In this document: piece after piece, positions 1 through 64,000 of the stretch
Numbering within the stretch: position 1 is the stretch's first letter
Layout of the letters: every line of letters begins with the position of its first letter
Origin: Rhodospirillales bacterium
GTDB taxonomy: Bacteria; Pseudomonadota; Alphaproteobacteria; Kiloniellales; JACOMY01
Assembly: GCA_014324045.1 (NCBI GenBank)
Contig: JACOMY010000005.1
Coordinates: 62,001-126,000, forward strand
Reading direction: 5' to 3'
DNA: 64,000 nt
Translations under genes and position numbers: made by a program
Notes under the pieces: generated by a model
Told to the model about the DNA's origin: nothing
Seen by the model: the letters and a program-made list of their open reading frames with translations, nothing else
The model's database searches: none

Positions 1-433
1 GCTGGCCATCCACGGCCTGAACGACCGCCATCGCCGGGTCGAGCGGGCCTTGGCCGGCGTCGGCCTCGATCTTTCTTTTCGTTTCCGCTTTCCGCATCAA
101 CTCTCCGGCGGACAGCGCCAGCGCGTCGCGGTGGCCCGCGCCTTGATCCTGGAGCCGGAAATCCTGCTGCTGGACGAGCCGACCTCGGCCCTCGACGCCT
201 CGGTGCAGGCCGAGGTCCTCAATCTCCTGGTGCGCCTTCGCCGGGAACGAAACCTGACCTTCGTCATGGTGAGCCACGATCTGGCTGTCGTGAACCACAT
301 GTGCGAGCGCCTGCTGGTCATGCAGCAAGGCCAAGGCGTCGAGGAACTGGACCGCCAAGCCCTCGGCGACCGCCGGGTCAAGACCGGTTACACCCGCAGC
401 CTCCTGAAGGCCAGCGAGGGATTCTTGCGTTAA
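1..433 (+). CDS. Peptide/nickel-type ABC transporter ATP-binding protein (5' truncated by window edge)
   Basis: C-terminal part of an ABC ATPase; the reading frame is open from base 2, so the start lies outside the window. The signature motif LSGGQRQRVAVARAL is followed by Walker B (EILLLDEPTSALDAS) and the H-loop (VMVSHDLAVV). The wording of the signature and Walker B regions is typical of the DppD/DppF/OppD/OppF group that energises di- and oligopeptide importers at the inner membrane. The C-terminal tail is short (it ends KASEGFLR) and includes the TGYTRSLL segment common near the end of this group. The Walker A motif is not in the window. The substrate cannot be deduced. The next gene is convergent. 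Confidence 0.85.
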   Translation, partial: LAIHGLNDRHRRVERALAGVGLDLSFRFRFPHQLSGGQRQRVAVARALILEPEILLLDEPTSALDASVQAEVLNLLVRLRRERNLTFVMVSHDLAVVNHMCERLLVMQQGQGVEELDRQALGDRRVKTGYTRSLLKASEGFLR

Positions 434-476
434 GAACCCGGGCAAGGGACCGGGCGTTAAGGGCTTGGGCGCTCTT

Positions 477-2915
477 CTAGCGCTGCGGCATCAGCAGCAG
501 GGTCTTGGATCCTTCGGGCAGATCTTCGGGCAAGGGCAGCAACAGGCCGTCGCGCCAGGATTCTACCAGGTTTCCGTAGTGGGGCGAGAGGATGTTGCCG
601 GAGTTGCCGGTAGCGACGATGAAGCCGGAGGCCTCGGGATCGGCCGTGTCGTAGACGGCGCGGTAGCCCGGTCCGTGACGATCGACGAAGGCACGATCCA
701 GCGGCAAGGCATAGTCGGAGCCGGCCCGGTTTACGGTGTCTTGGCCACCGGAGGTGGCGATATCGATCCCGGTCAGGCTGTTCACGACCGGGATATAGCG
801 CAGCACCTCGTGGTCGAAGCTGGCGAAGTGCGCCTCGCCCCATCGCCAGCCGGTCATGTCGTCCCCATAGTCTTCGGCCAAGTCTGCCAGGGCGGTCTCG
901 AGGGCGGCGGCGATCTGTTCGTCGCAGGTCTCCACGGCCGGCGTCGCGACGTTGTCGCACCAGAGGCTGTCCGCGCCCAGCAGGCTGTGGACCCGCCAAG
1001 CATTCCCTTCCAGTAGGGGCGCCGCGGCCTCACCCAACTCGTCGATCAACAGCCGGCGTTCCAGGGCCCGGAGCCAGGCGCTGTAGATCAGGGGCTCCGG
1101 CCGCTTGCGATCCATGCGGAAATCCCACTTGCGCAGGCGCGCCAGCGCGGCCCCGGCCGGAAGCTCGGCCTGCAGCAGCCGCTGCATCAGCCGGCGCGCA
1201 CCGTAGGAGAGATCGTCCAGCTGCATCTTCCGCATGTCCTCCGGCGAGAAGCGCTGCTTTTCCGCCAGCAGATCGGCGATGCGGGCGGCGCGGCCCGGGT
1301 GCGCCCATTCGGCGGCGATCAAGTAGGGATAGTCGTCGCCGACCAGGCGATTGTTGGCGGTCAGCAGGATACCGCTTTCCGGATCGACGACGCGGGGCAA
1401 GGCCTCGTAGGGCACCTCGCCGATCCAGTCGTAGGCCCCGCCGGCGCCCGGAACCGGCAGCAGTCCGTCGCCGGCCCGCCTGATCGGCACGCGGCCGGGT
1501 GCGATCAGGGCGATGGAGCCGCGGCTGTCGGCCAGGATCACGGTCTGCTGCGGCGAATCCAGATCGCGGAGGGCTGCTATCGCCGCCGCTACGTCCGGCG
1601 CCCGATTGAGGCGGTAGATGCCTTCGGCCGAACGATCATCGCCCTGCAAGGCGGACCAAGCCAGGGCCAAGACCCGATGTCCCGGATAGAGATCGCGTGC
1701 CTCCTCGACGACATCCGACAGCACCGGCCCATGGCGGGTCTTGCGCACGGTGAAGGTAAGGGGCTCTGCGCCTGCGATCCGAAGGGTTTCTTCGCGTGTC
1801 TCGAAAGGCCGCCAGCCCTCTTCGGTCTTGTAGTAGCCGGGGTTATCGGGGTCGATCTCCTCAATGAAGAGATCCTGGGTGTCGCCGTAGGTTGTGGTGA
1901 AGGTCCAGGCGAGGCGGCCGTTGTGTCCGAACAGCAGGAAAGGCGTGCCCGGGGCCGTGGCGCCGCTAAGGGTTAGCCCCGGCGTCTCGATGCGGGCCAG
2001 ATACCAATGGCCCGGTGCCCTGAGCGCCAGGTGCGGGTCGCCGGCCAGCAGCGCGCCGCCGGTGGTGCTGTGCCGTGGCGCCACGGCCCAGGCATTCGAG
2101 GCAGTCTTCGGCCCGATTTCCCAGGGTAAGACCCGGTATAGCGCGTTCAAGTGGCCTTGCCGCTGCAGCTCCCGAAGGGCGCTGGCGCCGGCCGGTGCCC
2201 AATCGGGATAGGCCGGGAAGAGCTGGCGCCGCTTTGCCTCCGGCAACACTTGACTCAGCTGGGCGTTCAGCAGCTCCTTCTTGTAGTTCTGCGAGAGGAT
2301 GAGGGCCATCAAGCGCCCCCAAGCGATGCTGTCGGCCGGCCGCCAGGGTTCCGGTTCGCCGATCATCAGGAAACTGAGCGGCAGCGGGCCGTCGCGGGTC
2401 GTCAGGAAGGCATTCACGCCGTCGGCATAGCGCTGCAGCAGCGCCTGGGCCTCGGGCGAGATCCGGGCGGCGTTCTCCTCCGCCAAGCGGTAGAGCCCAA
2501 GGGTGCGCATCATGCGGTCGATCTTCACGGTGCTGGAGCCGACCGCCTCGGAAAGGCGCCCGGCTGCCAAGCGGCGCATAAGCTCCATCTGCAGCAGCCG
2601 GTCCTGGGCATGGGCGTAGCCCAGAGCGAAGGCGGCGTCGCCTTCGCTCCCGGCTTCGATGAAGACCAGGCCCTCCGGGCTGCGGCTGAGGCTGACGTTC
2701 CGCTCCAGGCCGGGCAAAGCTTTGCTGCCGGTCTGCGCCGGCAGCGATTGCCGTTGCCAGAAGTAAAGGCCGGCGATTGCGGCGACCGGCAGGAGCAGCA
2801 GCAGGCCCAAGCCGCGCCAGAGCCAGCGGCGCTTCGGTTTCCGGGGAGAAGAAGCTTCGGTCACAGGTTTATCCTTGGGGGAGTTTCCTTGAGGGGCCTT
2901 GCGTTCGATCGCCAT
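477..2915 (-). CDS. Penicillin acylase-family N-terminal nucleophile hydrolase
   Basis: 812-residue protein of the penicillin amidase (S45) family. These enzymes are made as a precursor and cleave themselves to expose a catalytic serine at the start of the beta chain; they hydrolyse amides such as acyl-homoserine lactones or beta-lactams. A lysine/arginine-rich cytoplasmic tail is followed by a hydrophobic anchor at residues ~31-53, so the protein is probably periplasmic and membrane-tethered. The alpha-chain motif GYAHAQDRLLQMEL lies near residue 99, and the expected mature beta-chain start SNAWAV places the nucleophile at Ser273, followed by GGALLAGDPHL. Length is normal for the family. ATG start. 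It lies just downstream of the metY-like gene on the same strand (35 bp gap). The substrate is unknown: penicillin acylase is a family name, not a proven activity. Confidence 0.88.
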   Translation of the reverse strand: MAIERKAPQGNSPKDKPVTEASSPRKPKRRWLWRGLGLLLLLPVAAIAGLYFWQRQSLPAQTGSKALPGLERNVSLSRSPEGLVFIEAGSEGDAAFALGYAHAQDRLLQMELMRRLAAGRLSEAVGSSTVKIDRMMRTLGLYRLAEENAARISPEAQALLQRYADGVNAFLTTRDGPLPLSFLMIGEPEPWRPADSIAWGRLMALILSQNYKKELLNAQLSQVLPEAKRRQLFPAYPDWAPAGASALRELQRQGHLNALYRVLPWEIGPKTASNAWAVAPRHSTTGGALLAGDPHLALRAPGHWYLARIETPGLTLSGATAPGTPFLLFGHNGRLAWTFTTTYGDTQDLFIEEIDPDNPGYYKTEEGWRPFETREETLRIAGAEPLTFTVRKTRHGPVLSDVVEEARDLYPGHRVLALAWSALQGDDRSAEGIYRLNRAPDVAAAIAALRDLDSPQQTVILADSRGSIALIAPGRVPIRRAGDGLLPVPGAGGAYDWIGEVPYEALPRVVDPESGILLTANNRLVGDDYPYLIAAEWAHPGRAARIADLLAEKQRFSPEDMRKMQLDDLSYGARRLMQRLLQAELPAGAALARLRKWDFRMDRKRPEPLIYSAWLRALERRLLIDELGEAAAPLLEGNAWRVHSLLGADSLWCDNVATPAVETCDEQIAAALETALADLAEDYGDDMTGWRWGEAHFASFDHEVLRYIPVVNSLTGIDIATSGGQDTVNRAGSDYALPLDRAFVDRHGPGYRAVYDTADPEASGFIVATGNSGNILSPHYGNLVESWRDGLLLPLPEDLPEGSKTLLLMPQR

Positions 2916-2950
2916 CGCGGTCCTGCGCCCCGAAGGGCTGCCGGGGTGCG

Positions 2951-4234
2951 TCAGGGGAGCGAGTCCAGCGCCTGCTGCAAGTCTCCGATCAGATCGGCGG
3001 CCGTCTCCAGGCCGACCGAGAGGCGGACGACCTCATCCCCGGCGCCGGCGGCTTGGCGCTGAGCGGCGGTCAATTGGCGATGGGTGGTGGAGGCCGGATG
3101 CAGAATCAGGCTGCGGCTGTCGCCGACGTTGGCCAGGTGACTCCAGAGCGCGACGGCCTCCACCAGACGCGCGCCGGCCCGGTAGCCGCCCTTCAAGCCG
3201 AAGGTGAAGACCGAGCCGGCACCGGCCGGCAGATAGCGCTGCGCCAAGCCGCGGTAGGGCGAGGAGGGAAGGCCGGCATAGGAGACCCAGGCCACGGCCG
3301 GGTGGGTCTCCAGGAAGCGGGCCACGGCCAGGGCGTTGCGGCAGTGGCGTTCCATGCGCAGCGGCAGGGTCTCCAGACCCAGGAGGGTTAAGAAGGCGTT
3401 CATCGGCGACTGTGCAGCGCCCAGGTCGCGCAGGGTGACGGCATGGCTGAAGGTGGTGAAGGCAAGATCGCCGAAAGTCTCCTGGAAGGCGAGGCCGTGG
3501 TAGGCCGGCTCCGGCGCCGAGAGACTGGCGAAGCGGCGGCTTTTGGACCAGTCGAAGCGGCCGGAGTCGATCACGGCCCCGCCCATGGCCGTGCCGTTGC
3601 CGGTCAGGAACTTGGTTGTGGAGTGCACCACCAAATCGGCGCCGAATTCGAAGGGCCGGCAGAGAAAGGGGGTCGCCAGGGTGTTGTCCACCACCAAGGG
3701 GCAGCCGGCGCCCTCGGCGATGCGGGCCAGGCTCTCTAGGTCGCTGACGGCGCCGCCAGGGTTGGCCAGGCTCTCGCAGAAGAGGGCGCGGGTGTCCTCG
3801 CCGACGGCGGCCTTCACGGCTTCGAGGTCGTCCATGTCGAGGAAGCGGCACTGCCAACCGAATTTCTTGAAGGTCTTGCCGAATTGGGTGATGGAACCGC
3901 CGTAGAGGCGGGTCGAGGCGACGAACTCCGCGCCGGCCTCCATCAAGGGAAAGAGCGCCAGCAGCTGGGCGGCATGACCGGAGGCGACGCAGGTGCTGCC
4001 GCGTCCGCCCTCAAGGCTCGCCAGGCGTTCCTCCAGGGCGGCAACGGTGGGATTGCCCAGCCGCGAATAAACGAAGCCGAAGGTTTGCAGATTGAACAGC
4101 GAGGCCGCGTGGTCGGCATCGTGGAAGACGTAGGAGGCAGTCTGGAAGATCGGCGTCTGGCGGGCGCCGGTCACCGGCTCCGGCTGGGTGCCGGCATGGA
4201 TGGAGCGGGTTTCGAACCCGAACTCCCGGCTCAT
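2951..4234 (-). CDS. metY: O-acetylhomoserine aminocarboxypropyltransferase-type PLP enzyme
   Basis: 427-residue Cys/Met metabolism PLP enzyme. The family member that best fits the length and N terminus (FETRSIHAGTQPEP) is O-acetylhomoserine sulfhydrylase, which makes homocysteine (or methionine) from O-acetylhomoserine and sulfide (or methanethiol) in the cytoplasm. The substrate-phosphate region YSRLGNPTVAALEERLASLEGG and the PLP-lysine motif VVHSTTKFLTGNG (Lys208) are present. The ATG overlaps the stop of the upstream CoA-binding protein gene by 4 bp (ATGA), which indicates translational coupling. Cystathionine gamma-synthase-type activity is an alternative, but the ~427-residue length favours MetY. 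Confidence 0.88.
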   Translation of the reverse strand: MSREFGFETRSIHAGTQPEPVTGARQTPIFQTASYVFHDADHAASLFNLQTFGFVYSRLGNPTVAALEERLASLEGGRGSTCVASGHAAQLLALFPLMEAGAEFVASTRLYGGSITQFGKTFKKFGWQCRFLDMDDLEAVKAAVGEDTRALFCESLANPGGAVSDLESLARIAEGAGCPLVVDNTLATPFLCRPFEFGADLVVHSTTKFLTGNGTAMGGAVIDSGRFDWSKSRRFASLSAPEPAYHGLAFQETFGDLAFTTFSHAVTLRDLGAAQSPMNAFLTLLGLETLPLRMERHCRNALAVARFLETHPAVAWVSYAGLPSSPYRGLAQRYLPAGAGSVFTFGLKGGYRAGARLVEAVALWSHLANVGDSRSLILHPASTTHRQLTAAQRQAAGAGDEVVRLSVGLETAADLIGDLQQALDSLP

Positions 4235-4737
4235 GACCAGGCAACCTTGAGGCGACGGCGTTTGGCGGTGATCACGCCGGAATCGAAGCCGCCCCAGGAA
4301 AGCTCGCTGTGCAGGCGGCCGTACTCAATCTTGGGACAGCGGTCCATGACGACGGTGAGACCGGCCGCCTCCGCCCGTGCCGCGGCGGCGCAGGCGATCA
4401 CACCCAGCTGCATCCACACCACCTCGATCTTGCGGCTTTCCTTCAAGGCGATGGCCCGGTCGACGATCGGGCCTGCCGCCTCGGCATTACGGAAGATGTC
4501 CACCATGCCGAAGGGAAGCGGAATCTCGCCGAGACCGGCGTAGACCCGCTCACCCAACAGCTCTTGTCCGGCGAGGCCGGGATTTACCGGGATCACCCGG
4601 TAGCCCTTCTCCTGCAGATACTTCATCGCGAAGAAACTGGGCCGGTTCCACTTCGCACTGGCCCCCACCAGGGCGATGGTCTCGACCCTGTCGAGGATGC
4701 CCAGGATCAGAGCATCGGAGTAAACCCACTGTTGCAT
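4231..4737 (-). CDS. CoA-binding (Rossmann) domain protein
   Basis: 168-residue single-domain protein of the CoA_binding_2 family. The glycine-rich ETIALVGASAKWNRPSF near residue 17 and the later GYRVIPVNPGLAGQELLGE are typical of the nucleotide-binding fold that resembles the N-terminal domain of succinyl-CoA synthetase alpha. I chose the ATG at 4737 (MQQWVYSDALILG), where the family similarity begins; a longer in-frame TTG at 4809 would add residues that look non-coding and overlap a short tandem repeat. The gene ends with a 4 bp overlap onto the sulfhydrylase-like gene. Members of this family next to metY are common in Alphaproteobacteria; the biochemical role is not established. Confidence 0.85.
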   Translation of the reverse strand: MQQWVYSDALILGILDRVETIALVGASAKWNRPSFFAMKYLQEKGYRVIPVNPGLAGQELLGERVYAGLGEIPLPFGMVDIFRNAEAAGPIVDRAIALKESRKIEVVWMQLGVIACAAAARAEAAGLTVVMDRCPKIEYGRLHSELSWGGFDSGVITAKRRRLKVAWS

Positions 4738-4813
4738 AACCGGGAGCTTAGTGCGGGCGGCGAGGACTTGGGAACAGCCAATCGTACGGTGCCGCCGGCA
4801 AGCGCCCAAGAAG

Positions 4814-4873
4814 TTTCAAACTGGGCGATTTCGAACTGGGAAGTCTCGAACTAGGCGGTCTTGAAACTGCGGG
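4814..4873. repeat. Degenerate 15 bp tandem repeat, four units
   Basis: Four consecutive 15-base units begin at 4814, 4829, 4844 and 4859, with shared core TTTCGAACTGGG (variants TTTCAAACTGGG, TCTCGAACTAGG, TCTTGAAACTGC). The array runs through the stop codon of the minus-strand DUF6635-like gene (stop at 4851-4853), so its last few codons lie inside the repeat. Confidence 0.7.
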
Positions 4874-5843
4874 CCAGGTCCAACAGGTCCAGCAGGCGCG
4901 CGGCATAGCGGTCGGGCAGGCTGTAGGCCGCCTGCTCCTGGCCTAGCAGGCTGCGCTCCATGCGGTCGATCAGGCGGCGCAGGCGGTAGCGGTGCAGGCC
5001 GAGGCGCGCCTGCAGCGGGTCCGTTACGATGCCCGAACAGGAGGCAACCACGGCAGCGATGCCCAGCAGGCCCAGCGTTGTTCCCGCCGTTGCGGCTGCC
5101 GGGACGCTCGCGGCCAAGGAGCCCGAAAGCAGGGAGGCCGGGAGCAGGCCCATCAGCTTACCGCCCAGCGGCAGCCAAAGCGGTGCCATCTTCTGCGCTA
5201 TCGCCTGGGTCAGCAGCGGCCCCAGGCTGATGGCGCCGGGGGTGAACTGCTTGAAGAACAGGGCGCCGGCGGTGCCGGCCAGGAGCGCGTTGGTCAGGTC
5301 GGCGGCATGCGTACGGCTTTCCGCATAGTGGGTCAGAGCGTCGGTCAACCAGCGCTGCAGGGCCTCGGGATCGCGGTGGCCGGCAAGGGCCGCGTCAAGC
5401 GGCGCCAACAGGGCCGGGAAGGGCGGTTCGCGCAGGATGGCCTCGCCCAAGGCATCCTTGGTGCTGACGCGCCCGTCGGGGCTCTCGAAGGGGAGTTCCA
5501 GGAAACGGGTCATGACCCGCCAGGTAAGCGCGCGGCCGGCGGCGGTGTCGAGCGGCAAGCGCCGGCGGCGCAGGCCCTCGGAAGCCTGCCGCCAGCCCAA
5601 ACGCGAGGCGCCGGCCGCGCCGATATCCATGGCCAGCTGCGGCACCGCCAGCATTACATTGGTCGGCGCGCGCCAGAAATCTTCGCGCAAGGCCTCCCGG
5701 TGCAGCGCCAGACTGCTGCGCAGGCTGTAAGTTTCCCGCACGAAGGGGGTAATTTTGCGGCGGCGTTCGCCGATGTAGCGCGCCACGCCAGCCCGGTAGG
5801 CGGCGCGCAGTTCCTGCGGGGTGGGGGCGGGGATCAGCAGCAT
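4851..5843 (-). CDS. DUF6635-like hypothetical protein
   Basis: 330-residue protein without a known function. The N-terminal part (ARYIGERRRKITPFVRETYS, then a segment with HREALREDFWRAPTNVMLAVPQL) resembles the DUF6635 family as I recall it. The middle holds small-residue-rich hydrophobic stretches at about residues 190-210 and 235-275 (ALLAGTAGALFFKQF; LLPASLLSGSLAASVPAAA), which could insert in a membrane. The C terminus is helical and charged (RLRRLIDRMERSL). ATG start at 5843; alanine/leucine-rich composition matches the neighbours. The final codons fall within a 15 bp tandem repeat, so the C terminus may differ from relatives. I do not assign a role. Confidence 0.7.
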   Translation of the reverse strand: MLLIPAPTPQELRAAYRAGVARYIGERRRKITPFVRETYSLRSSLALHREALREDFWRAPTNVMLAVPQLAMDIGAAGASRLGWRQASEGLRRRRLPLDTAAGRALTWRVMTRFLELPFESPDGRVSTKDALGEAILREPPFPALLAPLDAALAGHRDPEALQRWLTDALTHYAESRTHAADLTNALLAGTAGALFFKQFTPGAISLGPLLTQAIAQKMAPLWLPLGGKLMGLLPASLLSGSLAASVPAAATAGTTLGLLGIAAVVASCSGIVTDPLQARLGLHRYRLRRLIDRMERSLLGQEQAAYSLPDRYAARLLDLLDLARSFKTA

Positions 5844-5895
5844 TGCCGGAGAGATGGCGATCCTGGGGCGCCGCTTCCAGCCCTGCTGCGCTGTG

Positions 5896-5991
5896 TCCGG
5901 TCGAAATTTTGTCCGGTTAAATTGTGCCCAGGCAGATTTTTACCCGGTCAAATTTTTGCTTGGGCAAAGTTTGCCCGATCGTATTGCGGTT
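5896..5991. repeat. Degenerate 16 bp tandem repeat, about six units
   Basis: Units starting at 5896, 5912, 5928, 5944, 5960 and 5976 share the pattern CCGGTCAAATTTTTGC (first unit TCCGGTCGAAATTTTG, second TCCGGTTAAATTGTGC). The T-rich half of each unit keeps a 16-base spacing while individual bases drift. The array fills most of the space between the stop of the enoyl-CoA hydratase gene and the start of the DUF6635-like gene. Confidence 0.65.
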
Positions 5992-6008
5992 GGGCCGGAG
6001 GGCGCCGT

Positions 6009-6815
6009 TTAGCGATGCTTCCAGACGGCGGGGCGCTTCTCGATGAAGGCGTCGATGCCTTCGTTCGCGTCCTCCGCCATCATGTTGCAGGCCATGACCT
6101 CGGCTGCGTAGTCGTAGGCGGCCTCCAGCCCCTTCTCCAGTTGGGTGTAGACCATGCGCTTGCCGGCCGCGATCGCCACCGCCGACTTGGCGGCGATGCG
6201 GCCCGCCAGATCGGCGACCGCCCCGTCCAGTTGCCCGGCCGGGACCACGCGATTGACCAGCCCCCAATCGAGCGCGGTCGCCGCGTCGATGAAGTCGCCG
6301 GTGACCAGCATCTCGAAGGCGCGCTTGCGCGAGAGGTTGCGGGTGACCGCCACCGCCGGGGTGGAGCAGAAGAGGCCGGCGCCGATCCCGCTGGTGGCGA
6401 AACGCGCCTCCTCGGCAGCGACCGCGAGGTCGCACTGTGCCACCAGTTGGCAGCCGGCTGCCGTCGCCAGCGCGTGCACGCGGGCGATCACCGGCTTGGG
6501 AATGCCGGCAAGCGTCAGCATCATGCGGCTGCAGGCGCGGAAGAGCTCCCGGTAGTAGGCCCGATCCGGCCTGGCGCGCATCTCTTTCAGATCGTGACCG
6601 GCGCAAAAGGCCCTGCCCGCGGCGGCGATAACCACGACCCGCACCGCATCGTCGTCTCCGGCCCGCTGCAGCGCGCCGGTCATGGCGGCCAACAGCCCTT
6701 CCGACAGCGCGTTGAACTGCCGCGGCCGGTTCATCGTGAGGGTGAGGACTCCGTCGTGCAGATCTTCCAGAACGAGCGGCTCGCCGGCGGCCCAGGTTTC
6801 GGCGGGTGCGGCCAT
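6009..6815 (-). CDS. Enoyl-CoA hydratase/isomerase family protein
   Basis: 268-residue crotonase-fold enzyme, presumed to hydrate 2-enoyl-CoA in fatty-acid or amino-acid breakdown. The N-terminal TLTMNRPRQFNALSEGLLAA, the oxyanion-hole segment AAAGRAFCAGHDLKEM (near residue 70) and the second oxyanion region around ALATAAGCQLVAQCDLAVAA are clear. The ATG at 6815 was chosen over upstream in-frame starts because it has GGAGG about 9 bases before it. The two acidic residues expected of a true hydratase are not obvious: the second region reads FATSGIGAGLFCSTPAVAV. Isomerase or another crotonase activity is therefore possible. Divergently arranged from the thioesterase gene with an 85 bp gap. Confidence 0.88.
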   Translation of the reverse strand: MAAPAETWAAGEPLVLEDLHDGVLTLTMNRPRQFNALSEGLLAAMTGALQRAGDDDAVRVVVIAAAGRAFCAGHDLKEMRARPDRAYYRELFRACSRMMLTLAGIPKPVIARVHALATAAGCQLVAQCDLAVAAEEARFATSGIGAGLFCSTPAVAVTRNLSRKRAFEMLVTGDFIDAATALDWGLVNRVVPAGQLDGAVADLAGRIAAKSAVAIAAGKRMVYTQLEKGLEAAYDYAAEVMACNMMAEDANEGIDAFIEKRPAVWKHR

Positions 6816-6900
6816 GATGCAGGTTCCTCCTCTTGCCATGCCGGGTCCAGTTTGGCCTCTTGGTACGGCCGCAGGCAAGGACCGAGGGAGGAAGAAAGCC

Positions 6901-7374
6901 ATGACCGAACCGGCCGCGATCACCGTCGAGGCCTTCGAGGCGCTGTGCCGGAAGGAGCCCGGGTTCTACGACTTCTTCGGCCTAGTGACGGAGGAGATCG
7001 GACGGGGCAGTGCCCGCGTGCGCTTGCCACAAAAGCAGGAATTGCTGCGTCCCGGCGGGACCGTCAGCGGGCCGGCGCAGATGGGCCTGGCCGACTGCGC
7101 GATTTATGCCGCCTTGCTGGGCGCCATCGGCCCGGTACCGCTGGCCGTGACCACGAATTTCTCCATCAATTTTCTCTCCAAGCCGCAAGCGGGCGACCTG
7201 ATCTGCAGCTGTAGGCTGTTGAAATTGGGCAAGCGTCTGGCAGTGGCCGAAGCGCGGGTCTTCGGCAGCGACGCGGCCAAAGTCTACAGCCATGTCACCG
7301 CCACCTATGCAATTCCCCCAAGTGCAATTCCGCCGGGCGCTGTTGACGGTACTATAATATCGCAAATCGGCTGA
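6901..7374 (+). CDS. PaaI-family hotdog thioesterase
   Basis: 157-residue hotdog-fold protein. The motif PGGTVSGPAQMGLADCAIYA and the later TTNFSINFLSKPQAGDLIC match the PaaI/YigI thioesterase group, which hydrolyses acyl-CoA thioesters in the cytoplasm. ATG at 6901 is preceded by GGGAGGAAG; a longer in-frame upstream extension to 6682 would run antisense through the hydratase gene and is rejected. In many Alphaproteobacteria a PaaI-like gene sits directly upstream of rplM, as here. The true acyl substrate is unknown. Confidence 0.85.
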   Translation: MTEPAAITVEAFEALCRKEPGFYDFFGLVTEEIGRGSARVRLPQKQELLRPGGTVSGPAQMGLADCAIYAALLGAIGPVPLAVTTNFSINFLSKPQAGDLICSCRLLKLGKRLAVAEARVFGSDAAKVYSHVTATYAIPPSAIPPGAVDGTIISQIG

Positions 7375-7394
7375 CTTTCTGTGGCTTTTTCGGC

Positions 7395-7423
7395 TTGACA
7401 GGCCAAATAGGGGCCGCTAGGAA
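7395..7423 (+). promoter_or_regulatory. Probable sigma-70 promoter of rplM-rpsI
   Basis: TTGACA at 7395-7400, a 17-base spacer, then TAGGAA at 7418-7423. The -35 element is perfect and the spacing ideal; the -10 is weak. It lies ~105 bases before the rplM start in the only sizeable non-coding gap upstream. Confidence 0.5.
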
Positions 7424-7527
7424 GTGCGGCTTCGGGAGTTTGGTTCGGGAACTGGACGGCGGCGATGCGGGTCGGTCCCCGGCGGCGCGTTTTTCCTGCT
7501 AATTCCAAAGATTATGGACTGAGGGCG

Positions 7528-8031
7528 ATGAAGACCTACTCAGCGAAGCCGTCCGAGATAGAGAAGAAATGGATCCTGATCGACGCCGACGGCCTGGTTC
7601 TGGGCCGTATGGCCGCAGAGATCGCAAAGATCCTGCGCGGCAAGCACAAGCCGCTCTTCACCCCGCACTTGGACTGCGGCGATAACGTCATCGTGATCAA
7701 TGCGGCCAAGGTGAAGGTCACGGGCGACAAGCTGGCCAAGCGCAAGTTTCATTGGCATACCGGCTATCCCGGCGGCATTAAGGAGCGCAGCTTGGGCGAG
7801 ACGCTGAGCGGCCGCTTTCCAGAGCGTGCGATTGTCAAGGCGGTCGAGCGCATGATCGCCCGTGGACCGCTGGGCCGCCGGCAGATGCGGAACCTCCGTG
7901 CCTATGCCGGCGCCGACCATCCGCATGCGGCGCAACAGCCGGAGGTTTTGGACCTAGCGGCGCGCAATTCGAAGAACACAAGGGTCAAAGAACACAAGGG
8001 TCGAAGAACACAAGGGCATCCAGCAGTATGA
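7528..8031 (+). CDS. rplM: 50S ribosomal protein L13, with repeat-derived C-terminal tail
   Basis: 167-residue large-subunit protein. [49 protein letters not shown] and [20 protein letters not shown] are classic L13 segments. Alphaproteobacterial L13 normally ends shortly after [17 protein letters not shown]. Here the frame continues ~18 residues through three copies of a 16 bp repeat (7969-8016), giving a basic tail with [16 protein letters not shown]. Because 16 is not a multiple of three, each copy is read in a different frame. The stop overlaps the rpsI start (ATGA), so the tail now provides the coupling to rpsI. GAGGG precedes the ATG. Confidence 0.97.
7969..8016. repeat. 16 bp tandem repeat, three near-perfect copies, inside the 3' end of rplM
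   Basis: Three adjacent 16-base copies of TCGAAGAACACAAGGG at 7969, 7985 and 8001; the middle copy has A instead of G at its third base. It lies within the coding 3' end of rplM, 12 bases before the rpsI start. Confidence 0.95.
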
Positions 8032-8516
8032 GCGAAGAGAACGTCGCCGGAGAGATCATCACCGGCTTGGCCGATCTGGCCGAGGCCGTCCGGCCGGCAG
8101 AGGTTCCGCCGGCACCCAAGCGCGACAACCAGGGCCGTTCCTACGCCACCGGCCGCCGGAAGGACGCGGTGGCCCGCGTTTGGATCAAGCCGGGCAGCGG
8201 CAGGATCACCGTCAACAAGCGTGCCTTCGAGGTCTATTTCGCCCGTCCGGTGCTGCGCATGGTGATCAAGCAGCCCTTCGAGGCGGCGAACCGCAACCGT
8301 CAGTTCGACGTCGAGTGCACTGTCGCCGGCGGTGGCCTCTCCGGCCAGGCCGGTGCGTTGCGGCATGGCATCTCCCGGGCGCTGATCTGCTACGAACCGG
8401 CGCTGCGCCGGGTTCTCAAGCGCGGCGGCTTCCTGACCCGCGATCCGCGCAGCGTCGAGCGCAAGAAGTACGGCAGGGCCAAGGCCCGCCGCAGATTCCA
8501 GTTCTCGAAGCGCTAA
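8028..8516 (+). CDS. rpsI: 30S ribosomal protein S9
   Basis: 162-residue small-subunit protein. The conserved body begins at [20 protein letters not shown] and continues through [26 protein letters not shown] and the invariant basic C terminus [17 protein letters not shown], whose final Lys-Arg reaches the P-site tRNA. An acidic ~35-residue N-terminal extension precedes the body, as in other alphaproteobacterial S9 proteins. ATG at 8028 overlaps the rplM stop. In related genomes argC usually follows directly; here about 4.7 kb of other genes intervenes. Confidence 0.97.
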
Positions 8517-8810
8517 AGAGCGCCATAGCTACAAGTAGGAGTGCAAGGGTAGGGGGTGCAAGTAGAGCTGCCGGCCGCAACGCCAGCCTCTGCCACGACC
8601 AAGTCCGCGCCCGCGCTGGAGCTGACTACCCGCCGGGGATCGCCGCGCCCCTCCTCAACGGACGCTGGCGTGCAAATCTGGGCCGCCCCAGCAGACGCCC
8701 TGCAATGGCCTTGTAGCACCCCCGCAGCCGCTCTCCCAGCAAAACAAAGGGTGGCGCCCGGATTTTCCAAGCCTTATGCACTCCCCGAAAATTGCCGGCA
8801 AAGCCGCTTT
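8517..8810. other. Non-coding gap after rpsI with weak short repeats
   Basis: No convincing gene. Immediately after the rpsI stop, the segment 8528-8570 repeats CAAGTAGGAG/CAAGGGTAGGG/CAAGTAGAG at 12-15 base spacing, a weaker version of the 15-16 bp arrays seen elsewhere in this window. Open frames across the rest look random. Confidence 0.5.
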
Positions 8811-10106
8811 TCAGAAGTGGCGTTCGAGTCCGATGGTTCCGTACGGTTCCCAATAGGAAAAGGCCTCGACACTCGAGCCTATCCGGTCGAGGCCCAGTCT
8901 GATATAGGGGGTAAAGCCGTTCGGCAGAATAATGCGGCTGCTGTCGATCGTCAGGCCCATGCCGAAGTTGAGTTCGTCAAGCCCTCCGTAGAGCAGTGAG
9001 TCCTGGTCGAAGGTTCTCCGTTCGATATAGGCGCTCGGCTGGAGGCCGATCCCAAAGCCTGCGTCGAACCCGCCGTAGGCGGTCAGCCGGCTCCTCTTAT
9101 AGTCGTCGAAGAGGGAATCGGCATCCCTGTCCTCGAAGTATAGCTGTGCGCCTAGGGAAGCTCTCGGTGTGATGGAGTAGTTGAGGGACGCACTTAGTGT
9201 CAGGGTCCGGCCGTCCCGCGAATCGTCTCTTGGGCTGTTGATATCGTACCAGGCCGGCGAGAAGCTGTAGGTCGTGCCGTGGCTGTCGCGCTGTAGGAAG
9301 GTTACGCGCGCGCCCACGCGATCCTCCTGGGTCGTTTTTTCCACGATCCGGCGCCTTACCGAGGGTGCAACCGTGATCGAGGAGGTGGGCCAGACGAACC
9401 GCATCCCCACCTCCGCGCCGAACGAGATGTCGTCGTGCTCGGATTTCCGGTCATTTTCCCCGCCGGCGAAGAACCGGCCGGTTTCCCCGTTGGCGAAGAT
9501 CCGGGCGAAGCCTAACGCGCCATAGCGGCTGCCGGACAGGAAGGGGAGTTCCTCGCGCCTAGACAGGTTCAAGGAAAACCCGAGTCCTATGACGCTTTCG
9601 TTGTCGCGGTTGAGCGTGAAGGGGAGCGTCGCGCCGCCCAGATTGAGATTGAGCGTATTGCTGGCGTAGTTCCGCGTCGCTCCCAAGCGGACCAACGAGA
9701 AATCGGCGTCCCAATCGAAGCCGCGCCGGGCATCGATGGCGCGGAGAAATCGCAATATGTTTTGGCGCACCAGCTCCGGAATGTCGCCCGACGACAGCAC
9801 CGAGAGGAATTCGGAGCGGGCGCGCGCCCATTGCTCCGAGACGAAATAGGCACGGGCCAGTTCCAGACGTACGCGCACCAGATCGGGATTGCGCGACAGG
9901 ATCTCGGCAAGGATCATGGCGGCCTCGCGGGGTTGATCTGCCTCCAGACGTTCCATTGCTCGGTTGAATTGACGCCTGACCGAAAAATCTTCGGCGGCGG
10001 GGTCGGAGGGAGCGGATGTTTGGGCGGCGGCTGGCAGCAGCGGCGCCCAGACACAAAGCACAACACAAACGAGAAGCCATGCAGCAGCAGATAGGAGGGC
10101 ACCCAT
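8811..10106 (-). CDS. Slam-like outer-membrane protein (surface lipoprotein assembly modifier family)
   Basis: 431 residues from the ATG at 10106 (a TTG 60 bases upstream would overlap the preceding gene). A signal peptide (LLSAAAWLLVCVVLCVWAPLLPAAAQ) is followed by a TPR-like segment with RLEADQPREAAMILAEIL and LVRVRLELARAYFV. A long C-terminal region has alternating strands and many aromatic/glycine pairs, ending in a barrel-type terminal phenylalanine (GTIGLERHF). This layout, an N-terminal TPR domain plus a ~14-strand barrel, is that of Slam (DUF560), which helps lipoproteins cross the outer membrane to the surface. The gene just upstream on the same strand encodes a lipoprotein (frame-broken), a natural candidate client. 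Assignment rests on architecture and motif wording. Confidence 0.75.
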   Translation of the reverse strand: MGALLSAAAWLLVCVVLCVWAPLLPAAAQTSAPSDPAAEDFSVRRQFNRAMERLEADQPREAAMILAEILSRNPDLVRVRLELARAYFVSEQWARARSEFLSVLSSGDIPELVRQNILRFLRAIDARRGFDWDADFSLVRLGATRNYASNTLNLNLGGATLPFTLNRDNESVIGLGFSLNLSRREELPFLSGSRYGALGFARIFANGETGRFFAGGENDRKSEHDDISFGAEVGMRFVWPTSSITVAPSVRRRIVEKTTQEDRVGARVTFLQRDSHGTTYSFSPAWYDINSPRDDSRDGRTLTLSASLNYSITPRASLGAQLYFEDRDADSLFDDYKRSRLTAYGGFDAGFGIGLQPSAYIERRTFDQDSLLYGGLDELNFGMGLTIDSSRIILPNGFTPYIRLGLDRIGSSVEAFSYWEPYGTIGLERHF

Positions 10107-10146
10107 CGACCTGCTGCGTAGCTCAAGTTTGTGGCAAACAAGACCG

Positions 10147-10733
10147 TTAGCCACAGGATTTTGCAACCTTTAATATTACTGCCTTGGGGTAGAGTCTCTT
10201 CTTTCTCTTTTTATGGTTTGATGGCACCGAAAGCTCCGACGATTGCGTTATCTCCTCTGACCTGTTCAAAGGTTCCCGAGGTTTCACGTTGATTGTCACC
10301 GAAGCACCCGCTTGGATCCGGCCCCCTCCGCCAAAGATCAGCCGATCTGCCGTACAGGTACCGTCGGCAGCCACCGTGACCTCCTCGTATGGATCCATCG
10401 ACAAACTGTCCCCTGTGCTCAGATTCCTAACGTCGAGGAATTCAACATCCATTAGTAGTGTCCCCGTCAGTGTCCATTCGAAGAGTCGGCGAGCTTGACC
10501 ATGGTGGAGGTTCCGATCTTCACCGACCGGCCTGGCGATTACCATGCCCACCCAAAGCATTTCCGCATTTTCAGCCAATGCCGTCGCAACGTTGACTATT
10601 TACACGTCATTTGCGCGCAGCGCCGCTCTGCGCTCTTGTGATCGTCGTCTGTGGGATCTGGATTGCTACAACCGGTAATAGCACTGCCCAAGGCAAGAAC
10701 CATGGCGCAACCGAAAAGCAACTTCGAAGTCAT
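10147..10733 (-). pseudogene. Lipoprotein gene interrupted by a one-base frame break; candidate Slam client
   Basis: The 5' segment (10596-10733) encodes MTSKLLFGCAMVLALGSAIT then GC, a textbook lipoprotein signal with lipobox AITGC, followed by SNPDPTDDDHKSAERRC and a stop after 45 residues. A second open frame starts within three bases of that stop and runs to 10147 (ending LKVAKSCG). Adding one A to the minus-strand AAA run (10599-10601) would join both into a single ~195-residue lipoprotein. The second part includes EFLDVRNLSTGDSLSMDP and LIFGGGGRIQAGASVTINV, which look beta-rich. The region is noticeably AT-richer than its surroundings. It ends 40 bases before the Slam-like ATG. This is either a genuine frameshift mutation or a homopolymer sequencing error. 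No family recognised. Confidence 0.6.
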
Positions 10734-10943
10734 CTAAGATCCCCATGACGTTTGGATGCCGAATCCGTTCCACCCAAGCGCATTCGGTGCTTTGCATCGA
10801 TAGACTTTCAAAACCTCTAGTGTTTCGGCCAATGTACTGTCAAGCAGGTTTGAGATCTTCGATGTTCTTGCGCTTTGCCGCTATCGCCGCAAGCGTTGCA
10901 AAAACAGCTCGTCTCCTGTCTGTCTCGCTTGCGGTCTTGCCGG
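10734..10943. other. Short intergenic stretch, nothing recognised
   Basis: Space between the SLC13 permease stop and the lipoprotein start, both on the minus strand. Likely holds the promoter of the lipoprotein/Slam pair, but no clear -35/-10 pair was found. Confidence 0.3.
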
Positions 10944-12731
10944 CTACTGCAGCGGCCAGATGAGCGGGATCAGAACCAGTGCCACGCAAGCAGTTATGAC
11001 GGTCATGGGGGCACCGAACTTGACGAAGTCGGTGAAACGGTAACCGCCGGCCGAGTAGACTAAGGTGTTGGTCTGATAGCCTATGGGCGTCAGGAAGGAG
11101 ACGCTAGCGGCAAACATGACGGCGATCACGAAGGGTTCGGGAGGGCTGCCGAGACTCTGGGCAAGCGCGATCGCGATGGGTGTCACGACGACTGCCACGG
11201 CGTTGTTGGTCACCAACTCCGTTAGCAGCACGCTACAGAAATAAACGCAAGCCAAAGCCATCCAGGGGGAGGTCTGCGCCAGGAAGGGCGAGACCAGGCC
11301 GATCAGGGCGACGACGACGCCGTGTTTCTGCAGCGCCGCCCCCAAGGCCAGCATGGCGAAGATCAAGGTGAGGATACGCCAATCGACCGCAGCGAAGGCC
11401 TCTTCGGCCTCAATACATCGGGCCGCCAGGACCAGCGCCGCCGCGCAGACCGCCAAGGCGGCAATCGGCATCAGCCCCAGGGCGGCGCCGAAGACGACCA
11501 TGGCGATGGCGGCGATGGCAATGGGTGCCTTGGCCCGGCGGAAACCGCGCGCGCGCGGTTCGGCCACATTCACCAGTTCCTGGTCCTCGACCAGCCGGTG
11601 CACGTCTTCGGGCGCACCTTCAAGCAGCAGGGTATCGCCGATCTCCAAGGGCGTGGTCTCGAAGCGCCGTTCCAGGTTGGCGCCGCGTCGGTGCAGGGCC
11701 AGGGGATAGATGCCGTAGCGGCGGCGCAGGCGCAGCTGGCCCAGGGTACGGCCCAGGATACGGGTACCGGGGGTCAGCAGCATCTCGACGATCACCGACT
11801 TGCGGGCGCCGATGCGCTGAATGCGGCGGTCGTGATTCTCGGAGAGCTGCCCGGCTTCCTTCATGGTCAGGACTTCGCTGGCCGGGCTGCGCAGCACCAG
11901 GATGTCGCCGGCCTCGATTAGCACACCCGCCATATTGCGGCGCAGGGAAGAGTCGCCGCGGATTACGTCGACAATTTTGCGGTCCACTTGATTGAAGACG
12001 CCGATCTCCCCGGGCTTCCGGCCGATGTAGGCAGATTCCTCTTCGACTACGATCTCCACCATGAATTTCGGCCGGCCGGTCATGGCGGACAGGGCCGAGA
12101 GCGCTGTGCGGTCCGGCAAGAGCCGTTGGGCGAAAATCAGATAGACCACCCCCAGCAAAGAGGCTGCGATGCCCAGCGGGGCGATCTCGAAGATATGGAA
12201 GCCGGACATACCGTTGTTCCTGGCAATGCCGTCTACCAGAATATTGGTCGAGGTGCCGAGCAAGGTGCAGGTGCCGCCCAGGATCGAGGCATAGGAGAGT
12301 GGGATCAGGAGCTTGGCCGGAGAGCGTGCAAGCTCGTTGGCCATCGCTACTGCTACCGGGATCATCAGCATGACCAAGGGCGTGTTGTTCATGAAACCCG
12401 ACATGACGACAACCGCCAGGAGGAAGCCCAAGATGGCGCGGAAAGGATGCGCGCGGGCACGCTCGGTGAGATGAAAGGCGAAGCTCTCCAAGGCGCCGGT
12501 CCGCACTAGGGCAGCGGAGACGATGAACATGGCCGCGATGGCGATCGGTGCGGTGTTGGTGAAGACGGCCAGCAATTCCTCAACCGAGATGACACCCAGA
12601 ACCAATAGCAGAGCGACCGCGACAGCCGCGCTCACTTCCGGCGGCCGCCACTCGGCCATGAAGGCGACGAAGAGTGCAACGATAACCAAGGACACCGCAT
12701 AGGGGGCCGCTGTTTCCAATCCAAACGGCAT
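10944..12731 (-). CDS. SLC13/DASS-family permease with two RCK_C (TrkA-C) domains
   Basis: 595-residue inner-membrane transporter. Two halves of hydrophobic helices flank a soluble middle section (about residues 205-375). The N-terminal half carries MSGFMNNTPLVMLMIPVAVA and YASILGGTCTLLGTSTNILV, and the C-terminal half LTELVTNNAVAVVVTPIAIA and SFLTPIGYQTNTLVY; these paired NNT/NNA and SxN/xQTN signatures are those of the divalent-anion:Na+ symporter fold. The middle section holds two TrkA-C-like repeats (VFNQVDRKIVDVIRGDSSL; LGQLRLRRRYGIYPLALHR), usual in bacterial members linked to sulfate or other anions. ATG start. Part of the block that separates rpsI from argC. Substrate not determinable. 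Confidence 0.88.
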   Translation of the reverse strand: MPFGLETAAPYAVSLVIVALFVAFMAEWRPPEVSAAVAVALLLVLGVISVEELLAVFTNTAPIAIAAMFIVSAALVRTGALESFAFHLTERARAHPFRAILGFLLAVVVMSGFMNNTPLVMLMIPVAVAMANELARSPAKLLIPLSYASILGGTCTLLGTSTNILVDGIARNNGMSGFHIFEIAPLGIAASLLGVVYLIFAQRLLPDRTALSALSAMTGRPKFMVEIVVEEESAYIGRKPGEIGVFNQVDRKIVDVIRGDSSLRRNMAGVLIEAGDILVLRSPASEVLTMKEAGQLSENHDRRIQRIGARKSVIVEMLLTPGTRILGRTLGQLRLRRRYGIYPLALHRRGANLERRFETTPLEIGDTLLLEGAPEDVHRLVEDQELVNVAEPRARGFRRAKAPIAIAAIAMVVFGAALGLMPIAALAVCAAALVLAARCIEAEEAFAAVDWRILTLIFAMLALGAALQKHGVVVALIGLVSPFLAQTSPWMALACVYFCSVLLTELVTNNAVAVVVTPIAIALAQSLGSPPEPFVIAVMFAASVSFLTPIGYQTNTLVYSAGGYRFTDFVKFGAPMTVITACVALVLIPLIWPLQ

Positions 12732-13179
12732 GGCGTAGGCTCTATGTAATCGGTATCGGGGTGGTCTGTACTGGGTGGGATCCGGCGGTCCGAGGGGCCG
12801 GCCCGACCGTCACGAAAGGCCCTGCTGTCTTGTTTATGGGCTCTATGTTCACGGGCGCAGTTGTCCTCTTAACGGTTTTTAGGAGGGGAGGGGCGCAGGA
12901 ACGGGCTGAGCGGCCAGATCTTCTTTCTCTCTTTTGCTTTCCGAAGCCAGGCACTTCGGTCACCGATCCAGCCTGAGGTTCCCAGCAGCCGCATAGACCT
13001 GTCAACCGCTTTCGGTGCTACGGCCCGGCGGGTCGCACCGGAAGGGCCTCGGACCGGAAGCCTTCCGAAAGTTTTTCCTTAAGGGCAGGGCGACCCTGCG
13101 GTCCGATGGTCTTCACAGGGCTTCGGCCTGCTTGTAAGGAAGGCAAAGACAGTCGAGGCGGAAGTAAGAAACGAGGGGC
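12732..13179. other. Intergenic region between divergent SLC13 permease and argC
   Basis: 448 bases with no supported gene. The first 250 bases show no pattern; the last 160 bases, before argC, contain two strong hairpins annotated separately. Confidence 0.5.
13039..13099 (+). terminator. Hairpin with U-tract, then second hairpin, in the argC leader
   Basis: CGGAAGG (13039-13045) pairs with CCTTCCG (13061-13067) and is followed by GAAAGTTTTT, a terminator- or attenuator-like arrangement ~110 bases before argC. A second perfect hairpin GCAGGG-CGA-CCCTGC occupies 13085-13099. Whether these regulate argC or end an upstream transcript cannot be told from sequence. Confidence 0.4.
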
Positions 13180-14223
13180 ATGAGCGCGCAGGTCAAGGCG
13201 GCAATCTTGGGAGCATCGGGCTATACCGGCGCCGACCTGGTGCGTCTGCTCACGCTGCATCCCGGGGTCGAGATCAGTGCGCTGACCGCCAATGCGCATG
13301 CCGGTAAGCCTTTGGGTGCTGTCTATCCGCACCTGGGCTATCTGGGGCTGCCCGATCTGGTGACGGTCGCGGAGGTTGATTGGTCCGCTTTGGATGTGGT
13401 GTTCTGCGCTCTGCCGCACGCGACCACGCAGCAGATCGTAAAAACGCTTCCCAAGCACCTGAAAATAATTGATCTTTCCGCTGACTTCCGGCTCGAAGAC
13501 CCGGCCATTTACGCGGCCTGGTACGGGCATGAGCACTATGCGCCGGACTTGCAGCCCGAGGCGGTCTACGGTCTGCCTGAACTCTATCGGGAGCAGATCG
13601 CGGACGGGCGCTTGATCGCCTGCCCGGGCTGCTATCCGACGGCAGTCCTCCTGGCTTTGGTGCCCTTGGTCCGCGCCGGTTTGGTCACCACCGAAGACCT
13701 GATTATCGACGCCAAGAGCGGCCTGTCGGGAGCTGGCCGCGGCCTCAAGGAGAATCTGCTGTTCTGCGAGGCGGGCGAGGGCCTCTCGCCCTACGCCGTG
13801 GGTAAGCACCGCCATGCGCCGGAGATCGAGCAGGAAATCGGCAAGGCCGCGGGCCGCCGGGTCCTGGTGAACTTCACACCGCATCTGGTGCCCATGAGCC
13901 GCGGCGAGCTGGTTACCTGCCATCTGCGGCTGGCCGGGGGCGCGACAGCCGCGGATCTTCGCGAGGCGCATGTCAAGGCTTACGGCAACGAGATTTTCGT
14001 ACGCCTGCTGCCGGAAGGCGCCTTGCCGTCTACTCAGATGGTACGGGGGTCCAACTACGCGGCGATCGGCACGATTCAGGACCGTATTCCCGGCCGGGCG
14101 ATTACGATTGCCGGAATCGATAACCTGGTGAAGGGCTCCAGCGGGCAGGCCGTTCAGAACATGAACCTTCTGTTCGGCTTCGACGAATCCACGGCGCTGC
14201 TGCAGCCGCCGCTGTTTCCTTGA
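13180..14223 (+). CDS. argC: N-acetyl-gamma-glutamyl-phosphate reductase
   Basis: 347-residue NADPH-dependent enzyme of arginine synthesis; it reduces N-acetylglutamyl phosphate, the product of ArgB (argB is at 30.5 kb in this window), to the semialdehyde. The N-terminal Rossmann motif ILGASGYTGADLVRLL and the catalytic cysteine in ACPGCYPTAV (Cys151) are present, as is KSGLSGAGRG. The C terminus NLVKGSSGQAVQNMNLLFGF is diagnostic. Length normal for the type 1 family. ATG start preceded by a purine-rich AGAAACGAGGGGC. The carbonic anhydrase gene follows after 15 bases. Confidence 0.97.
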   Translation: MSAQVKAAILGASGYTGADLVRLLTLHPGVEISALTANAHAGKPLGAVYPHLGYLGLPDLVTVAEVDWSALDVVFCALPHATTQQIVKTLPKHLKIIDLSADFRLEDPAIYAAWYGHEHYAPDLQPEAVYGLPELYREQIADGRLIACPGCYPTAVLLALVPLVRAGLVTTEDLIIDAKSGLSGAGRGLKENLLFCEAGEGLSPYAVGKHRHAPEIEQEIGKAAGRRVLVNFTPHLVPMSRGELVTCHLRLAGGATAADLREAHVKAYGNEIFVRLLPEGALPSTQMVRGSNYAAIGTIQDRIPGRAITIAGIDNLVKGSSGQAVQNMNLLFGFDESTALLQPPLFP

Positions 14224-14238
14224 AGGAGGCTTTGCCTG

Positions 14239-14781
14239 GTGTCCGGACCCTTGCGCAGCCATCGCGGCTTGGCGCCCGCACTGGCCGAAGGCGTCTTCGT
14301 CGCCGACTCGGCCGTGGTGATCGGCGACGTTACCATCGGCAAGGGCAGTTCGATTTGGTACGGCTGCGTGCTGCGCGGCGACGTAAACCGCATCGCGATC
14401 GGCGAGGGGACCAACATCCAGGACGGCACGATCGTCCACGTCAACCGCGATCCCAGGGGCGACTACCGCGAGACCGGGGGCGGTATGCCGGTTTGGATCG
14501 GCTCTCACATCACCGTCGGCCATCAGGCATTGCTGCATGCCTGCCGTCTTGAGGACGGGTGCTTCGTCGGCATGCGCGCCGCGGTGATGGACGAGGCGGT
14601 GGTGGAGAGCGGTGCCATGGTGGCTGCCGGTGCCTTGGTGACGCCGCGCAAGCGGGTCGCCGCCGGGCAGCTGTGGGCCGGCGCGCCGGCCAGGTATCTG
14701 CGCGATTTGACGCCCGAAGAGCAAAGGACGCTGTACAATTCCCCGCGCCGCTATGCGGAACTGGCGGCCCGCTATCTCTAG
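14239..14781 (+). CDS. Gamma-class carbonic anhydrase family protein
   Basis: 180-residue left-handed beta-helix protein of the gamma-carbonic anhydrase / YrdA / PaaY type, thought to bind zinc and interconvert CO2 and bicarbonate or act on other small substrates. Hexapeptide repeats run through VIGDVTIGKGSSIWYGCVLR and continue past GDVNRIAIGEGTNIQDG. The zinc histidines are expected in IVHVNRD and in SHITVGHQALLHAC. A GTG start (14239) follows AAGGAGG at suitable spacing, placing it in an operon with argC. Catalytic activity is uncertain for this family. Confidence 0.9.
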   Translation: MSGPLRSHRGLAPALAEGVFVADSAVVIGDVTIGKGSSIWYGCVLRGDVNRIAIGEGTNIQDGTIVHVNRDPRGDYRETGGGMPVWIGSHITVGHQALLHACRLEDGCFVGMRAAVMDEAVVESGAMVAAGALVTPRKRVAAGQLWAGAPARYLRDLTPEEQRTLYNSPRRYAELAARYL

Positions 14782-14784
14782 AGT

Positions 14785-14803
14785 GGCCAGTTTTAGACTG
14801 GCC
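14785..14803 (+). terminator. Perfect short hairpin just after the carbonic anhydrase stop
   Basis: GGCCAGT (14785-14791), loop TTTAG, ACTGGCC (14797-14803). It begins four bases after the stop codon. There is no U-tract, so it is a weak or Rho-assisted end at best. The same bases also form a 15 bp direct repeat (TAGAGTGGCCAGTTT / TAGACTGGCCGGTGC). Confidence 0.35.
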
Positions 14804-15036
14804 GGTGCCGTGTTAAGCTTTCGCTCCGGAAACTCGCTTTAGCACTTCGCTCGAAATTTGCTCCTAATTTCCCAATACCGAACCGTCGAACTCTCCAGCA
14901 GATCTGCATACTGTTGAGGATTGCCGGGGCGGCGCCTTCCATGCTGGGTGCTGTCCAGCCGGAGAAGGCTGCGACCTCGCCCAATCCGATGTTTTGGCCG
15001 CCAAGGTATCGCTGTCCCCAGCACTCTCCAACCGCA

Positions 15037-15058
15037 GCGGCTCGTCAGCCGCCTTTTT
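15037..15058 (+). terminator. Intrinsic terminator or leader attenuator upstream of the betaine-type ABC operon
   Basis: Perfect 6 bp stem GCGGCT-CGTC-AGCCGC followed by CTTTTT. It sits ~255 bases beyond the carbonic anhydrase stop and ~150 bases before the binding-protein ATG, after an otherwise gene-free stretch from 14804. Just downstream is an AT-rich segment (15066-15107) that could hold the ABC operon promoter. Confidence 0.6.
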
Positions 15059-15209
15059 CAGGCTGTTTACATTTTTATACATACCGGCAACATTTTATTC
15101 ACGCTAAGTGCTTAAGTTTGTTATCGTCGCCGAGTGCTCCAGAAGACGGCAGCAAGACTGGCGGCGAGCCCCTCCACGATAAACCGGACCAGAAACAAGG
15201 GAAGCGAAG

Positions 15210-16157
15210 ATGAAAAGAGTGACAACAGGTCTATGTGCCGCCGCCCTGACGGCTATGGGTGCAGCCGGGACAGCGCAAGCGGATTCCGACGAGCCGATCC
15301 TCATTACCATGAACAACTGGACCAGTCAGAACGTGCTGGCCTATGTCACCGGCGATCTATTGGCGAAGCTCGGTTACGAGGTGGAATACGTCCCCTCCGA
15401 CACGCAGCTGCAGTTCCAGGCTATCGCCGACGGGGACATGCACTTCCAGGTCGAGGTCTGGGAAGGCTCCATGCTGAATGCCTTTGAAAAGGCCAAGGCC
15501 ACCGGCGGTCTGGTCGATATGGGCGACCATGACGCGGTTACGCGCGAGGACTGGTGGGTTCCGGCCTACATGGTCGAGAAGTGCCCCGGTCTGCCGGATT
15601 GGAAGGCGCTGGACAGGTGCGCGGAGCTCTTCGCCACGGCCGAAACCAGCCCCAAGGGCCGCTTCGTCGGGCCGCCGGCCGACTGGGGCAAGCACTATTC
15701 CGAGCGCATCGAGTCCCTGGGCATGAACTTCGAGGAGGTCCCGGTCGGTCAGGCGGCAACGCTCTGGGCAGAGCTACAGGCGGCCTACGACCGCGAAGAG
15801 GGTGTGGTGCTGTTCAACTGGACCCCGAACTTCATCGAAGCCAAGTTCGACGGCGTCTTCGTCGAGTTTCCCGAGTACGAGGCCGCCTGTCTGAGCGACC
15901 CGGCCTGGGGCATCAATAAGGAGATGCTCTACGACTGCGGCGCACCGGCGTCCGGCTGGCTGAAGAAGGCCGCTTGGGCCGGTGTCGAGGAAGACTTCCC
16001 CAAGGCTTGGGAACTCTTTGGGAAAATGAACTTCACCAACGCCCAGATCGCCGCAGCGGCTGCCATGGTGGACGTGGAAGGCATCTCACCTGAGGAAGCG
16101 GCGCAGAAGTGGATCGGCGAGAACGAAGCGGTTTGGTCGGCCTGGTTGCCGAAGTAA
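15210..16157 (+). CDS. Glycine betaine/choline-type ABC transporter substrate-binding protein (OpuAC/ProX family)
   Basis: 315 residues with a cleavable signal peptide ending near TAQADSDEP. The mature part starts LITMNNWTSQNVLAYVTGDL and contains FQAIADGDMHFQVEVWEGS and WTPNFIEAKFDGVFVEFPEY, characteristic of the periplasmic OpuAC fold, in which aromatic residues cage quaternary amines. Paired cysteines (EKCPGL...LDRCAEL; AACLSD...YDCGAP) may form disulfides. ATG start with a nearby GGGAAGCG. It heads a three-gene importer operon. The exact ligand (betaine, choline, proline betaine or another) is not resolved. Confidence 0.88.
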   Translation: MKRVTTGLCAAALTAMGAAGTAQADSDEPILITMNNWTSQNVLAYVTGDLLAKLGYEVEYVPSDTQLQFQAIADGDMHFQVEVWEGSMLNAFEKAKATGGLVDMGDHDAVTREDWWVPAYMVEKCPGLPDWKALDRCAELFATAETSPKGRFVGPPADWGKHYSERIESLGMNFEEVPVGQAATLWAELQAAYDREEGVVLFNWTPNFIEAKFDGVFVEFPEYEAACLSDPAWGINKEMLYDCGAPASGWLKKAAWAGVEEDFPKAWELFGKMNFTNAQIAAAAAMVDVEGISPEEAAQKWIGENEAVWSAWLPK

Positions 16158-16180
16158 CCTCCTTTCGAACGGCCGGCTTC

Positions 16181-16229
16181 GCACGCCTTCGCGCTCCCCC
16201 GCGGGGGCGTGCTACCGCCCGTCTTTTTC
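16181..16229 (+). terminator. Intra-operon hairpin with U-tract
   Basis: GCACGCC (16181-16187) pairs with GGCGTGC (16206-16212); an inner CCCCCGCGGGGG adds pairing; TTTTT follows at 16224. Placed between the binding-protein gene and the ATPase gene, it would let the binding protein be made in excess, a common feature of importer operons. Confidence 0.55.
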
Positions 16230-16263
16230 TCCGAACGACATGCGGCCGGAAGGGCGGGCAGAG

Positions 16264-17334
16264 ATGACGGTGAAGCTGAGCTGCAGTAACCTCTGGAAGG
16301 TCTATGGGCCCGATGCGGCCTCCCTGTTCGACGGCGGTGGGGTGCCGAGCGACGAGGTCCTGACCTCCGGCGGTTACATCGGCGCCGTTCGCAATGCCGG
16401 CTTCGACGTGGAAGAGGGCGAGATCCTGGTCCTCATGGGCCTCTCCGGTTCCGGAAAGTCCACTTTGTTGCGCTGTCTCAGCCGCCTGATCGAGCCCACG
16501 GCTGGCTCGGTCTGTTTCGAGGGACAGGACATCACCCATGCCGACGAGAAGTCGCTGCGTTCGCTGCGGCGCCACAAGATGGGCATGGTGTTTCAGAACT
16601 TCGGGCTCTTGCCGCACCGCACGGCGCTGCAGAACGTCGTCTTCCCCCTGGAGATCCAAGGGCTGCCGCGGATCGTGCGGGAGCGCAAGGCGCTCGACCT
16701 CTTGAATCTGGTCGGCCTGGAGGGGCGCGAGACCTACTATCCCCGTGAACTCTCGGGCGGTCAGCAGCAGCGCGTCGGCATCGCCCGCTCTTTGGCGGTG
16801 GAACCGGACGTCTGGTTACTGGACGAGCCCTTCTCGGCCCTCGACCCCTTGATCAGGCGCGAGATGCAGGATGAATTCATCCGCCTGCAACGCAGCCTGA
16901 AGAAGACCATCGTTTTCGTTACCCACGATTTCGACGAGGCGGTGCGGCTGGCCGATCGCATTGCTATCATGCGCGGCGGCATTATGGTGCAGCTGGGCAC
17001 ACCAGAAGATCTGGTGGTCAGCCCCGCCGACAGCTACGTGGCGGAATTTACCAAGACGGCTCCCAAGGCTAGGCTAATCCGGGCACGCACCGCCATGCAG
17101 CCATTGGCCGGTTTCACCGACATCGGTAGCGACGATGCGGTCATCCCGGCCGATGCCACGATCGAGGAGGCGGCCCCATCGGTCCTGGCCGGCAAGGCAC
17201 AGGCTATCGTGATCGACGACGAGGGACATCCGCTTGGTGAGCTTACCCGCGGGCGAGTGATCGAGATTCTTTTTGCTCCACCCGAAGCAGAAGCGGCGGA
17301 GGCCGCAGCCAATCGAGACGAGGCAGCACTATGA
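16264..17334 (+). CDS. proV: Betaine-type ABC transporter ATP-binding protein with CBS-like C terminus
   Basis: 356 residues from the ATG at 16264 (an in-frame ATG 24 bases upstream is less likely, since family similarity starts at MTVKLSCSNLWKVYG). Walker A LMGLSGSGKSTLLRCLSR, signature ELSGGQQQRVGIARSL, Walker B VWLLDEPFSALDPL and H-loop FVTHDFDEA are intact. The region around residues 280-340 (DAVIPADATIEEAAP, AQAIVIDDEGHPLGELT) looks like the CBS osmosensing module of ProV/OpuAA. The stop overlaps the permease start (ATGA). It energises import of a quaternary amine at the inner membrane. Confidence 0.9.
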   Translation: MTVKLSCSNLWKVYGPDAASLFDGGGVPSDEVLTSGGYIGAVRNAGFDVEEGEILVLMGLSGSGKSTLLRCLSRLIEPTAGSVCFEGQDITHADEKSLRSLRRHKMGMVFQNFGLLPHRTALQNVVFPLEIQGLPRIVRERKALDLLNLVGLEGRETYYPRELSGGQQQRVGIARSLAVEPDVWLLDEPFSALDPLIRREMQDEFIRLQRSLKKTIVFVTHDFDEAVRLADRIAIMRGGIMVQLGTPEDLVVSPADSYVAEFTKTAPKARLIRARTAMQPLAGFTDIGSDDAVIPADATIEEAAPSVLAGKAQAIVIDDEGHPLGELTRGRVIEILFAPPEAEAAEAAANRDEAAL

Positions 17335-19307
17335 GCGTCCGGTCGGCGGGCCTGGAGGAGGGGAAGCCGGTACCGTCGCCGGCAGTTCCGATCGCCGTCG
17401 GCGTGGCGCTGCTGGTCGTTGTTTTGGCGATCTTCAACCCCGCCTGGAGCGATCGCTGGCCCGAGAGCTGGGAGATCCCGCTGGCGGCCTGGACCACTTC
17501 GGCTTTTCAGTGGCTTGCCAACGATCTGAGCTTCGGCCTCTTCACCTTTCGCAACCTGACCCGCGGTATCGCTTGGCTCCTCGACCGGCCTTTCGACTTG
17601 GTCGAAGGCGTGCTGTTCCGCGGTTTCCGCGGACTGGGTCTAGGACCGATTCCTTGGCTGGCCTTGTCGCTCGCTCTCGGTATCGCCGGCTATCGCTTGG
17701 GCGGAACGCGCCTGGCGATGCTGGCTGCGCTTGGCGTCGCCTACCTCGCGATCTTCGGGGTGTGGAAGGATTCCATGCGCACCTTGTCGCTGGTGGCGGT
17801 GACGGTCCCCCTGGCGGCACTGGTGGGGATTGGACTGGGGGTGCTGGCGACCCGCAAAGCGCGAGCGGAGAAGATTCTGCAATTCCTGTTCGACATCATG
17901 CAGGCCACACCGCATCTGGCCTATTTGGGTCCGGTCGCGGCCTTCTTCGGCTTCGGCTCGGTTCCGGGCATGATCGCCACCGCAATCTTCGCCATGCCGC
18001 CGATGGCGCGCTGCACCATCCTCGGCATTCGCACCGTGCCCGATTCGGTGCTGGAGGCCGGGGTGATGGCAGGCTGCAGCCCACGCCAGTTGCTGTGGAG
18101 GGTACAGCTGCCGGCGGCAAAACGCACTCTCCTGGTCGGGGTCAACCAAGTGATCATGCAAACCCTAGCCATGGCCGTTATCGCCTCTTTGATCGGCGCT
18201 TCGGGTTTAGGGCACAAATTGCTGTTTTCCTTGCAGCAACTTCAACTCGGCAAGGCCATTGAGTCTGGTGTCGCCATCGTTATCATGGCCATCGTCCTGG
18301 ACCGCCTGAGCCAAGCCTGGGCCAAGTTCACGCCCAACCACTTGGAGGAGGAGAAGGTCTGGTGGCAACGCCATAGGGCGCTGCTCTCGGTTATTGGTAC
18401 GGTGATCGTCGTCAGTCTGCTGTCGATGGCGCTGCCGTTCCTGGCCAAGCTGCCGAAGAGCCTCACCATCACCACGGCCCCCTTCTGGGACGGCGGCATT
18501 CGCTGGATGTCGAAGAACCTGTTCGACTACCTGGAGTTTCTGCGCGACGACTTCACGCTCCATGTCCTGATTCCGCTGCGGAACTTCTTTCTCTGGCTGC
18601 CTTGGCCGGCCTTGGCGGGCTTCGTCGGCATCCTCGCTTGGCGGATCGGGGGTACCAAGCCCATGCTGATCTCCTTGGGCTTGCTGTTGTTCATTCTGGT
18701 GACCGGTTTCTGGGTTCCGGCGATGATGACGCTTTACCTGACCAGCCTGGCGGCCGTCATCTGCATGGGCCTGGGCGTGCCGATCGGGATCTGGTCGGCG
18801 CGCAGCCCTAGTGCCTCCAAGGTCATCCTGACGATCTGCGATACTCTGCAGACCTTTCCCTCCTTCATCTACCTGATCCCGGTCATCATGCTGTTCCGGG
18901 TGGGGGATCTGGCCTCCCTGGTGGCGATTATCGGCTATGCCATGGTTCCAGCAATTCGCTACACCAACCTGGGCCTCTCGCGCGTGCCGCCGAGCGTGGT
19001 CGAGGCGGCCCGGGCCTCCGGCACCGCCAAGCGGCAGATGCTGTTCAAGGTCAAGTTGCCGATGGCCATGCCGGAGATCATGCTGGGCCTCAATCAGACT
19101 ATCGTGCTGGCGCTTTCCATGACCGCGATCACGGCTCTCATTGGTTCGCGCGACCTCGGCCAGCAGATCCTGAAGGCCTTGCCGGATCTGGACACCGGAC
19201 GCGGCTTGCTGGCCGGTCTTTGTATCGCCGCCATCGGCCTCATCGCCTCGCAGATGATCGAGAGCTGGGTGAAACAGCGTAAGAAGCAGCTTGGCCTCAG
19301 CGGGTGA
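17331..19307 (+). CDS. Double-length betaine-type ABC permease (two fused ProW-like domains)
   Basis: 658 residues, about twice a normal ProW/OpuAB permease. Two homologous halves each contain an inner-membrane helix bundle and an EAA-type coupling loop: first EAGVMAGCSPRQLLWRVQLP, then EAARASGTAKRQMLFKVKLP. Each half repeats the segments MQATPHLAYLGPVAAFFGFG / LQTFPSFIYLIPVIMLFRVG and ALIGSRDLG-like ends (SLIGASGLGHKLL; ALIGSRDLGQQIL). The halves are joined by an internal region (about residues 335-440) with further hydrophobic segments. A single polypeptide therefore supplies both permease subunits. ATG overlaps the ATPase stop. The 3' end overlaps the convergent nicotinamidase gene by 11 bases. 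Confidence 0.9.
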   Translation: MSVRSAGLEEGKPVPSPAVPIAVGVALLVVVLAIFNPAWSDRWPESWEIPLAAWTTSAFQWLANDLSFGLFTFRNLTRGIAWLLDRPFDLVEGVLFRGFRGLGLGPIPWLALSLALGIAGYRLGGTRLAMLAALGVAYLAIFGVWKDSMRTLSLVAVTVPLAALVGIGLGVLATRKARAEKILQFLFDIMQATPHLAYLGPVAAFFGFGSVPGMIATAIFAMPPMARCTILGIRTVPDSVLEAGVMAGCSPRQLLWRVQLPAAKRTLLVGVNQVIMQTLAMAVIASLIGASGLGHKLLFSLQQLQLGKAIESGVAIVIMAIVLDRLSQAWAKFTPNHLEEEKVWWQRHRALLSVIGTVIVVSLLSMALPFLAKLPKSLTITTAPFWDGGIRWMSKNLFDYLEFLRDDFTLHVLIPLRNFFLWLPWPALAGFVGILAWRIGGTKPMLISLGLLLFILVTGFWVPAMMTLYLTSLAAVICMGLGVPIGIWSARSPSASKVILTICDTLQTFPSFIYLIPVIMLFRVGDLASLVAIIGYAMVPAIRYTNLGLSRVPPSVVEAARASGTAKRQMLFKVKLPMAMPEIMLGLNQTIVLALSMTAITALIGSRDLGQQILKALPDLDTGRGLLAGLCIAAIGLIASQMIESWVKQRKKQLGLSG

Positions 19308-19938
19308 GGCTTTCGGTAGAGGCGAAAGCGATGCCTGCTTCCGCCATTTGACGGTGGGCCGAGGCCAGAGAGCCGCCTAGGTCGATCGCCCGGCAGGCTT
19401 CCTCCACCAAGGTGACCCGATAGCCCAGGGAGACGGCGTCCAAGGCCGAATAGCAAACGCAGAAGTCGGTGGCGAGGCCGGTTAGGGCGAGTTCGGTCAC
19501 GCCGCGTTCGACAAGATAGCCGTGCAGACCGGTCGGCGTGGTCCGGTCGTTCTCGAAAAAGGCCGAGTAGGAATCGATGTGCTGGCGAAAGCCCTTGCGA
19601 AGGATCAGATCGCAGGGATCGATCGCCAGGTCGGGATGGAAGGCCGCCCCCTCACTGCCTTGGATGCAGTGATCGGGCCAGAGCACCTGATGCCCGTAGT
19701 GCAGTTCGGTCGTCTGGAAAGGGTCCTTGTCGTCGTGCATGGAGGCAAAGGAGCGATGATTGTCCGGATGCCAATCCTGCGTGGCGACGACGACCTGAAA
19801 ATGCGTCTGCAGACGATTGATGAAGGGCACAACCGCCTCGCCTTCCGGCACGGCCAAGGCGCCGCCACTGCAGAAATCGTTCTGTACGTCGACGATCAGG
19901 AGGGCCTCGGTGGGGCGGGCCGGCATGGCTATCCTCAT
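19297..19938 (-). CDS. pncA: Nicotinamidase
   Basis: 213-residue isochorismatase-fold amidase that converts nicotinamide to nicotinate in NAD salvage. The catalytic triad is visible: Asp17 in LLIVDVQNDF, Lys115 in LILRKGF and Cys160 in LATDFCV. Metal-binding residues fit ATQDWHPDNH and the later WPDHCIQGSEGA. ATG at 19938; an internal ATG four codons later is an alternative start. Convergent with the ABC permease gene, with an 11-base overlap of the two 3' ends. Confidence 0.94.
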   Translation of the reverse strand: MRIAMPARPTEALLIVDVQNDFCSGGALAVPEGEAVVPFINRLQTHFQVVVATQDWHPDNHRSFASMHDDKDPFQTTELHYGHQVLWPDHCIQGSEGAAFHPDLAIDPCDLILRKGFRQHIDSYSAFFENDRTTPTGLHGYLVERGVTELALTGLATDFCVCYSALDAVSLGYRVTLVEEACRAIDLGGSLASAHRQMAEAGIAFASTESLTR

Positions 19939-20287
19939 GGGCTGTTTGGCTTTGCTCAGGGAACAACCGCTGGCGGCAGTCTGTCAAATCTCAAGCACGG
20001 GGCCTGCCTTGGGTCCCGCTAAAGCGAAAGCCAATCGGGCCGCTCCGCCTGCTGCCGTCGGCAGCAAGACAGTGGGTCGGCCCTCGACCGGACTATCGAA
20101 TCCGGAGGCGGATATGGGGGTCGCTAATAGCGGTTGACCTTTGTTAAACCGCGACTGACTGGTTTATCCAGTGCAGCGTCGTGCACAGGACTCGGTGCTT
20201 GCAGGCTTCTAGAGCAGAGACATTTGGGTTAAGATCCACACTAGATTTCGGCTGCTGCAGTCGTCCGAGGAGGAAAGCAAAGCATAG
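19939..20287. other. Intergenic region upstream of the leucine-catabolism operon
   Basis: No gene supported. A TTGACC (20136-20141) with AT-rich DNA 3' of it could be the mccB promoter, but the -10 is poor. No remnant of an isovaleryl-CoA dehydrogenase was recognised here. Confidence 0.4.
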
Positions 20288-21895
20288 ATGACAAGGCTGT
20301 CAAGCACCGTCGACCGGCGCTCGGAGATCTACCAATCGAACCGCGAGGCCATGCGGGGTCTCTTGGCTTCCCTTGAGGAAAGCAGCAGCAGGATAAGCGC
20401 CGGCGGCGGCGAGCGGGCCAGAGAGAAACACCTAGCTCGCGGCAAGATGCTACCGCGCGAGCGGGTGGGCCGCCTGCTGGATCCGGGCTCCCCTTTCCTG
20501 GAAATCGGCCGATTCGCCGCCTGGGGACTCTATGGTGACGAGGTGCCCTCGGCGGGGATCGTCACCGGCATCGGCCGGGTGTCCGGCGTCGAATGCATGA
20601 TCGTCTGTAACGATGCGACGGTGAAGGGCGGCACTTACTATCCGCTGACGGTGAAAAAGCACCTGCGCGCCCAGGAGATCGCCGGGCAGAACAGGCTGCC
20701 GTGCCTCTATCTAGTCGATTCCGGCGGTGCCAATCTGCCGAAACAGGACGAAGTCTTCCCCGACCGTGACCACTTTGGCCGGATCTTCTTCAACCAAGCC
20801 AACCTCTCGGCCAAGGGCATTCCCCAAATCGCCGTGGTCATGGGCTCCTGCACCGCCGGCGGCGCTTATGTGCCCGCTATGTCGGACGAGAGTGTCATCG
20901 TCGCCAAGCAGGGCACGATCTTCCTGGGCGGGCCGCCGCTGGTGAAGGCCGCCATCGGCGAAGTGGTGACGGCCGAGGAACTGGGCGGCGCCGAGGTGCA
21001 CGCGCGCCGGTCCGGTGTCACCGACCACTACGCCGAGACCGACGCCCATGCCTTAGCCTTGGCGCGAAGGATTGTCCGCAACCTAAATTGGCAGAAGCAG
21101 GGGCGTCTGACGATGAAGACGCCGCGCGAACCGCTCTATGCACCCGAGGAGATCGACGGGATCGTGCCGCCGGACCTGAAGTACCCCTTCGAGATTCGCG
21201 AGATTATCGCCCGTATCGTCGACGGGTCCGAGTTCGACGAGTTCAAGCGCCTCTACGGCACGACATTGGTCTGCGGCTTCGCCCACATCTGGGGCCATCC
21301 CATCGGCATTGTAGCCAACAACGGAGTGCTCTATTCCGAGAGCGCCCTGAAGGGCGCTCATTTCATCGAACTCTGCTGCCAGCGCGGCATACCGCTGCTG
21401 TTCCTGCAGAACATCACCGGCTTCATGGTCGGCCGGAAGTACGAGGCCGGCGGTATCGCCAAGGACGGCGCCAAGCTGGTGACCGCCGTCGCCATGGCGC
21501 AGGTACCGAAGCTGACGGTCATCGTCGGCGGTTCCTTCGGTGCCGGGAACTACGGCATGTGCGGACGCGCCTATGCACCCCGCTTCCTTTGGATGTGGCC
21601 CAATGCCCGGATCTCGGTGATGGGTGGTGAGCAGGCGGCCGGGGTTCTGGCGACCGTGCGCCGCGACGGCATCGAGGCACGCGGCGGTAGTTGGTCGGCA
21701 GAGGAGGAAACAGCCTTCAAACAGCCGATCCTGGATCGGTTCGAGGCGCAAGCGATACCGCTCTACTCTTCGGCCCGTCTTTGGGACGACGGTATCATTC
21801 CGCCATCCCGCACCCGCGAGGTGCTGGCACTCTGCCTCTCGGCCAGCCTGAATGCACCGATCGAACCGACTCGCTTCGGCGTCTTCCGGATGTAG
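20288..21895 (+). CDS. mccB: Methylcrotonoyl-CoA carboxylase, beta (carboxyltransferase) subunit
   Basis: 535-residue carboxyltransferase. It transfers CO2 from carboxybiotin to 3-methylcrotonoyl-CoA in leucine breakdown, working with the MccA subunit encoded next. Conserved acyl-CoA carboxylase segments are present: [20 protein letters not shown], the AxGG-type loop [39 protein letters not shown], and [18 protein letters not shown]. The last of these is typical of MccB rather than PccB. ATG start; GAGGAGGAAAG lies 12-14 bases upstream, a longer spacing than usual. mccA begins 10 bases after its stop. Confidence 0.93.
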
Positions 21896-21905
21896 GAGGG
21901 CTCTC

Positions 21906-23900
21906 ATGTTTCGAAAGATTCTGATCGCCAATCGCGGCGAAATCGCCTGCCGGGTCATCCGAACCGCCCAGGCCCTAGGTATCGACAGCGTCGCCGTCTA
22001 CTCCGACGCCGACGCCGAGGCGCAGCATGTGGCCCTAGCGGACGAAGCTTGGCGTCTGGGCCCGCCGCCAGTCGGAGAAAGCTACCTCAGGGCGGACAAG
22101 ATCCTGGAGATTGCCAAGCACTCGGGGGCCGAAGCGATCCATCCCGGCTATGGCTTCCTCTCTGAGAATGCGGCCTTCGCCGAAGCTTGCGAAGACGCCG
22201 GCATTGTCTTCATCGGTCCGCCGGCTTCCGCCATTCGCGCAATGGGGCTGAAGGACGCGGCCAAGGCGCTGATGGAGAAGGCGGGTGTCCCGGTGGTTCC
22301 CGGCTATCACGGCGCCGAACAAGCGCCCGGGCCGCTGGCGGCCGAGGCGGCGCGCATCGGCTATCCCGTGCTGATCAAGGCCGTGGCCGGCGGCGGCGGC
22401 AAGGGCATGCGTCTGGTTGAGACGCCGGAAGCATTCGCAGCAGCTCTGAAAAGCGCTCGGCGGGAGGCCCGGAATGCCTTCGGCGATCCGCGTGTCCTGA
22501 TCGAGAAGTACGTGACCCAACCGCGCCATTTGGAGATACAGGTCTTCGCCGACGGCAAAGGCCAGGTGGTCTATCTCTTCGAACGCGACTGCTCGCTGCA
22601 ACGCCGTCATCAGAAGGTCGTCGAGGAGGCGCCGGCGCCCGGTATGCCGGCGGCGGTACGCCGGGCGATGGGGGAGGCGGCCGTGAGGGCGGCGCTGGCC
22701 ATCGGCTACCGCGGTGCGGGCACGGTTGAGTTTATCGCCGACGGCTCGACCGGCTTACGCGAGGACAGCTTCTGGTTCATGGAGATGAACACCCGTCTAC
22801 AGGTCGAACACCCTGTCACGGAAATGATCACGGGCCAGGATCTCGTGGCCTGGCAGCTTCAGGTTGCAGCCGGTGGATCGCTGCCGCTCGCTCAGGATCG
22901 GCTTGCCATTGCCGGACACGCTTTCGAGGCTCGCATCTATGCCGAGGACCCGGCACGGGACTTCCTCCCGGCGGTCGGCCTGCTGGAGCGGCTGCGCTTT
23001 CCACGGGCGGAGCCCGGCATTCGGATCGACAGCGGTGTGACCGAGGGGGATCGCATCACCCCGCACTACGATCCCATGATCGCTAAACTGATCGTGCACG
23101 GTGCCAACCGCCAGCAGGCGCTGGCCCGGCTGGCGCGCGCCCTGGCGGCCGTGGAAATCGACGGCTGCATCACCAATGTCGGATTCTTGGGCGCCTTGGC
23201 CCGCCATGCAGGCTTCGCCGCCGGCGCCGTCGACACCGGCCTTATAGGCCGGGACATCGCTCAATTGCTTTCGGGCAACGCGGAAAGAGACGACGACGCC
23301 CTGACCGCCGCCGTCCTCTTCGCCGCCGGCGCACTGGAGGAGGTGACGGAAGACAATCCCTGGACACAGCTGACGGGCTTTCGCCTGTGGGGCGGCGCGC
23401 GGCAGGTGGTGAGTCTGGACATCGGCGGCGTGCTCCAAGAAGCCCGTGTAGACTTCAACGGCAAGCACTATCGCCTGTTCCTTCCGCAGGCAGAGGTCAC
23501 GGTCAGGGTGGCGCAGCGTAACCCTGGGTGCGCCATCTTGGACTTCGGCACGCGACGGAAGCGAATCGATTTCAGCCCTTGGCACGGCGGTGTGACAATC
23601 TTCTGCAAGGGCAGGGCGCTGCGGTTCGGTCTCCCTGATCGCTTGACCGGGGACAGTGACACCGCAGGGGCCGGAAACAAGGTCTTGGCCCCCATGTCGG
23701 GCCGCATCCTCTTGGTCAAGGTCGCGCCCGGCGAGGCCATCGCCAAGGGTCAGGTGCTGCTGGTAGAGGAGGCGATGAAGATGGAACACAGCCTGGCCGC
23801 GCCGCGCGACGGCGTCGTTGCGGCAGTAACCGTCGCCGAGGGCGATCAAGTCGATGAGGGGGCCGTTCTCGTGACCTTGGAGGATGAAGAGGCGGCTTAG
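21906..23900 (+). CDS. mccA: Methylcrotonoyl-CoA carboxylase, alpha (biotin carboxylase + BCCP) subunit
   Basis: 664 residues from ATG 21906, which follows GGAGGG; family similarity begins exactly there (FRKILIANRGEIACRVIRTA). The biotin carboxylase domain occupies about residues 1-450, with ATP-grasp loop VAGGGGKGMRLV, LEIQVFADGKG and MEMNTRLQVEHPVTE. A BT-like linker follows, then a C-terminal biotinyl domain with the biotin lysine in EEAMKMEHSL. Together with MccB it carboxylates 3-methylcrotonoyl-CoA. The stop lies directly next to the stop of a minus-strand open frame (23901). Confidence 0.94.
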   Translation: MFRKILIANRGEIACRVIRTAQALGIDSVAVYSDADAEAQHVALADEAWRLGPPPVGESYLRADKILEIAKHSGAEAIHPGYGFLSENAAFAEACEDAGIVFIGPPASAIRAMGLKDAAKALMEKAGVPVVPGYHGAEQAPGPLAAEAARIGYPVLIKAVAGGGGKGMRLVETPEAFAAALKSARREARNAFGDPRVLIEKYVTQPRHLEIQVFADGKGQVVYLFERDCSLQRRHQKVVEEAPAPGMPAAVRRAMGEAAVRAALAIGYRGAGTVEFIADGSTGLREDSFWFMEMNTRLQVEHPVTEMITGQDLVAWQLQVAAGGSLPLAQDRLAIAGHAFEARIYAEDPARDFLPAVGLLERLRFPRAEPGIRIDSGVTEGDRITPHYDPMIAKLIVHGANRQQALARLARALAAVEIDGCITNVGFLGALARHAGFAAGAVDTGLIGRDIAQLLSGNAERDDDALTAAVLFAAGALEEVTEDNPWTQLTGFRLWGGARQVVSLDIGGVLQEARVDFNGKHYRLFLPQAEVTVRVAQRNPGCAILDFGTRRKRIDFSPWHGGVTIFCKGRALRFGLPDRLTGDSDTAGAGNKVLAPMSGRILLVKVAPGEAIAKGQVLLVEEAMKMEHSLAAPRDGVVAAVTVAEGDQVDEGAVLVTLEDEEAA

Positions 23901-24149
23901 CTATTGCGCGAGCAGGGACTCTTTGTCGTCTTCTTGCCGGCTCGCACTCTCTTCGCGCAGGATCTCGTATTCGGCGGCGAAGACGCCGGAGAAGAATGGG
24001 TCGCTCTCTCGTCGTCGATCGAGGTATCTAGGCTCGCCCCAATCTTCCGCGGCGGGCGCGAGGAGGAAGCACTTTCGCTCCGAGGGCCATATGCCGGCGT
24101 CGGACGCCGATGAGGCCGGGCAGCGCTTAGCCGATAATATATTTGGTCA
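23901..24149 (-). pseudogene. Possible frame-broken small gene, convergent with mccA
   Basis: A minus-strand open frame ends at 23901, one base past the mccA stop. Its last ~80 codons read like coding sequence: GIWPSERKCFLLAPAAEDWG, RRRESDPFFSGVFAAEYEIL, then REESASRQEDDKESLLAQ and stop. It has no start in frame. An ATG in another frame ~20 codons upstream (MTKYIIG) suggests a one-base frame break near 24130. No family recognised; coding bias is the only evidence. Confidence 0.35.
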
Positions 24150-24447
24150 TTTCTGCTTTGTTTAGAACAGCTTTGGCGCTATTCTTGAACTGATGCACGA
24201 GGGCGCCGCGATTGACTTGCAGCCTGTCTCCAGTAAATCGCCTCAAAGCGCAAACCCCGGACAAATTTCCAGACATCGAGTTTACAGTGCCCCTTGTCAG
24301 GTTACAATATCTCCCCTCCGTCTGCGTCTTGAAGAGCTTGGCGTAGGGTTAGCCGTGCCATAAGGGAAGCAATCATCGGGAGAGGATCAGGAATGGTCTC
24401 TATCGATTCGGCGTCGTTGGAGACGTCTTTTACCGGCTTGGGCGTCC
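24150..24447. other. Intergenic region before the acyl-CoA ligase gene
   Basis: Nothing recognised. It is somewhat AT-richer than the genes on either side. Because the ligase gene has no strong ribosome site and lies ~550 bases after mccA, it may have its own promoter here. Confidence 0.35.
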
Positions 24448-26097
24448 ATGCTGCCTGACGCGTTGAGCTACGACGGGCTGCGGGCGGCGTTCCGCTGGCA
24501 GATCCCCGAATATTACAACATCGGCGTCGATGTATGCGACCGCTGGGCCGACAGCGAGCCCGAACGATTGGCATTGATTTCGGTTTCTCCCGACGGGAAC
24601 AGTGGGGAGGTTTCTTTCGGCAAACTCAAGAGCCAGAGCAACCGTCTGGCCAATCTTCTGCGTGCCTTGGGCGTGGTGCCGGGCGACCGCGTCGGTATTC
24701 TGCTCCCGCAGATGCCGGAGACTGCCATCGCGCACATCGCCATCCACAAGCTGGGTGCAATCTCCCTGCCGCTGTTCATGCTCTTCGGGGAAGAATCCCT
24801 GCGCTACAGACTGGACAACGCCGAGGCCAAGGCAGTCGTCACCAACGCCGAAGGGGCCGTAAAGCTGGCTGCGATCCGCGAGCGGCTGCCTAGTCTGGCA
24901 CAGATTTTGACCGTGGACGGTCCCGCCGAAGGCTGCCACGACATACAGACCGACCTGTCCGGCATGGCAGAGCACTTCCAGCCGGTGCAAACCAAGGCGG
25001 AAGACCCTGCGATCTTGATCTATACCTCAGGCACAACAGGACCGCCCAAGGGAGCGCTCCACGCACACCGCGTCCTGTTGGGTCACCTACCGGGGATGGA
25101 GATGGCCTTCGATCTTTTCCCGCAGGCGGGCGACCGGCTTTGGACCCCGGCGGACTGGGCTTGGATCGGCGGCCTGTTGGATGTACTGCTGCCGGGTTTG
25201 CATCATGGCGTCCCCGTGGTTGCCTGCCGCTTCCAGAAGTTCACCGCAGAGGCCGCCTTCGCACTGATAGAACGCCACGGTGTGCGCAATGCTTTCCTAC
25301 CACCGACTGCGCTGAAGATGATGCGCAAGCTGGAACCGGCGCCCGATCCGGCCCGGCTGCGCATGCGCAGCGTCGCGAGCGGCGGCGAGACCCTAGGCGC
25401 CACCCTGATCGACTGGGGTAGACGGGTTCTGGGTGTGACCGTCAATGAGTTCTATGGCCAGACTGAGTGCAATGTCGTGGTCTCCTCCTGCGCCAAGATC
25501 ATGCCGCCGCGGCCGGGCATCATGGGGCGCGGCGTTCCGGGTCATGAGGTCGCGGTCCTTTCCGAGACAGGTGAACGCCTACCGAAGGGCAAGATAGGAC
25601 AGATCGCGGTGAGGGCGCCCGACCCGGTCATGTTCCTGGGCTATTGGAAGAACCCAGAGGCCACGGCGGCAAAGTTCGCCGGCGATTGGCTGCTGACCGG
25701 TGACTGCGGCCAGGCCGAAGACGAGGGCTGGATCCGCTATGTCGGACGCGACGACGACGTCATCACCTCGTCCGGCTATCGCATCGGACCGGGAGAAATT
25801 GAGGACTGCCTCATAGGACATCCGGCGGTGGCCTTGGCCGGCGTGGTCGGCAAGCCCGACCCCACACGGACGGAGATCGTCAAGGCCTACCTCGTCCTGG
25901 CCCCCGGCGTAGAGCGGTCCGACGCCTTGGCCGAGGAGATCCAGACCTGGGTGAGACAGCGTTTGGCCGCTTACGAGTATCCGCGTGAAATTGACTTCGT
26001 TCCGGACCTGCCGATGACGGCGACCGGCAAGATTATTCGCCGGGTCCTGCGCGAGCGGGCAAGGGCCGAGACTTTACAACGGGAGAAAAGCTCGTGA
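24448..26097 (+). CDS. AMP-forming acyl-CoA synthetase
   Basis: 549-residue member of the ANL superfamily; it activates a carboxylic acid to its CoA ester through an acyl-AMP. Core motifs: A3 ILIYTSGTTGPPKGALHAH, A5 VNEFYGQTECNVV, A8 around GDWLLTGDCGQAEDEGWIRY, the hinge VGRDDDVITSSGYRIGPGEI, and the A10 lysine in LPMTATGKIIRRVLRER. The N terminus (FRWQIPEYYNIGVDVCDRWA) resembles medium-chain/benzoate-type acyl-CoA ligases rather than AcsA. ATG at 24448 lacks a clear ribosome site. It lies between mccA and the HMG-CoA lyase gene, whose GTG overlaps its stop. A branched-chain or short acid from the leucine route is a reasonable substrate guess, not shown. Confidence 0.9.
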   Translation: MLPDALSYDGLRAAFRWQIPEYYNIGVDVCDRWADSEPERLALISVSPDGNSGEVSFGKLKSQSNRLANLLRALGVVPGDRVGILLPQMPETAIAHIAIHKLGAISLPLFMLFGEESLRYRLDNAEAKAVVTNAEGAVKLAAIRERLPSLAQILTVDGPAEGCHDIQTDLSGMAEHFQPVQTKAEDPAILIYTSGTTGPPKGALHAHRVLLGHLPGMEMAFDLFPQAGDRLWTPADWAWIGGLLDVLLPGLHHGVPVVACRFQKFTAEAAFALIERHGVRNAFLPPTALKMMRKLEPAPDPARLRMRSVASGGETLGATLIDWGRRVLGVTVNEFYGQTECNVVVSSCAKIMPPRPGIMGRGVPGHEVAVLSETGERLPKGKIGQIAVRAPDPVMFLGYWKNPEATAAKFAGDWLLTGDCGQAEDEGWIRYVGRDDDVITSSGYRIGPGEIEDCLIGHPAVALAGVVGKPDPTRTEIVKAYLVLAPGVERSDALAEEIQTWVRQRLAAYEYPREIDFVPDLPMTATGKIIRRVLRERARAETLQREKSS

Positions 26098-27011
26098 GCG
26101 ACGCTGTCACGCTCTTCGAGATGGGTCCGCGGGACGGCCTGCAGAACGAGAAACGTCCGATTGCGACGAGCGACAAGGTGCGCTTGGTCGACTTCCTGAG
26201 TGCCTGCGGCTTCCGCAAGATCGAGGTCACCAGCTTCGTCAGCCCCAAGTGGGTCCCGCAAATGGCCGACGCGGCGGAAGTCATGGCGGCAATCGACCGA
26301 CGGCCTAACGTCTGCTATGCGGTCCTGACGCCGAACCTGCGTGGCTACGAAGGGGCAAAGGCTGCCGATGCCGACGAGGTCGCCATCTTCGGCTCCGCCT
26401 CCGAAGGCTTCTGCCAAAAGAACATTAACTGCTCCATCGCTGAGAGCTTGGAGCGCTTCCAGCCGGTCATGGAGGCGGCCCGGCGGGATGGGCGTCCGGT
26501 GCGCGGCTATGTCTCCTGCGTCGCCGACTGCCCCTACGACGGGCCGACACCGCCGCAGAAGGTGGCCGAGGTGGCGGCGCGCCTGCTTGCCATGGGCTGC
26601 TACGAGATCTCGCTGGGCGATACCATCGGTTCCGGCACGCCGGAAGGTATCGGATGCATGCTCGATAGCGTCCTGCAAGAGGTTCCCGCCGAGAAGTTGG
26701 CCGGGCATTACCACGATACCCGCAATCGTGCGCTGGAGAATATTTCCGTTAGTCTGGAGAAGGGGCTGCGCACTTTCGATGCCGCCATCGGCGGCCTGGG
26801 CGGCTGTCCCTACGCTCCCGGTGCCAAGGGGAACGTCGACACCCGCTCCGTCGCCTACATGCTCCGCGATCGGGGCTACCACATCGGGCTCGATCTGGAA
26901 CGGTTGGATAGGGTGGCGGACTTTGCCTGGAGCCTACGCAGCGATGCGCCGCGGCCAGATAGTGCAAGAAAACGAACAGATACACTTCGCCAAAAATCAT
27001 CGCGCTTCTAA
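26094..27011 (+). CDS. mvaB: Hydroxymethylglutaryl-CoA lyase
   Basis: 305-residue TIM-barrel enzyme that cleaves HMG-CoA to acetoacetate and acetyl-CoA, the last step of leucine degradation. Substrate loop EMGPRDGLQNEK, TSFVSPKWVPQMADA, and the signature with catalytic cysteine GGLGGCPYAPGAKGNVDT near residue 235 are clear. The GTG start overlaps the ligase stop codon. The tail after the barrel (RKRTDTLRQKSSRF) is unusually basic and runs into AT-rich DNA, so the natural C terminus may have been altered. Confidence 0.93.
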   Translation: MSDAVTLFEMGPRDGLQNEKRPIATSDKVRLVDFLSACGFRKIEVTSFVSPKWVPQMADAAEVMAAIDRRPNVCYAVLTPNLRGYEGAKAADADEVAIFGSASEGFCQKNINCSIAESLERFQPVMEAARRDGRPVRGYVSCVADCPYDGPTPPQKVAEVAARLLAMGCYEISLGDTIGSGTPEGIGCMLDSVLQEVPAEKLAGHYHDTRNRALENISVSLEKGLRTFDAAIGGLGGCPYAPGAKGNVDTRSVAYMLRDRGYHIGLDLERLDRVADFAWSLRSDAPRPDSARKRTDTLRQKSSRF

Positions 27012-27921
27012 AATTAAAAGAATAAATGATTTTTTGTACAATTAATATACGATCCTACCTATAGAGGAAAGGAGATGGACAATACCCGTTACCGGGAAGA
27101 TCCAAGGCCTGTTTCCAGAAGTCGTAGAACGCTTGGAAGCGCTATCGACTCTTGTCGGGAAGTCGGTGCATGTGAGCAATGCCAAGAGATCCGACAATTC
27201 GACAGTGCGCGCATAGCTCCGGCCTTGCCGCAGACTGCACGATTAAAGGAAAGACGCCCGTCGAGGTTGTATCCCTGCCGGAAAAAGTTGGAATTGCAGC
27301 GACCGGCCAGTACTATCGTAAAGACGGAACCGAAGACAACTTCGCACATCGGGTTCACACATGGGGGACATCCGCGGTCTTCTTGGCTTGGAAGGCAACG
27401 GCCCCCTACGCCCCAGGCAGGAGTAACATCTTCCGAGAAAATCCGAAGAACAGTAGTAACTATACCTACGGGCGGTGTACGTCGGGGCGAGACTGCAGTT
27501 AGCTCAAAGGGCTGATCGGTCTTATTCAGAGGACGCTCTCCAGCAGAGGCAGACTCAACTGCATGCAACGCCAATAGGCGGGCGAGGCTAGGCAACCTTG
27601 CGGGCCTGAAAATGTTTCGAGATGGCCAAGAAAAAAGCCTGCGAGATTTTTAGAACGTTGTGCTCTTACTTCACCTTAGCGTCTTTCGACGGCAGTGGTT
27701 TACCACCTCTTCCGGGCTCAAGAGTCGAATGGGGGAAGGTAGCCGTCTCTCCGGTAATGGCTCAGGGCTTGAAGCTCGGTCCTGCCCACAATAGTTGCAG
27801 ATTTCTCTTCAACAGCGCACAGCCAAAAACAACACTGGGCTGAGCCTAGGCAGGGAGCACCGGAAGACATTCACCGAAACGGCCTTTCCTGTCGGCAACA
27901 TGGACTCTAGAGGGACGCGGA
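27012..27921. other. 910 bp with no supported gene
   Basis: Starts with an AT-rich block (27012-27065), then mixed sequence. AAAGGAGATGG at 27069-27079 looks like a ribosome site followed by ATG. Downstream frames break quickly: one frame reads TGKIQGLFPEVVERLEALST then VGKSVHVSNAKRSDNSTVRA and stops. This may be a decayed gene, but no family is recognisable. Open frames on both strands to 27600 have unconvincing composition. Confidence 0.35.
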
Positions 27922-28497
27922 CTAAGTCGGCAGAGCTGGCTCCAAGAAGGTCAAGTTGAAGGCCACGCTTTCGATGATGCGGTTGACAAAAAAGGCTGCC
28001 AAAGGTAGGATGATGGCACCTAAGGTGCCGATGTCTAGGCATCGCTTGGCCAAATAGATCTTCACTGCAATCACGTAGAAAAGGAAGAAGACCCGCAGCA
28101 TGTTGCTCAAGACGGGCGGCAGCATAACGATAATGAAGTCGATATGGACGAGTACTAGGACCAGCCAGTTGTAGGCGGTGATGAAGCGTGGAAGCCGGGC
28201 CCCCATGGGCTTGCTGCGGGCGAACTCGATCAGGGCCAAAGGCAGCAGGGTCCAACGCAGTGCATAGGCCAGCAGCCAGACTGAAAAGAAGTGCAGGCCC
28301 AGCGGCTCTAGAGGCAACTCGCGTTGACGGTCCAGAACGATGATCAGATAGACCGGCAGGGCCAGCGTGGCGACCGAGAAGGAACGCCAGGCGGCAGCCC
28401 GGTCGTCGCTTAAGAGAACGAGGCCCGAGTCCTTGAAAGTCAGCAGCGGGATAACTGCCGCGATGCCGCGCCGCAGTTCTTCGCCGGTCGGGAACAT
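27922..28497 (-). CDS. Small integral membrane protein, function unknown
   Basis: 191 residues from the ATG at 28497, which has GGAGG 6 bases upstream; an earlier in-frame start at 28539 would overlap dapE. About five hydrophobic segments (around SFSVATLALPVYLIIVL, FFSVWLLAYALRWTLLPLAL, WLVLVLVHIDFIIVMLPPVL, MLRVFFLFYVIAVKIYLAKR, LGAIILPLAAFFVNRIIESV) suggest an inner-membrane protein related in general layout to Yip1/DUF1282-type transporters. It follows dapE closely and is probably co-transcribed. No specific role can be given. Confidence 0.75.
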   Translation of the reverse strand: MFPTGEELRRGIAAVIPLLTFKDSGLVLLSDDRAAAWRSFSVATLALPVYLIIVLDRQRELPLEPLGLHFFSVWLLAYALRWTLLPLALIEFARSKPMGARLPRFITAYNWLVLVLVHIDFIIVMLPPVLSNMLRVFFLFYVIAVKIYLAKRCLDIGTLGAIILPLAAFFVNRIIESVAFNLTFLEPALPT

Positions 28498-28519
28498 GGC
28501 TTGCCTCCGCTTGAGCGCT

Positions 28520-29665
28520 TCAGGCCGCCAGGCGTTCAAGCGCGTTCACATAAATCTCGGTCAGGGTCTCGATGTCATCTAGGGGAGCGCGTTCGTCAAC
28601 CTTATGCGCCCATTGATTCCTTAGGCCCAGCTCGATCACCGGGCAGGCATCCTTGATAAAGCGCGCGTCCGAGGTGCCGCCGGTGGTGCTGAGAACCGGC
28701 GGCATGCCGGTCGTTTGCGCCACCGCAGCCGAGACGGCGTCGCTCAAGGGGCCCGGCGGGGTCAGGAAGGACTCGCCGCTAACCCTGATCTGAAGGTCGA
28801 TCTCGCCGCCGACCTTGGCCATGCGCGCGCGGATCCAAGCCTCCACGTCACGGCTGTGGTGGCAGTCGTTGAAGCGGACGTTGAAGCGGGCTCTGGCGAC
28901 GGCCGGGATCACGTTGGTAACGGGGTTGCCGACGTCGACGCTGGTAATCTCCAGGCTGCTCGGTTGAAAATGGTCGCTGCCCTCGTCCAGTGGTTCCTCA
29001 ACCAGCAGCTGTAGCAGGCGGTTCAGGCGATGGATCGGGTTGTCGGCCAGGTGGGGATAGGCCGAATGGCCCTGTACGCCGGAGACTGTGAGCCAGCCGT
29101 TGAGGCTGCCGCGCCGGCCGATCTTGGCCATGTCGCCGACCCGATCCACCGAGGTCGGCTCGCCGACGATGCAACCGGAGAAGCGCTCGCCCTGCTCCAG
29201 GAGCCAATCCAGCATCTTGCGCGTGCCGTTGATGCTGGGTCCCTCCTCGTCGCCGGTGATCAGCAGCGAGAGACCGTTGCTTGGCCGCTTCTCGGCGAGG
29301 AAACGGGAGAGGGCAGCGACGTAGCAGGCAATCGCGCCCTTCATATCCACCGTGCCGCGGCCAATCAGCCAGCCGTTCTCAATTGCCCCGGCGAAGGGAT
29401 CGACCCGCCAGTGGGCCGGGTCGCCCGGCGGCACTACGTCGGTGTGTCCAGCATAGCAGAGGTTGCCGCTGCCGCCGGCCAGATGGGCGTAAAGATTGTC
29501 CACCGGCTCACTGCCCGGCTCTTGAAAGACTCGACGGCGGCAGGTGAAACCCAGCCCTTCGAGTGCCCCTTGCAGCAGGTCCAGCGCTCCGCCTTCCGTC
29601 GGCGTGATCGATGGGCAGCGGATCAATGACTGGGCGAAGGCGATGGGATCGATCGGCGCGCTCAT
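28520..29665 (-). CDS. dapE: Succinyl-diaminopimelate desuccinylase
   Basis: 381-residue dinuclear-zinc M20 peptidase-fold enzyme of lysine/peptidoglycan precursor synthesis; it removes succinate from N-succinyl-L,L-diaminopimelate. Metal-binding motifs: [48 protein letters not shown] and the C-terminal [33 protein letters not shown] at the N terminus is characteristic of DapE. ATG start at 29665, six bases after the dapD stop, fitting the dapD-dapE order. Confidence 0.96.
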
Positions 29666-29671
29666 GGGGAC

Positions 29672-30517
29672 CTAGTCTCGCAGCAGGTCGTTGATCGAGG
29701 TCTTGGCGCGCGTGCCTTCGTCCACGCGCTTGATGATGACGGCACAGTAAAGGCTGGGGCCGGGTGTTCCATCCGGCAGCGACTTGCCGGGCAGACTGCC
29801 GGGCACCACGACGGAATAGGCCGGCACCCGGCCACGGAAGACCTCGCCTGTGTTGCGATCGACGATCTTGGTCGAGGCGCCGATGTAGACGCCCATGGAA
29901 AGGACCGCGCCTTCCTCCACGACGACGCCTTCCACGACTTCGGAGCGGGCACCGATGAAGCAGTTATCCTCGATCACCACGGGGCCGGCCTGCAGCGGTT
30001 CCAGCACGCCGCCGATGCCGGCACCGCCGGAGAGGTGACAGTTCTTGCCGATCTGGGCGCAGGAGCCGACTGTGGCCCAGGTGTCCACCATGGTGCCACG
30101 GTCGACATAGGCGCCCAGGTTGACGAAGCTGGGCATCAAGACCACGCCGGGGGCGATGTAGGCCGAGTGACGCACGGTGCAGTTGGGGACCGCGCGGAAG
30201 CCGGCCTCGCGGAAGCGGTGCTCGCCCCAGCCGGCGAATTTGGAATCCACCTTGTCCCACCAGTTTGAGTTGTCGCCGGGGCCGCCTGGGATCGGCTTCA
30301 TGTCGTTCAGGCGGAAGGACAGCAGCACCGCCATCTTCAGCCACTGATTCACACGCCAGCCGTCGTCGCGCTTCTCCGCCACCCGAAGGATGCCTTCGTC
30401 CATCCCGCTCAAGGCAGTCTCGACAGCCTCGCGCAGCGTGCCTTCGGTCTTCGGCGAGATCTGGTCTCGGATCTCCCATGCCTCCAGGATGTTCTTCTCC
30501 AATAGGGCCTTGTCCAT
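29672..30517 (-). CDS. dapD: 2,3,4,5-tetrahydropyridine-2,6-dicarboxylate N-succinyltransferase
   Basis: 281-residue left-handed beta-helix acyltransferase that succinylates tetrahydrodipicolinate, one step before DapC/DapE in the succinylase branch of lysine biosynthesis. [33 protein letters not shown] and the hexapeptide stretch [20 protein letters not shown] are diagnostic; the C-terminal [20 protein letters not shown] is typical. ATG start. Between argB and dapE, all on the minus strand with very short gaps. Confidence 0.97.
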
Positions 30518-30533
30518 GGGTCGCGTCCTCTAT

Positions 30534-31466
30534 TTAGCGTACAGTTGCGTCACCGATGGGCTCGCGGCGCACCAGAGTGCCGTGGCCGTGTTCGGTAAAG
30601 ATTTCCAGCAAGATCGAATGCGGCATGCGCCCGTCCAGAATAACTGCGGCGTCCACGCCATTCTCGACCGCGTAGACGCAAGTCTCCAGCTTCGGAATCA
30701 TACCACCGTAGACAATGCCGTCCTCACGCAGCTGTTTGATCTGGACGAGGTCGAGGTCGGTCAGAATGTTCTGCTCCCTATCCATGACGCCGGCTATGTC
30801 GGTCAGCAGCAGCAGGCGAGAGGCCCCGACTGCGGCGGCGATGGCACCGGCCGCGGTATCGGCATTGATGTTGTAAGTCTCGCCGTTGTTGCCCACCCCG
30901 ATTGGCGCGATCACCGGGATCATGCCCGAATGCTCTAGACCGGCCAGGATGTGGGGATCGATCGTCTTGGGCTCGCCAACGAAGCCTAGATCCAGGATCT
31001 TCTCGATGTTGGAATCGGGATCGCGCTGCGTGCGCCGCAACTTCGAGGCCTGAATCAAGCGGCCGTCCTTGCCGGAAATACCGATGGCGGTGCCACCGGC
31101 CTCGTTGATCGCGGTCACGATCTGCTTGTTGATGCGGCCGGCCAGAACCATCTCGACGATTTCCACCGTCTGCTGGTCGGTCACCCTGAGGCCGTCTACG
31201 AACTCACTCTTGACCGCCAGACGCTCCAGCATCTGCGCGATCTGCGGGCCGCCGCCGTGCACCACGATAGGATTGATGCCGATCTGCTTCAGCAGGACGA
31301 TATCGCGGGCGAAGAGTTGCGCCAATTCCTGATTGCCCATGGCGTGACCTCCGTACTTGACCACGAAGGTCTGGCCGGCATAGCGGCGCATGTAAGGCAG
31401 GGCCTCGCTGATCACGCGGGCGGTGCGCAGCCAGGCTTTGGTGTCTTTCAGTTGTCTTTCCGGCAC
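30534..31466 (-). CDS. argB: Acetylglutamate kinase
   Basis: 310-residue amino-acid kinase of arginine synthesis; it phosphorylates N-acetylglutamate to give the ArgC substrate. Phosphate-binding [11 protein letters not shown] and [17 protein letters not shown], the ATP-site [20 protein letters not shown] and LTDIAGVMD are present, and the C-terminal [15 protein letters not shown] is typical. Alphaproteobacterial length. The start is GTG at 31466 (reads [20 protein letters not shown]), an N-terminal helix often found in arginine-sensitive forms. The argB-dapD adjacency matches the order in related genomes. Confidence 0.96.
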
Positions 31467-31515
31467 TGGCGCAGTTTCTCCGTACTCTATATCCTATCGT
31501 CGCGGTACTCTAGTG

Positions 31516-32166
31516 TTACGACTGCGCGATTGCCAATCTGGCAAGCTCCTGCCGCAGGGCAGCGATGCCTTTTCCCTTGGTCGAAGAAGTCGCCAGCACC
31601 TTGGGATGGGCGGCACGGTACGTTGCGGCCTGGGCCGTGACGGTGGCCAGGATCTTTTCGCGGCCGGCCTTTTTTTTTACCCGATCGAATTTGGTCAAGA
31701 TCAGCTGGTAGGTGCGCGCAACCCCGTCCAGGGCAGCCATCACCGCACGGTCGCTGTCCTTCAAGCCGTGACGGGCATCGATCAACACCAGCACGCGCTC
31801 TAAGTTGCGGCGACCCTTGAGGTAGCGGTTGGCGAGCCGCGTCCAAGCCTCAATTTTGCGGCGCTCCGCCTTAGCATAACCATAGCCCGGCAGATCCACC
31901 AGGATCAGGCGGCCGCCCAGGTTGAAGAAGTTCAGTTGCTGGGTTCGCCCCGGAGTGCGCGAAACCTTTGCCAAGACGGTCCGGCCGGTCAGCACGTTGA
32001 CCAGACTGGACTTGCCGACGTTGGAGCGACCGACAAAAGCGACCTCCGGCCCCCAATCCGGCGGCAAACGCGACTCCTCGGCAGCCCCGGCGACGAAATC
32101 GCAGGATTGAGCGAAGAGCCAGCGCGCGAAGGCCTCCGCCGCCGGGTCGGATTTCTCAGCACTCAC
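31516..32166 (-). CDS. engB: Ribosome biogenesis GTP-binding protein EngB/YsxC
   Basis: 216-residue small GTPase needed for 50S assembly. G1 VGRSNVGKSSLVNVLTGR, G2-region threonine within RTPGRTQQLNFF, G3 LVDLPGYGYAKAE, G4 LTKFDRVKK and G5 ATSSTKGKG are all present. GTG start at 32166 with five bases between it and the yidC stop. N-terminal extension AEAFARWLFAQSCDFVAGAA matches alphaproteobacterial homologues. Confidence 0.95.
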   Translation of the reverse strand: MSAEKSDPAAEAFARWLFAQSCDFVAGAAEESRLPPDWGPEVAFVGRSNVGKSSLVNVLTGRTVLAKVSRTPGRTQQLNFFNLGGRLILVDLPGYGYAKAERRKIEAWTRLANRYLKGRRNLERVLVLIDARHGLKDSDRAVMAALDGVARTYQLILTKFDRVKKKAGREKILATVTAQAATYRAAHPKVLATSSTKGKGIAALRQELARLAIAQS

Positions 32167-32171
32167 CGAAG

Positions 32172-34058
32172 CTAGGACCGTTTACGCTTCTTGGCGGCCG
32201 GGTTGCTGGAACGGCGCTGCCCTTTGCTCGGGCGACTGCTGTGCACTTTCGCCTCCGCCTTGGGTTCAAACTTCTTGGGCTCCGGCTCCGGTGCGGAGGG
32301 TGGAGATGCGATCGGTGTCAGGGCCGGCAGCTTGCCGCCGATCGGGATGCCCTGGCTGCGCATGATGATTGCCTGCTGGCCCATAGATAGTAGGTTGTTC
32401 CAAGCCCAGTAGATCACCAGGCCGGCTGCGAAATGGCCAAGCATGAAGGTGAAGATTACCGGCATCCAGGCGAAGATCTTGGCCTGCAGCGGGTCGGTCG
32501 GCTGCGGGTTCAGCCGATATTGCGCCCACATTGTGAAGCCCATCAGCAGCGGCCATATACCGATCGAGAAGAAGCTAAGCAAGCCCAGGTTCGGCACGTC
32601 GAAAGGCAACAGACCGAACAGGTTTACCCAACTAGTGGGATCGGGGGCGGAAAGGTCCTGAATCCAGCCGACGAAAGGCGCGTGGCGCATTAAAATCGTA
32701 CCGTAGAGCACGTTGTATAGCGCGATGAAGATGGGGATCTGCAGCAGCATCGGCAGACAACCGGCGACCGGATTCGCCCCCTCCTTCTTGTAGAGGCCCA
32801 TCATCTCCTTCTGGAAGCGGGGCTTGTCGTCCTTATAGCGCTCGCGCAGCTCCAGCATGCGGGGCTGCAGCTTGCGCATCTTCGCCATTGACTTGTAGGC
32901 CTTGTTGGCCAGCGGAAAGAGGGCGATGCGCACGCAAACCACAAGCAACAGAATGGCACCGCCGAAGTTTCCGACTAGACCGTGGAACCAGTTCAGCAGC
33001 CAGTAGATCGGTCGTGCCAGGAAAAAGATCCAGCCGTAGTCCACTGCCAAGTAGAACTTATCAATGTGGAACTCTTCGGTGTAGTAGTCGATCAACTGGG
33101 GTTCGCGGGCGCCGGCGAACAGGCGTAAGCTGTCCTCGCGGGTGTCGCCGGGGGCGATGTCATAGTAACTGTAGGAAATGTCGACCTGATAGGTGTCGCT
33201 ACCGTTGACCGAGCTATAGGCGAAGCGAGCATCGACCTTGGCGTCCTGCTCGGGGATCAGCAGCACCGTCCAGTACTTGTCGAAGATGCCGGTCCAGCCG
33301 CCCTCTGTCGTCTGCTCAATACGCTTGTTGGGAGCCTCTTCGACCGTGTCGTAGCTGACTTCTTTATAGGTTTCGTTGAAGACGCCGACCGGGCCTTCGT
33401 GCACGATGAATGTGTTGTCGCTGGTTTGCGGAATACCGACGCGGTTCACTAGGCCGTAACTCTTTAGCCGCACCGTCTTGTTGCCAGAATTGATCACCCG
33501 CTGAGTCAGGGTAAACATGTAGTTTTGGTCGACGGTGATGTCGATCTCGAAGCGCTGGCCTTGGCCGTTGTCCCAATGCAGGGTCACCGGCTGGTCTGCG
33601 GTTAACGCATCGGGTGCGCCCTTCCAGAGGGTATCGCGATCGGGCACCGAAGTCTCGTCGTCAGCCAGCCAGCGTACCGAGGCGAAGTAGGGGAATTCGC
33701 TGCCGCGCGGCGCCAGTAGCACGATATTTGGGCTTTCTTGCGACAGATCCGTGCGGTAGTCGCGCAGGATCAGGTCGTTCAGCTTGGCGCCGTGCAGGTC
33801 GATAGAGCCGGACAGGCGCGCAGTGTCGATTGGCAGACGCGGGCTTTGCGCCAGGGCTTCCTCGCGCGACTTGGGTACCGGTGCCTCGCTGTCCACGCCG
33901 GGAGCGGACGTACTCTTGATCTGGGTGTTGCCGCCGTCGGCGGTCTGGGTCGCCGTCTGCTCCGTCGGCGGGATCGGTTCCGGCGCGAAGAAGTGCTGGA
34001 AGCCCACCATGATGACGATCGACAGGCCGATGGCGATAAAGAGATTCTTGTTGTCCAT
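32172..34058 (-). CDS. yidC: Membrane protein insertase YidC
   Basis: 628 residues from the ATG at 34058, where the canonical N terminus begins (MDNKNLFIAIGLSIVIMVGF); an in-frame upstream extension would overlap yidD. The first helix is followed by a large periplasmic beta-sandwich domain, then the conserved insertase core: WIFFLARPIYWLLNWFHGLV, ALFPLANKAYKSMAKMRKLQ, MGLYKKEGANPVAGCLPMLL and MPVIFTFMLGHFAAGLVIYW. A basic tail (SRPSKGQRRSSNPAAKKRKRS) may contact the ribosome. Inserts and folds inner-membrane proteins with SecYEG or alone. Confidence 0.97.
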   Translation of the reverse strand: MDNKNLFIAIGLSIVIMVGFQHFFAPEPIPPTEQTATQTADGGNTQIKSTSAPGVDSEAPVPKSREEALAQSPRLPIDTARLSGSIDLHGAKLNDLILRDYRTDLSQESPNIVLLAPRGSEFPYFASVRWLADDETSVPDRDTLWKGAPDALTADQPVTLHWDNGQGQRFEIDITVDQNYMFTLTQRVINSGNKTVRLKSYGLVNRVGIPQTSDNTFIVHEGPVGVFNETYKEVSYDTVEEAPNKRIEQTTEGGWTGIFDKYWTVLLIPEQDAKVDARFAYSSVNGSDTYQVDISYSYYDIAPGDTREDSLRLFAGAREPQLIDYYTEEFHIDKFYLAVDYGWIFFLARPIYWLLNWFHGLVGNFGGAILLLVVCVRIALFPLANKAYKSMAKMRKLQPRMLELRERYKDDKPRFQKEMMGLYKKEGANPVAGCLPMLLQIPIFIALYNVLYGTILMRHAPFVGWIQDLSAPDPTSWVNLFGLLPFDVPNLGLLSFFSIGIWPLLMGFTMWAQYRLNPQPTDPLQAKIFAWMPVIFTFMLGHFAAGLVIYWAWNNLLSMGQQAIIMRSQGIPIGGKLPALTPIASPPSAPEPEPKKFEPKAEAKVHSSRPSKGQRRSSNPAAKKRKRS

Positions 34059-34107
34059 GAGATACCTATCGAGGGTCAGCCCTGTCGTTGGGAAGAGGGC
34101 GGAAGGC

Positions 34108-34383
34108 CTAGCCGGATTCGTCCATGTTAGCCCCGGGAACAGGGGCGTAACCTGATCCTCCCCAAGGGTGACAGCGAGCCAAGCGTCGCACGGCAAGCCA
34201 GCTGCCCCACACCGGGCCGTGCCGTCGCAAAGCCTCTTCTGCATAGGCGGAGCAAGTCGGCAGGAAGCGGCACTGGCGCCCGAAGAAGGGCGAGAGGAAC
34301 AGGCGGTAGATCCAGATGCACGCGAGCAGGGGTAGAATGACGATGTCGTTCAAAAGGCGCCAGGCGGTGGGTCGCGGCGTCAA
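34108..34383 (-). CDS. yidD: Membrane protein insertion efficiency factor YidD
   Basis: 91-residue peripheral membrane protein. The family signature with paired cysteines, [20 protein letters not shown], is complete, as is the N-terminal amphipathic helix [20 protein letters not shown]. The ATG at 34383 overlaps the rnpA stop by four bases. Helps YidC-dependent insertion. Length matches the family. Confidence 0.95.
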
Positions 34384-34754
34384 GGTCTGTGTCCTCTTCC
34401 CGGCTTGTGCACCCGCTCCAAAGCCGTGAGCAGATCTTGACGTAGTTCCTCAAAGCGGCGCTCGACGGTCGCGGAACGACCGATCAGCACGTAGTCGGTG
34501 CCTGGTTTGCCGTGCTCTGGCAGCAGCTCGTTGGCAAGCGCGCGCAGACGGCGCTTGACCCGATTGCGGGCTACGGCGCTGCCGACCTTCTTGCTGGCGA
34601 TCAGGCCCAGACGCGGTCTACCGGCGTCGTCGGGGTGCTCTGCTTCGCGGCGGACTACTCGAATCACCAGGCCCGGGGTCGCCCACTTTTGTCCACGCCC
34701 CACCACGCGCAGAAACTCCGCGCGGGTCCTCAAATGATCCAACTGCTGCGCCAT
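34380..34754 (-). CDS. rnpA: Ribonuclease P protein component
   Basis: 124-residue basic protein that partners the RNase P RNA in tRNA 5' processing. N-terminal [40 protein letters not shown] and the RNR motif [14 protein letters not shown] are diagnostic. Sits between rpmH (22 bases upstream) and yidD (overlapping), the near-universal order. Confidence 0.95.
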
Positions 34755-34775
34755 GGCCTGCTTGGCAGGCCCGTT

Positions 34776-34910
34776 CTAGGCCGAAAGACGCTTGCGGCCG
34801 CGAGACCGGCGGCGGCGCAACACATTGCGCCCGCCGGGGGTCGCCATGCGGGTGCGGAAGCCATGGCGGCGCTTGCGGATAACGACACTCGGTTGGAAGG
34901 TACGCCTCAC
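34776..34910 (-). CDS. rpmH: 50S ribosomal protein L34
   Basis: 44-residue, highly basic. [20 protein letters not shown] is followed by [20 protein letters not shown] and LSA, the complete L34 sequence. The start is GTG at 34910, preceded by AGGAG at good spacing; the usual form begins MKRTFQPS. A strong promoter lies ~80 bases upstream. Confidence 0.96.
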
Positions 34911-34991
34911 CTTTGAAACTCCTAAACGTTCGGAAAAAGAAAATGAGGGTGGGCCTGCAGACAGATATGCTGCAACTCCAGCGAACCCGGC

Positions 34992-35020
34992 ATATAAGGG
35001 AGGCAATGGTGGACTGTCAA
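34992..35020 (-). promoter_or_regulatory. Strong sigma-70 promoter of rpmH-rnpA-yidD-yidC operon
   Basis: On the minus strand TTGACA (35015-35020), a 17-base spacer and TTATAT (34992-34997). Both elements are near-consensus and it is correctly placed ~80 bases before the rpmH start. Confidence 0.75.
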
Positions 35021-35236
35021 CGACGCTGACCGGGAAATTGCCGGCCGCCGCCATTCGTTCTTCCGGTCAGGAGCACGCGTCTTCATGCTGAATTGAGGCT
35101 TGACGCGGGACACCCTATGGAAAGTATCTAGTAAGCGGTCGGAGAGGTGTCACCTAAGGACGACCTGCCGTTAGGAGTCTGACAAAGCCGTGGTTCGCTA
35201 GCGTCGGTCGGGGAATCGGGAACGGACGTCGCCGGG
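35021..35236. other. Divergent intergenic region between rpmH and the TVP38 gene
   Basis: No gene. A TTGACG (35100-35105) with TATCTA 19 bases later may be the plus-strand promoter; the spacing is long, so this is tentative. Confidence 0.35.
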
Positions 35237-35977
35237 ATGAAAAACGATGTAAAGTCCGAAGGCAGCCCGCGAAAGCAGCAGGGATGGCGGCGTTGTTTGC
35301 CTTTGTTGTCTCTTGTCGGTGCTTCGCTATTGGGTTTCGCTCTACTGATCGACCGCGGCGGTCTTTCTTTTCAAGATTTGTCGGCGCATAGCCGCTGGCT
35401 CCACGATCATGTCGCGTCAGGCCCTCTGTTGACGGGCCTAGTGCTTTTTCTGCTATATAGTGCGGCAACCGCCCTATCTCTGCCGATTGCGACCATGCTG
35501 ACGGTGTTGGCGGGTTATCTCTTCGGCACGCTGATCGCCTCCATTTGGGTTATCCTTGGGGCGACCGTCGGTTCCTTGATCGTCTTTCTGGTCGCCCGCT
35601 ATGCTTTGTACGAGACCTTCAAAGAGCGTGCTGGGCCTTGGCTCGGCCGCATGGAGAAGGGCTTCCAGGAGGATGCCTTAAGCTACATCTTGGTGCTGCG
35701 CTTGTTGCCGATCTTTCCCTTTTGGCTGGTCAATTTGGCACCGGCCCTCTTAGGCGTAAAGCTCTGGGTCTACACCTTGGGCACCGCGCTGGGGATCGTT
35801 CCCGGCGTTCTGGTCTATGCCAGCCTCGGCACTGGTCTGGGCAAGGTGATCGCGCGCGGTGAGGAGCCTGACCTTTCGATTGTCCTAGACCCGGTGATCC
35901 TTCTGCCGCTGATGGGTCTGGCGGTACTGGCGATACTGCCGGTGGCCTGGAAGCGCTGGCGCAAAGCCGATGGCTGA
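35237..35977 (+). CDS. TVP38/TMEM64 (DedA-like, SNARE-associated) membrane protein
   Basis: 246-residue polytopic protein. The VTT/SNARE-associated core is visible: SAATALSLPIATMLTVLAGY then LFGTLIASIWVILGATVGSL, followed by VARYALYETFKERAGPWLGR and the conserved LVLRLLPIFPFWLVNLAPAL. N-terminal helix at about residues 17-38 and C-terminal helix near ILLPLMGLAVLAILPVAW. Relatives include lipid scramblase-like DedA proteins. It overlaps the next flavoprotein gene by 8 bases, a pairing seen in many Proteobacteria; the functional link is unknown. Confidence 0.9.
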   Translation: MKNDVKSEGSPRKQQGWRRCLPLLSLVGASLLGFALLIDRGGLSFQDLSAHSRWLHDHVASGPLLTGLVLFLLYSAATALSLPIATMLTVLAGYLFGTLIASIWVILGATVGSLIVFLVARYALYETFKERAGPWLGRMEKGFQEDALSYILVLRLLPIFPFWLVNLAPALLGVKLWVYTLGTALGIVPGVLVYASLGTGLGKVIARGEEPDLSIVLDPVILLPLMGLAVLAILPVAWKRWRKADG

Positions 35978-37403
35978 GGTCAAGAAAGCTCTTGCAGCCG
36001 ATCTCTGTGTGATCGGAGCTGGCTCGGCCGGGCTTTCGGTGGCTGCAGGTGCGGCGCAGTTGGGGCTGAAGACGGTACTGATCGAGCGCGGCGCCATGGG
36101 CGGCGACTGCCTCAACACTGGCTGCGTGCCCTCCAAGGCTCTGCTCGCTGCCGGAGCCGCCGCCGTGGCCTGGCGTCAGGCACGGGCCTTCGGCCTAGAG
36201 GCCACGCCGCCGCGCGTCGACTTCCCTGCGGTTATGCGGCATGTGAAAGGCGTGATCGACGGCATCGCCCCGTTCGACTCGCAAGAGCGCTTCGAGGGAT
36301 TGGGCATTACCGTCTTGCGGGAGAGCGCCGCTTTTGCGGCAGCGAAGCGGGTGGACACCCCAAACCATACGGTCACCGCCCGGCGCTTCGTGATCGCTAC
36401 CGGTTCGCGTCCCCTGGTGCCGCCGATCCCCGGCTTAGACGAACTGCCATACCTCACCAACGAGACCGTCTTTGACCTGACCGATCGGCCGGATCATCTC
36501 ATCGTCCTGGGCGGAGGTCCCATCGGCTGCGAGCTGGCGCAGGCCTTCGTGCGGCTGGGCAGTCGGGTGACCTTGGTGGAGCGGGCCGATATCCTGCCCC
36601 GGGCAGACCGTGAACAGGCGGATCTGCTTGCCGACAAGCTGCGTGAGGAGGGCATCGACCTCAAGATCGGCTGGGAGGCGGTTACGGCAACCGGAGAGAA
36701 CGGTCAGATCCGGCTTTATCTTGCCAAGGAGGGGCAGGAGGAGCAACTGGAAAGTAGTCACTTACTCGTCGCCGCCGGACGTAAAGCCGACTACGAGGGG
36801 CTTGCCCCGGAGCAGGCCGGTATTATCTTGGATTCCGGTCGTCTATTGCTGGATTCTCGCTTGCGTACGACCAACCGCCGGGTTTATGCGGCTGGCGACG
36901 CCGCTGGCGGCGAGCAGTTCACCCATCTGGCTGGCGCCCATGCCGGCGTGCTGATCAAGAACATCGCCTTTCGTATTCCGGCCCGGACCAGGGGCTTGGT
37001 GGTGCCGCGCATAACCTACACCGACCCCGAGTTGGCTGAGGTTGGGATGAACGAAACCCAGGCCCGGTTGGCCGGCCACGCGGTCAACCTGTTGCGCTGG
37101 TCCTTTCACGACAACGACCGCGCACGTGCAGAACACACGACAACGGGCTTCATCAAGGCGGTGGTCACGCCGAAGGGAAAGATCCTGGGCACCTCGATCC
37201 TGGGACCGCACGCCGGCGAGTTGCTGCAGCCCTGGATACTGGCGCTTGAGCGCGGCCTGCCGATCTCCGCTCTGGCTACGACCATGGCACCCTACCCGAC
37301 CCTGGGGGAGATCTCCAAACGGGCTGCAGGCACCTTCTACACGCCGAAACTCTTCTCCAAGCGCACTCGCATCTTGGTCGCCTTACTGAAGCATTTAGGT
37401 TAA
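35970..37403 (+). CDS. Dihydrolipoamide dehydrogenase-like / mercuric reductase-like FAD disulfide oxidoreductase
   Basis: 477 residues. FAD site DLCVIGAGSAGLSVAAGAAQ, redox-active disulfide GGDCLNTGCVPSKALL (near residues 47-52), NAD(P) site LIVLGGGPIGCELAQAFVRL, second FAD segment RVYAAGDAAGGEQFTHLAG, and a C-terminal dimerisation domain ending in TMAPYPTLGEISKRAAGTFY. The usual His-x4-Glu acid-base pair of lipoamide dehydrogenase (HAHPTLSE) reads APYPTLGE here. The histidine is therefore absent and true lipoamide dehydrogenase activity is unlikely; relatives are labelled MerA- or SthA-like. Translationally linked to the upstream TVP38 gene. Substrate unknown. Confidence 0.88.
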   Translation: MAEVKKALAADLCVIGAGSAGLSVAAGAAQLGLKTVLIERGAMGGDCLNTGCVPSKALLAAGAAAVAWRQARAFGLEATPPRVDFPAVMRHVKGVIDGIAPFDSQERFEGLGITVLRESAAFAAAKRVDTPNHTVTARRFVIATGSRPLVPPIPGLDELPYLTNETVFDLTDRPDHLIVLGGGPIGCELAQAFVRLGSRVTLVERADILPRADREQADLLADKLREEGIDLKIGWEAVTATGENGQIRLYLAKEGQEEQLESSHLLVAAGRKADYEGLAPEQAGIILDSGRLLLDSRLRTTNRRVYAAGDAAGGEQFTHLAGAHAGVLIKNIAFRIPARTRGLVVPRITYTDPELAEVGMNETQARLAGHAVNLLRWSFHDNDRARAEHTTTGFIKAVVTPKGKILGTSILGPHAGELLQPWILALERGLPISALATTMAPYPTLGEISKRAAGTFYTPKLFSKRTRILVALLKHLG

Positions 37404-37451
37404 GAATGTTCCTTCAAAATCAAGTTGTGCGAACCTCAGGAAACAATTGAG

Positions 37452-38894
37452 ATGGCGAGCGAGTTGCCGAAACCTTGGCAAAGCATGTCGGCACGACTGC
37501 TATTGTTGACGGTCGGTTTCGTCATGCTGGCCGAGGTTTTGATCTTCGCTCCCTCCATCGGCCGCTATTGGGAAACCCGGTTGGAGGAGCGCTTGGCAGC
37601 CGCGCACCTCGCGGTGCTGGCGCTGGCGGCGACGCCGGACCTGATGATCAGCCAGGAACTTGAAACGGAGCTTCTCTCGCACGTTGATGCCTACTCAGTT
37701 TCGGTTAGGACCAGCTCGCACGGCGAGCTTATCCTGATGGGCAATCGACCGCCGATGCCGATCTCCCAGAGGTTCGATCTGATCAACGCCGGCGGGTTCG
37801 ACCTGATCGGATATGCGCTGAATGGACTCCTAAGCGATGAGAACCGGGTTGTGCGAGTAACCGGTCGCTCGCCGGAAGCGCCCGACAGTACGGTCGAGAT
37901 CTTGATCGACGACTTGCCCCTGAAGAAGGATCTGCGAAGTTTCGGACTGCGGATTTTTCTGCTGTCCCTGGTGATCTCGGCGATCACCGCCGGTCTGGTC
38001 TTCTTCGCCCTGCACTCCATGCTGGTCCGCCCCATGCGTCGGGTCACCGACAACATGGTGGCTTTTCAAGCCGATCCCGAACAGGCCCCAGTGTACCGCT
38101 GCACCGGTGGGCGCAGCGACGAAATCGGTCTGGCAGAACTTGTGCTGGCCAACATGCAGCAGGGCCTGCGCGACGCCTTGCGGCAAAAAACCCGTCTGGC
38201 TGCTCTCGGCACGGCGGTCTCCAAGATCAACCACGATCTGCGGAACATACTCAGCACCGCGCGTCTTGTTTCCGACTCCATGACCGAGTCGGCCGATCCT
38301 CGGGTACGACGTCTGGCACCGACCCTGATCGGTGCAATCGATCGGGCAATCGATCTTTGCGAGCGGACCTTGACCTTTGCGCGGTGGGGCGAGATGCGGC
38401 TGGAGCTCGGCACCGTCGTGCTGTCGGACTTGCTCATGGAGATCGGCAAAGCGCTGCCGGCCGTGCTCTCGGAGCAAGTAGCTTGGAGCACGAAGGTACC
38501 TGATAACTTTACCGTGCAAGCCGACCGAGATCAACTCTACCGCGCGCTTAACAATCTGGCCCAGAACGCTGCCGAGGCTGGAGCGACCCTGCTCGCGGTC
38601 TCGGTGGAGAGCTTCCCGGAGACAGGCGTTTGGTCGCTTCGCTTCGCCGACGACGGGCCCGGCCTGCCGCCGCGGGCGCGCGCCAACCTCTTCCAGCCCT
38701 TCAGCGGTTCGGCACGTGCCGGTGGGACCGGTCTGGGCCTCGCCATCGTCCGAGAAATCGTCGAGGCGCACGACGGAACAATCGTCTTGGAGGAGAGCGG
38801 GCCGGATGGGACGGTATTTCGCCTCGCTCTGCCCCTGCGTGCGGTCGAACACCCGCCCGAGTCGGTTGCACCCGATCCGCTTGCAGGTCGATAG
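37452..38894 (+). CDS. Membrane sensor histidine kinase (orphan)
   Basis: 480 residues from ATG 37452, which has AGGAAA upstream; an earlier TTG is less likely. TM1 at about 12-32 (ARLLLLTVGFVMLAEVLIFA), an extracytoplasmic domain of ~130 residues, TM2 (FLLSLVISAITAGLVFFALH) and a HAMP-like region. The phospho-acceptor H-box reads LGTAVSKINHDLRNILSTAR. The ATPase domain has N-box NNLAQNAAEA, G1 FADDGPGLPP, F-box LFQPF and G2 GGTGLGLAIVREIVEAH. No response regulator is encoded next to it. The short gap after the flavoprotein gene suggests one transcript. Confidence 0.92.
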   Translation: MASELPKPWQSMSARLLLLTVGFVMLAEVLIFAPSIGRYWETRLEERLAAAHLAVLALAATPDLMISQELETELLSHVDAYSVSVRTSSHGELILMGNRPPMPISQRFDLINAGGFDLIGYALNGLLSDENRVVRVTGRSPEAPDSTVEILIDDLPLKKDLRSFGLRIFLLSLVISAITAGLVFFALHSMLVRPMRRVTDNMVAFQADPEQAPVYRCTGGRSDEIGLAELVLANMQQGLRDALRQKTRLAALGTAVSKINHDLRNILSTARLVSDSMTESADPRVRRLAPTLIGAIDRAIDLCERTLTFARWGEMRLELGTVVLSDLLMEIGKALPAVLSEQVAWSTKVPDNFTVQADRDQLYRALNNLAQNAAEAGATLLAVSVESFPETGVWSLRFADDGPGLPPRARANLFQPFSGSARAGGTGLGLAIVREIVEAHDGTIVLEESGPDGTVFRLALPLRAVEHPPESVAPDPLAGR

Positions 38895-39337
38895 CTACCG
38901 GTGGTTGCGGCGCCGACAAGGGGAACATTCAATGTCTATAGTTTTTCCAATCCGGCAGCCGGATGAGATCGATACAGCCTAGTCGAGCCTTGTGTTCCGA
39001 AAGCCCGGCGTCTTGCTAGCGGCTCAACTCTCGCGCCGGCACAGTGGCACCGACAAGATCCATTACGATCCACGGATCGACCGCCAGACAGCGACCGTGG
39101 CTTAAATCAGATCGTACGCAGAAGGCGGCAAGGGCCAGAAAGCCAGATCTAACCGGCTCTCGTCCAGATCTCGGACGATCAGGTCCAGCCGGTCCCTTGA
39201 TGACCAACGCGCGGGTCTCTTACATCCAGCCTCCTGCCTCTTGAGGGTAGGCTAGAAAGCGTGCGCCATCCCGCACCTTGATCTGTATCAAGTCTTAGCT
39301 TAGAGTGTCTGCATAGCGTTGATCGAAGGCGCGTAGG
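38895..39337. other. Intergenic region with FNR site; possible small remnants
   Basis: 443 bases. A minus-strand frame with AVDPWIVMDLVGATVPAREL (near 39020-39090) might be a gene fragment, but nothing is identifiable. The FNR palindrome near the 3' end is annotated separately. Confidence 0.4.
39278..39291 (+). promoter_or_regulatory. Perfect FNR/FixK-type binding palindrome
   Basis: TTGATCTGTATCAA matches the FNR consensus TTGAT-N4-ATCAA exactly. It lies 47 bases before the ATG of the FNR-type regulator gene, so the gene is probably autoregulated; the position relative to a transcription start is unknown, so activation or repression is open. Confidence 0.8.
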
Positions 39338-40087
39338 ATGAAGGCGAGGACAGGACAGAGAGAGTTTTCGGTGGCGTCGGGTGACAACGATGCGGCGATT
39401 CCCCCGGCCTGTACTCTGTGCGGTGTGCGATCCTTGACGGTGTGTGCGCCGCTCGACAACGCGGGTCTAACAGCGGTGGACGAAATCGCGACGCGTCACA
39501 CCTTCGAGCCGGGCCAGACGATCTTCGATGAGGGCGAGCCTTCGCAGCATCTCTTCAACGTCACTGACGGGACGGTCAAGATCTACAAGCTGCTGGCCGA
39601 TGGTCGCCGGCAGATCACGGGCTTTCTCTTTTCTGGAGATTTTCTGGGCTTGGCGTCGGAGGCGACATACACCTATTCCGCCGAAGCCGTCACGACGACA
39701 AAACTCTGCTGCTTTCGCCACGGCCAGCTGGACGAATTGTTGCAACGCTCCCCGCAGATGGAAAGACGTCTCTTGGCGATAGCCGGCCATGAATTGGCCG
39801 AGGCGCAGGAACAGATGCTGCTGCTGGGGCGCAAAACGGCGAAGGAGCGAGTCGCTTCCTTCTTGTTATTGCTTTCGCGCCGGGCCAAGCAAACCGGCCG
39901 CTCTGAAGACCCGGTCCACGTACCAATGAATCGGACCGACATCGCCGACTATCTGGGGCTAACGACGGAGACCGTCAGCCGCACCTTCACCAAGCTGAAG
40001 CTGGAGGGTCTCATCCGACTACTGCCCAAAAGCATGGTAGCTCTGGCCGACCGCCAACAACTCTCCGACATCGCCGAAACAAGTTGA
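39338..40087 (+). CDS. fnr: FNR-type oxygen-sensing transcription regulator (Crp/Fnr family)
   Basis: 249 residues. The N-terminal cysteine cluster CTLCGVRSLTVC (Cys25, 28, 36; C-x2-C-x7-C) plus a fourth cysteine in TKLCCFRH (124/125) are the ligands expected for an oxygen-labile 4Fe-4S cluster, in the FnrN/FixK1 arrangement. A cyclic-nucleotide-like barrel (PGQTIFDEGEPSQHLFNVTD) leads to the dimer helix and the C-terminal HTH IADYLGLTTETVSRTFTKLK, where Glu211, Ser214 and Arg215 are the TTGAT-reading residues. A perfect FNR palindrome stands upstream. Likely switches gene expression to low-oxygen growth. Nearest intact neighbour is the histidine kinase. Confidence 0.93.
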   Translation: MKARTGQREFSVASGDNDAAIPPACTLCGVRSLTVCAPLDNAGLTAVDEIATRHTFEPGQTIFDEGEPSQHLFNVTDGTVKIYKLLADGRRQITGFLFSGDFLGLASEATYTYSAEAVTTTKLCCFRHGQLDELLQRSPQMERRLLAIAGHELAEAQEQMLLLGRKTAKERVASFLLLLSRRAKQTGRSEDPVHVPMNRTDIADYLGLTTETVSRTFTKLKLEGLIRLLPKSMVALADRQQLSDIAETS

Positions 40088-40162
40088 TGTCCGTTTGAGA
40101 CTGGGCCGACTAGCTCTTTCTCAAGGCGGCGAGGGCTGGTCCGGGTGATACGAAACGCACTC

Positions 40163-40700
40163 CTAAACCTCCAGCCATTTCTCCCGCACACGCACATCCG
40201 GCGTGTCGCGCAGCGCCTGCGGTATGCCCTCGCAGACGATGCGGCCGTGGCCCATCATCTAGACGCGCCGCGGGATATCGAGGGCGATCGGGGGCTTTTG
40301 CTCGACCAGCAGGATGGTGCTGCTCTTGGCAACTTCGGCGATGAGCTCGCCAACCTGTCGGACGATCAAGGGGGCCAGCCTTCCGTCGGCTCATAGGCCA
40401 TGATCAAAGCCGGAGCCTCCATCAAGGTTCGGCAGGTAATCAGCATCTGCTTCTCGCTGCCCGACAGCACGCCGGCCGGGCTGTCGGCGCAGGCTTGCAG
40501 GCTGGAGAAGATCTGCAGCATCTGTTCGATGCTCCATCGACTGGGATGGCGCATGTCCTTGATGCCCAGCAGCAGGTTCTGACGGACCGTCAGAAGGGGA
40601 AAGACATTGCGGTTTCGGGCACATAGCTCAGACCCGGCGGATGATCCGGTAGTTGGGTCGGCCAGCAGGTCGCGGACATGCTCCAGATGGAGGAGAGCCA
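40163..40700 (-). pseudogene. livF remnant (branched-chain amino acid ABC ATPase)
   Basis: Minus-strand reading recovers, across several frames, NVFPLLTVRQNLLLGIKDMR, SGSEKQMLITCRTLMEAPAL, EPTEGWPP, then IVRQVGELIAEVAKSSTILL, PPIALDIPRRV-stop-MMGHGRIV, and the C terminus REKWLEV. This is the ordinary LivF sequence from about one third into the protein to its end. The Walker A region is missing, the frame is broken at least twice and one stop is internal. The signature reads SGSEKQM instead of SGGEKQM, and Walker B YEPTEG instead of DEPTEG. Confidence 0.85.
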
Positions 40701-40859
40701 GCAAATCCTTGTTGCGCTGATGTGCGTCGGCCAGGTCCGCGGCCTAGTACCAGTTCGGCCTTGCTCCATCGGCTCTTCGCCGGCACGCCAATGGAACAGC
40801 ATCTCCACCAGGATGATAAGGCCCAGGGTCATGGTGCCGGCAGCAGACCGGTGCCATCT

Positions 40860-41300
40860 GCGTCAATTTTCGCTAGCGGCGGGCGATGCGCACTCGCTCG
40901 ACTAGGTCGCCAAGCTGCCCGAAATGATGAGGACCAGATAGTGCGCTCGCTTCGGGTCGTAGCCGATGAACTCCGCCCATTGCAGGTTGTCGCGCACGGC
41001 GTTGGAGAGGCGGCCCAACGGCGTCTTTTTGGTGAAGGCCCACATGCTTAGGGTTACAAGGAAGGCTCAGAAGGCGATGAACCAATTAAGACCTCGATGG
41101 GCCAGAGGCCGAAGGCCTATGGACCCACCATACAGTCGCCGGAGATGCCCTTTTCTCGCCGCCGAAGATCGAGACCGAACATGATCCGACAGCGGCCGCC
41201 AACTCGCCTATGCCCAACGAGATCATGGCGAAGGGCCAGCCGATCCCCGCCCCGGCCAGGAGTCCGACGGCGAAGCCGACGAGCGGCAGACAGAGAGAGC
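40860..41300 (-). pseudogene. livM remnant (branched-chain amino acid ABC permease)
   Basis: The minus strand encodes, in different frames, VGFAVGLLAGAGIGWPFAMI then SLGIGELAAAVGS, FGGEKGISGDCMVGP, and later FTKKTPLGRLSNAVRDNLQW then AEFIGYDPKRAHYLVLIISG and a stop at LAT. These are recognisable LivM segments with shifts and missing stretches. Between it and the livF remnant (about 40700-40860) only unreadable sequence remains where livG would be expected. Confidence 0.8.
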
Positions 41301-41520
41301 GAAGAGGTCGACAAGCGATATGTCGATCGACACCACGAAGGTCTGCAGCATGCCGATCAAGATTGAGGCGATGAAGACACCGGTCAGCGAGCCTATGCCA
41401 CCGGCCACTACCACCATGAAGACGATGGGGTCCAGGATGAAGGCCATGGCCCACTCCGTCACCAGCAGCGCGCCGCTGATGACGTCGGCCAACCCAGCCA
41501 AGGCACAGCCGGTGCCGAAG
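41300..41520 (-). pseudogene. livH remnant (branched-chain amino acid ABC permease)
   Basis: The minus-strand open segment with FILDPIVFMVVVAGGIGSLT, GVFIASILIGMLQTFVVSID and ISLVDLFAL corresponds to the C-terminal third of LivH. The N-terminal part is absent and the C-terminal end is frame-shifted into the livM remnant. Confidence 0.8.
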
Positions 41521-41548
41521 CGCAGCGGTCGAGGCGGGGGGTGCGCTT

Positions 41549-41740
41549 TAGCTCGGCCGCTTCAGCACGCAGGTCGTCCGGGCACAGTCGTCGTTCCCTA
41601 AAAATACACAGCCATCGGTTTTGAAGCCGTAGCCCGTGCCTTCGACATTCTCATGCCATTTGGTCACCTGCATCACGCGATTGAGCGCGCTCGTGCTTAT
41701 GCCCACACGATGCACCAAGCCCGACAGCGATGGCTAACCT
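41549..41740 (-). pseudogene. livK-type binding-protein C-terminal remnant
   Basis: The minus-strand frame TSALNRVMQVTKWHENVEGT, GYGFKTDGCVFLGNDDCART then TCVLKRPS and stop looks like the end of a branched-chain amino-acid binding protein. Just upstream in another frame KTLRLAIAVGLGAS resembles a signal peptide, which would mean most of the middle has been deleted. Confidence 0.55.
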
Positions 41741-41826
41741 TAGCGTCTTTGCACTGATATGCTCTCATGTTTATTTAACATTCTCTGTATAAAATATTGA
41801 AATTATTTGATTTTTTGAATGTTGAA

Positions 41827-42140
41827 CTAGGCCACCTCGAACAAACCTGCCACGCCCATGCCGCCGACGCACACGGTACGGTCGTATATTTAACGCCGCG
41901 TCGCTTGCCCTCGATCAATGCCGTGCCGACCAGACGGGTGCCGGACATGCCGTATGGATGTTCCATCGCGATGGCGCGACCGTTCACGTTGTAGATCTCC
42001 GGATCGATGTCCAGGCGGTTGCGGCAGTAGCATGTTTGATCGCATGGCCGCCCAGCTCTTGGCCTGGGTGTCGTTGAAAGCGCCGCAAAGGCCTTGCCGA
42101 TCGGCGTGCACGCGGTGGAGATGATTAAGGCCTCTCTCTT
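41827..42140 (-). pseudogene. Acetyl-CoA acetyltransferase (thiolase) remnant with large internal deletion
   Basis: The minus strand begins with REALIISTACTPIGKAF and, one frame over, GLCGAFNDTQAKSWAAMRSN (thiolase N terminus). It then jumps to LDIDPEIYNVNGRAIAMEHP, YGMSGTRLVGTALIEGKRRG and, after a further shift, VCVGGMGVAGLFEVA-stop (thiolase C terminus with the NGGAIAxGHP and catalytic-cysteine regions). About three quarters of the gene is missing; the motif cysteine CIGGG reads CVGG. Confidence 0.85.
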
Positions 42141-42240
42141 GGGGCTACCCTCTCGATGATCGACAGATCTAGCCAGTCACTTGCGCCTAGATCTTCGCCT
42201 GCCATCTCCGAACACTCAGCCAAGGTGACATGGCACCAGC

Positions 42241-42750
42241 TCACAAGAATGCCTTACTGTCTGTCAGTACCATGGTGAGCCAATGGGCCACGAGGGCCTT
42301 ACGTTCTTCGCCTTCGATCTCCACCGCGACACTGTAGCGAAACCGAATCTGACCCGGCGTCCGCTCGTTCAGTTCGGCTAGATTGAAACGACCACGCACC
42401 TTCTGCCCGGCTTTCACCGGCATGAGAAAGCGCATCTTGTCGAGGCCGAAATTGATCACTGGAGGCGCGCCCACCAGACGCGGCACGGTGAATTCTGCCA
42501 TGCGGACCAAGAGCGACAAGGTCAGAAAGCCATGTGCGACGGTACCGCCGAAGGGTGTCTCAGCTTTCGCGCGCTCAGGATTTACGTGAATGAACTGACG
42601 ATCCTCAGTCACCTCGGCGAAGGCATCGATACGCGGCTGGCCGACCAGCATCCAGGGCGAGCGGCCCAGTGGCTTGCCCACCAAGGCACGCATCTCCGCC
42701 AGAGTGATGATGGAAGGCGACGTTGCTGCCGTTTGCTGTTCAACGGCCAT
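42241..42750 (-). CDS. MaoC-family (R)-specific enoyl-CoA hydratase
   Basis: 169 residues from ATG 42750 (MAVEQQTAATSP); an in-frame start 30 bases upstream is less likely. The hotdog-fold hydratase motif with catalytic Asp and His appears in FAEVTEDRQFIHVNPERAKA, followed by FGGTVAHGFLTLSLLVRMAE; the substrate region GLDKMRFLMPVKAGQKVRGR is typical. Hydrates 2-enoyl-CoA to the (R)-3-hydroxy form. Divergent from the enoyl-CoA hydratase gene by 88 bases, and next to a thiolase remnant; the locus was probably an acyl-CoA catabolic cluster. Confidence 0.92.
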   Translation of the reverse strand: MAVEQQTAATSPSIITLAEMRALVGKPLGRSPWMLVGQPRIDAFAEVTEDRQFIHVNPERAKAETPFGGTVAHGFLTLSLLVRMAEFTVPRLVGAPPVINFGLDKMRFLMPVKAGQKVRGRFNLAELNERTPGQIRFRYSVAVEIEGEERKALVAHWLTMVLTDSKAFL

Positions 42751-42838
42751 GGGGAGCTTTCTCTTGTTTTCGGACCGCAACTGCCAATGTCAATCTTCTG
42801 GCAGTCTGGCAAGGTGCTTGTACAGCAAGGGAGTCGTT

Positions 42839-43603
42839 ATGCCTGAAATCGTTCCCCACATCTTGGCCGACCGGGCCGGCGGGGTATTAACCCTCACCAT
42901 CGACCGGCCTGAGAAGAAGAACGCCCTGACCCGCGACATGTATCGGGCTCTGGCTGAGGCCATCAACGAGGCCAGCGCCGATACGGAAATTGCCGTCGTG
43001 GTGTTGCGCGGTGCGGGTGGTGCCTTCACTGCCGGCAACGACCTGCACGATTTTCAGGAACGCGCGCTCAATCCAACCAACAAGCAGCCCTCCGGCGGCA
43101 TGCTGCTGCTGGAAGCGCTGTCTTCTTGCGAGGCGGTGATGATGGCAGGCGTTAAGGGGGTCGCCGTGGGCATCGGTACCACAGCCCTGCTACACTGCGA
43201 CTTCGTCTATGCTGGGCGCAGCGCGCGCTTCCTCACGCCCTTCGTCGATCTCGGACTCTCGGTCGAGGGTGCCTCCAGTCTGCTGTTGCCGCAGATGATC
43301 GGTCCTCGGGCGGCGGCGGAGATGCTGTTGGTCTGCGAAGAGTTGGATGCCGACCAAGCGATGAGCCTCGGTCTCTTGAACGGCGTTATTCCTGATGTCG
43401 ATCTCGATCCCTTCGTCAATGCCCGTGCGCGCGCCTTGGCGGAGAAACCGCGCGCCGCCCTGCGTGCTACCAAACGCATGCTGTTGGAGGCGAAGAAACC
43501 GGCTATCGAGGCTGCCATCCAGCGTGAGTACGTGAACTTCGGAGAGTGTTTGCGTTCTGCCGAGGCGCAAGCGCTCTTCGCGAAATTCTTCAAGAAGGAG
43601 TAG
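42839..43603 (+). CDS. Enoyl-CoA hydratase/isomerase family protein
   Basis: 254 residues from ATG 42839, with AAGGGAG five bases upstream. Crotonase-fold motifs: LTLTIDRPEKKNALTRDMYR, oxyanion-hole GAGGAFTAGNDLHDF, and MAGVKGVAVGIGTTALLHCD. FVYAGRSARFLTPFVDLGLS and EGASSLLLPQMIGPRAAAEM follow. The aspartate of FVDLGL sits where isomerases place theirs, so a delta-isomerase or broad hydratase is likely. The C-terminal FAKFFKKE is usual. Beyond it lies >1 kb of non-coding DNA before the TRAP/racemase island. Confidence 0.92.
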   Translation: MPEIVPHILADRAGGVLTLTIDRPEKKNALTRDMYRALAEAINEASADTEIAVVVLRGAGGAFTAGNDLHDFQERALNPTNKQPSGGMLLLEALSSCEAVMMAGVKGVAVGIGTTALLHCDFVYAGRSARFLTPFVDLGLSVEGASSLLLPQMIGPRAAAEMLLVCEELDADQAMSLGLLNGVIPDVDLDPFVNARARALAEKPRAALRATKRMLLEAKKPAIEAAIQREYVNFGECLRSAEAQALFAKFFKKE

Positions 43604-44780
43604 TTAGCGATTGCAGAACTTTGGATGATCCCAAGGCAATCTCGCTCCGCTTCCTGTCGGTATCTTCAGGAAGGGGGGCATGCTCACGTTAGGGTTAGCG
43701 AGGGGCGGCGTGATGATAAGAGAGTGTTTCGGTAGGTTCTAATTGCCCGTCGATTGTGCGGGCAGCCACCGCGGGTGGCCGGGCGGGATTGATTATTGAC
43801 CAATCAACGGAGGGCCTCCGCTTTTGCGACGGGTAGATGCAGACGTGGCACCGGCAGCTCAAAGCACTCGGTATTTCGCTGTCTCGGCTTATCTATGTAA
43901 TCCAGAACCGTATCTTCCAAGGCGTATATAATCGCTAGTGTGAGCAGGGAGGCTGGCATTGCTTCGTTAACTACGGCTATTTTCAAGCTATTTTTGCTAT
44001 CAGCGGTGGTTCGATCCAGCTGCTGCTTTGGCGGAAAGGGTCCAAGTTTTGAGAATAGGAATGAGATAGAAAAGAGTTTTGTATGTTTAAATTAAAAATC
44101 AAGACTTTGGTGCATAGCCTTGCTTAAGTGGCTGATCAGGATAACTACTGGGACAGTGAGTTTATCTCCTTCAGCGGTTTGAGGCAAATCTAAAGAGAAC
44201 AAGAATCCCAGTCAGAGCGCGGTTGAGTGGCGAAGTTAAGGAATTTCGGAAGCTGGATCCGGCCCGGCCGGCCGACAGGGGCAAGGTTCTGTTCGGTGAA
44301 GTACCTTCCCAGATCCTGGCAACATCCTCTGGATTTGTATCGAAATCCGGTTTGCCAAAGAAAAATTCAGTGGAATGTTGTTGCGCCGCAGACTGCCAAC
44401 AAGTTCGGCAATGGACAGACCGACGATCTGAACCGTGAAATCCAATAAATCGCGTTGAAGCGCTATCATGTCTTCGTTGTGATCGACGATCACGCTGTCC
44501 GCCGAAGTCATGATCGGCTTCACTTTCGCACAGGTCGTGACCGATCAAAATGGGGTGCAAGTGGTTACTAGGGTGGCCGCATTACCTAGACCGTCCCGGT
44601 AAAGATTGGTTACGGCGGCTCCTCCTCCCTAACCGACCAAACCAATTCGCGTCACCAGTTTGTACAGGGCCGAGTCGATGTGATCTATTCGCCGGAACCA
44701 TGGCAATCAACCGCGCGATGGTACGCTGACGCAGTGCACCGGCAGGTCTACAATGTAATGTTCACCTATGGCCCATTCTC
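43604..44780. other. 1.2 kb without a supported gene, AT-richer, probably decayed
   Basis: No intact gene. On the minus strand two overlapping frames between 44171 and 44523 read like broken coding DNA: SADSVIVDHNEDMIALQRDL, LDFTVQIVGLSIAELVGSLR and RNNIPLNF in one, then FGKPDFDTNPEDVARIWEGT in the other. No family identified. The 60-codon minus frame at 43804-43986 lacks a good start. The block forms the left flank of the catabolic island. Confidence 0.45.
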
Positions 44781-45518
44781 CTAATCCTCCTTGAAATCGT
44801 CAAATTCGTCTGGGAACCGACGCGGCAACAAGGCGGACTGGAACCAGAGTAGATATGTATAGATCGAATAGACCGGGCGGCCGGTTGCGCGCCGGATGTC
44901 CGCTGCGTAGGGGACCATGTTCGTGCATTCCAGAAGAATTGCGCCGACATCAGGATGGCTACTGACTAGCTGACGCGCCGCGGCCACGTTCTCTGAGCGT
45001 GCCTTCGCAAAGTCGATCTCCGGCTGGTTTTCTAGGATTTGGGTCGTGAAATGCGACACAGCGCCGGTCCCGACCACCGGTGTGCCTTCGGGAATACCAG
45101 CCGCATCCAGATGTTGCTGTGTGAGGCTTGCGGCAGATATTGTAAGGATCCCGATGGTTCGCCCCGGTGGCAAGGTTTGCTGGATCGAACGTCCCTGCAA
45201 TAGTGACGAGGTGGCAATGGGAACATCGAGCGCAGCCTTTAGTTTACTCTGAAAGGACACAAGAAATCCACAATTGGTTGAAATGCCATCACATCCTGCT
45301 CGTATCAGATCTCGACCCGCTTCGATAAAACTCTGAAGAAGCGGATCTGGGTTTTTGCGCACAACAACATCCGGAGAGGCAGACGGAACAATTCGATATT
45401 GAACGGGAAAGGGCCATGTTGCCGCATTACCGATATCGCCGGGAATGCGCGGAAACCTTGTATTGAGCATCAAAATTCCAAGTGTTGCACCGTACACATT
45501 CTTCCCGCCGGTGATCAT
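44781..45518 (-). CDS. Aspartate/glutamate racemase superfamily protein
   Basis: 245 residues. Two cysteine motifs at the positions used for 1,1-proton transfer in this fold: GCDGISTNCGFLVSF (near residue 82) and GAILLECTNMVPYAADIRRA (near 198). The spacing, the N-terminal GILMLNTRFPRIPGDIGNA and RTIGILTISAASLTQQHLDA fit the Asp/Glu racemase and hydantoin racemase / maleate isomerase group. ATG start at 45518. Divergent from the ThDP enzyme gene across ~146 bases, which could hold a shared control region. Proposed role: epimerising or isomerising the substrate imported by the adjacent TRAP system; substrate unknown. Confidence 0.88.
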   Translation of the reverse strand: MITGGKNVYGATLGILMLNTRFPRIPGDIGNAATWPFPVQYRIVPSASPDVVVRKNPDPLLQSFIEAGRDLIRAGCDGISTNCGFLVSFQSKLKAALDVPIATSSLLQGRSIQQTLPPGRTIGILTISAASLTQQHLDAAGIPEGTPVVGTGAVSHFTTQILENQPEIDFAKARSENVAAARQLVSSHPDVGAILLECTNMVPYAADIRRATGRPVYSIYTYLLWFQSALLPRRFPDEFDDFKED

Positions 45519-45664
45519 ATCGTGTCTCCCAATTCAAAATGTGAGAGGATGATGGAGAACCTGTTCCTCTGCTTTACCCACCATCGTAGCTTAGAGCTTG
45601 CCTTGATAACCACACTGTGCATAGTCCTGGATGTAGCGTTGTGGCGAGCAAAGGCAAGCGGTTT

Positions 45665-47356
45665 ATGTCCAATTCTATGAGTGGATCAGACGCGATGGTG
45701 CGGATGCTCGAAGCGCATGGCGTGACGCATGTTTTCGGTCTTTGCGGTGACACCACATTACCACTTTACGACTCGTTGCTGCGGCTGGACCACGGTATCA
45801 CGCATGTGCTCACACGCGATGAACGGTCTGCGACTTACATGGCCGATGGATTTGCCCGCGTCACTGGCAGGCCCGGCATCTGCGAGGGGCCGTCGGGAGG
45901 CGGCGCCACCTACATCCTTCCCGGTCTCATCGAGGCCAATGAATCGAGCTGCCCGGTCCTAGCAATCACCTCGGACATCTCCGTCGCCAGCTACGGAAAG
46001 TTTCCGCTGACCGAAGTCGATCAGGAAGCACTGATGCGGCCGCTGACCAAATGGAACACGGTAATCAAGCGGGCCGAACACATCCCGCGTATGGTCCGGA
46101 CTGCGTTTCGCGCCATGACGACGGGGCGCCCCGGCGCCGCGCACCTTGGTCTGCCTTACGACGTCCAGTATGACCCCGTAGACAGCGAAGACATCTGGGC
46201 CGACAGCGCGCTGAGTGCCTATCCGGCCTATCCCGCCGCGCCTGAACCGGGTGCGGCGGAGGCTGCCGTTGATGCCATTCTGTCGGCAAAATCGCCGCTG
46301 ATCGTGTGTGGCGGCGGGGTTGTCATCGCCGACGCGATGCAAGAGCTCGACCGGTTGGTGCGTCGTCTGGACATCCCGGTGGCCACGTCGATTTCCGGCC
46401 AGGGCGCGCTTGCCGAAACACACCCCAATGCTGTTGGCGTCGTCGGTTCCAATGGCGGCACCGATCAGACCTGGGAAGCCATGGAAGGGGCCGATCTCGT
46501 GGTGTTCATGGGCTGTCGGGCCGGCTCAACGACGACAGCGCGGTGGGAAGCACCCAAGCCCGGTGCGCGGATCGTGCATTTCGACAGCGACCCAATGGTC
46601 ATCGGCGCCAATTATCCGACCGAAGTCGGCGTCGTGGCCGATCTGAAACTGGCGCTGGCCGAGGTGAACAGGGTGCTCGATGCTCGCGGTAAGGGCTTGT
46701 TAACCTTCGACGGCGCGGCTGCGGTGGCCGATCTGAAGGCCCGGATGTTCGCGGAATTCGACGCGCTGGCGCAGAGCGATGCGTTGCCCTTGAGGCCGGA
46801 GGCCGTGATTGCTTCCTTGCAGTCATCTTTGCCCGAAGAGGCCGTTGTTGTATCCGATCCGGGCACAAGCTGCCCCTATGTCTCCGCCTATTACCGGCTG
46901 CCCAACCCTGGCCGGCATTTCATCACCAACCGGGCTCACGGGGCCTTGGGCTATTCGCTTTCGGCTGCGCTGGGAGCATGGTATGGACGGCCTGACGCCA
47001 AGATCGTCGCGTTGATGGGGGATGGGTCTTTTGGGTTCACCTGTGGGGAGCTTGAGACCGTCTGCCGCGTGGGAGCCAATATAACCTTCATCGTGCTGTC
47101 GAATGCGAGTTTCGGCTGGATCAAGGCCAGCCAGAAAGCCGACAAGGGCGGACGATATTACAATGTAGATTTTTCCCGCACGGATCATGCTGCCGTCGCC
47201 GCTGCCTATGGCGTGAAAAGTTGGCGGACTGAGACCCGGGAGCAGTTTGAAAACTGCCTGCGTGAAGCCGTGAATCATTACGGTCCCACCCTAGTCGATG
47301 TGATCACACAACCTTTGGAAGGGGCAAATGCACCTGTTAGGCGCTGGATGGGATGA
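45665..47356 (+). CDS. Thiamine diphosphate-dependent enzyme, acetolactate synthase-like
   Basis: 563 residues from ATG 45665 (MSNSMSGSDAMV; an alternative ATG lies four codons on). The N-terminal PYR domain has VTHVFGLCGDTTLPLYDSLL and the catalytic glutamate expected in LTRDERSATYMADGFARVTG. The central domain contains GALAETHPNAVGVVGSNGGT. The C-terminal PP domain has the ThDP/Mg motif GDGSFGFTCGELETVCRVGA then NITFIVLSN. The N-terminal GPSGGGATY replaces the common GPGxTN of acetolactate synthase, so it is probably not IlvB but a decarboxylase or C-C lyase/ligase of the wider family. Followed by the FAD oxidoreductase and TRAP genes on the same strand. Confidence 0.9.
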   Translation: MSNSMSGSDAMVRMLEAHGVTHVFGLCGDTTLPLYDSLLRLDHGITHVLTRDERSATYMADGFARVTGRPGICEGPSGGGATYILPGLIEANESSCPVLAITSDISVASYGKFPLTEVDQEALMRPLTKWNTVIKRAEHIPRMVRTAFRAMTTGRPGAAHLGLPYDVQYDPVDSEDIWADSALSAYPAYPAAPEPGAAEAAVDAILSAKSPLIVCGGGVVIADAMQELDRLVRRLDIPVATSISGQGALAETHPNAVGVVGSNGGTDQTWEAMEGADLVVFMGCRAGSTTTARWEAPKPGARIVHFDSDPMVIGANYPTEVGVVADLKLALAEVNRVLDARGKGLLTFDGAAAVADLKARMFAEFDALAQSDALPLRPEAVIASLQSSLPEEAVVVSDPGTSCPYVSAYYRLPNPGRHFITNRAHGALGYSLSAALGAWYGRPDAKIVALMGDGSFGFTCGELETVCRVGANITFIVLSNASFGWIKASQKADKGGRYYNVDFSRTDHAAVAAAYGVKSWRTETREQFENCLREAVNHYGPTLVDVITQPLEGANAPVRRWMG

Positions 47357-47449
47357 ATATCGGATCTGGTGATTGACAATCGCAAGGTGAAAGATCTGAA
47401 CTGAAGACTAGGATCATGAGCTTATGAGGGCGAGTAGATTCCAAACCGA

Positions 47450-48679
47450 GTGATCATAGTGGGGGCCGGGATCGTTGGCGTTTCGACCGGCATCTGGCTG
47501 CGGCGCTTTTGTGATGCCGAGGTCGTAATCCTTGATCGCTTGGCGCCTGGAGAAGGTACATCCCACGGAAATGCCGGTGTGCTTGCGGCCTGTTCCGTGG
47601 TGCCAGTCACTATGCCTGGGCTGTTTGGCAAGGTGCCAGGCCTGTTGCTGAACCCGGATTTTCCGCTGTTCATGCGATGGGGGTATTTCCCGAAGCTTCT
47701 GCCCTGGCTGATAAAATACCTCTCGCACGCCAATGACCGTGACACGCGCCGGATTGCGGACGGCCTGACCATGATCATCGGGGACTGCGTGGACCAGCAC
47801 AAGGCGCTTGTGGCCGATACAACCGCAGCAGGCTGGGTGCAGGACAGCGACTATTCTTTTGCCTATGCTAGCCGATCTGCGTTCGAAGGTGACGCCTATA
47901 CTTGGGCCTTACGTCATGAGGCGGGGTTTGACCCAGTGATCCGCGAAGGCGATGCCATCCGCGAGTTTGAACCCAACCTGTCGCCGAGCATCGGGCTGCT
48001 GGCGACTATGAAGAACCATGGCTTCGTGCGTGACCCTGGCGCTTACGTGAAGGCCTTGGCCGCGGCGTTTCAAGAGCTTGGCGGTACGATCCGGCAGGCC
48101 GAGATCACGGATTTCGAAATCTCGGATGCCAAGGTCACAGGCGTTGTGACAAAGGCCGGCATGGAGCCATGCACGCATGTCGTGCTTGCTACCGGCGTGT
48201 GGTCCAAACCGTTGATGCAAAAGCTTGGTCTTTCGATCCCACTGGAATCCGAACGCGGCTATCACATTATTTTTGAAGAGGTCCAAGGCGGCCCCGCGCA
48301 TCCAATCATGGTCGCAAGCGGAAAATTCGTCGCCACGCCAATGGCTGCTGGTCTGCGCTGTGCCGGCGTGGTGGAATTCGGCGGTTTGCAGGCTGATCTG
48401 AACCCGGATGTGCTGAAGCTTATGCGCAAACAGGCGCGCGCAGCTTTTCCCGAACTATCGCACGGACAGGAGATCGAGTGGTTCGGCCATCGCCCCGCGC
48501 CCTCCGATAGCCTGCCCCTGATTGGTGAAATCCGCCAGACCGGCATCTTCACAGCCTTTGGACACCATCACATCGGATTGACCGGCGGCCCGAAAACCGG
48601 CCGATTCGTGGCTAGCCTCATCGCCGCAAAACCTGTCAATATAGATCTCAGGGCATTCAGCCCCATGCGGTTTGCCTGA
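47450..48679 (+). CDS. DadA-like FAD-dependent amino-acid oxidoreductase
   Basis: 409 residues. The FAD-binding dinucleotide fold starts at once: IIVGAGIVGVSTGIWLRRFC. Further DAO-family segments: LGLSIPLESERGYHIIFEEV, RCAGVVEFGGLQADLNPDVL and FGHHHIGLTGGPKTGRFVAS. The start is GTG at 47450; an in-frame stop at 47435 leaves no room for a longer version, so the N terminus is a few residues shorter than in DadA. It has no cleavable signal. Predicted to oxidise a D-amino acid (or similar amine) to a 2-oxo acid, passing electrons to the respiratory chain. Its place between the ThDP and TRAP genes suggests one pathway. Confidence 0.88.
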   Translation: MIIVGAGIVGVSTGIWLRRFCDAEVVILDRLAPGEGTSHGNAGVLAACSVVPVTMPGLFGKVPGLLLNPDFPLFMRWGYFPKLLPWLIKYLSHANDRDTRRIADGLTMIIGDCVDQHKALVADTTAAGWVQDSDYSFAYASRSAFEGDAYTWALRHEAGFDPVIREGDAIREFEPNLSPSIGLLATMKNHGFVRDPGAYVKALAAAFQELGGTIRQAEITDFEISDAKVTGVVTKAGMEPCTHVVLATGVWSKPLMQKLGLSIPLESERGYHIIFEEVQGGPAHPIMVASGKFVATPMAAGLRCAGVVEFGGLQADLNPDVLKLMRKQARAAFPELSHGQEIEWFGHRPAPSDSLPLIGEIRQTGIFTAFGHHHIGLTGGPKTGRFVASLIAAKPVNIDLRAFSPMRFA

Positions 48680-48728
48680 GCAAGAACAAGAAAAATTAAG
48701 GACCAAACAGAACCAACAGGAGAGAGCT

Positions 48729-49706
48729 ATGAAGACCCTAACAACGACCCTAGCCGCACTGGCGACGGCCGCGCTCGCGACACTCCCCGCCATGGCCCAG
48801 GAAAAATGGGATCTGCCAATGGCCTATTCCGCTTCTAACTTCCATTCGGTGACCGGGGCCGAGTTTGCCCAATGTGTGACCACCGGGACTGGCGGCGCCA
48901 TCGAGATCACTACGCACCCCTCTGGGTCACTTTTTGCGGGCGCGGATATCAAACGTGCCGTTCAAACCGAGCAGGTTCCGATCGGTGAACGGCTGCTGTC
49001 CGGGCACCAGAACGAGAGTGCGATTTTTGGTTGGGATTCGGTGCCGTTCCTTGTGTCTTCCTTTGACCAGCACGAAAAGCTTTACGAAGTGGCCAAGCCA
49101 TATCTGGAAGAGCTTCTGGCTGAACAAAACCTGACATTGCTCTATTCCGTGCCTTGGCCGCCGCAGGGGCTTTACTTCAACAAGGAGGTAAACTCAGTCG
49201 CGGATATGGAAGGTATCAAATTCCGCTCCTACAACAACGCCACCGCGCGCCTTGCCGAACTGACTGGCATGCTTCCGGTACAGATTGAAGCGGCCGAGAT
49301 CAGCCAGGCTTTTGCCACCGGCGTGGCCGAATCCATGGTGTCCTCGGGGGCGACGGGCTATGATCGCAAGGTTTGGGAAAGCCTGAGCCATTTCTACGAG
49401 GTCGATGCCTGGTTGCCACGCAACTACATGCTGATCAATTCGGACGTCTGGGCCGATGTATCCGAGGCCAACAAGAACATCATCAATGCCTGTGCGGGCA
49501 TGGCCGAATATGCAGGCACATGGCGGGCCAAGGAATATACCGGCTTCACGCTGGCCGGTCTGGCCGCTGGTGGTATGACCGTCGCACCTGCCGGTGACAC
49601 GCTGATGGCTGAGTTGAAAGCAATCGGTGAGACCATGACAGCCGAATGGCTCGAAGCGGCCGGTGAGACCGGCAAGAACATCGTCGACGCGTATAACGCA
49701 CAGTAA
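48729..49706 (+). CDS. dctP: TRAP transporter substrate-binding protein (DctP family)
   Basis: 325 residues from ATG 48729, preceded by AGGAGAGAGCT. Signal peptide LAALATAALATLPAMAQ, then mature EKWDLPMAYSASNFHSVTGA. The DctP hallmark with conserved asparagine and arginine appears in NSVADMEGIKFRSYNNATAR, followed by LPVQIEAAEISQAFATGVAE. Its periplasmic fold clamps carboxylated ligands, the arginine binding the carboxylate. First gene of a complete P-Q-M set. Ligand unknown but expected to be an organic acid or amino acid processed by the neighbouring enzymes. Confidence 0.93.
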   Translation: MKTLTTTLAALATAALATLPAMAQEKWDLPMAYSASNFHSVTGAEFAQCVTTGTGGAIEITTHPSGSLFAGADIKRAVQTEQVPIGERLLSGHQNESAIFGWDSVPFLVSSFDQHEKLYEVAKPYLEELLAEQNLTLLYSVPWPPQGLYFNKEVNSVADMEGIKFRSYNNATARLAELTGMLPVQIEAAEISQAFATGVAESMVSSGATGYDRKVWESLSHFYEVDAWLPRNYMLINSDVWADVSEANKNIINACAGMAEYAGTWRAKEYTGFTLAGLAAGGMTVAPAGDTLMAELKAIGETMTAEWLEAAGETGKNIVDAYNAQ

Positions 49707-49773
49707 TTCAGACAGGCGGTGCTGGCCAAATATTGGCTGGCACCGTCCTATACGAACGGCGGAGACCGGATCG

Positions 49774-50310
49774 ATGAATGCTGCGCTTCGCAAACTGCGC
49801 TGGATACTGGATGCTATCTACAGCGTGGCTGGGGTGGTCGCAGCGCTTTGCCTGATTGCCATTCTAGCGCTGATCGTCGCGCAGATGGTTGCCCGCTGGA
49901 CCGGTGAAATCTTTCCCGGCGCGGCGAATTATGCGGGGTACGCCATGGCGGCAGCGAGCTTTTTTGCCTTTGCCAACGCCCTGAACCGCGGCTCGCATAT
50001 CCGCGTGTCATTGGTGTTGAATGCGATGCCCGACGGGGTCCGCCGCTACATGGAAATCTGGTGTTTCGGAATTGGCGCGGCAGTGATGTGGTATTTCACC
50101 TATTATGCCTATTGGTTCACCTACTGGTCGTGGAAATTCAACGAGGTCAGCCAGGCGCAGGACGCCACCCCGATGTGGATCCCGCAATCGGTCATGGTGA
50201 TCGGCGGTGCAATCCTAGCGCTAGCGCTGACTGACCACCTCATCAATGTCATCTTGCACAGCGACCACCGCATCAAGCGCGATCTTGTCGACCAGAGCCA
50301 CGCGAAGTAA
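49774..50310 (+). CDS. dctQ: TRAP transporter small permease (DctQ family)
   Basis: 178 residues from ATG 49774. Four hydrophobic helices: VAALCLIAILALIVAQMVAR, YAGYAMAAASFFAFANALNR, FGIGAAVMWYFTYYAYWFTY and SVMVIGGAILALALTDHLIN. The conserved GSHIRVSLVLNAMP loop after helix 2 is typical of DctQ. It pairs with the large permease whose ATG lies six bases past its stop. Confidence 0.92.
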   Translation: MNAALRKLRWILDAIYSVAGVVAALCLIAILALIVAQMVARWTGEIFPGAANYAGYAMAAASFFAFANALNRGSHIRVSLVLNAMPDGVRRYMEIWCFGIGAAVMWYFTYYAYWFTYWSWKFNEVSQAQDATPMWIPQSVMVIGGAILALALTDHLINVILHSDHRIKRDLVDQSHAK

Positions 50311-50316
50311 CGGGCC

Positions 50317-51627
50317 ATGGAAGAGTTCTACGCAATCGTCTTGTTTCTCTTTGTGCTGTTTCTCCTGCTAGGCTCCGGCGTCTGGGTCGGACTCGCCCTG
50401 ATGGGCGTGGCCTGGGTGGGCATGGAACTGTTCACCACGCGGCCGGTTGGCGACACGATGATCACCACGATCTGGACGTCCTCCTCCAGTTGGACCCTGA
50501 CGGCGCTGCCGCTTTTCATCTGGATGGGGGAGATCTTGTTCCGAACACGCCTGTCCGAAGACATGTTCCGCGGCTTGTCTCCCTGGCTGGCGCGGCTGCC
50601 GGGCGGGTTGATCCACACCAACATTGTCGGTTGCACGGTCTTTGCGGCCGTGTCGGGCTCGTCAGCAGCTACGCTGACCACCGTGGGCAAGATGTCGATC
50701 CCGGAATTGAGGGCGCGCGACTATCCCGAAAGCATTCTGATCGGCACCCTTGCAGGAGCCGCGACGCTCGGCCTGATGATCCCACCGTCGCTGGCGCTGA
50801 TCGTCTATGGCGTCACCGTGAACGAGAGCATCACACAGCTCTTTTTCGCGGGCGTCTTTCCAGGCCTGTGCCTCGCTTTGATGTTCATGAGCTATGTGGC
50901 CATCTACTCGCAGCTATCGCGGTCGTGGAACCCTAGGCTGGAAATTGGCATGTCCTTTGTCGAAAAGCTCAAGAATTCCCGGTTTCTGATCCCCGTACTC
51001 TGCCTGATCTTCGTGGTCATCGGCTTGATGTATGCGGGCCTAGCGACGGCCACAGAGGCTGCAGCGGTCGGGGTTATCGGTGCGCTGGTTCTGGCCGTTA
51101 GCCAGGGTGCGCCGACATGGAGCACTTTCGTCACCAGCCTGAAGGGCGCGACCCGGACGTCGGCCATGATTGCGTTGATCCTTGCGGGGGCAGCATTTTT
51201 GAAACTGGCCATGGGCTTCACCGGCCTGCCGCGCGCTCTGGCAGACGGGATCGCAACAATGGAATTGTCGCGTTTTGAGCTGCTGATGATCCTTATGGTC
51301 TTCTACATTGTGCTGGGCATGTTTCTCGATGGCATTTCTTCGGTGGTGCTGACCATGGCCGTGGTGGAACCCATGGTGCGCGAAGCCGGGATCGATTTGA
51401 TTTGGTTCGGTATTTTTGTCGTCGTGGTTGTGGAAATGGCACAGATCACACCGCCGATCGGGTTCAATCTCTTTGTGCTTCAAGGCATGACAGAACACGA
51501 GATGGGTTACATCACACGCGCGGCCTTCCCGATGTTCCTGATCATGGTTTTGATGTGCTTTGTGCTGATCTGGATCCCGGACATAGCACTCTGGTTGCCT
51601 GAAAACATGCGGCAAGTTCCACAGTAG
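50317..51627 (+). CDS. dctM: TRAP transporter large permease (DctM family)
   Basis: 436-residue, strongly hydrophobic Na+-coupled permease with about 12 membrane segments. Family markers: TNIVGCTVFAAVSGSSAATL, AGAATLGLMIPPSLALIVYG, FLDGISSVVLTMAVVEPMVR and the C-terminal EMAQITPPIGFNLFVLQGMT. Complete in length. Last intact gene of the island; a short coding-like fragment follows at 51658. Confidence 0.95.
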   Translation: MEEFYAIVLFLFVLFLLLGSGVWVGLALMGVAWVGMELFTTRPVGDTMITTIWTSSSSWTLTALPLFIWMGEILFRTRLSEDMFRGLSPWLARLPGGLIHTNIVGCTVFAAVSGSSAATLTTVGKMSIPELRARDYPESILIGTLAGAATLGLMIPPSLALIVYGVTVNESITQLFFAGVFPGLCLALMFMSYVAIYSQLSRSWNPRLEIGMSFVEKLKNSRFLIPVLCLIFVVIGLMYAGLATATEAAAVGVIGALVLAVSQGAPTWSTFVTSLKGATRTSAMIALILAGAAFLKLAMGFTGLPRALADGIATMELSRFELLMILMVFYIVLGMFLDGISSVVLTMAVVEPMVREAGIDLIWFGIFVVVVVEMAQITPPIGFNLFVLQGMTEHEMGYITRAAFPMFLIMVLMCFVLIWIPDIALWLPENMRQVPQ

Positions 51628-52385
51628 CATGCATGTCTTGAATTGATCGAAGCATCGGTGTCTACCAAACCGCCGCAATTCGGGACATTTCAGATTGGCA
51701 AGCCCTTTGACACCTTTGTCGAGGCGTTACTGGACAAGGGCACAGATACTTAAGCCCGCGGTTTACACAGCGGGAGGCAATGTAGGAACATGCCAAATTC
51801 TTCGTCCAAGGTGTATCCCAATTTTTCCTAGATTCGCCCGCACTTAGCGTTTAGCCGGTTAGCAGTATAACCTTATGTACATCTGCAGCCTGTCAACGTC
51901 AACAACGTATGTGTGATGAAGACGACCCGACATCTCTTAATTCAGCATTGGTGAAGGAGATTTGTCCAGTTTTGGCGGTAAATCCAGCACTTCTTGGATT
52001 TCGAACTCGCGTCGCAGATAAAGCGCAAACAGTAGTTTAGGGCGGGGCACTATCGGCACACGCCTGAATGGTAGGGCTAGGCCAACGGCGACAAGCCAAA
52101 GCTCCCGCAGTGACCGTGACCCTATAGGTAATCAAGACAACCGGACACGAGGGCCAAACCTTCTATCTCCAGAACACTGTCGACAATCCTCACGCGCCGT
52201 TGGGAATGCCTCTTCTCTGCAAACGGCACATTGTTCAAAGTTGGGGTGGGAGCTTCGCGAACTCTACTCATTAGAGCGCCCATCAACCGCCCTGCTCGTC
52301 GAGAGCAGCAGAAAATGAAAAAACGGAACCAAGACACATATCAAAACCGAGGAGCTCGATAAATGAAAACCGTCACGGTAATTTT
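51628..52385. other. Non-coding gap after the TRAP operon, with one short coding-like fragment
   Basis: At 51658-51753 a frame reads VSTKPPQFGTFQIGKPFDTF, VEALLDKGTDT and stop, which resembles the last ~30 residues of a protein whose body is missing. The remaining 600 bases are AT-richer and hold nothing recognisable. This is the right flank of the island. Confidence 0.4.
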
Positions 52386-52856
52386 CTAACAGTAAATTGC
52401 ATAATCTCCCAAGCTGCCGTCGGATGCGACCGGAAACTTGGGTACCAGGAAGCGGGGGTCCCGGGTACTCCCGCGAGGTGCCCTCAATCTTGGCTAATAC
52501 CAGGTAAACAATGTTCTCCGACAAATCGTGTTCGCCGCAGGAGGTCAACGTCTGTTGCTGAAAAGACGACAACTTCCGCCCGCCAAGCTCCTCGTCGAAG
52601 CCTGCCGCTACACAGGTTTCAAGTACCTACCGGATCTCTTCGATGCTATGCAGGTGCGTGCCGTCGAAGCTTGGTTCCTGCGCATCGGACTTCGCGGCAT
52701 GGGGCTGAAGCTGCTCTTCGGCGATCTGTCAGGCGCAATCGAGGATCTGCTCGAAGGTTTTGCGCGAATACGCGCGGAAGCGCGGTTAGATCTTCAGCCC
52801 CTAATCAATGTATGCAGCAGAAAGTCTAGATCTTGCCGGCACAGCATCTGTGTCAT
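52386..52856 (-). pseudogene. Acyl-CoA dehydrogenase remnant
   Basis: Minus strand from the ATG at 52856: MTQMLCRQDLDFLLHTLI, then (frame shifts) YARKTFEQILDCA, QIAEEQLQPHAAKSDAQEPS, FDGTHLHSIEEIR, VLETCVAAGFDEELGG. After a deletion come LTSCGEHDLSENIVYLVLAK and, in another frame, RDPRFLVPKFPVASDGSLGD before a stop at 52386. These match, in order, the N-terminal helical domain and the middle strand region of a long acyl-CoA dehydrogenase of the type starting with a DxxFLL motif. Several stops, shifts and the loss of the C-terminal half make it non-functional. It starts 14 bases past the stop of the MBL-fold gene, so the two were once an operon. Confidence 0.85.
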
Positions 52857-52869
52857 GGCAGCGTCCAGA

Positions 52870-53919
52870 CTAGGTCGCGCGGAAGCGCAATACGCCGTTC
52901 TCTTCACCGGATTGGACCCGTCCAAGCACGGCGAGATGGTTCAGGTGCGAAAGGCTTTCGCCCAGCGCGAAGAAGAGCTGGTGATCGTCGAGCTTGCGAT
53001 TGAAGAGTGCAGGGATCGCGTCATAGGCGCTCAAGGGCCGGACCCGGCAGGCCTCCTCGGCGCAGTCCAGCCTTTCGCGGTGGTGGGCGACCAAGGCCCG
53101 CGCCCGGGTCGAGCCGCCGAAGAAGGGACGGCCGTGGCTCGGCAGCACCAGCGTTGTGTCGTCGATGGTGCGCGCCAGACGCTCTTGCGTCTCTATGAAG
53201 GCGGTTAAGGGATCGGCCTCGGGCTTCCAGACAGGGACCGAGACATTGGGAGAGATCTTCGGCAAGAGTTGGTCGCCAGCGATGAAGATACCGTGCTCCT
53301 CGTCGTACAGACAGGCGTGGGCTTCGACATGGCCGTGGCCGGGAACAACGGTCCAAGTGCGCCCGCCCGCCTCGATCTTTCTGCCGAGTTGCAGACAGTG
53401 CGCTTCGGCCGGCGGGGCGCCGCAGCGTCCGCGGAAGGTGTTGCCGTGCGCGGTCAGCTTGCTGGCCGTTTCTGCCGGCATCCCTTGACGGATGTAGTGC
53501 GCTCTGAGCGGCGCGGTGTAGTCCGCGTCCGGCAGGTGGTAGAGCCAGCTTCCGAAGCCGAACTCGATCTCGCTCATCTCCAGTTCGGCACCGGTTTCCG
53601 CGCAGATCCAACCGGCGAGGCCGAAGTGGTCGGGATGATGGTGGGTCACCAAGAGCCGCTTCAGCGGTTTTCCAGCCATAGGACCGGCGAAGATCTGTCG
53701 CCAGAGGTCTTTGGTCCTGTCGTTATGCAGGCCGGTATCGACCAAGGTCCAGCCGTCGCCTTCGCTCAGCAGCCAGAGATTGATGTGGTCTAGCGCGAAG
53801 GGCAGGGGCATCTGCACCCAGTAGAGCCCCTCGGCTATCTCCTTGATCGTTCCGGCCTCGGGCAGGCTCTCACTCTGCGGTGCGGTCTTGGGAAACTCTG
53901 GCGCGAGCGTGCTGTCCAT
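52870..53919 (-). CDS. Metallo-beta-lactamase-fold hydrolase
   Basis: 349 residues from ATG 53919 (MDSTLAPEFPKT), with GAAGGA six bases upstream; a longer in-frame reading would overlap the hydrolase remnant. Zinc motif LLVTHHHPDHFGLAGWI, then VVPGHGHVEAHACLYDEEHG and IFIAGDQLLPKISPNVSVPV, and LVLPSHGRPFFGGSTRARAL complete the metal site. The C-terminal part (RVRPLSAYDAIPALFNRKLD) matches the glyoxalase II/LACTB2-like winged region. Often found with acyl-CoA catabolism genes, as here beside an acyl-CoA dehydrogenase remnant. Thioester hydrolysis is plausible but unproven. Confidence 0.9.
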   Translation of the reverse strand: MDSTLAPEFPKTAPQSESLPEAGTIKEIAEGLYWVQMPLPFALDHINLWLLSEGDGWTLVDTGLHNDRTKDLWRQIFAGPMAGKPLKRLLVTHHHPDHFGLAGWICAETGAELEMSEIEFGFGSWLYHLPDADYTAPLRAHYIRQGMPAETASKLTAHGNTFRGRCGAPPAEAHCLQLGRKIEAGGRTWTVVPGHGHVEAHACLYDEEHGIFIAGDQLLPKISPNVSVPVWKPEADPLTAFIETQERLARTIDDTTLVLPSHGRPFFGGSTRARALVAHHRERLDCAEEACRVRPLSAYDAIPALFNRKLDDHQLFFALGESLSHLNHLAVLGRVQSGEENGVLRFRAT

Positions 53920-53966
53920 GGTGCCGTCCTTCTTCGGTTTCCTTATCGGAAGATCTGCGTGCGGCG

Positions 53967-54869
53967 TCAGGGATTGGCAAGAAAGAAAGCGCTCAAGGCC
54001 GCTGCCACGGTATCCGGCTGTTCCTCCTGCAGAAAGTGGCCGCAGGGCAGGCTTCGTCCCTCGACGCGGTCGGCCCACTTGCGCCAGAGCGTTATCGGCG
54101 TGGGCTCGGCATCGCCGATGTAGTCGCGGCCCCAGAGCGCCAGTACCGGACAGGCCAGCCTGCGGCCTGAATCGCGATCCTCCCGGTCGTGCTGCCAGTC
54201 TAAGGTTACGCTTCTAGGGTTACGCCGGCGCGGTAGTCGGCACAGGTGGCGGCGATCACCTCCGGTTTGTCGAACTGTGCGAGATAGGTGGAGATAGCGG
54301 CTGCGTTGAGGGCGTCGGGTCTGCCCGCCCAACGACGCAGAAATGAGGCGACGATGATGTCCTTGGCAGCAGCGACGACGGGCTCAGCGATCTCGCCGGG
54401 TTGGGCCAGGAAGGGCCAGTGCCACGCAGCAATCGCACCCGGCGCATCCATGGTTTCCCAGACTTCTAAGGTCGGGACGATGTCGACGGCAGCGAAAGCG
54501 CTGACCCGCTCCGGGTGATCGAGGCAGAGGCGGTATGCGACGCGCCCGCCGCGATCATGACCGGCGAGTGCGAAGCGCGAATAGCCAGCTTCTCCATAAC
54601 CCGCAGCATATCCAGTGCCATGGTCCGCTTGGCGTAGGCAACATTATCGGGATCGGGTGTGGGGCCGCTGCTCTCGCCGTAGCCCCGCAGGTCAGGGATC
54701 ACCAGGGCGAAGTGCTGTGCCAGGCGCGGTGCGATCAGTCGCCAAGTGGCATGCGTCTGGGGGTAGCCGTGCAGCAGCAAGACAAGAGAGGTGGCCCGGC
54801 GCCGCCGCAGCGTAGATAGATCTGAGCCTCACCCAGGTCGATGCGCCGCTCTTCGAATCCTTCCAACAT
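53967..54869 (-). pseudogene. Alpha/beta hydrolase (haloacetate dehalogenase-like), broken by at least three frame changes
   Basis: Starts at ATG 54869 (MLEGFEERRIDLGEAQIYLR) but shifts near 54790 before LLLHGYPQTHATWRLIAPRL. A second shift follows EKLAIR (near 54575): the expected YSRFALAGHDRGGRVAYRL, carrying the nucleophile Asp, is readable one frame over. A third break near 54210 is a 14 bp tandem duplication (AGCGTAACCTTAGA after GCGTAACCCTAGA), after which CPVLALWGRDYIGDAEPTPI and LPCGHFLQEEQPDTVAAALS finish the protein. The ordered fragments are those of fluoroacetate dehalogenase/epoxide-hydrolase relatives. The C-terminal histidine region (PCGHFLQEEQP) is intact. Confidence 0.85.
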
Positions 54870-54878
54870 CGGTTCAGC

Positions 54879-56872
54879 TTACATCAGGTCCCGGGGAATG
54901 GTCCTGCGCCAAGAGCGAACAAAGACCTGTTCCGTACCGACGAAGGCTTCCAGGTCGTGCTCGATAATCCAGTCCTGCCGTCGGTGGTGAAACGCCCCTT
55001 GACCTCGGTGCGAGCCGTCCAATCGTCGCGTTTTCGGATGGCGGTGAAGTGGGTCTCCCCTTCGATGCTGGCCGGATCGTCCCAAGCGACGCTCCAGCTC
55101 TCGCGTTGGACTTCCTGCCAGCGCATGCCGTGGCCCGGGTGCTCGATCTCGCCGCCGTCGTCAAGAATTGAATAGCGTGTGCGGCCGTTGGTCAGGTCGC
55201 GCTCGACCCAACGCCGACCCTGCGCCTCACTCCGCTGGGGATAGATAGGCAGCGGTGCCGGATCCCGTGGCTCCGGCATCTCGATTTCTTGCGGGTCCGT
55301 CAAGATCGGGAGGTGCAGGCGCGAGGCAGCACCGGTCGTCAGCACCGCGCGCACCCGCTCGGGCGGCGGCAGCACCATCGGGAAGTAAGCAGTGGAGATG
55401 GCCAGGCGGATGCGATTGCCCGCCCGGAAACGATAGCCGCTCTCGTCCAAGCGGATGGCCACCTCGTAATCTTCGCCCGGGGTCAGCGGCGTCGGCTCGG
55501 CGTTCGAGCAGCGATGTGCCAAGTTTAGGACGCCCATGGACACCCGATGCGAGCGCCCATCAGGCGAAACCTCGCAGAGCCGGACCACTAGGGTTCCGAT
55601 CGGCTTGTCGATCGAGACGCGAAGGGTGACTTCCGGCCGGCCCAGGATATCGATCGGAATCTCCAACGGCAGGCTGTCGAAGCTGAGCGACAGGGCGTCG
55701 TCCGCACTCTGGTCGCCGGGTAGCTCAGCGTCGGGGGCCATCGTAAAATACTCGCCCGAAGCTAGGCCACAGTCCTGTGGGCTGTCGATGTACCGACGCC
55801 CATCGATCCCGGCTTGCGGCGAGAGTTTGCCCTTGGTACCGAGGTACAAGGTCTTCAACGCAGGCGCACCGGTCCAGTCCGTTGCGGCCACCCAGCGTCC
55901 CTCTTCGCGCTCGCGCCAGAGGGTGGAGCGAACGCCCTCCGAGAGAAAGGCGCGATAGCTGGGCAGGGCCTCTGCCGCATTGTCCTTGCCCTTCAGCCAG
56001 CGGTCCCACCAGCGCAGCGCTTCGGCCAGAAAATCGACCCGCGGCTTGGGCCAGGCGAAGTGCGGGTACTTGTGAATCCAAGGTCCGTTCAAGGCCTTGG
56101 TTGGACAGGTCAGGTTGGCCGCAGCCGCCGGCGGGGCATTGCGATAGCCGTCGGCCCAACCGCCGATTACCAAGGCTGCCGCCTGCAGCCCGGCGCAGTC
56201 CTCGCAGATGGAGCCGTGGCGCCAATAGGCGTCGCGGCGTTGATGCGACAGCCAGATGTGAAGCGGCGGTTCCAAGCGCTCCAGACGGTCCAGCCAGCGC
56301 TGGCGCCAAGCCTGGCCGACTACCGCCGGGTCGGAAGGGCGGGAGAGATAGCTCAGCATGGTGCTGGACCAATGGTGCTGGGCCGAGAGCTGGGCGCCGC
56401 CCTTGTAATGGATGTCGTCGTTGAAGCGGTCGACCGTTGTGGACAGAGCGATCACGGCTTTCAGGGCCGGAGGGCGCAGAGCCGCCACCTGTAAGCTATT
56501 GAAGCCGCCCCAGGAGATGCCCATCATGCCGACCTTGCCGCTGCACCAGGGCTGCTTGGCGATCCAGTCGATCACCTCGACCGCATCAGAGAGTTCGCGC
56601 GGAGAATACTCGTCGTCGAAAACCCCTTCGGAGTCGCCACTGCCGCGCAGATCCACCCGCACGCCGACATAGCCGGCTGCGGCGAAGGTGGGGTAGGTGC
56701 TGTCGTCTCGCTGGCTGGTTCCGTCCCGGCGCTGATAGGGCAGGTATTCGAGGATGGCGGGGCAGGGAGACTTCCCGGCGCTCTCCGGCATCCAGATCCG
56801 TGCTGCCAAGCGTGTGCCGTCCGAGAGAGGAATCCATTGGGTCTCGATGATCCGGAAGCTAGTGTTTTGCAC
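54879..56872 (-). CDS. CocE/NonD family hydrolase, C terminus frame-shifted
   Basis: About 660 residues. The GTG at 56872 follows GGAGG by 9 bases and starts where similarity begins (QNTSFRIIETQWIPLSDGTR). X-Pro dipeptidyl-peptidase/CocE catalytic domain: LEYLPYQRRDGTSQRDDSTY, VGVRVDLRGSGDSEG, and the nucleophile serine in GKVGMMGISWGGFNSLQVAA. A C-terminal jelly-roll includes IDILGRPEVTLRVSIDKPIG. The reading frame in the sequence ends at 54884 with GLSSTTWKPSS and onward. The neighbouring frame gives the expected family end DWIIEHDLEAFVGTEQVFVR then SWRRTIPRDLM and stop at 54879. A single base has thus been lost near 54975. The catalytic core is untouched; the actual substrate (ester or amide) is unknown. 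Confidence 0.85.
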
Positions 56873-57508
56873 TGCGACGTCCCTCCTATCCGAAATAAAC
56901 GTATTTCTGCGGTGTAAGGGTATGCTAGTTTGAGTCGGGCGTGGTGAGGGGATCTGGCGAGGCTGACTTGCGCAAGACTCATGCCGGTGCTTTCGTGCTG
57001 CGATGACCCTGCTGCGCAATCGCCCCTTGTTGAAGTCGCTGCTGGGGGCCATGGACTGATTAAGGACCGCCGGAGTTTTGGTCGCATTGGAAAGGTCGAT
57101 GAGCCCTTGCTGTGACTTCAGGCAATCTCGATCGATTACGCCCTGTGTTGCAGATCGGCGTCTTTAACGGCGTACATGGTGGAAGGCGGCGGCCACTTGG
57201 GCCGATTGGACGAACTCCAGCCCGCGCCACATCCCATACTTGGTTGGATCACTATGGACAGCCGAACGGCGTGGAAGTCAGCGATCTAGGCATTGCAGGA
57301 GGCCCTTGCGCGCTTCCGCTTCCACTCTTGCTTGACTTACCGGCCTGCGGTGTGTATGTCCTGCACTTTCCTGGAAATGAGGAGGTTGGGCTTTGTTTCC
57401 GCATCTATCCGCTTGCGTCGGTGCCGCCGGCTAAGCCTACCGGGACAAAAGACCGACCCCACCAATCGGGGCGGATCACACTCTGAATCAAGGAGCTGAC
57501 CGAAGCTT
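56873..57508. other. Divergent intergenic region between the CocE-like gene and rpsD
   Basis: 636 bases. Open frames on the plus strand up to 57499 lack coding character. The part near rpsD contains a probable promoter (annotated) and a small CCCC...GGGG hairpin at 57457-57473 that could take part in rpsD leader control; the latter is speculative. Confidence 0.4.
57332..57360 (+). promoter_or_regulatory. Possible sigma-70 promoter of rpsD
   Basis: TTGACT (57332-57337), 17-base spacer, TATGTC (57355-57360), giving a ~140-base leader before rpsD. Spacing is ideal; the -10 is imperfect. Confidence 0.4.
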
Positions 57509-58126
57509 ATGTCGAAGCGTTTGAATTCGAAGCACAAGATTGACCGCCGTCTCGGCGTCAACCTCTGGGGCCGTCCCAAGAGCCCCATGAATAATCGTCC
57601 GTACGGCCCCGGACAGCACGGCCAGCGCCGCAAGAAGCCGACCGACTTCGGCACGCAGTTGATGGCCAAGCAGAAGCTGAAGGGCTACTATGGAAATGTC
57701 GGCGAGCGCCAGTTCCGCCGTTACTATAAGCAAGCAGACCGTCGCCGCGGTGACACTAGCGAGAACCTGATCGAGTTGCTGGAGCGGCGGCTGGACGCGG
57801 TTATTTACCGTGCGAAGTTCGTGCCGACCGTGTTCGCGGCCCGTCAATTCGTAAACCACGGCCATGTCCTAGTGAACGGCAAGCGGGTCACCATCCCCTC
57901 ATTCCAGGTGAAGGACGGCGACGAGATCATCATCCGCGCCAAGAGCCGCGATCTGCCGCTGGTGCTCTCGGCCCTGGATACTCCCGACCGCGAGGTTCCG
58001 GACTACATCGAGGTCAACATCGGCGAACGGCGGGCCCGATTCGTGCAGGCGCCGAAGCTGGCGGACGTACCCTACCATGCCCGCATGGAGCCAAATCTGG
58101 TGATTGAGTACTACTCTAGGAACTAG
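57509..58126 (+). CDS. rpsD: 30S ribosomal protein S4
   Basis: 205-residue primary 16S rRNA-binding protein. [60 protein letters not shown] and the S4 RNA-binding domain [20 protein letters not shown] are all present; C terminus [13 protein letters not shown] is typical. ATG start with AAGGAG upstream. Monocistronic, followed by a strong terminator. Confidence 0.97.
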
Positions 58127-58157
58127 ATACTTCAGCTAGAAAGGCACGAGTTTCAAA

Positions 58158-58188
58158 ACGGCGGCGCGACCTTTGGGTCGGCCGCCGT
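58158..58188 (+). terminator. Terminator hairpin after rpsD
   Basis: ACGGCGGC(G)CGACC pairs with GGTCGGCCGCCGT across a TTTG loop, a 13 bp stem with one bulged base, followed by CCTTACGTT. It lies 31 bases after the rpsD stop. The U-tract is poor but the stem is very strong. Confidence 0.7.
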
Positions 58189-58303
58189 CCTTACGTTCCC
58201 TGACTCGGCATGGCGCCCTCGGGACCGGTAGATGGACATGTTACAGTGCAGCGGACGCGGCGTTATGTCTAGCGGCGTCTCATCGAGCAGGCGAGGACAA
58301 GGC

Positions 58304-60961
<2,658 letters not shown>

Positions 60962-61099
60962 GGATAGCGTGCAAAGGCCCGGTTGTGTGGATCGGGAATC
61001 ATTTAAAACTCCAAAGCATGGTTCCTAGATAAGAAGTAAGAAGCATGTCACCGCGTTGTTCGGGCCTTACGGCCATGATCTTGGCAGAGGGTTCTTCGC
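60962..61099. other. Gap after ppdK
   Basis: No gene. Contains a weak CCCGGTT...ATCGGG pairing at 60978-60998. Confidence 0.3.
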
Positions 61100-61359
61100 T
61101 ATACCTGCATCGACCCAGAACCCTGCCATGGTGATCAAGTCTTCGGGCAGATGGATGCCGATCGCGATGGTGCACTGACCGCTAAGGAACTAGAGACGAT
61201 GTGCGGCGTTGACCCGAGGGTGCCGCAACCGATCGAATTTATGGGATCATGCTTGACGGGGTAACGGCTGAGGCCCAGATGGACGACGCCTTCGCCAAGG
61301 CCAACGACAACGGTGGCGGACAGATGGTCTTCGCGAAGTTCCGCAGGATTACCGAATAG
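61100..61359 (+). pseudogene. EF-hand calcium-binding protein remnant
   Basis: One frame reads VFGQMDADRDGALTAKELET, a full EF-hand loop (D-x-D-x-D-G-x-L-x3-E), and stops at SCLTG. A second frame, offset, reads DDAFAKANDNGGGQMVFAKF then RRITE and stops at 61359, a second but degraded EF-hand. Together they resemble the end of a small EF-hand protein such as EfhP/calmodulin-like periplasmic proteins, frame-broken between the two hands. Confidence 0.65.
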
Positions 61360-61425
61360 ACCGCTTCACTCTTAGTGATCCTTCTCATAAGAACTGAATC
61401 TTAAAACAGTATAGAACAGAGTGAC

Positions 61426-61451
61426 GGGACCGGGTGGTTTGGCCTGGTCCC
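61426..61451. terminator. Hairpin between the EF-hand remnant and the MFS gene
   Basis: GGGACC (61426-61431) pairs with GGTCCC (61446-61451), with extra GG/CC pairs inside. It lies just past the MFS stop on the minus strand; no U-tract, so weak. Confidence 0.35.
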
Positions 61452-61460
61452 GATCAGCAC

Positions 61461-62735
61461 TTAGGCAAGCCTATCCTCTTCTCTCTCTTCGGGTGTTTCG
61501 AAGGCACCGCCCAGAGGGATGGTGCCCGGTGCGGCCGGTGTGAAGTCGTAGGCCGCAGTGTCGCCGGTCGGTTTCTGACGGCGCCGCATGCGCTCCATCA
61601 CGAAAAATCCGAACAGGAGATTGCAAACAGAGAGGAAAAGGAAAAAAGTGCCGGGACCAAAGATACCCATAGACCAAGAGGCCGCAAAGTTTCCGAAGAC
61701 GCCGCCAAAGGAATTGATTAGAAGCAGGGCGGCGGCGGCTGGAACCAGGCTGTTCTCCGGCAGCCAATCGTTGGTGTGGGCCAAGATCAGTGCGTAGGTG
61801 GGAAAGATCGTAGCGCCGACAATGGCGCAAGCGGTCAAGGCCAACGCGATGCTGGGGCTGCCGGCCAGACTGGTCATGTAGAGGAGCAGGAGGACTCCGC
61901 CGCCGAGCAGGGTCTGGCCGACGATGACAGCGCGGCGGTCGAAGCGATCTGATAGCCAGCCCAGAGGGTACTGGGCCACCAACCCGGCCAGCATGCCGGT
62001 CGTCATCATCGCGGCGGTCGTATCGCCGGAAAAACCGGCGCTGGACCCGTAAACCGGCGACAGCGAGATAAAGGAGCCCTGCAAGGCGCCGACGTAGAAG
62101 GCACCGACGAAGCCCAAAGGCGTTTCCCTGAACAAGCGGACCAGCCCGTAGCGGCCGTGCTCGTCTTCATCGTTAGAAGGCACCGGGGCGCTGCTGGCTT
62201 TGGAGACTGTCACCGGAACGAGGGCAAAAGAAATGAGAATGGACGAGAGCGCAAAGAGGAACAGCGTGCTGGGGTCGCCCAAATTGGCCAGCATGGGACC
62301 AAGCGCCAGGCCGCCGAAGATAGTGACGCCATAAACCGACAACAAGCGTCCGCGCATGTCGTTCGGTGTGCGCGCATTAAGCCAACTCTCCACCACGGTG
62401 TAGAGCCCGGCGTAGCAGAAACCGGTCACTAGCCGCAGCACCACCCAGCCCAGATGTGTGGGCCAAAACGCCAGCAGTAGGGCCAGACCGGAAGCAATCG
62501 AGGCCATAGCGGCAAAGGTGCGAATATGGCCGATGTTGCGGATTAGCCGCGGCCCATAGAGCGTGCCGATGCCGAAGCCGGCGAAGTAGGTGGCGGAGAC
62601 CAAACCCATCCAACTGATGGAAATGCCCTCTATCGGTGCTCTTAGACCCAACAACACTATCTGCAGACTGCTGCCGGCCAAGAGAACACCGAAGCTGAGG
62701 ATGAGGGGACCTAGGGTCAGCAGTAGGCCATACAT
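61461..62735 (-). CDS. MFS transporter, YcaD/MucK-like
   Basis: 424-residue major-facilitator protein with about 12 hydrophobic segments. The loop between helices 2 and 3 (FGIGTLYGPRLIRNIGHIRT) fits the MFS signature position, and VVESWLNARTPNDMRGRLLS near residue 115 is a conserved feature of the YcaD-type subfamily; LVAQYPLGWLSDRFDRRAVI carries the second signature copy. The C terminus is hydrophilic. ATG start. Exporter or importer role and substrate unknown. Confidence 0.9.
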   Translation of the reverse strand: MYGLLLTLGPLILSFGVLLAGSSLQIVLLGLRAPIEGISISWMGLVSATYFAGFGIGTLYGPRLIRNIGHIRTFAAMASIASGLALLLAFWPTHLGWVVLRLVTGFCYAGLYTVVESWLNARTPNDMRGRLLSVYGVTIFGGLALGPMLANLGDPSTLFLFALSSILISFALVPVTVSKASSAPVPSNDEDEHGRYGLVRLFRETPLGFVGAFYVGALQGSFISLSPVYGSSAGFSGDTTAAMMTTGMLAGLVAQYPLGWLSDRFDRRAVIVGQTLLGGGVLLLLYMTSLAGSPSIALALTACAIVGATIFPTYALILAHTNDWLPENSLVPAAAALLLINSFGGVFGNFAASWSMGIFGPGTFFLFLSVCNLLFGFFVMERMRRRQKPTGDTAAYDFTPAAPGTIPLGGAFETPEEREEDRLA

Positions 62736-63335
62736 GAAGCGCGTCCGGTCGAAGTGGCACTGCTCTCGCGGTTAGACTGCTGGTGCGCTTCGTGCAAGCG
62801 AGAAATAGCCATGGCTCAGCGTACGAGCCCATCACTTGCACAGACAGCCCGGTGGCTGCAGACCTTACAGCAAGCTGGTGGAGAGGGCGTAGAAGGTCTG
62901 CACCGGCGTGAGATCGCGTCGTGCGATAGTGGGCTGTCGCTCGATCATGGTTAAGAGACGGCGTGCGACCGCCGCATCGGGAGTCACCGTATGTTCCACC
63001 AGCCGGCAGTTCACAGGCATTCGTGCTTGGTCGATAAGTTGTGGCGCTTCCAGACGTTGCGCACGCTGCCGGAGGAGACCTGTACACCGCGAAGTACCAA
63101 GCTTCCGGGCAGCAGAGGTGCAAGCGTAGCAAGGGCGATCCCCATGGATTACGTGAAAATCGCTCTTGCCACGATCTCCTTGGTGCACTGTTGAGATGGT
63201 CCCTCCTTGGTACCCGGTGGGCAGTTCAGTGTCATTCTGCGAAGACTCGCTGACACTTGATTTGCCAGAAGAATTCAAAAAAAGAGCGAGCCCAGAGAAG
63301 GTAACGCCCCTTTGGTTTGAGAAGGTGGTCAGTAC
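62736..63335. other. 600 bp gap between the MFS gene and gltA
   Basis: No supported gene. A minus-strand frame near 62865-63050 (QLIDQARMPVNCRLVEHTVT then PDAAVARRLLTMIERQPTIA) has coding-like composition and may be a remnant, but no family is recognised. An A-run at 63277-63283 gives a U-tract on the minus strand ~50 bases past the gltA stop, without a clear hairpin. Confidence 0.4.
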
Positions 63336-64000
63336 TTAGCCGCGGGATTCCAGCGGCACATAAGCGCGCTCCGGCTCGCCGATGTAGACCTGACGCGGGC
63401 GGCTGATGCGCTGATCCGGATCTTCTATCATCTCTTTCCATTGGGCAATCCATCCCACCGTGCGGGCAACGGCGAAGAGCACCGTGAACATGGAAGTCGG
63501 AAAGCCCATGGCCTTCAGGATGATGCCGGAATAGAAATCCACGTTGGGGAAGAGCTTATGGTCGACGAAGTATTCGTCTTCCAGCGCGATCCGCTCCAAC
63601 TCCATAGCCAATTCCAGCAGCGGATCCTGAAGGCCCAGAGCCTCCAGCACCTCGTAGCAAGACTTTTGCATGACCTTAGCGCGCGGATCGTAGTTCTTGT
63701 AGACCCGGTGACCGAAGCCCATCAGACGGAAGGGATCGTCACGGTCCTTGGCGCGTTTGATGAATTCCGGGATGCGATCCTTGTGGCCTATCTCGTTCAG
63801 CATCATCAAGACGGCCTCGTTGGCGCCGCCGTGCGCTGGACCCCAGAGAGAGGCGATCCCGGCGGCGATGCAGGCAAAGGGATTGGCGCCCGAGGAGCCG
63901 GCAATCCGCACCGTCGATGTCGAGGCGTTCTGCTCGTGGTCGGCATGCAGAATAAAGATGCGGTCCATGGCACGGGCCAAAACCGGGTTCACCTTGAAGT
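63336..64000 (-). CDS. gltA: Citrate synthase, C-terminal ~220 residues (5' end beyond window)
   Basis: The frame is open to the window edge, so the start lies outside. Type II (hexameric, gram-negative) citrate synthase, condensing acetyl-CoA with oxaloacetate. Diagnostic segments: [20 protein letters not shown], the active-site [39 protein letters not shown], and the C-terminal catalytic Asp region [20 protein letters not shown], then [12 protein letters not shown] and [11 protein letters not shown]. No damage seen in the visible part. Confidence 0.97.

Follow-up and report, generated by a model that had tools for sequence, protein, structure and literature searches.

A conserved gene unit of marine bacteria with a TRAP importer, a racemase-family protein, a flavoprotein and a ThDP enzyme of an uncharacterised clade: a predicted route for acidic amino acids

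Do six neighbouring genes, lying at 44781-51627 of the 64-kb stretch of Rhodospirillales DNA analysed here (the window), form one catabolic unit and, if so, for which substrate? The first-pass annotation proposed a linear route in which an unusual amino or sulfonated acid is imported, epimerised, oxidised and processed by a ThDP-dependent enzyme.

Six intact genes among remnants

RAC, a member of the Asp/Glu/hydantoin-racemase superfamily (44781-45518, minus strand; PF01177, 34.7 bits for a cut-off of 31; PRK07475 subfamily NF005679, 308.7 for 231), is separated by a divergent intergenic region (45519-45664) from five genes of the plus strand. These encode the ThDP-dependent enzyme (45665-47356; three TPP Pfam domains), a DAO-family FAD dehydrogenase/oxidase resembling DadA and glycine oxidase (47450-48679; PF01266, 163 bits) and the adjacent TRAP components DctP (solute-binding protein, 48729-49706), DctQ (small permease, 49774-50310; PF04290, 72.6 bits) and DctM (large permease, 50317-51627; PF06808, 265 bits, with TIGR00786 above its cut-off). 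Three of the open reading frames start further upstream: that of the ThDP enzyme (45617-47356) opens with a GTG at 45617, the ATG at 45665 being the likelier start; that of DctP (48672-49706) opens with a TTG at 48672 and has an ATG followed by a signal peptide from 48729; that of DctQ (49663-50310) opens with a GTG at 49663 and has an internal ATG at 49774. A Pfam search confirmed the family of each of the six. By comparison with locus L010, whose DctM is 92% identical, pN is 0.06-0.19 and pS 0.65-0.76 across all six genes; therefore, these are maintained genes under purifying selection, in agreement with their earlier description as intact.

The same annotation considered the flanks to be full of decayed DNA. 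Gene remnants are indeed present, including the C-terminal piece of a thiolase (41775-42176, minus strand), pieces of a branched-chain permease and of an ABC protein (41223-41561 and 40366-40743, both minus) and an alpha/beta-hydrolase split in two (53967-54332 and 54466-54780, minus); intact MaoC, crotonase and metallo-hydrolase genes are interspersed among them. An Rfam scan of 42.0-54.5 kb gave no match reaching the gathering threshold, and the tRNA-Arg called by ARAGORN at 47448-47542, inside the DAO gene and without Rfam support, is spurious.

Linkage across genomes and a putative operator

Among 103 loci retrieved through the ThDP gene, the neighbours lying within 6 kb of it include a GntR gene in 77, RAC in 73, DAO in 68, DctP in 56 and a gene for an enolase-superfamily enzyme in 31. 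The linkage was recovered independently by a search starting from DctP (40 loci, with RAC nearby in 18, DAO in 12, ThDP in 7 and 5-oxoprolinase in 5). It is far above chance, since it persists over many genera and several alphaproteobacterial families although gene order varies and the genes are often rearranged. The six genes constitute a real and widely conserved uptake-and-breakdown unit of marine bacteria, in line with the catabolic island first proposed. RAC and DAO lie next to each other at several further loci, also beside TTT or TAXI importers, which favours the proposed coupling of racemisation to D-amino-acid oxidation. However, six loci combine GntR and ThDP with a TTT importer only, and Ruegeria pomeroyi carries RAC, GntR and ThDP without DAO or TRAP alongside; therefore, the linear route does not hold for every locus. 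The unit occurs in roseobacters and other alphaproteobacteria, and relatives of its ThDP core are found in gammaproteobacterial MAGs (Granulosicoccaceae) and Burkholderiales. The copy in the window groups with those of Rhodobacterales and has therefore probably arrived by horizontal transfer.

Most loci display a GntR gene and a palindrome, CTGTATACAR, upstream of the ThDP gene, the member that it most often precedes. This operator-like sequence, putatively recognised by GntR, is present in 63 of 75 loci with GntR versus 5 of 28 without. In a genome-wide search of ten genomes, nine had a few sites and one had none. A reversed-pattern control gave similar numbers; the count is thus uninformative by itself, and the position is what informs. 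A generic GntR half-site pattern did no better than shuffles. The GntR protein weakly resembles PhnR. The canonical unit is larger than six genes, adding GntR and often an enolase-superfamily enzyme and LysR, and the window therefore carries a reduced copy, which has lost both GntR gene and operator: the best CTGTATACAR match between RAC and ThDP has four mismatches, and TGTATACA occurs nowhere in the 64-kb window.

Importer, enzymes and substrate class

The earlier proposal that the importer is dedicated to the pathway is supported. By its sequence, the importer belongs to the DctP6/DctP7 subfamily and is predicted to bind pyroglutamate. Indeed, DctP is 53.8% identical to 6wgm, 41.0% to 2pfz (DctP6) and 35.7% to 2pfy (DctP7), and shares R185, W162, Y187 and E106 with all three; pyroglutamate in crystal structures may, though, be a carry-over ligand. 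Genes of 5-oxoprolinase (PxpABC or OplAB) adjoin close DctP relatives, PxpABC lies beside the same unit genes in L009 and L142, and the genome of the window has two Hydantoinase_B-family (5-oxoprolinase-type) genes. At other loci, the feeder genes are exchanged for a gamma-glutamyltransferase with TAXI, for an aspartate dehydrogenase with MmgE/PrpD and aconitase X (AcnX), or for a TTT importer; both of the enzyme sets sit near the same CTGTATACAR operator. The nearest structures of TctC singled out no ligand. Taken together, the DctP subfamily, the 5-oxoprolinase neighbours, the GntR/operator pair and the swapped feeders point to an acidic amino acid (Asp/Glu-type, lactam or gamma-glutamyl) rather than a sulfonate. 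The amino acid half of the initial suggestion is thus favoured, whereas a sulfonated acid appears less likely, because the importer is of the pyroglutamate subfamily and the alternative feeders are aspartate, glutamate or gamma-glutamyl enzymes.

RAC displays the Pfam match, the fold and the two catalytic-type cysteines of its superfamily, Cys83 and Cys198 being 100% conserved in 79 loci plus the window. Its AF2 model (pLDDT 91.7) retrieves by Foldseek the arylmalonate decarboxylase G74C mutant, hydantoin racemases and aspartate racemases, with a TM of about 0.6, and hydantoin racemases are the nearest by profile. In wild-type arylmalonate decarboxylase, Gly74 takes the place of the first cysteine; RAC has both, like the G74C mutant 3ixm, and so lacks this hallmark of the decarboxylase. 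The DAO-like protein carries PF01266 and falls below the D-amino acid dehydrogenase model PRK00711 (148.2 bits, cut-off 383), hence outside the DadA subfamily; the Foldseek neighbours of its AF2 model (pLDDT 92.4) include flavin opine dehydrogenase as well as glycine oxidase, D-Arg dehydrogenase and iminodiacetate oxidase.

The ThDP enzyme had been thought not to be IlvB-like on account of its GPSGGGATY motif. The motif is real, is conserved with minor variation among the family rows displayed and stands where E. coli IlvB has SGPGATN. The protein is under the cut-off of every NCBIfam family among the matches listed, including acetohydroxyacid synthase (AHAS; TIGR00118, 368.7 bits versus 538.35), glyoxylate carboligase (287.9 versus 791), sulfoacetaldehyde acetyltransferase (PRK07525, 255.3 versus 620) and 5-guanidino-2-oxopentanoate decarboxylase (291.1 versus 500). 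The substrate-site Phe-Gln of AHAS (GTDAFQE) is replaced by Leu-Thr (GKFPLTE in the window; the displayed rows of the family have PLTE or TLTE), and the catalytic Glu is retained (TRDERxA), unlike in E. coli Gcl, which has Val (RHVEGA). In a tree with ten reference ThDP proteins, the family forms one separate clade (support 95/96), the references lying on long branches and the characterised AHAS clustering elsewhere; the closest structure is BbmA. All this supports the earlier view of an enzyme that is not IlvB-like. Neither outcome named in the first-pass annotation as refuting its proposal, neighbours that do not stay together in other genomes or tight clustering of the ThDP enzyme with a characterised one, is thus observed.

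Candidate routes and known systems

The substrate and the ThDP chemistry are predicted from sequence comparison. The reading that we favour, with roughly even confidence, is that the unit has spread horizontally and breaks down an acidic or lactam amino acid (pyroglutamate, a glutamate/aspartate stereoisomer or a close derivative) by a linear route. DctPQM would import the amino acid, RAC (elsewhere also the enolase-superfamily enzyme) would invert its alpha carbon, the flavoprotein would convert the D form into a 2-oxo or cyclic imino acid, and the ThDP enzyme would decarboxylate the 2-oxo acid or ligate the resulting carbanion to an acceptor, leading to central metabolism. More tentatively, the ThDP clade may decarboxylate or carboligate an acidic 2-oxo acid in a reaction so far assigned to no enzyme family. 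It would then be the constant centre of a widespread pathway under GntR control, supplied with acidic amino acids by interchangeable feeder modules (racemase, flavoprotein and TRAP; AspDH, AcnX, MmgE/PrpD and TTT; GGT and TAXI).

Two points weigh against the favoured route: the nitrogen of pyroglutamate itself belongs to an amide, which makes this compound ill suited to a flavoenzyme that oxidises amines, and glutamate breakdown requires no ThDP step. Plain D/L-pyroglutamate utilisation, in which the lactam would be imported by the TRAP system, racemised by RAC or the enolase-superfamily enzyme and opened to L-glutamate by a 5-oxoprolinase encoded elsewhere in the genome, with DAO taking D-glutamate and ThDP acting in a later or separate step, would account for the DctP subfamily, PxpABC or OplAB beside DctP relatives, the two Hydantoinase_B-family genes, the proximity of RAC to hydantoin racemases, active also on five-membered lactams, and the enolase-superfamily proteins, relatives of the solved structures 3i6e and 3i6t that resemble N-acyl-Glu racemases. 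It leaves unexplained, however, why the ThDP gene most often bears the operator and why AcnX/MmgE variants exist, and appears rather unlikely. An unlikely candidate too is a dicarboxylic amino acid that is substituted or N-linked (an opine, an iminodicarboxylate, an aspartate with a beta-hydroxy or beta-methyl group, or similar) and that would, once oxidised, give a 2-oxo acid or glyoxylate to the ThDP enzyme. The AcnX, AspDH and MmgE/PrpD variants are in line with it, as are the iminodiacetate oxidase and opine dehydrogenase matches of DAO and the malate synthase G found a short distance upstream of GntR-ThDP in L104, but these matches are no closer than glycine oxidase and the malate synthase neighbour is a single case.

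The sulfonated or phosphonated amino acid suggested at first now seems very improbable, as the similarities of RAC to the cysteate racemase CuyB (19.8 bits) and of GntR to PhnR are well under cut-offs, the importer is of the pyroglutamate subfamily and none of the loci examined had a recognisable sulfonate or phosphonate gene; furthermore, R. pomeroyi takes up cysteate through a different system (PMC10130141). The available part of an R. pomeroyi transporter mutant screen lists no TRAP of the island type. Finally, mere neighbours hitchhiking on mobile DNA would suit a copy that probably moved horizontally and sits among decayed genes, but such an origin is hardly credible given that the linkage outlasts rearrangement and importer exchange and that a common operator marks the alternative feeders.

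The carriers of the unit consume dissolved organic matter. Naming the substrate would extend the marine turnover of acidic, lactam or D-amino acids by one step and assign functions to several orphan families together (the ThDP clade, the PRK07475 subfamily of RAC and the enolase-superfamily proteins). Owing to the operator and the modular feeders, cultured strains lend themselves to a direct test.

No description of the gene set was found in the open-access literature searched, in keeping with the first-pass view that no named pathway has exactly this composition; several known systems are nevertheless akin to it. The taurine and isethionate pathways of roseobacters present an analogous series of TRAP import, flavin dehydrogenase and ThDP enzyme (Xsc), but the island enzyme is not Xsc and is accompanied by a racemase. 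D-arginine dehydrogenase followed by the 2-ketoarginine decarboxylase AruI likewise couples a D-amino-acid flavoprotein to ThDP decarboxylation of a 2-oxo acid, whereas the island protein falls short of the AruI model and its importer comes from a family that binds carboxylates rather than bases. DgcA/DgcN, of marine D-Glu catabolism, share with other loci of the unit an enolase-superfamily racemase and the D-Glu theme, but the enolase-superfamily protein reaches 96 bits for a cut-off of 400 and no N-acetyltransferase was recognised. AHAS and glyoxylate carboligase have the same ThDP domain architecture with weak overall similarity, and are set apart by the clade and active-site residues described above. 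DctP6 and DctP7 are the pyroglutamate TRAP receptors of Bordetella pertussis (Rucktooa et al. 2007, via PMC5812351 and PMC13274462); they share the subfamily, the Arg/Trp/Tyr residues and, for some relatives, a nearby 5-oxoprolinase, but the articles consulted describe no ThDP enzyme or RAC/DAO unit with them, and the use of 5-oxoproline by B. pertussis was not demonstrated (PMC13274462). The new elements here are the placement of DctP in this subfamily, the GntR gene with CTGTATACAR in most loci and the swapped-in feeder modules.

A linked gene set around a distinct ThDP enzyme

The first-pass annotation had placed six intact open reading frames in the island at window 44781-51627, encoding a racemase-like protein (RAC), a thiamine-diphosphate (ThDP) enzyme, a DadA-like flavoprotein (DAO) and the TRAP importer DctPQM; their positions are confirmed in the window ORF listing and their Pfam families are as expected. 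The likely true starts, read from the sequence, are 45665 for ThDP, 48729 for DctP (with signal peptide) and 49774 for DctQ. Codon comparison with the closest homologous locus, L010, gave pN of 0.06-0.19 versus pS of 0.65-0.76 for all six genes, which are therefore maintained. The flanks, initially described as full of decayed DNA, do carry gene remnants on both sides, including decayed branched-chain ABC permease/ATPase pieces with a thiolase C-terminal piece (40366-42176) and a broken alpha/beta-hydrolase (53967-54780), but intact genes are interspersed. A tRNA-Arg called by ARAGORN at 47448-47542, inside the DAO coding sequence, was judged spurious.

With one genome scanned for each species, 80 loci were obtained (ThDP identity 65-83%); annotated plasmid records and genomes of the window's own order raised the number to 103. 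Neighbour genes were mapped by tblastn, then counted within 6 kb of ThDP: a GntR regulator in 77 loci, RAC in 73, DAO in 68 and DctP in 56. Less frequent were an enzyme of the enolase superfamily (muconate-cycloisomerase-like), in 31 loci, and LysR, in 21. As these loci are related, the counts do not represent independent events. The six-gene linkage nevertheless recurs in other genomes: four loci (L034, L086, L088, L119) show the exact window order, with RAC divergent from ThDP-DAO-DctPQM and no GntR, and loci keeping the linkage despite changed order and strand (L015, L024, L052, L055, L077, L118) are a stronger argument than the raw counts. The closest relatives of the window proteins belong to Rhodobacterales (L010, L009), with 83% for ThDP and 92% for DctM to L010; ThDP in genomes of the window's own order reaches 56-67%. 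Horizontal acquisition of the window island is the likeliest reading.

No NCBIfam family shown has a cut-off that the ThDP protein reaches. In a tree including E. coli IlvB, IlvI, Gcl, PoxB and Oxc, as well as AlsS, AruI and three paralogues from the window genome, 21 neighbourhood proteins form one clade (support 95/96) apart from all ten references, which lie on long branches, so that the nearest one is not resolved. The family alignment retains the catalytic Glu, displays Leu-Thr where acetohydroxyacid synthase has Phe-Gln, and includes the characteristic motifs GPSGGGATY, NRAHGALGY and FGWIKA.

Several loci carry additional genes. The enolase-superfamily enzyme at L028:9698-10837 and its orthologues, labelled only 'muconate cycloisomerase', are close kin of structures 3i6e and 3i6t, and their neighbourhood suggests an amino-acid epimerase role. 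On the R. pomeroyi megaplasmid (L102, 6395-10251), genes for a xanthine-dehydrogenase-family molybdenum hydroxylase and a MoaD/ThiS gene abut RAC-GntR-ThDP; a further partner could thus be an oxidase acting on aldehydes or N-heterocycles. A proC-like (pyrroline-5-carboxylate reductase) gene adjoins RAC in L016, L028, L041 and L045 (Pseudovibrio, Halocynthiibacter), hinting at a cyclic imine.

A predicted operator and the variants it reveals

A palindrome, CTGTATACAR, lies 5' of ThDP (e.g. L009, L010, L102, L108). Its exact core TGTATACA occurs in 63 of the 75 loci with an adjacent GntR versus 5 of the 28 without, and sites with at most two mismatches to TTGTATACAA in 64 of the 75, against about 4 expected from shuffles; the motif was recognised in the loci in which it was counted, which is of no consequence given so large an enrichment. 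The 1.69 Mb contain 97 exact TGTATACA sites; 71 of them lie no more than 200 bp 5' of ThDP, and the majority of the rest 5' of RAC, GntR, TctC, DAO or other unit genes. This co-occurrence makes CTGTATACAR the predicted operator of the adjacent GntR, and both the operator and its GntR link are new. The 64-kb window has no operator site and its genome no close GntR or enolase-superfamily homologue; the window is therefore devoid of both regulator and operator.

Following the palindrome, also found 5' of MmgE/PrpD and gamma-glutamyltransferase (GGT) genes, revealed new variants. In seven loci (L037, L059, L061, L066, L067, L075, L082), it separates MmgE/PrpD-GntR-SDR-ThDP from a divergent set led by aspartate dehydrogenase (AspDH), in which DAO and RAC follow in six, both being elsewhere in the locus in L082. 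This set includes aconitase X except in L075, where it was not seen; the swivel subunit is confirmed in L059. The variant of these seven loci may be an extended form of the pathway. MmgE-AspDH-ThDP occurs independently in L109. A GGT-family gene follows the operator in L121, L122 and L123, loci that also include a TAXI-type receptor; L120 has a TAXI-TRAP receptor near the GntR-ThDP core without the GGT-family gene, and L021 and L031 carry such a gene adjoining GntR-ThDP-TctCBA.

Importer, enzymes and candidate substrates

As an independent entry, DctP alone was searched in 289 alphaproteobacterial genomes, giving 64 carriers; in the 40 loci read, RAC was nearby in 18, DAO in 12, ThDP in 7 and 5-oxoprolinase genes (PxpABC or OplAB) in 5. 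L142 carries PxpABC-DctMQP-DAO adjoining RAC without ThDP, and L009 the complete unit with PxpBCA alongside. Two of the DctP loci that lack ThDP have a 2OG-Fe(II) dioxygenase gene immediately 3' of DctPQM-RAC (L155:5177-6175, L161:12292-13290).

The nearest solved structures to DctP are 6wgm (53.8%), annotated as a pyroglutamate receptor, and 2pfz (41.0%) and 2pfy (35.7%), the two B. pertussis receptors DctP6/DctP7. W162, Y187, R185 and E106 (numbered from the TTG start) are invariant in the loci and these structures. Two reports describe DctP6/DctP7 as crystallised with pyroglutamate (PMC5812351, PMC13274462), with a KD of 0.3 uM for DctP7 (PMC13274462); the site uses Trp and Tyr (PMC11574862), and an Arg holds the carboxylate (PMC4646407). 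W162, Y187 and R185 are putative ligand contacts.

RAC scores above the PRK07475 cut-off; across 79 loci, conservation of its Cys83 and Cys198 is 100%. Its AlphaFold model (pLDDT 91.7) matches arylmalonate decarboxylase, hydantoin racemase and aspartate racemase (TM about 0.6), the top match being a Gly74Cys decarboxylase mutant. Wild-type arylmalonate decarboxylase has one cysteine, and this mutant gains racemase activity. DAO is DadA/glycine-oxidase-like in sequence and fold, and scores under the DadA subfamily cut-off. Adjacent RAC and DAO genes also occur in loci with TTT or TAXI importers.

Judged by the genes that keep company here (pyroglutamate receptor, 5-oxoprolinase, GGT, Asp/Glu-type racemase and AspDH), the candidate substrates are acidic amino acids or lactam or gamma-glutamyl forms of them.

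Proposed route and novelty

The unit is a real, conserved catabolic unit, and the class of each enzyme is shown at the sequence level. Most likely, the substrate would be imported and racemised, its D form oxidised, and the resulting 2-oxo acid decarboxylated or ligated by the ThDP enzyme; order, substrate and product are inferred. A weakness of this mechanism is that the nitrogen of a lactam is not an amine; therefore, if pyroglutamate is imported, probably either an initial step opens its ring or an amine analogue is the real ligand.

The first-pass annotation knew of no named pathway with this gene set; likewise, no published description was found in the open-access library searched, and the unit is apparently undescribed. 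What is new is the ThDP clade, the way the genes are combined and their common regulation, rather than any protein fold.
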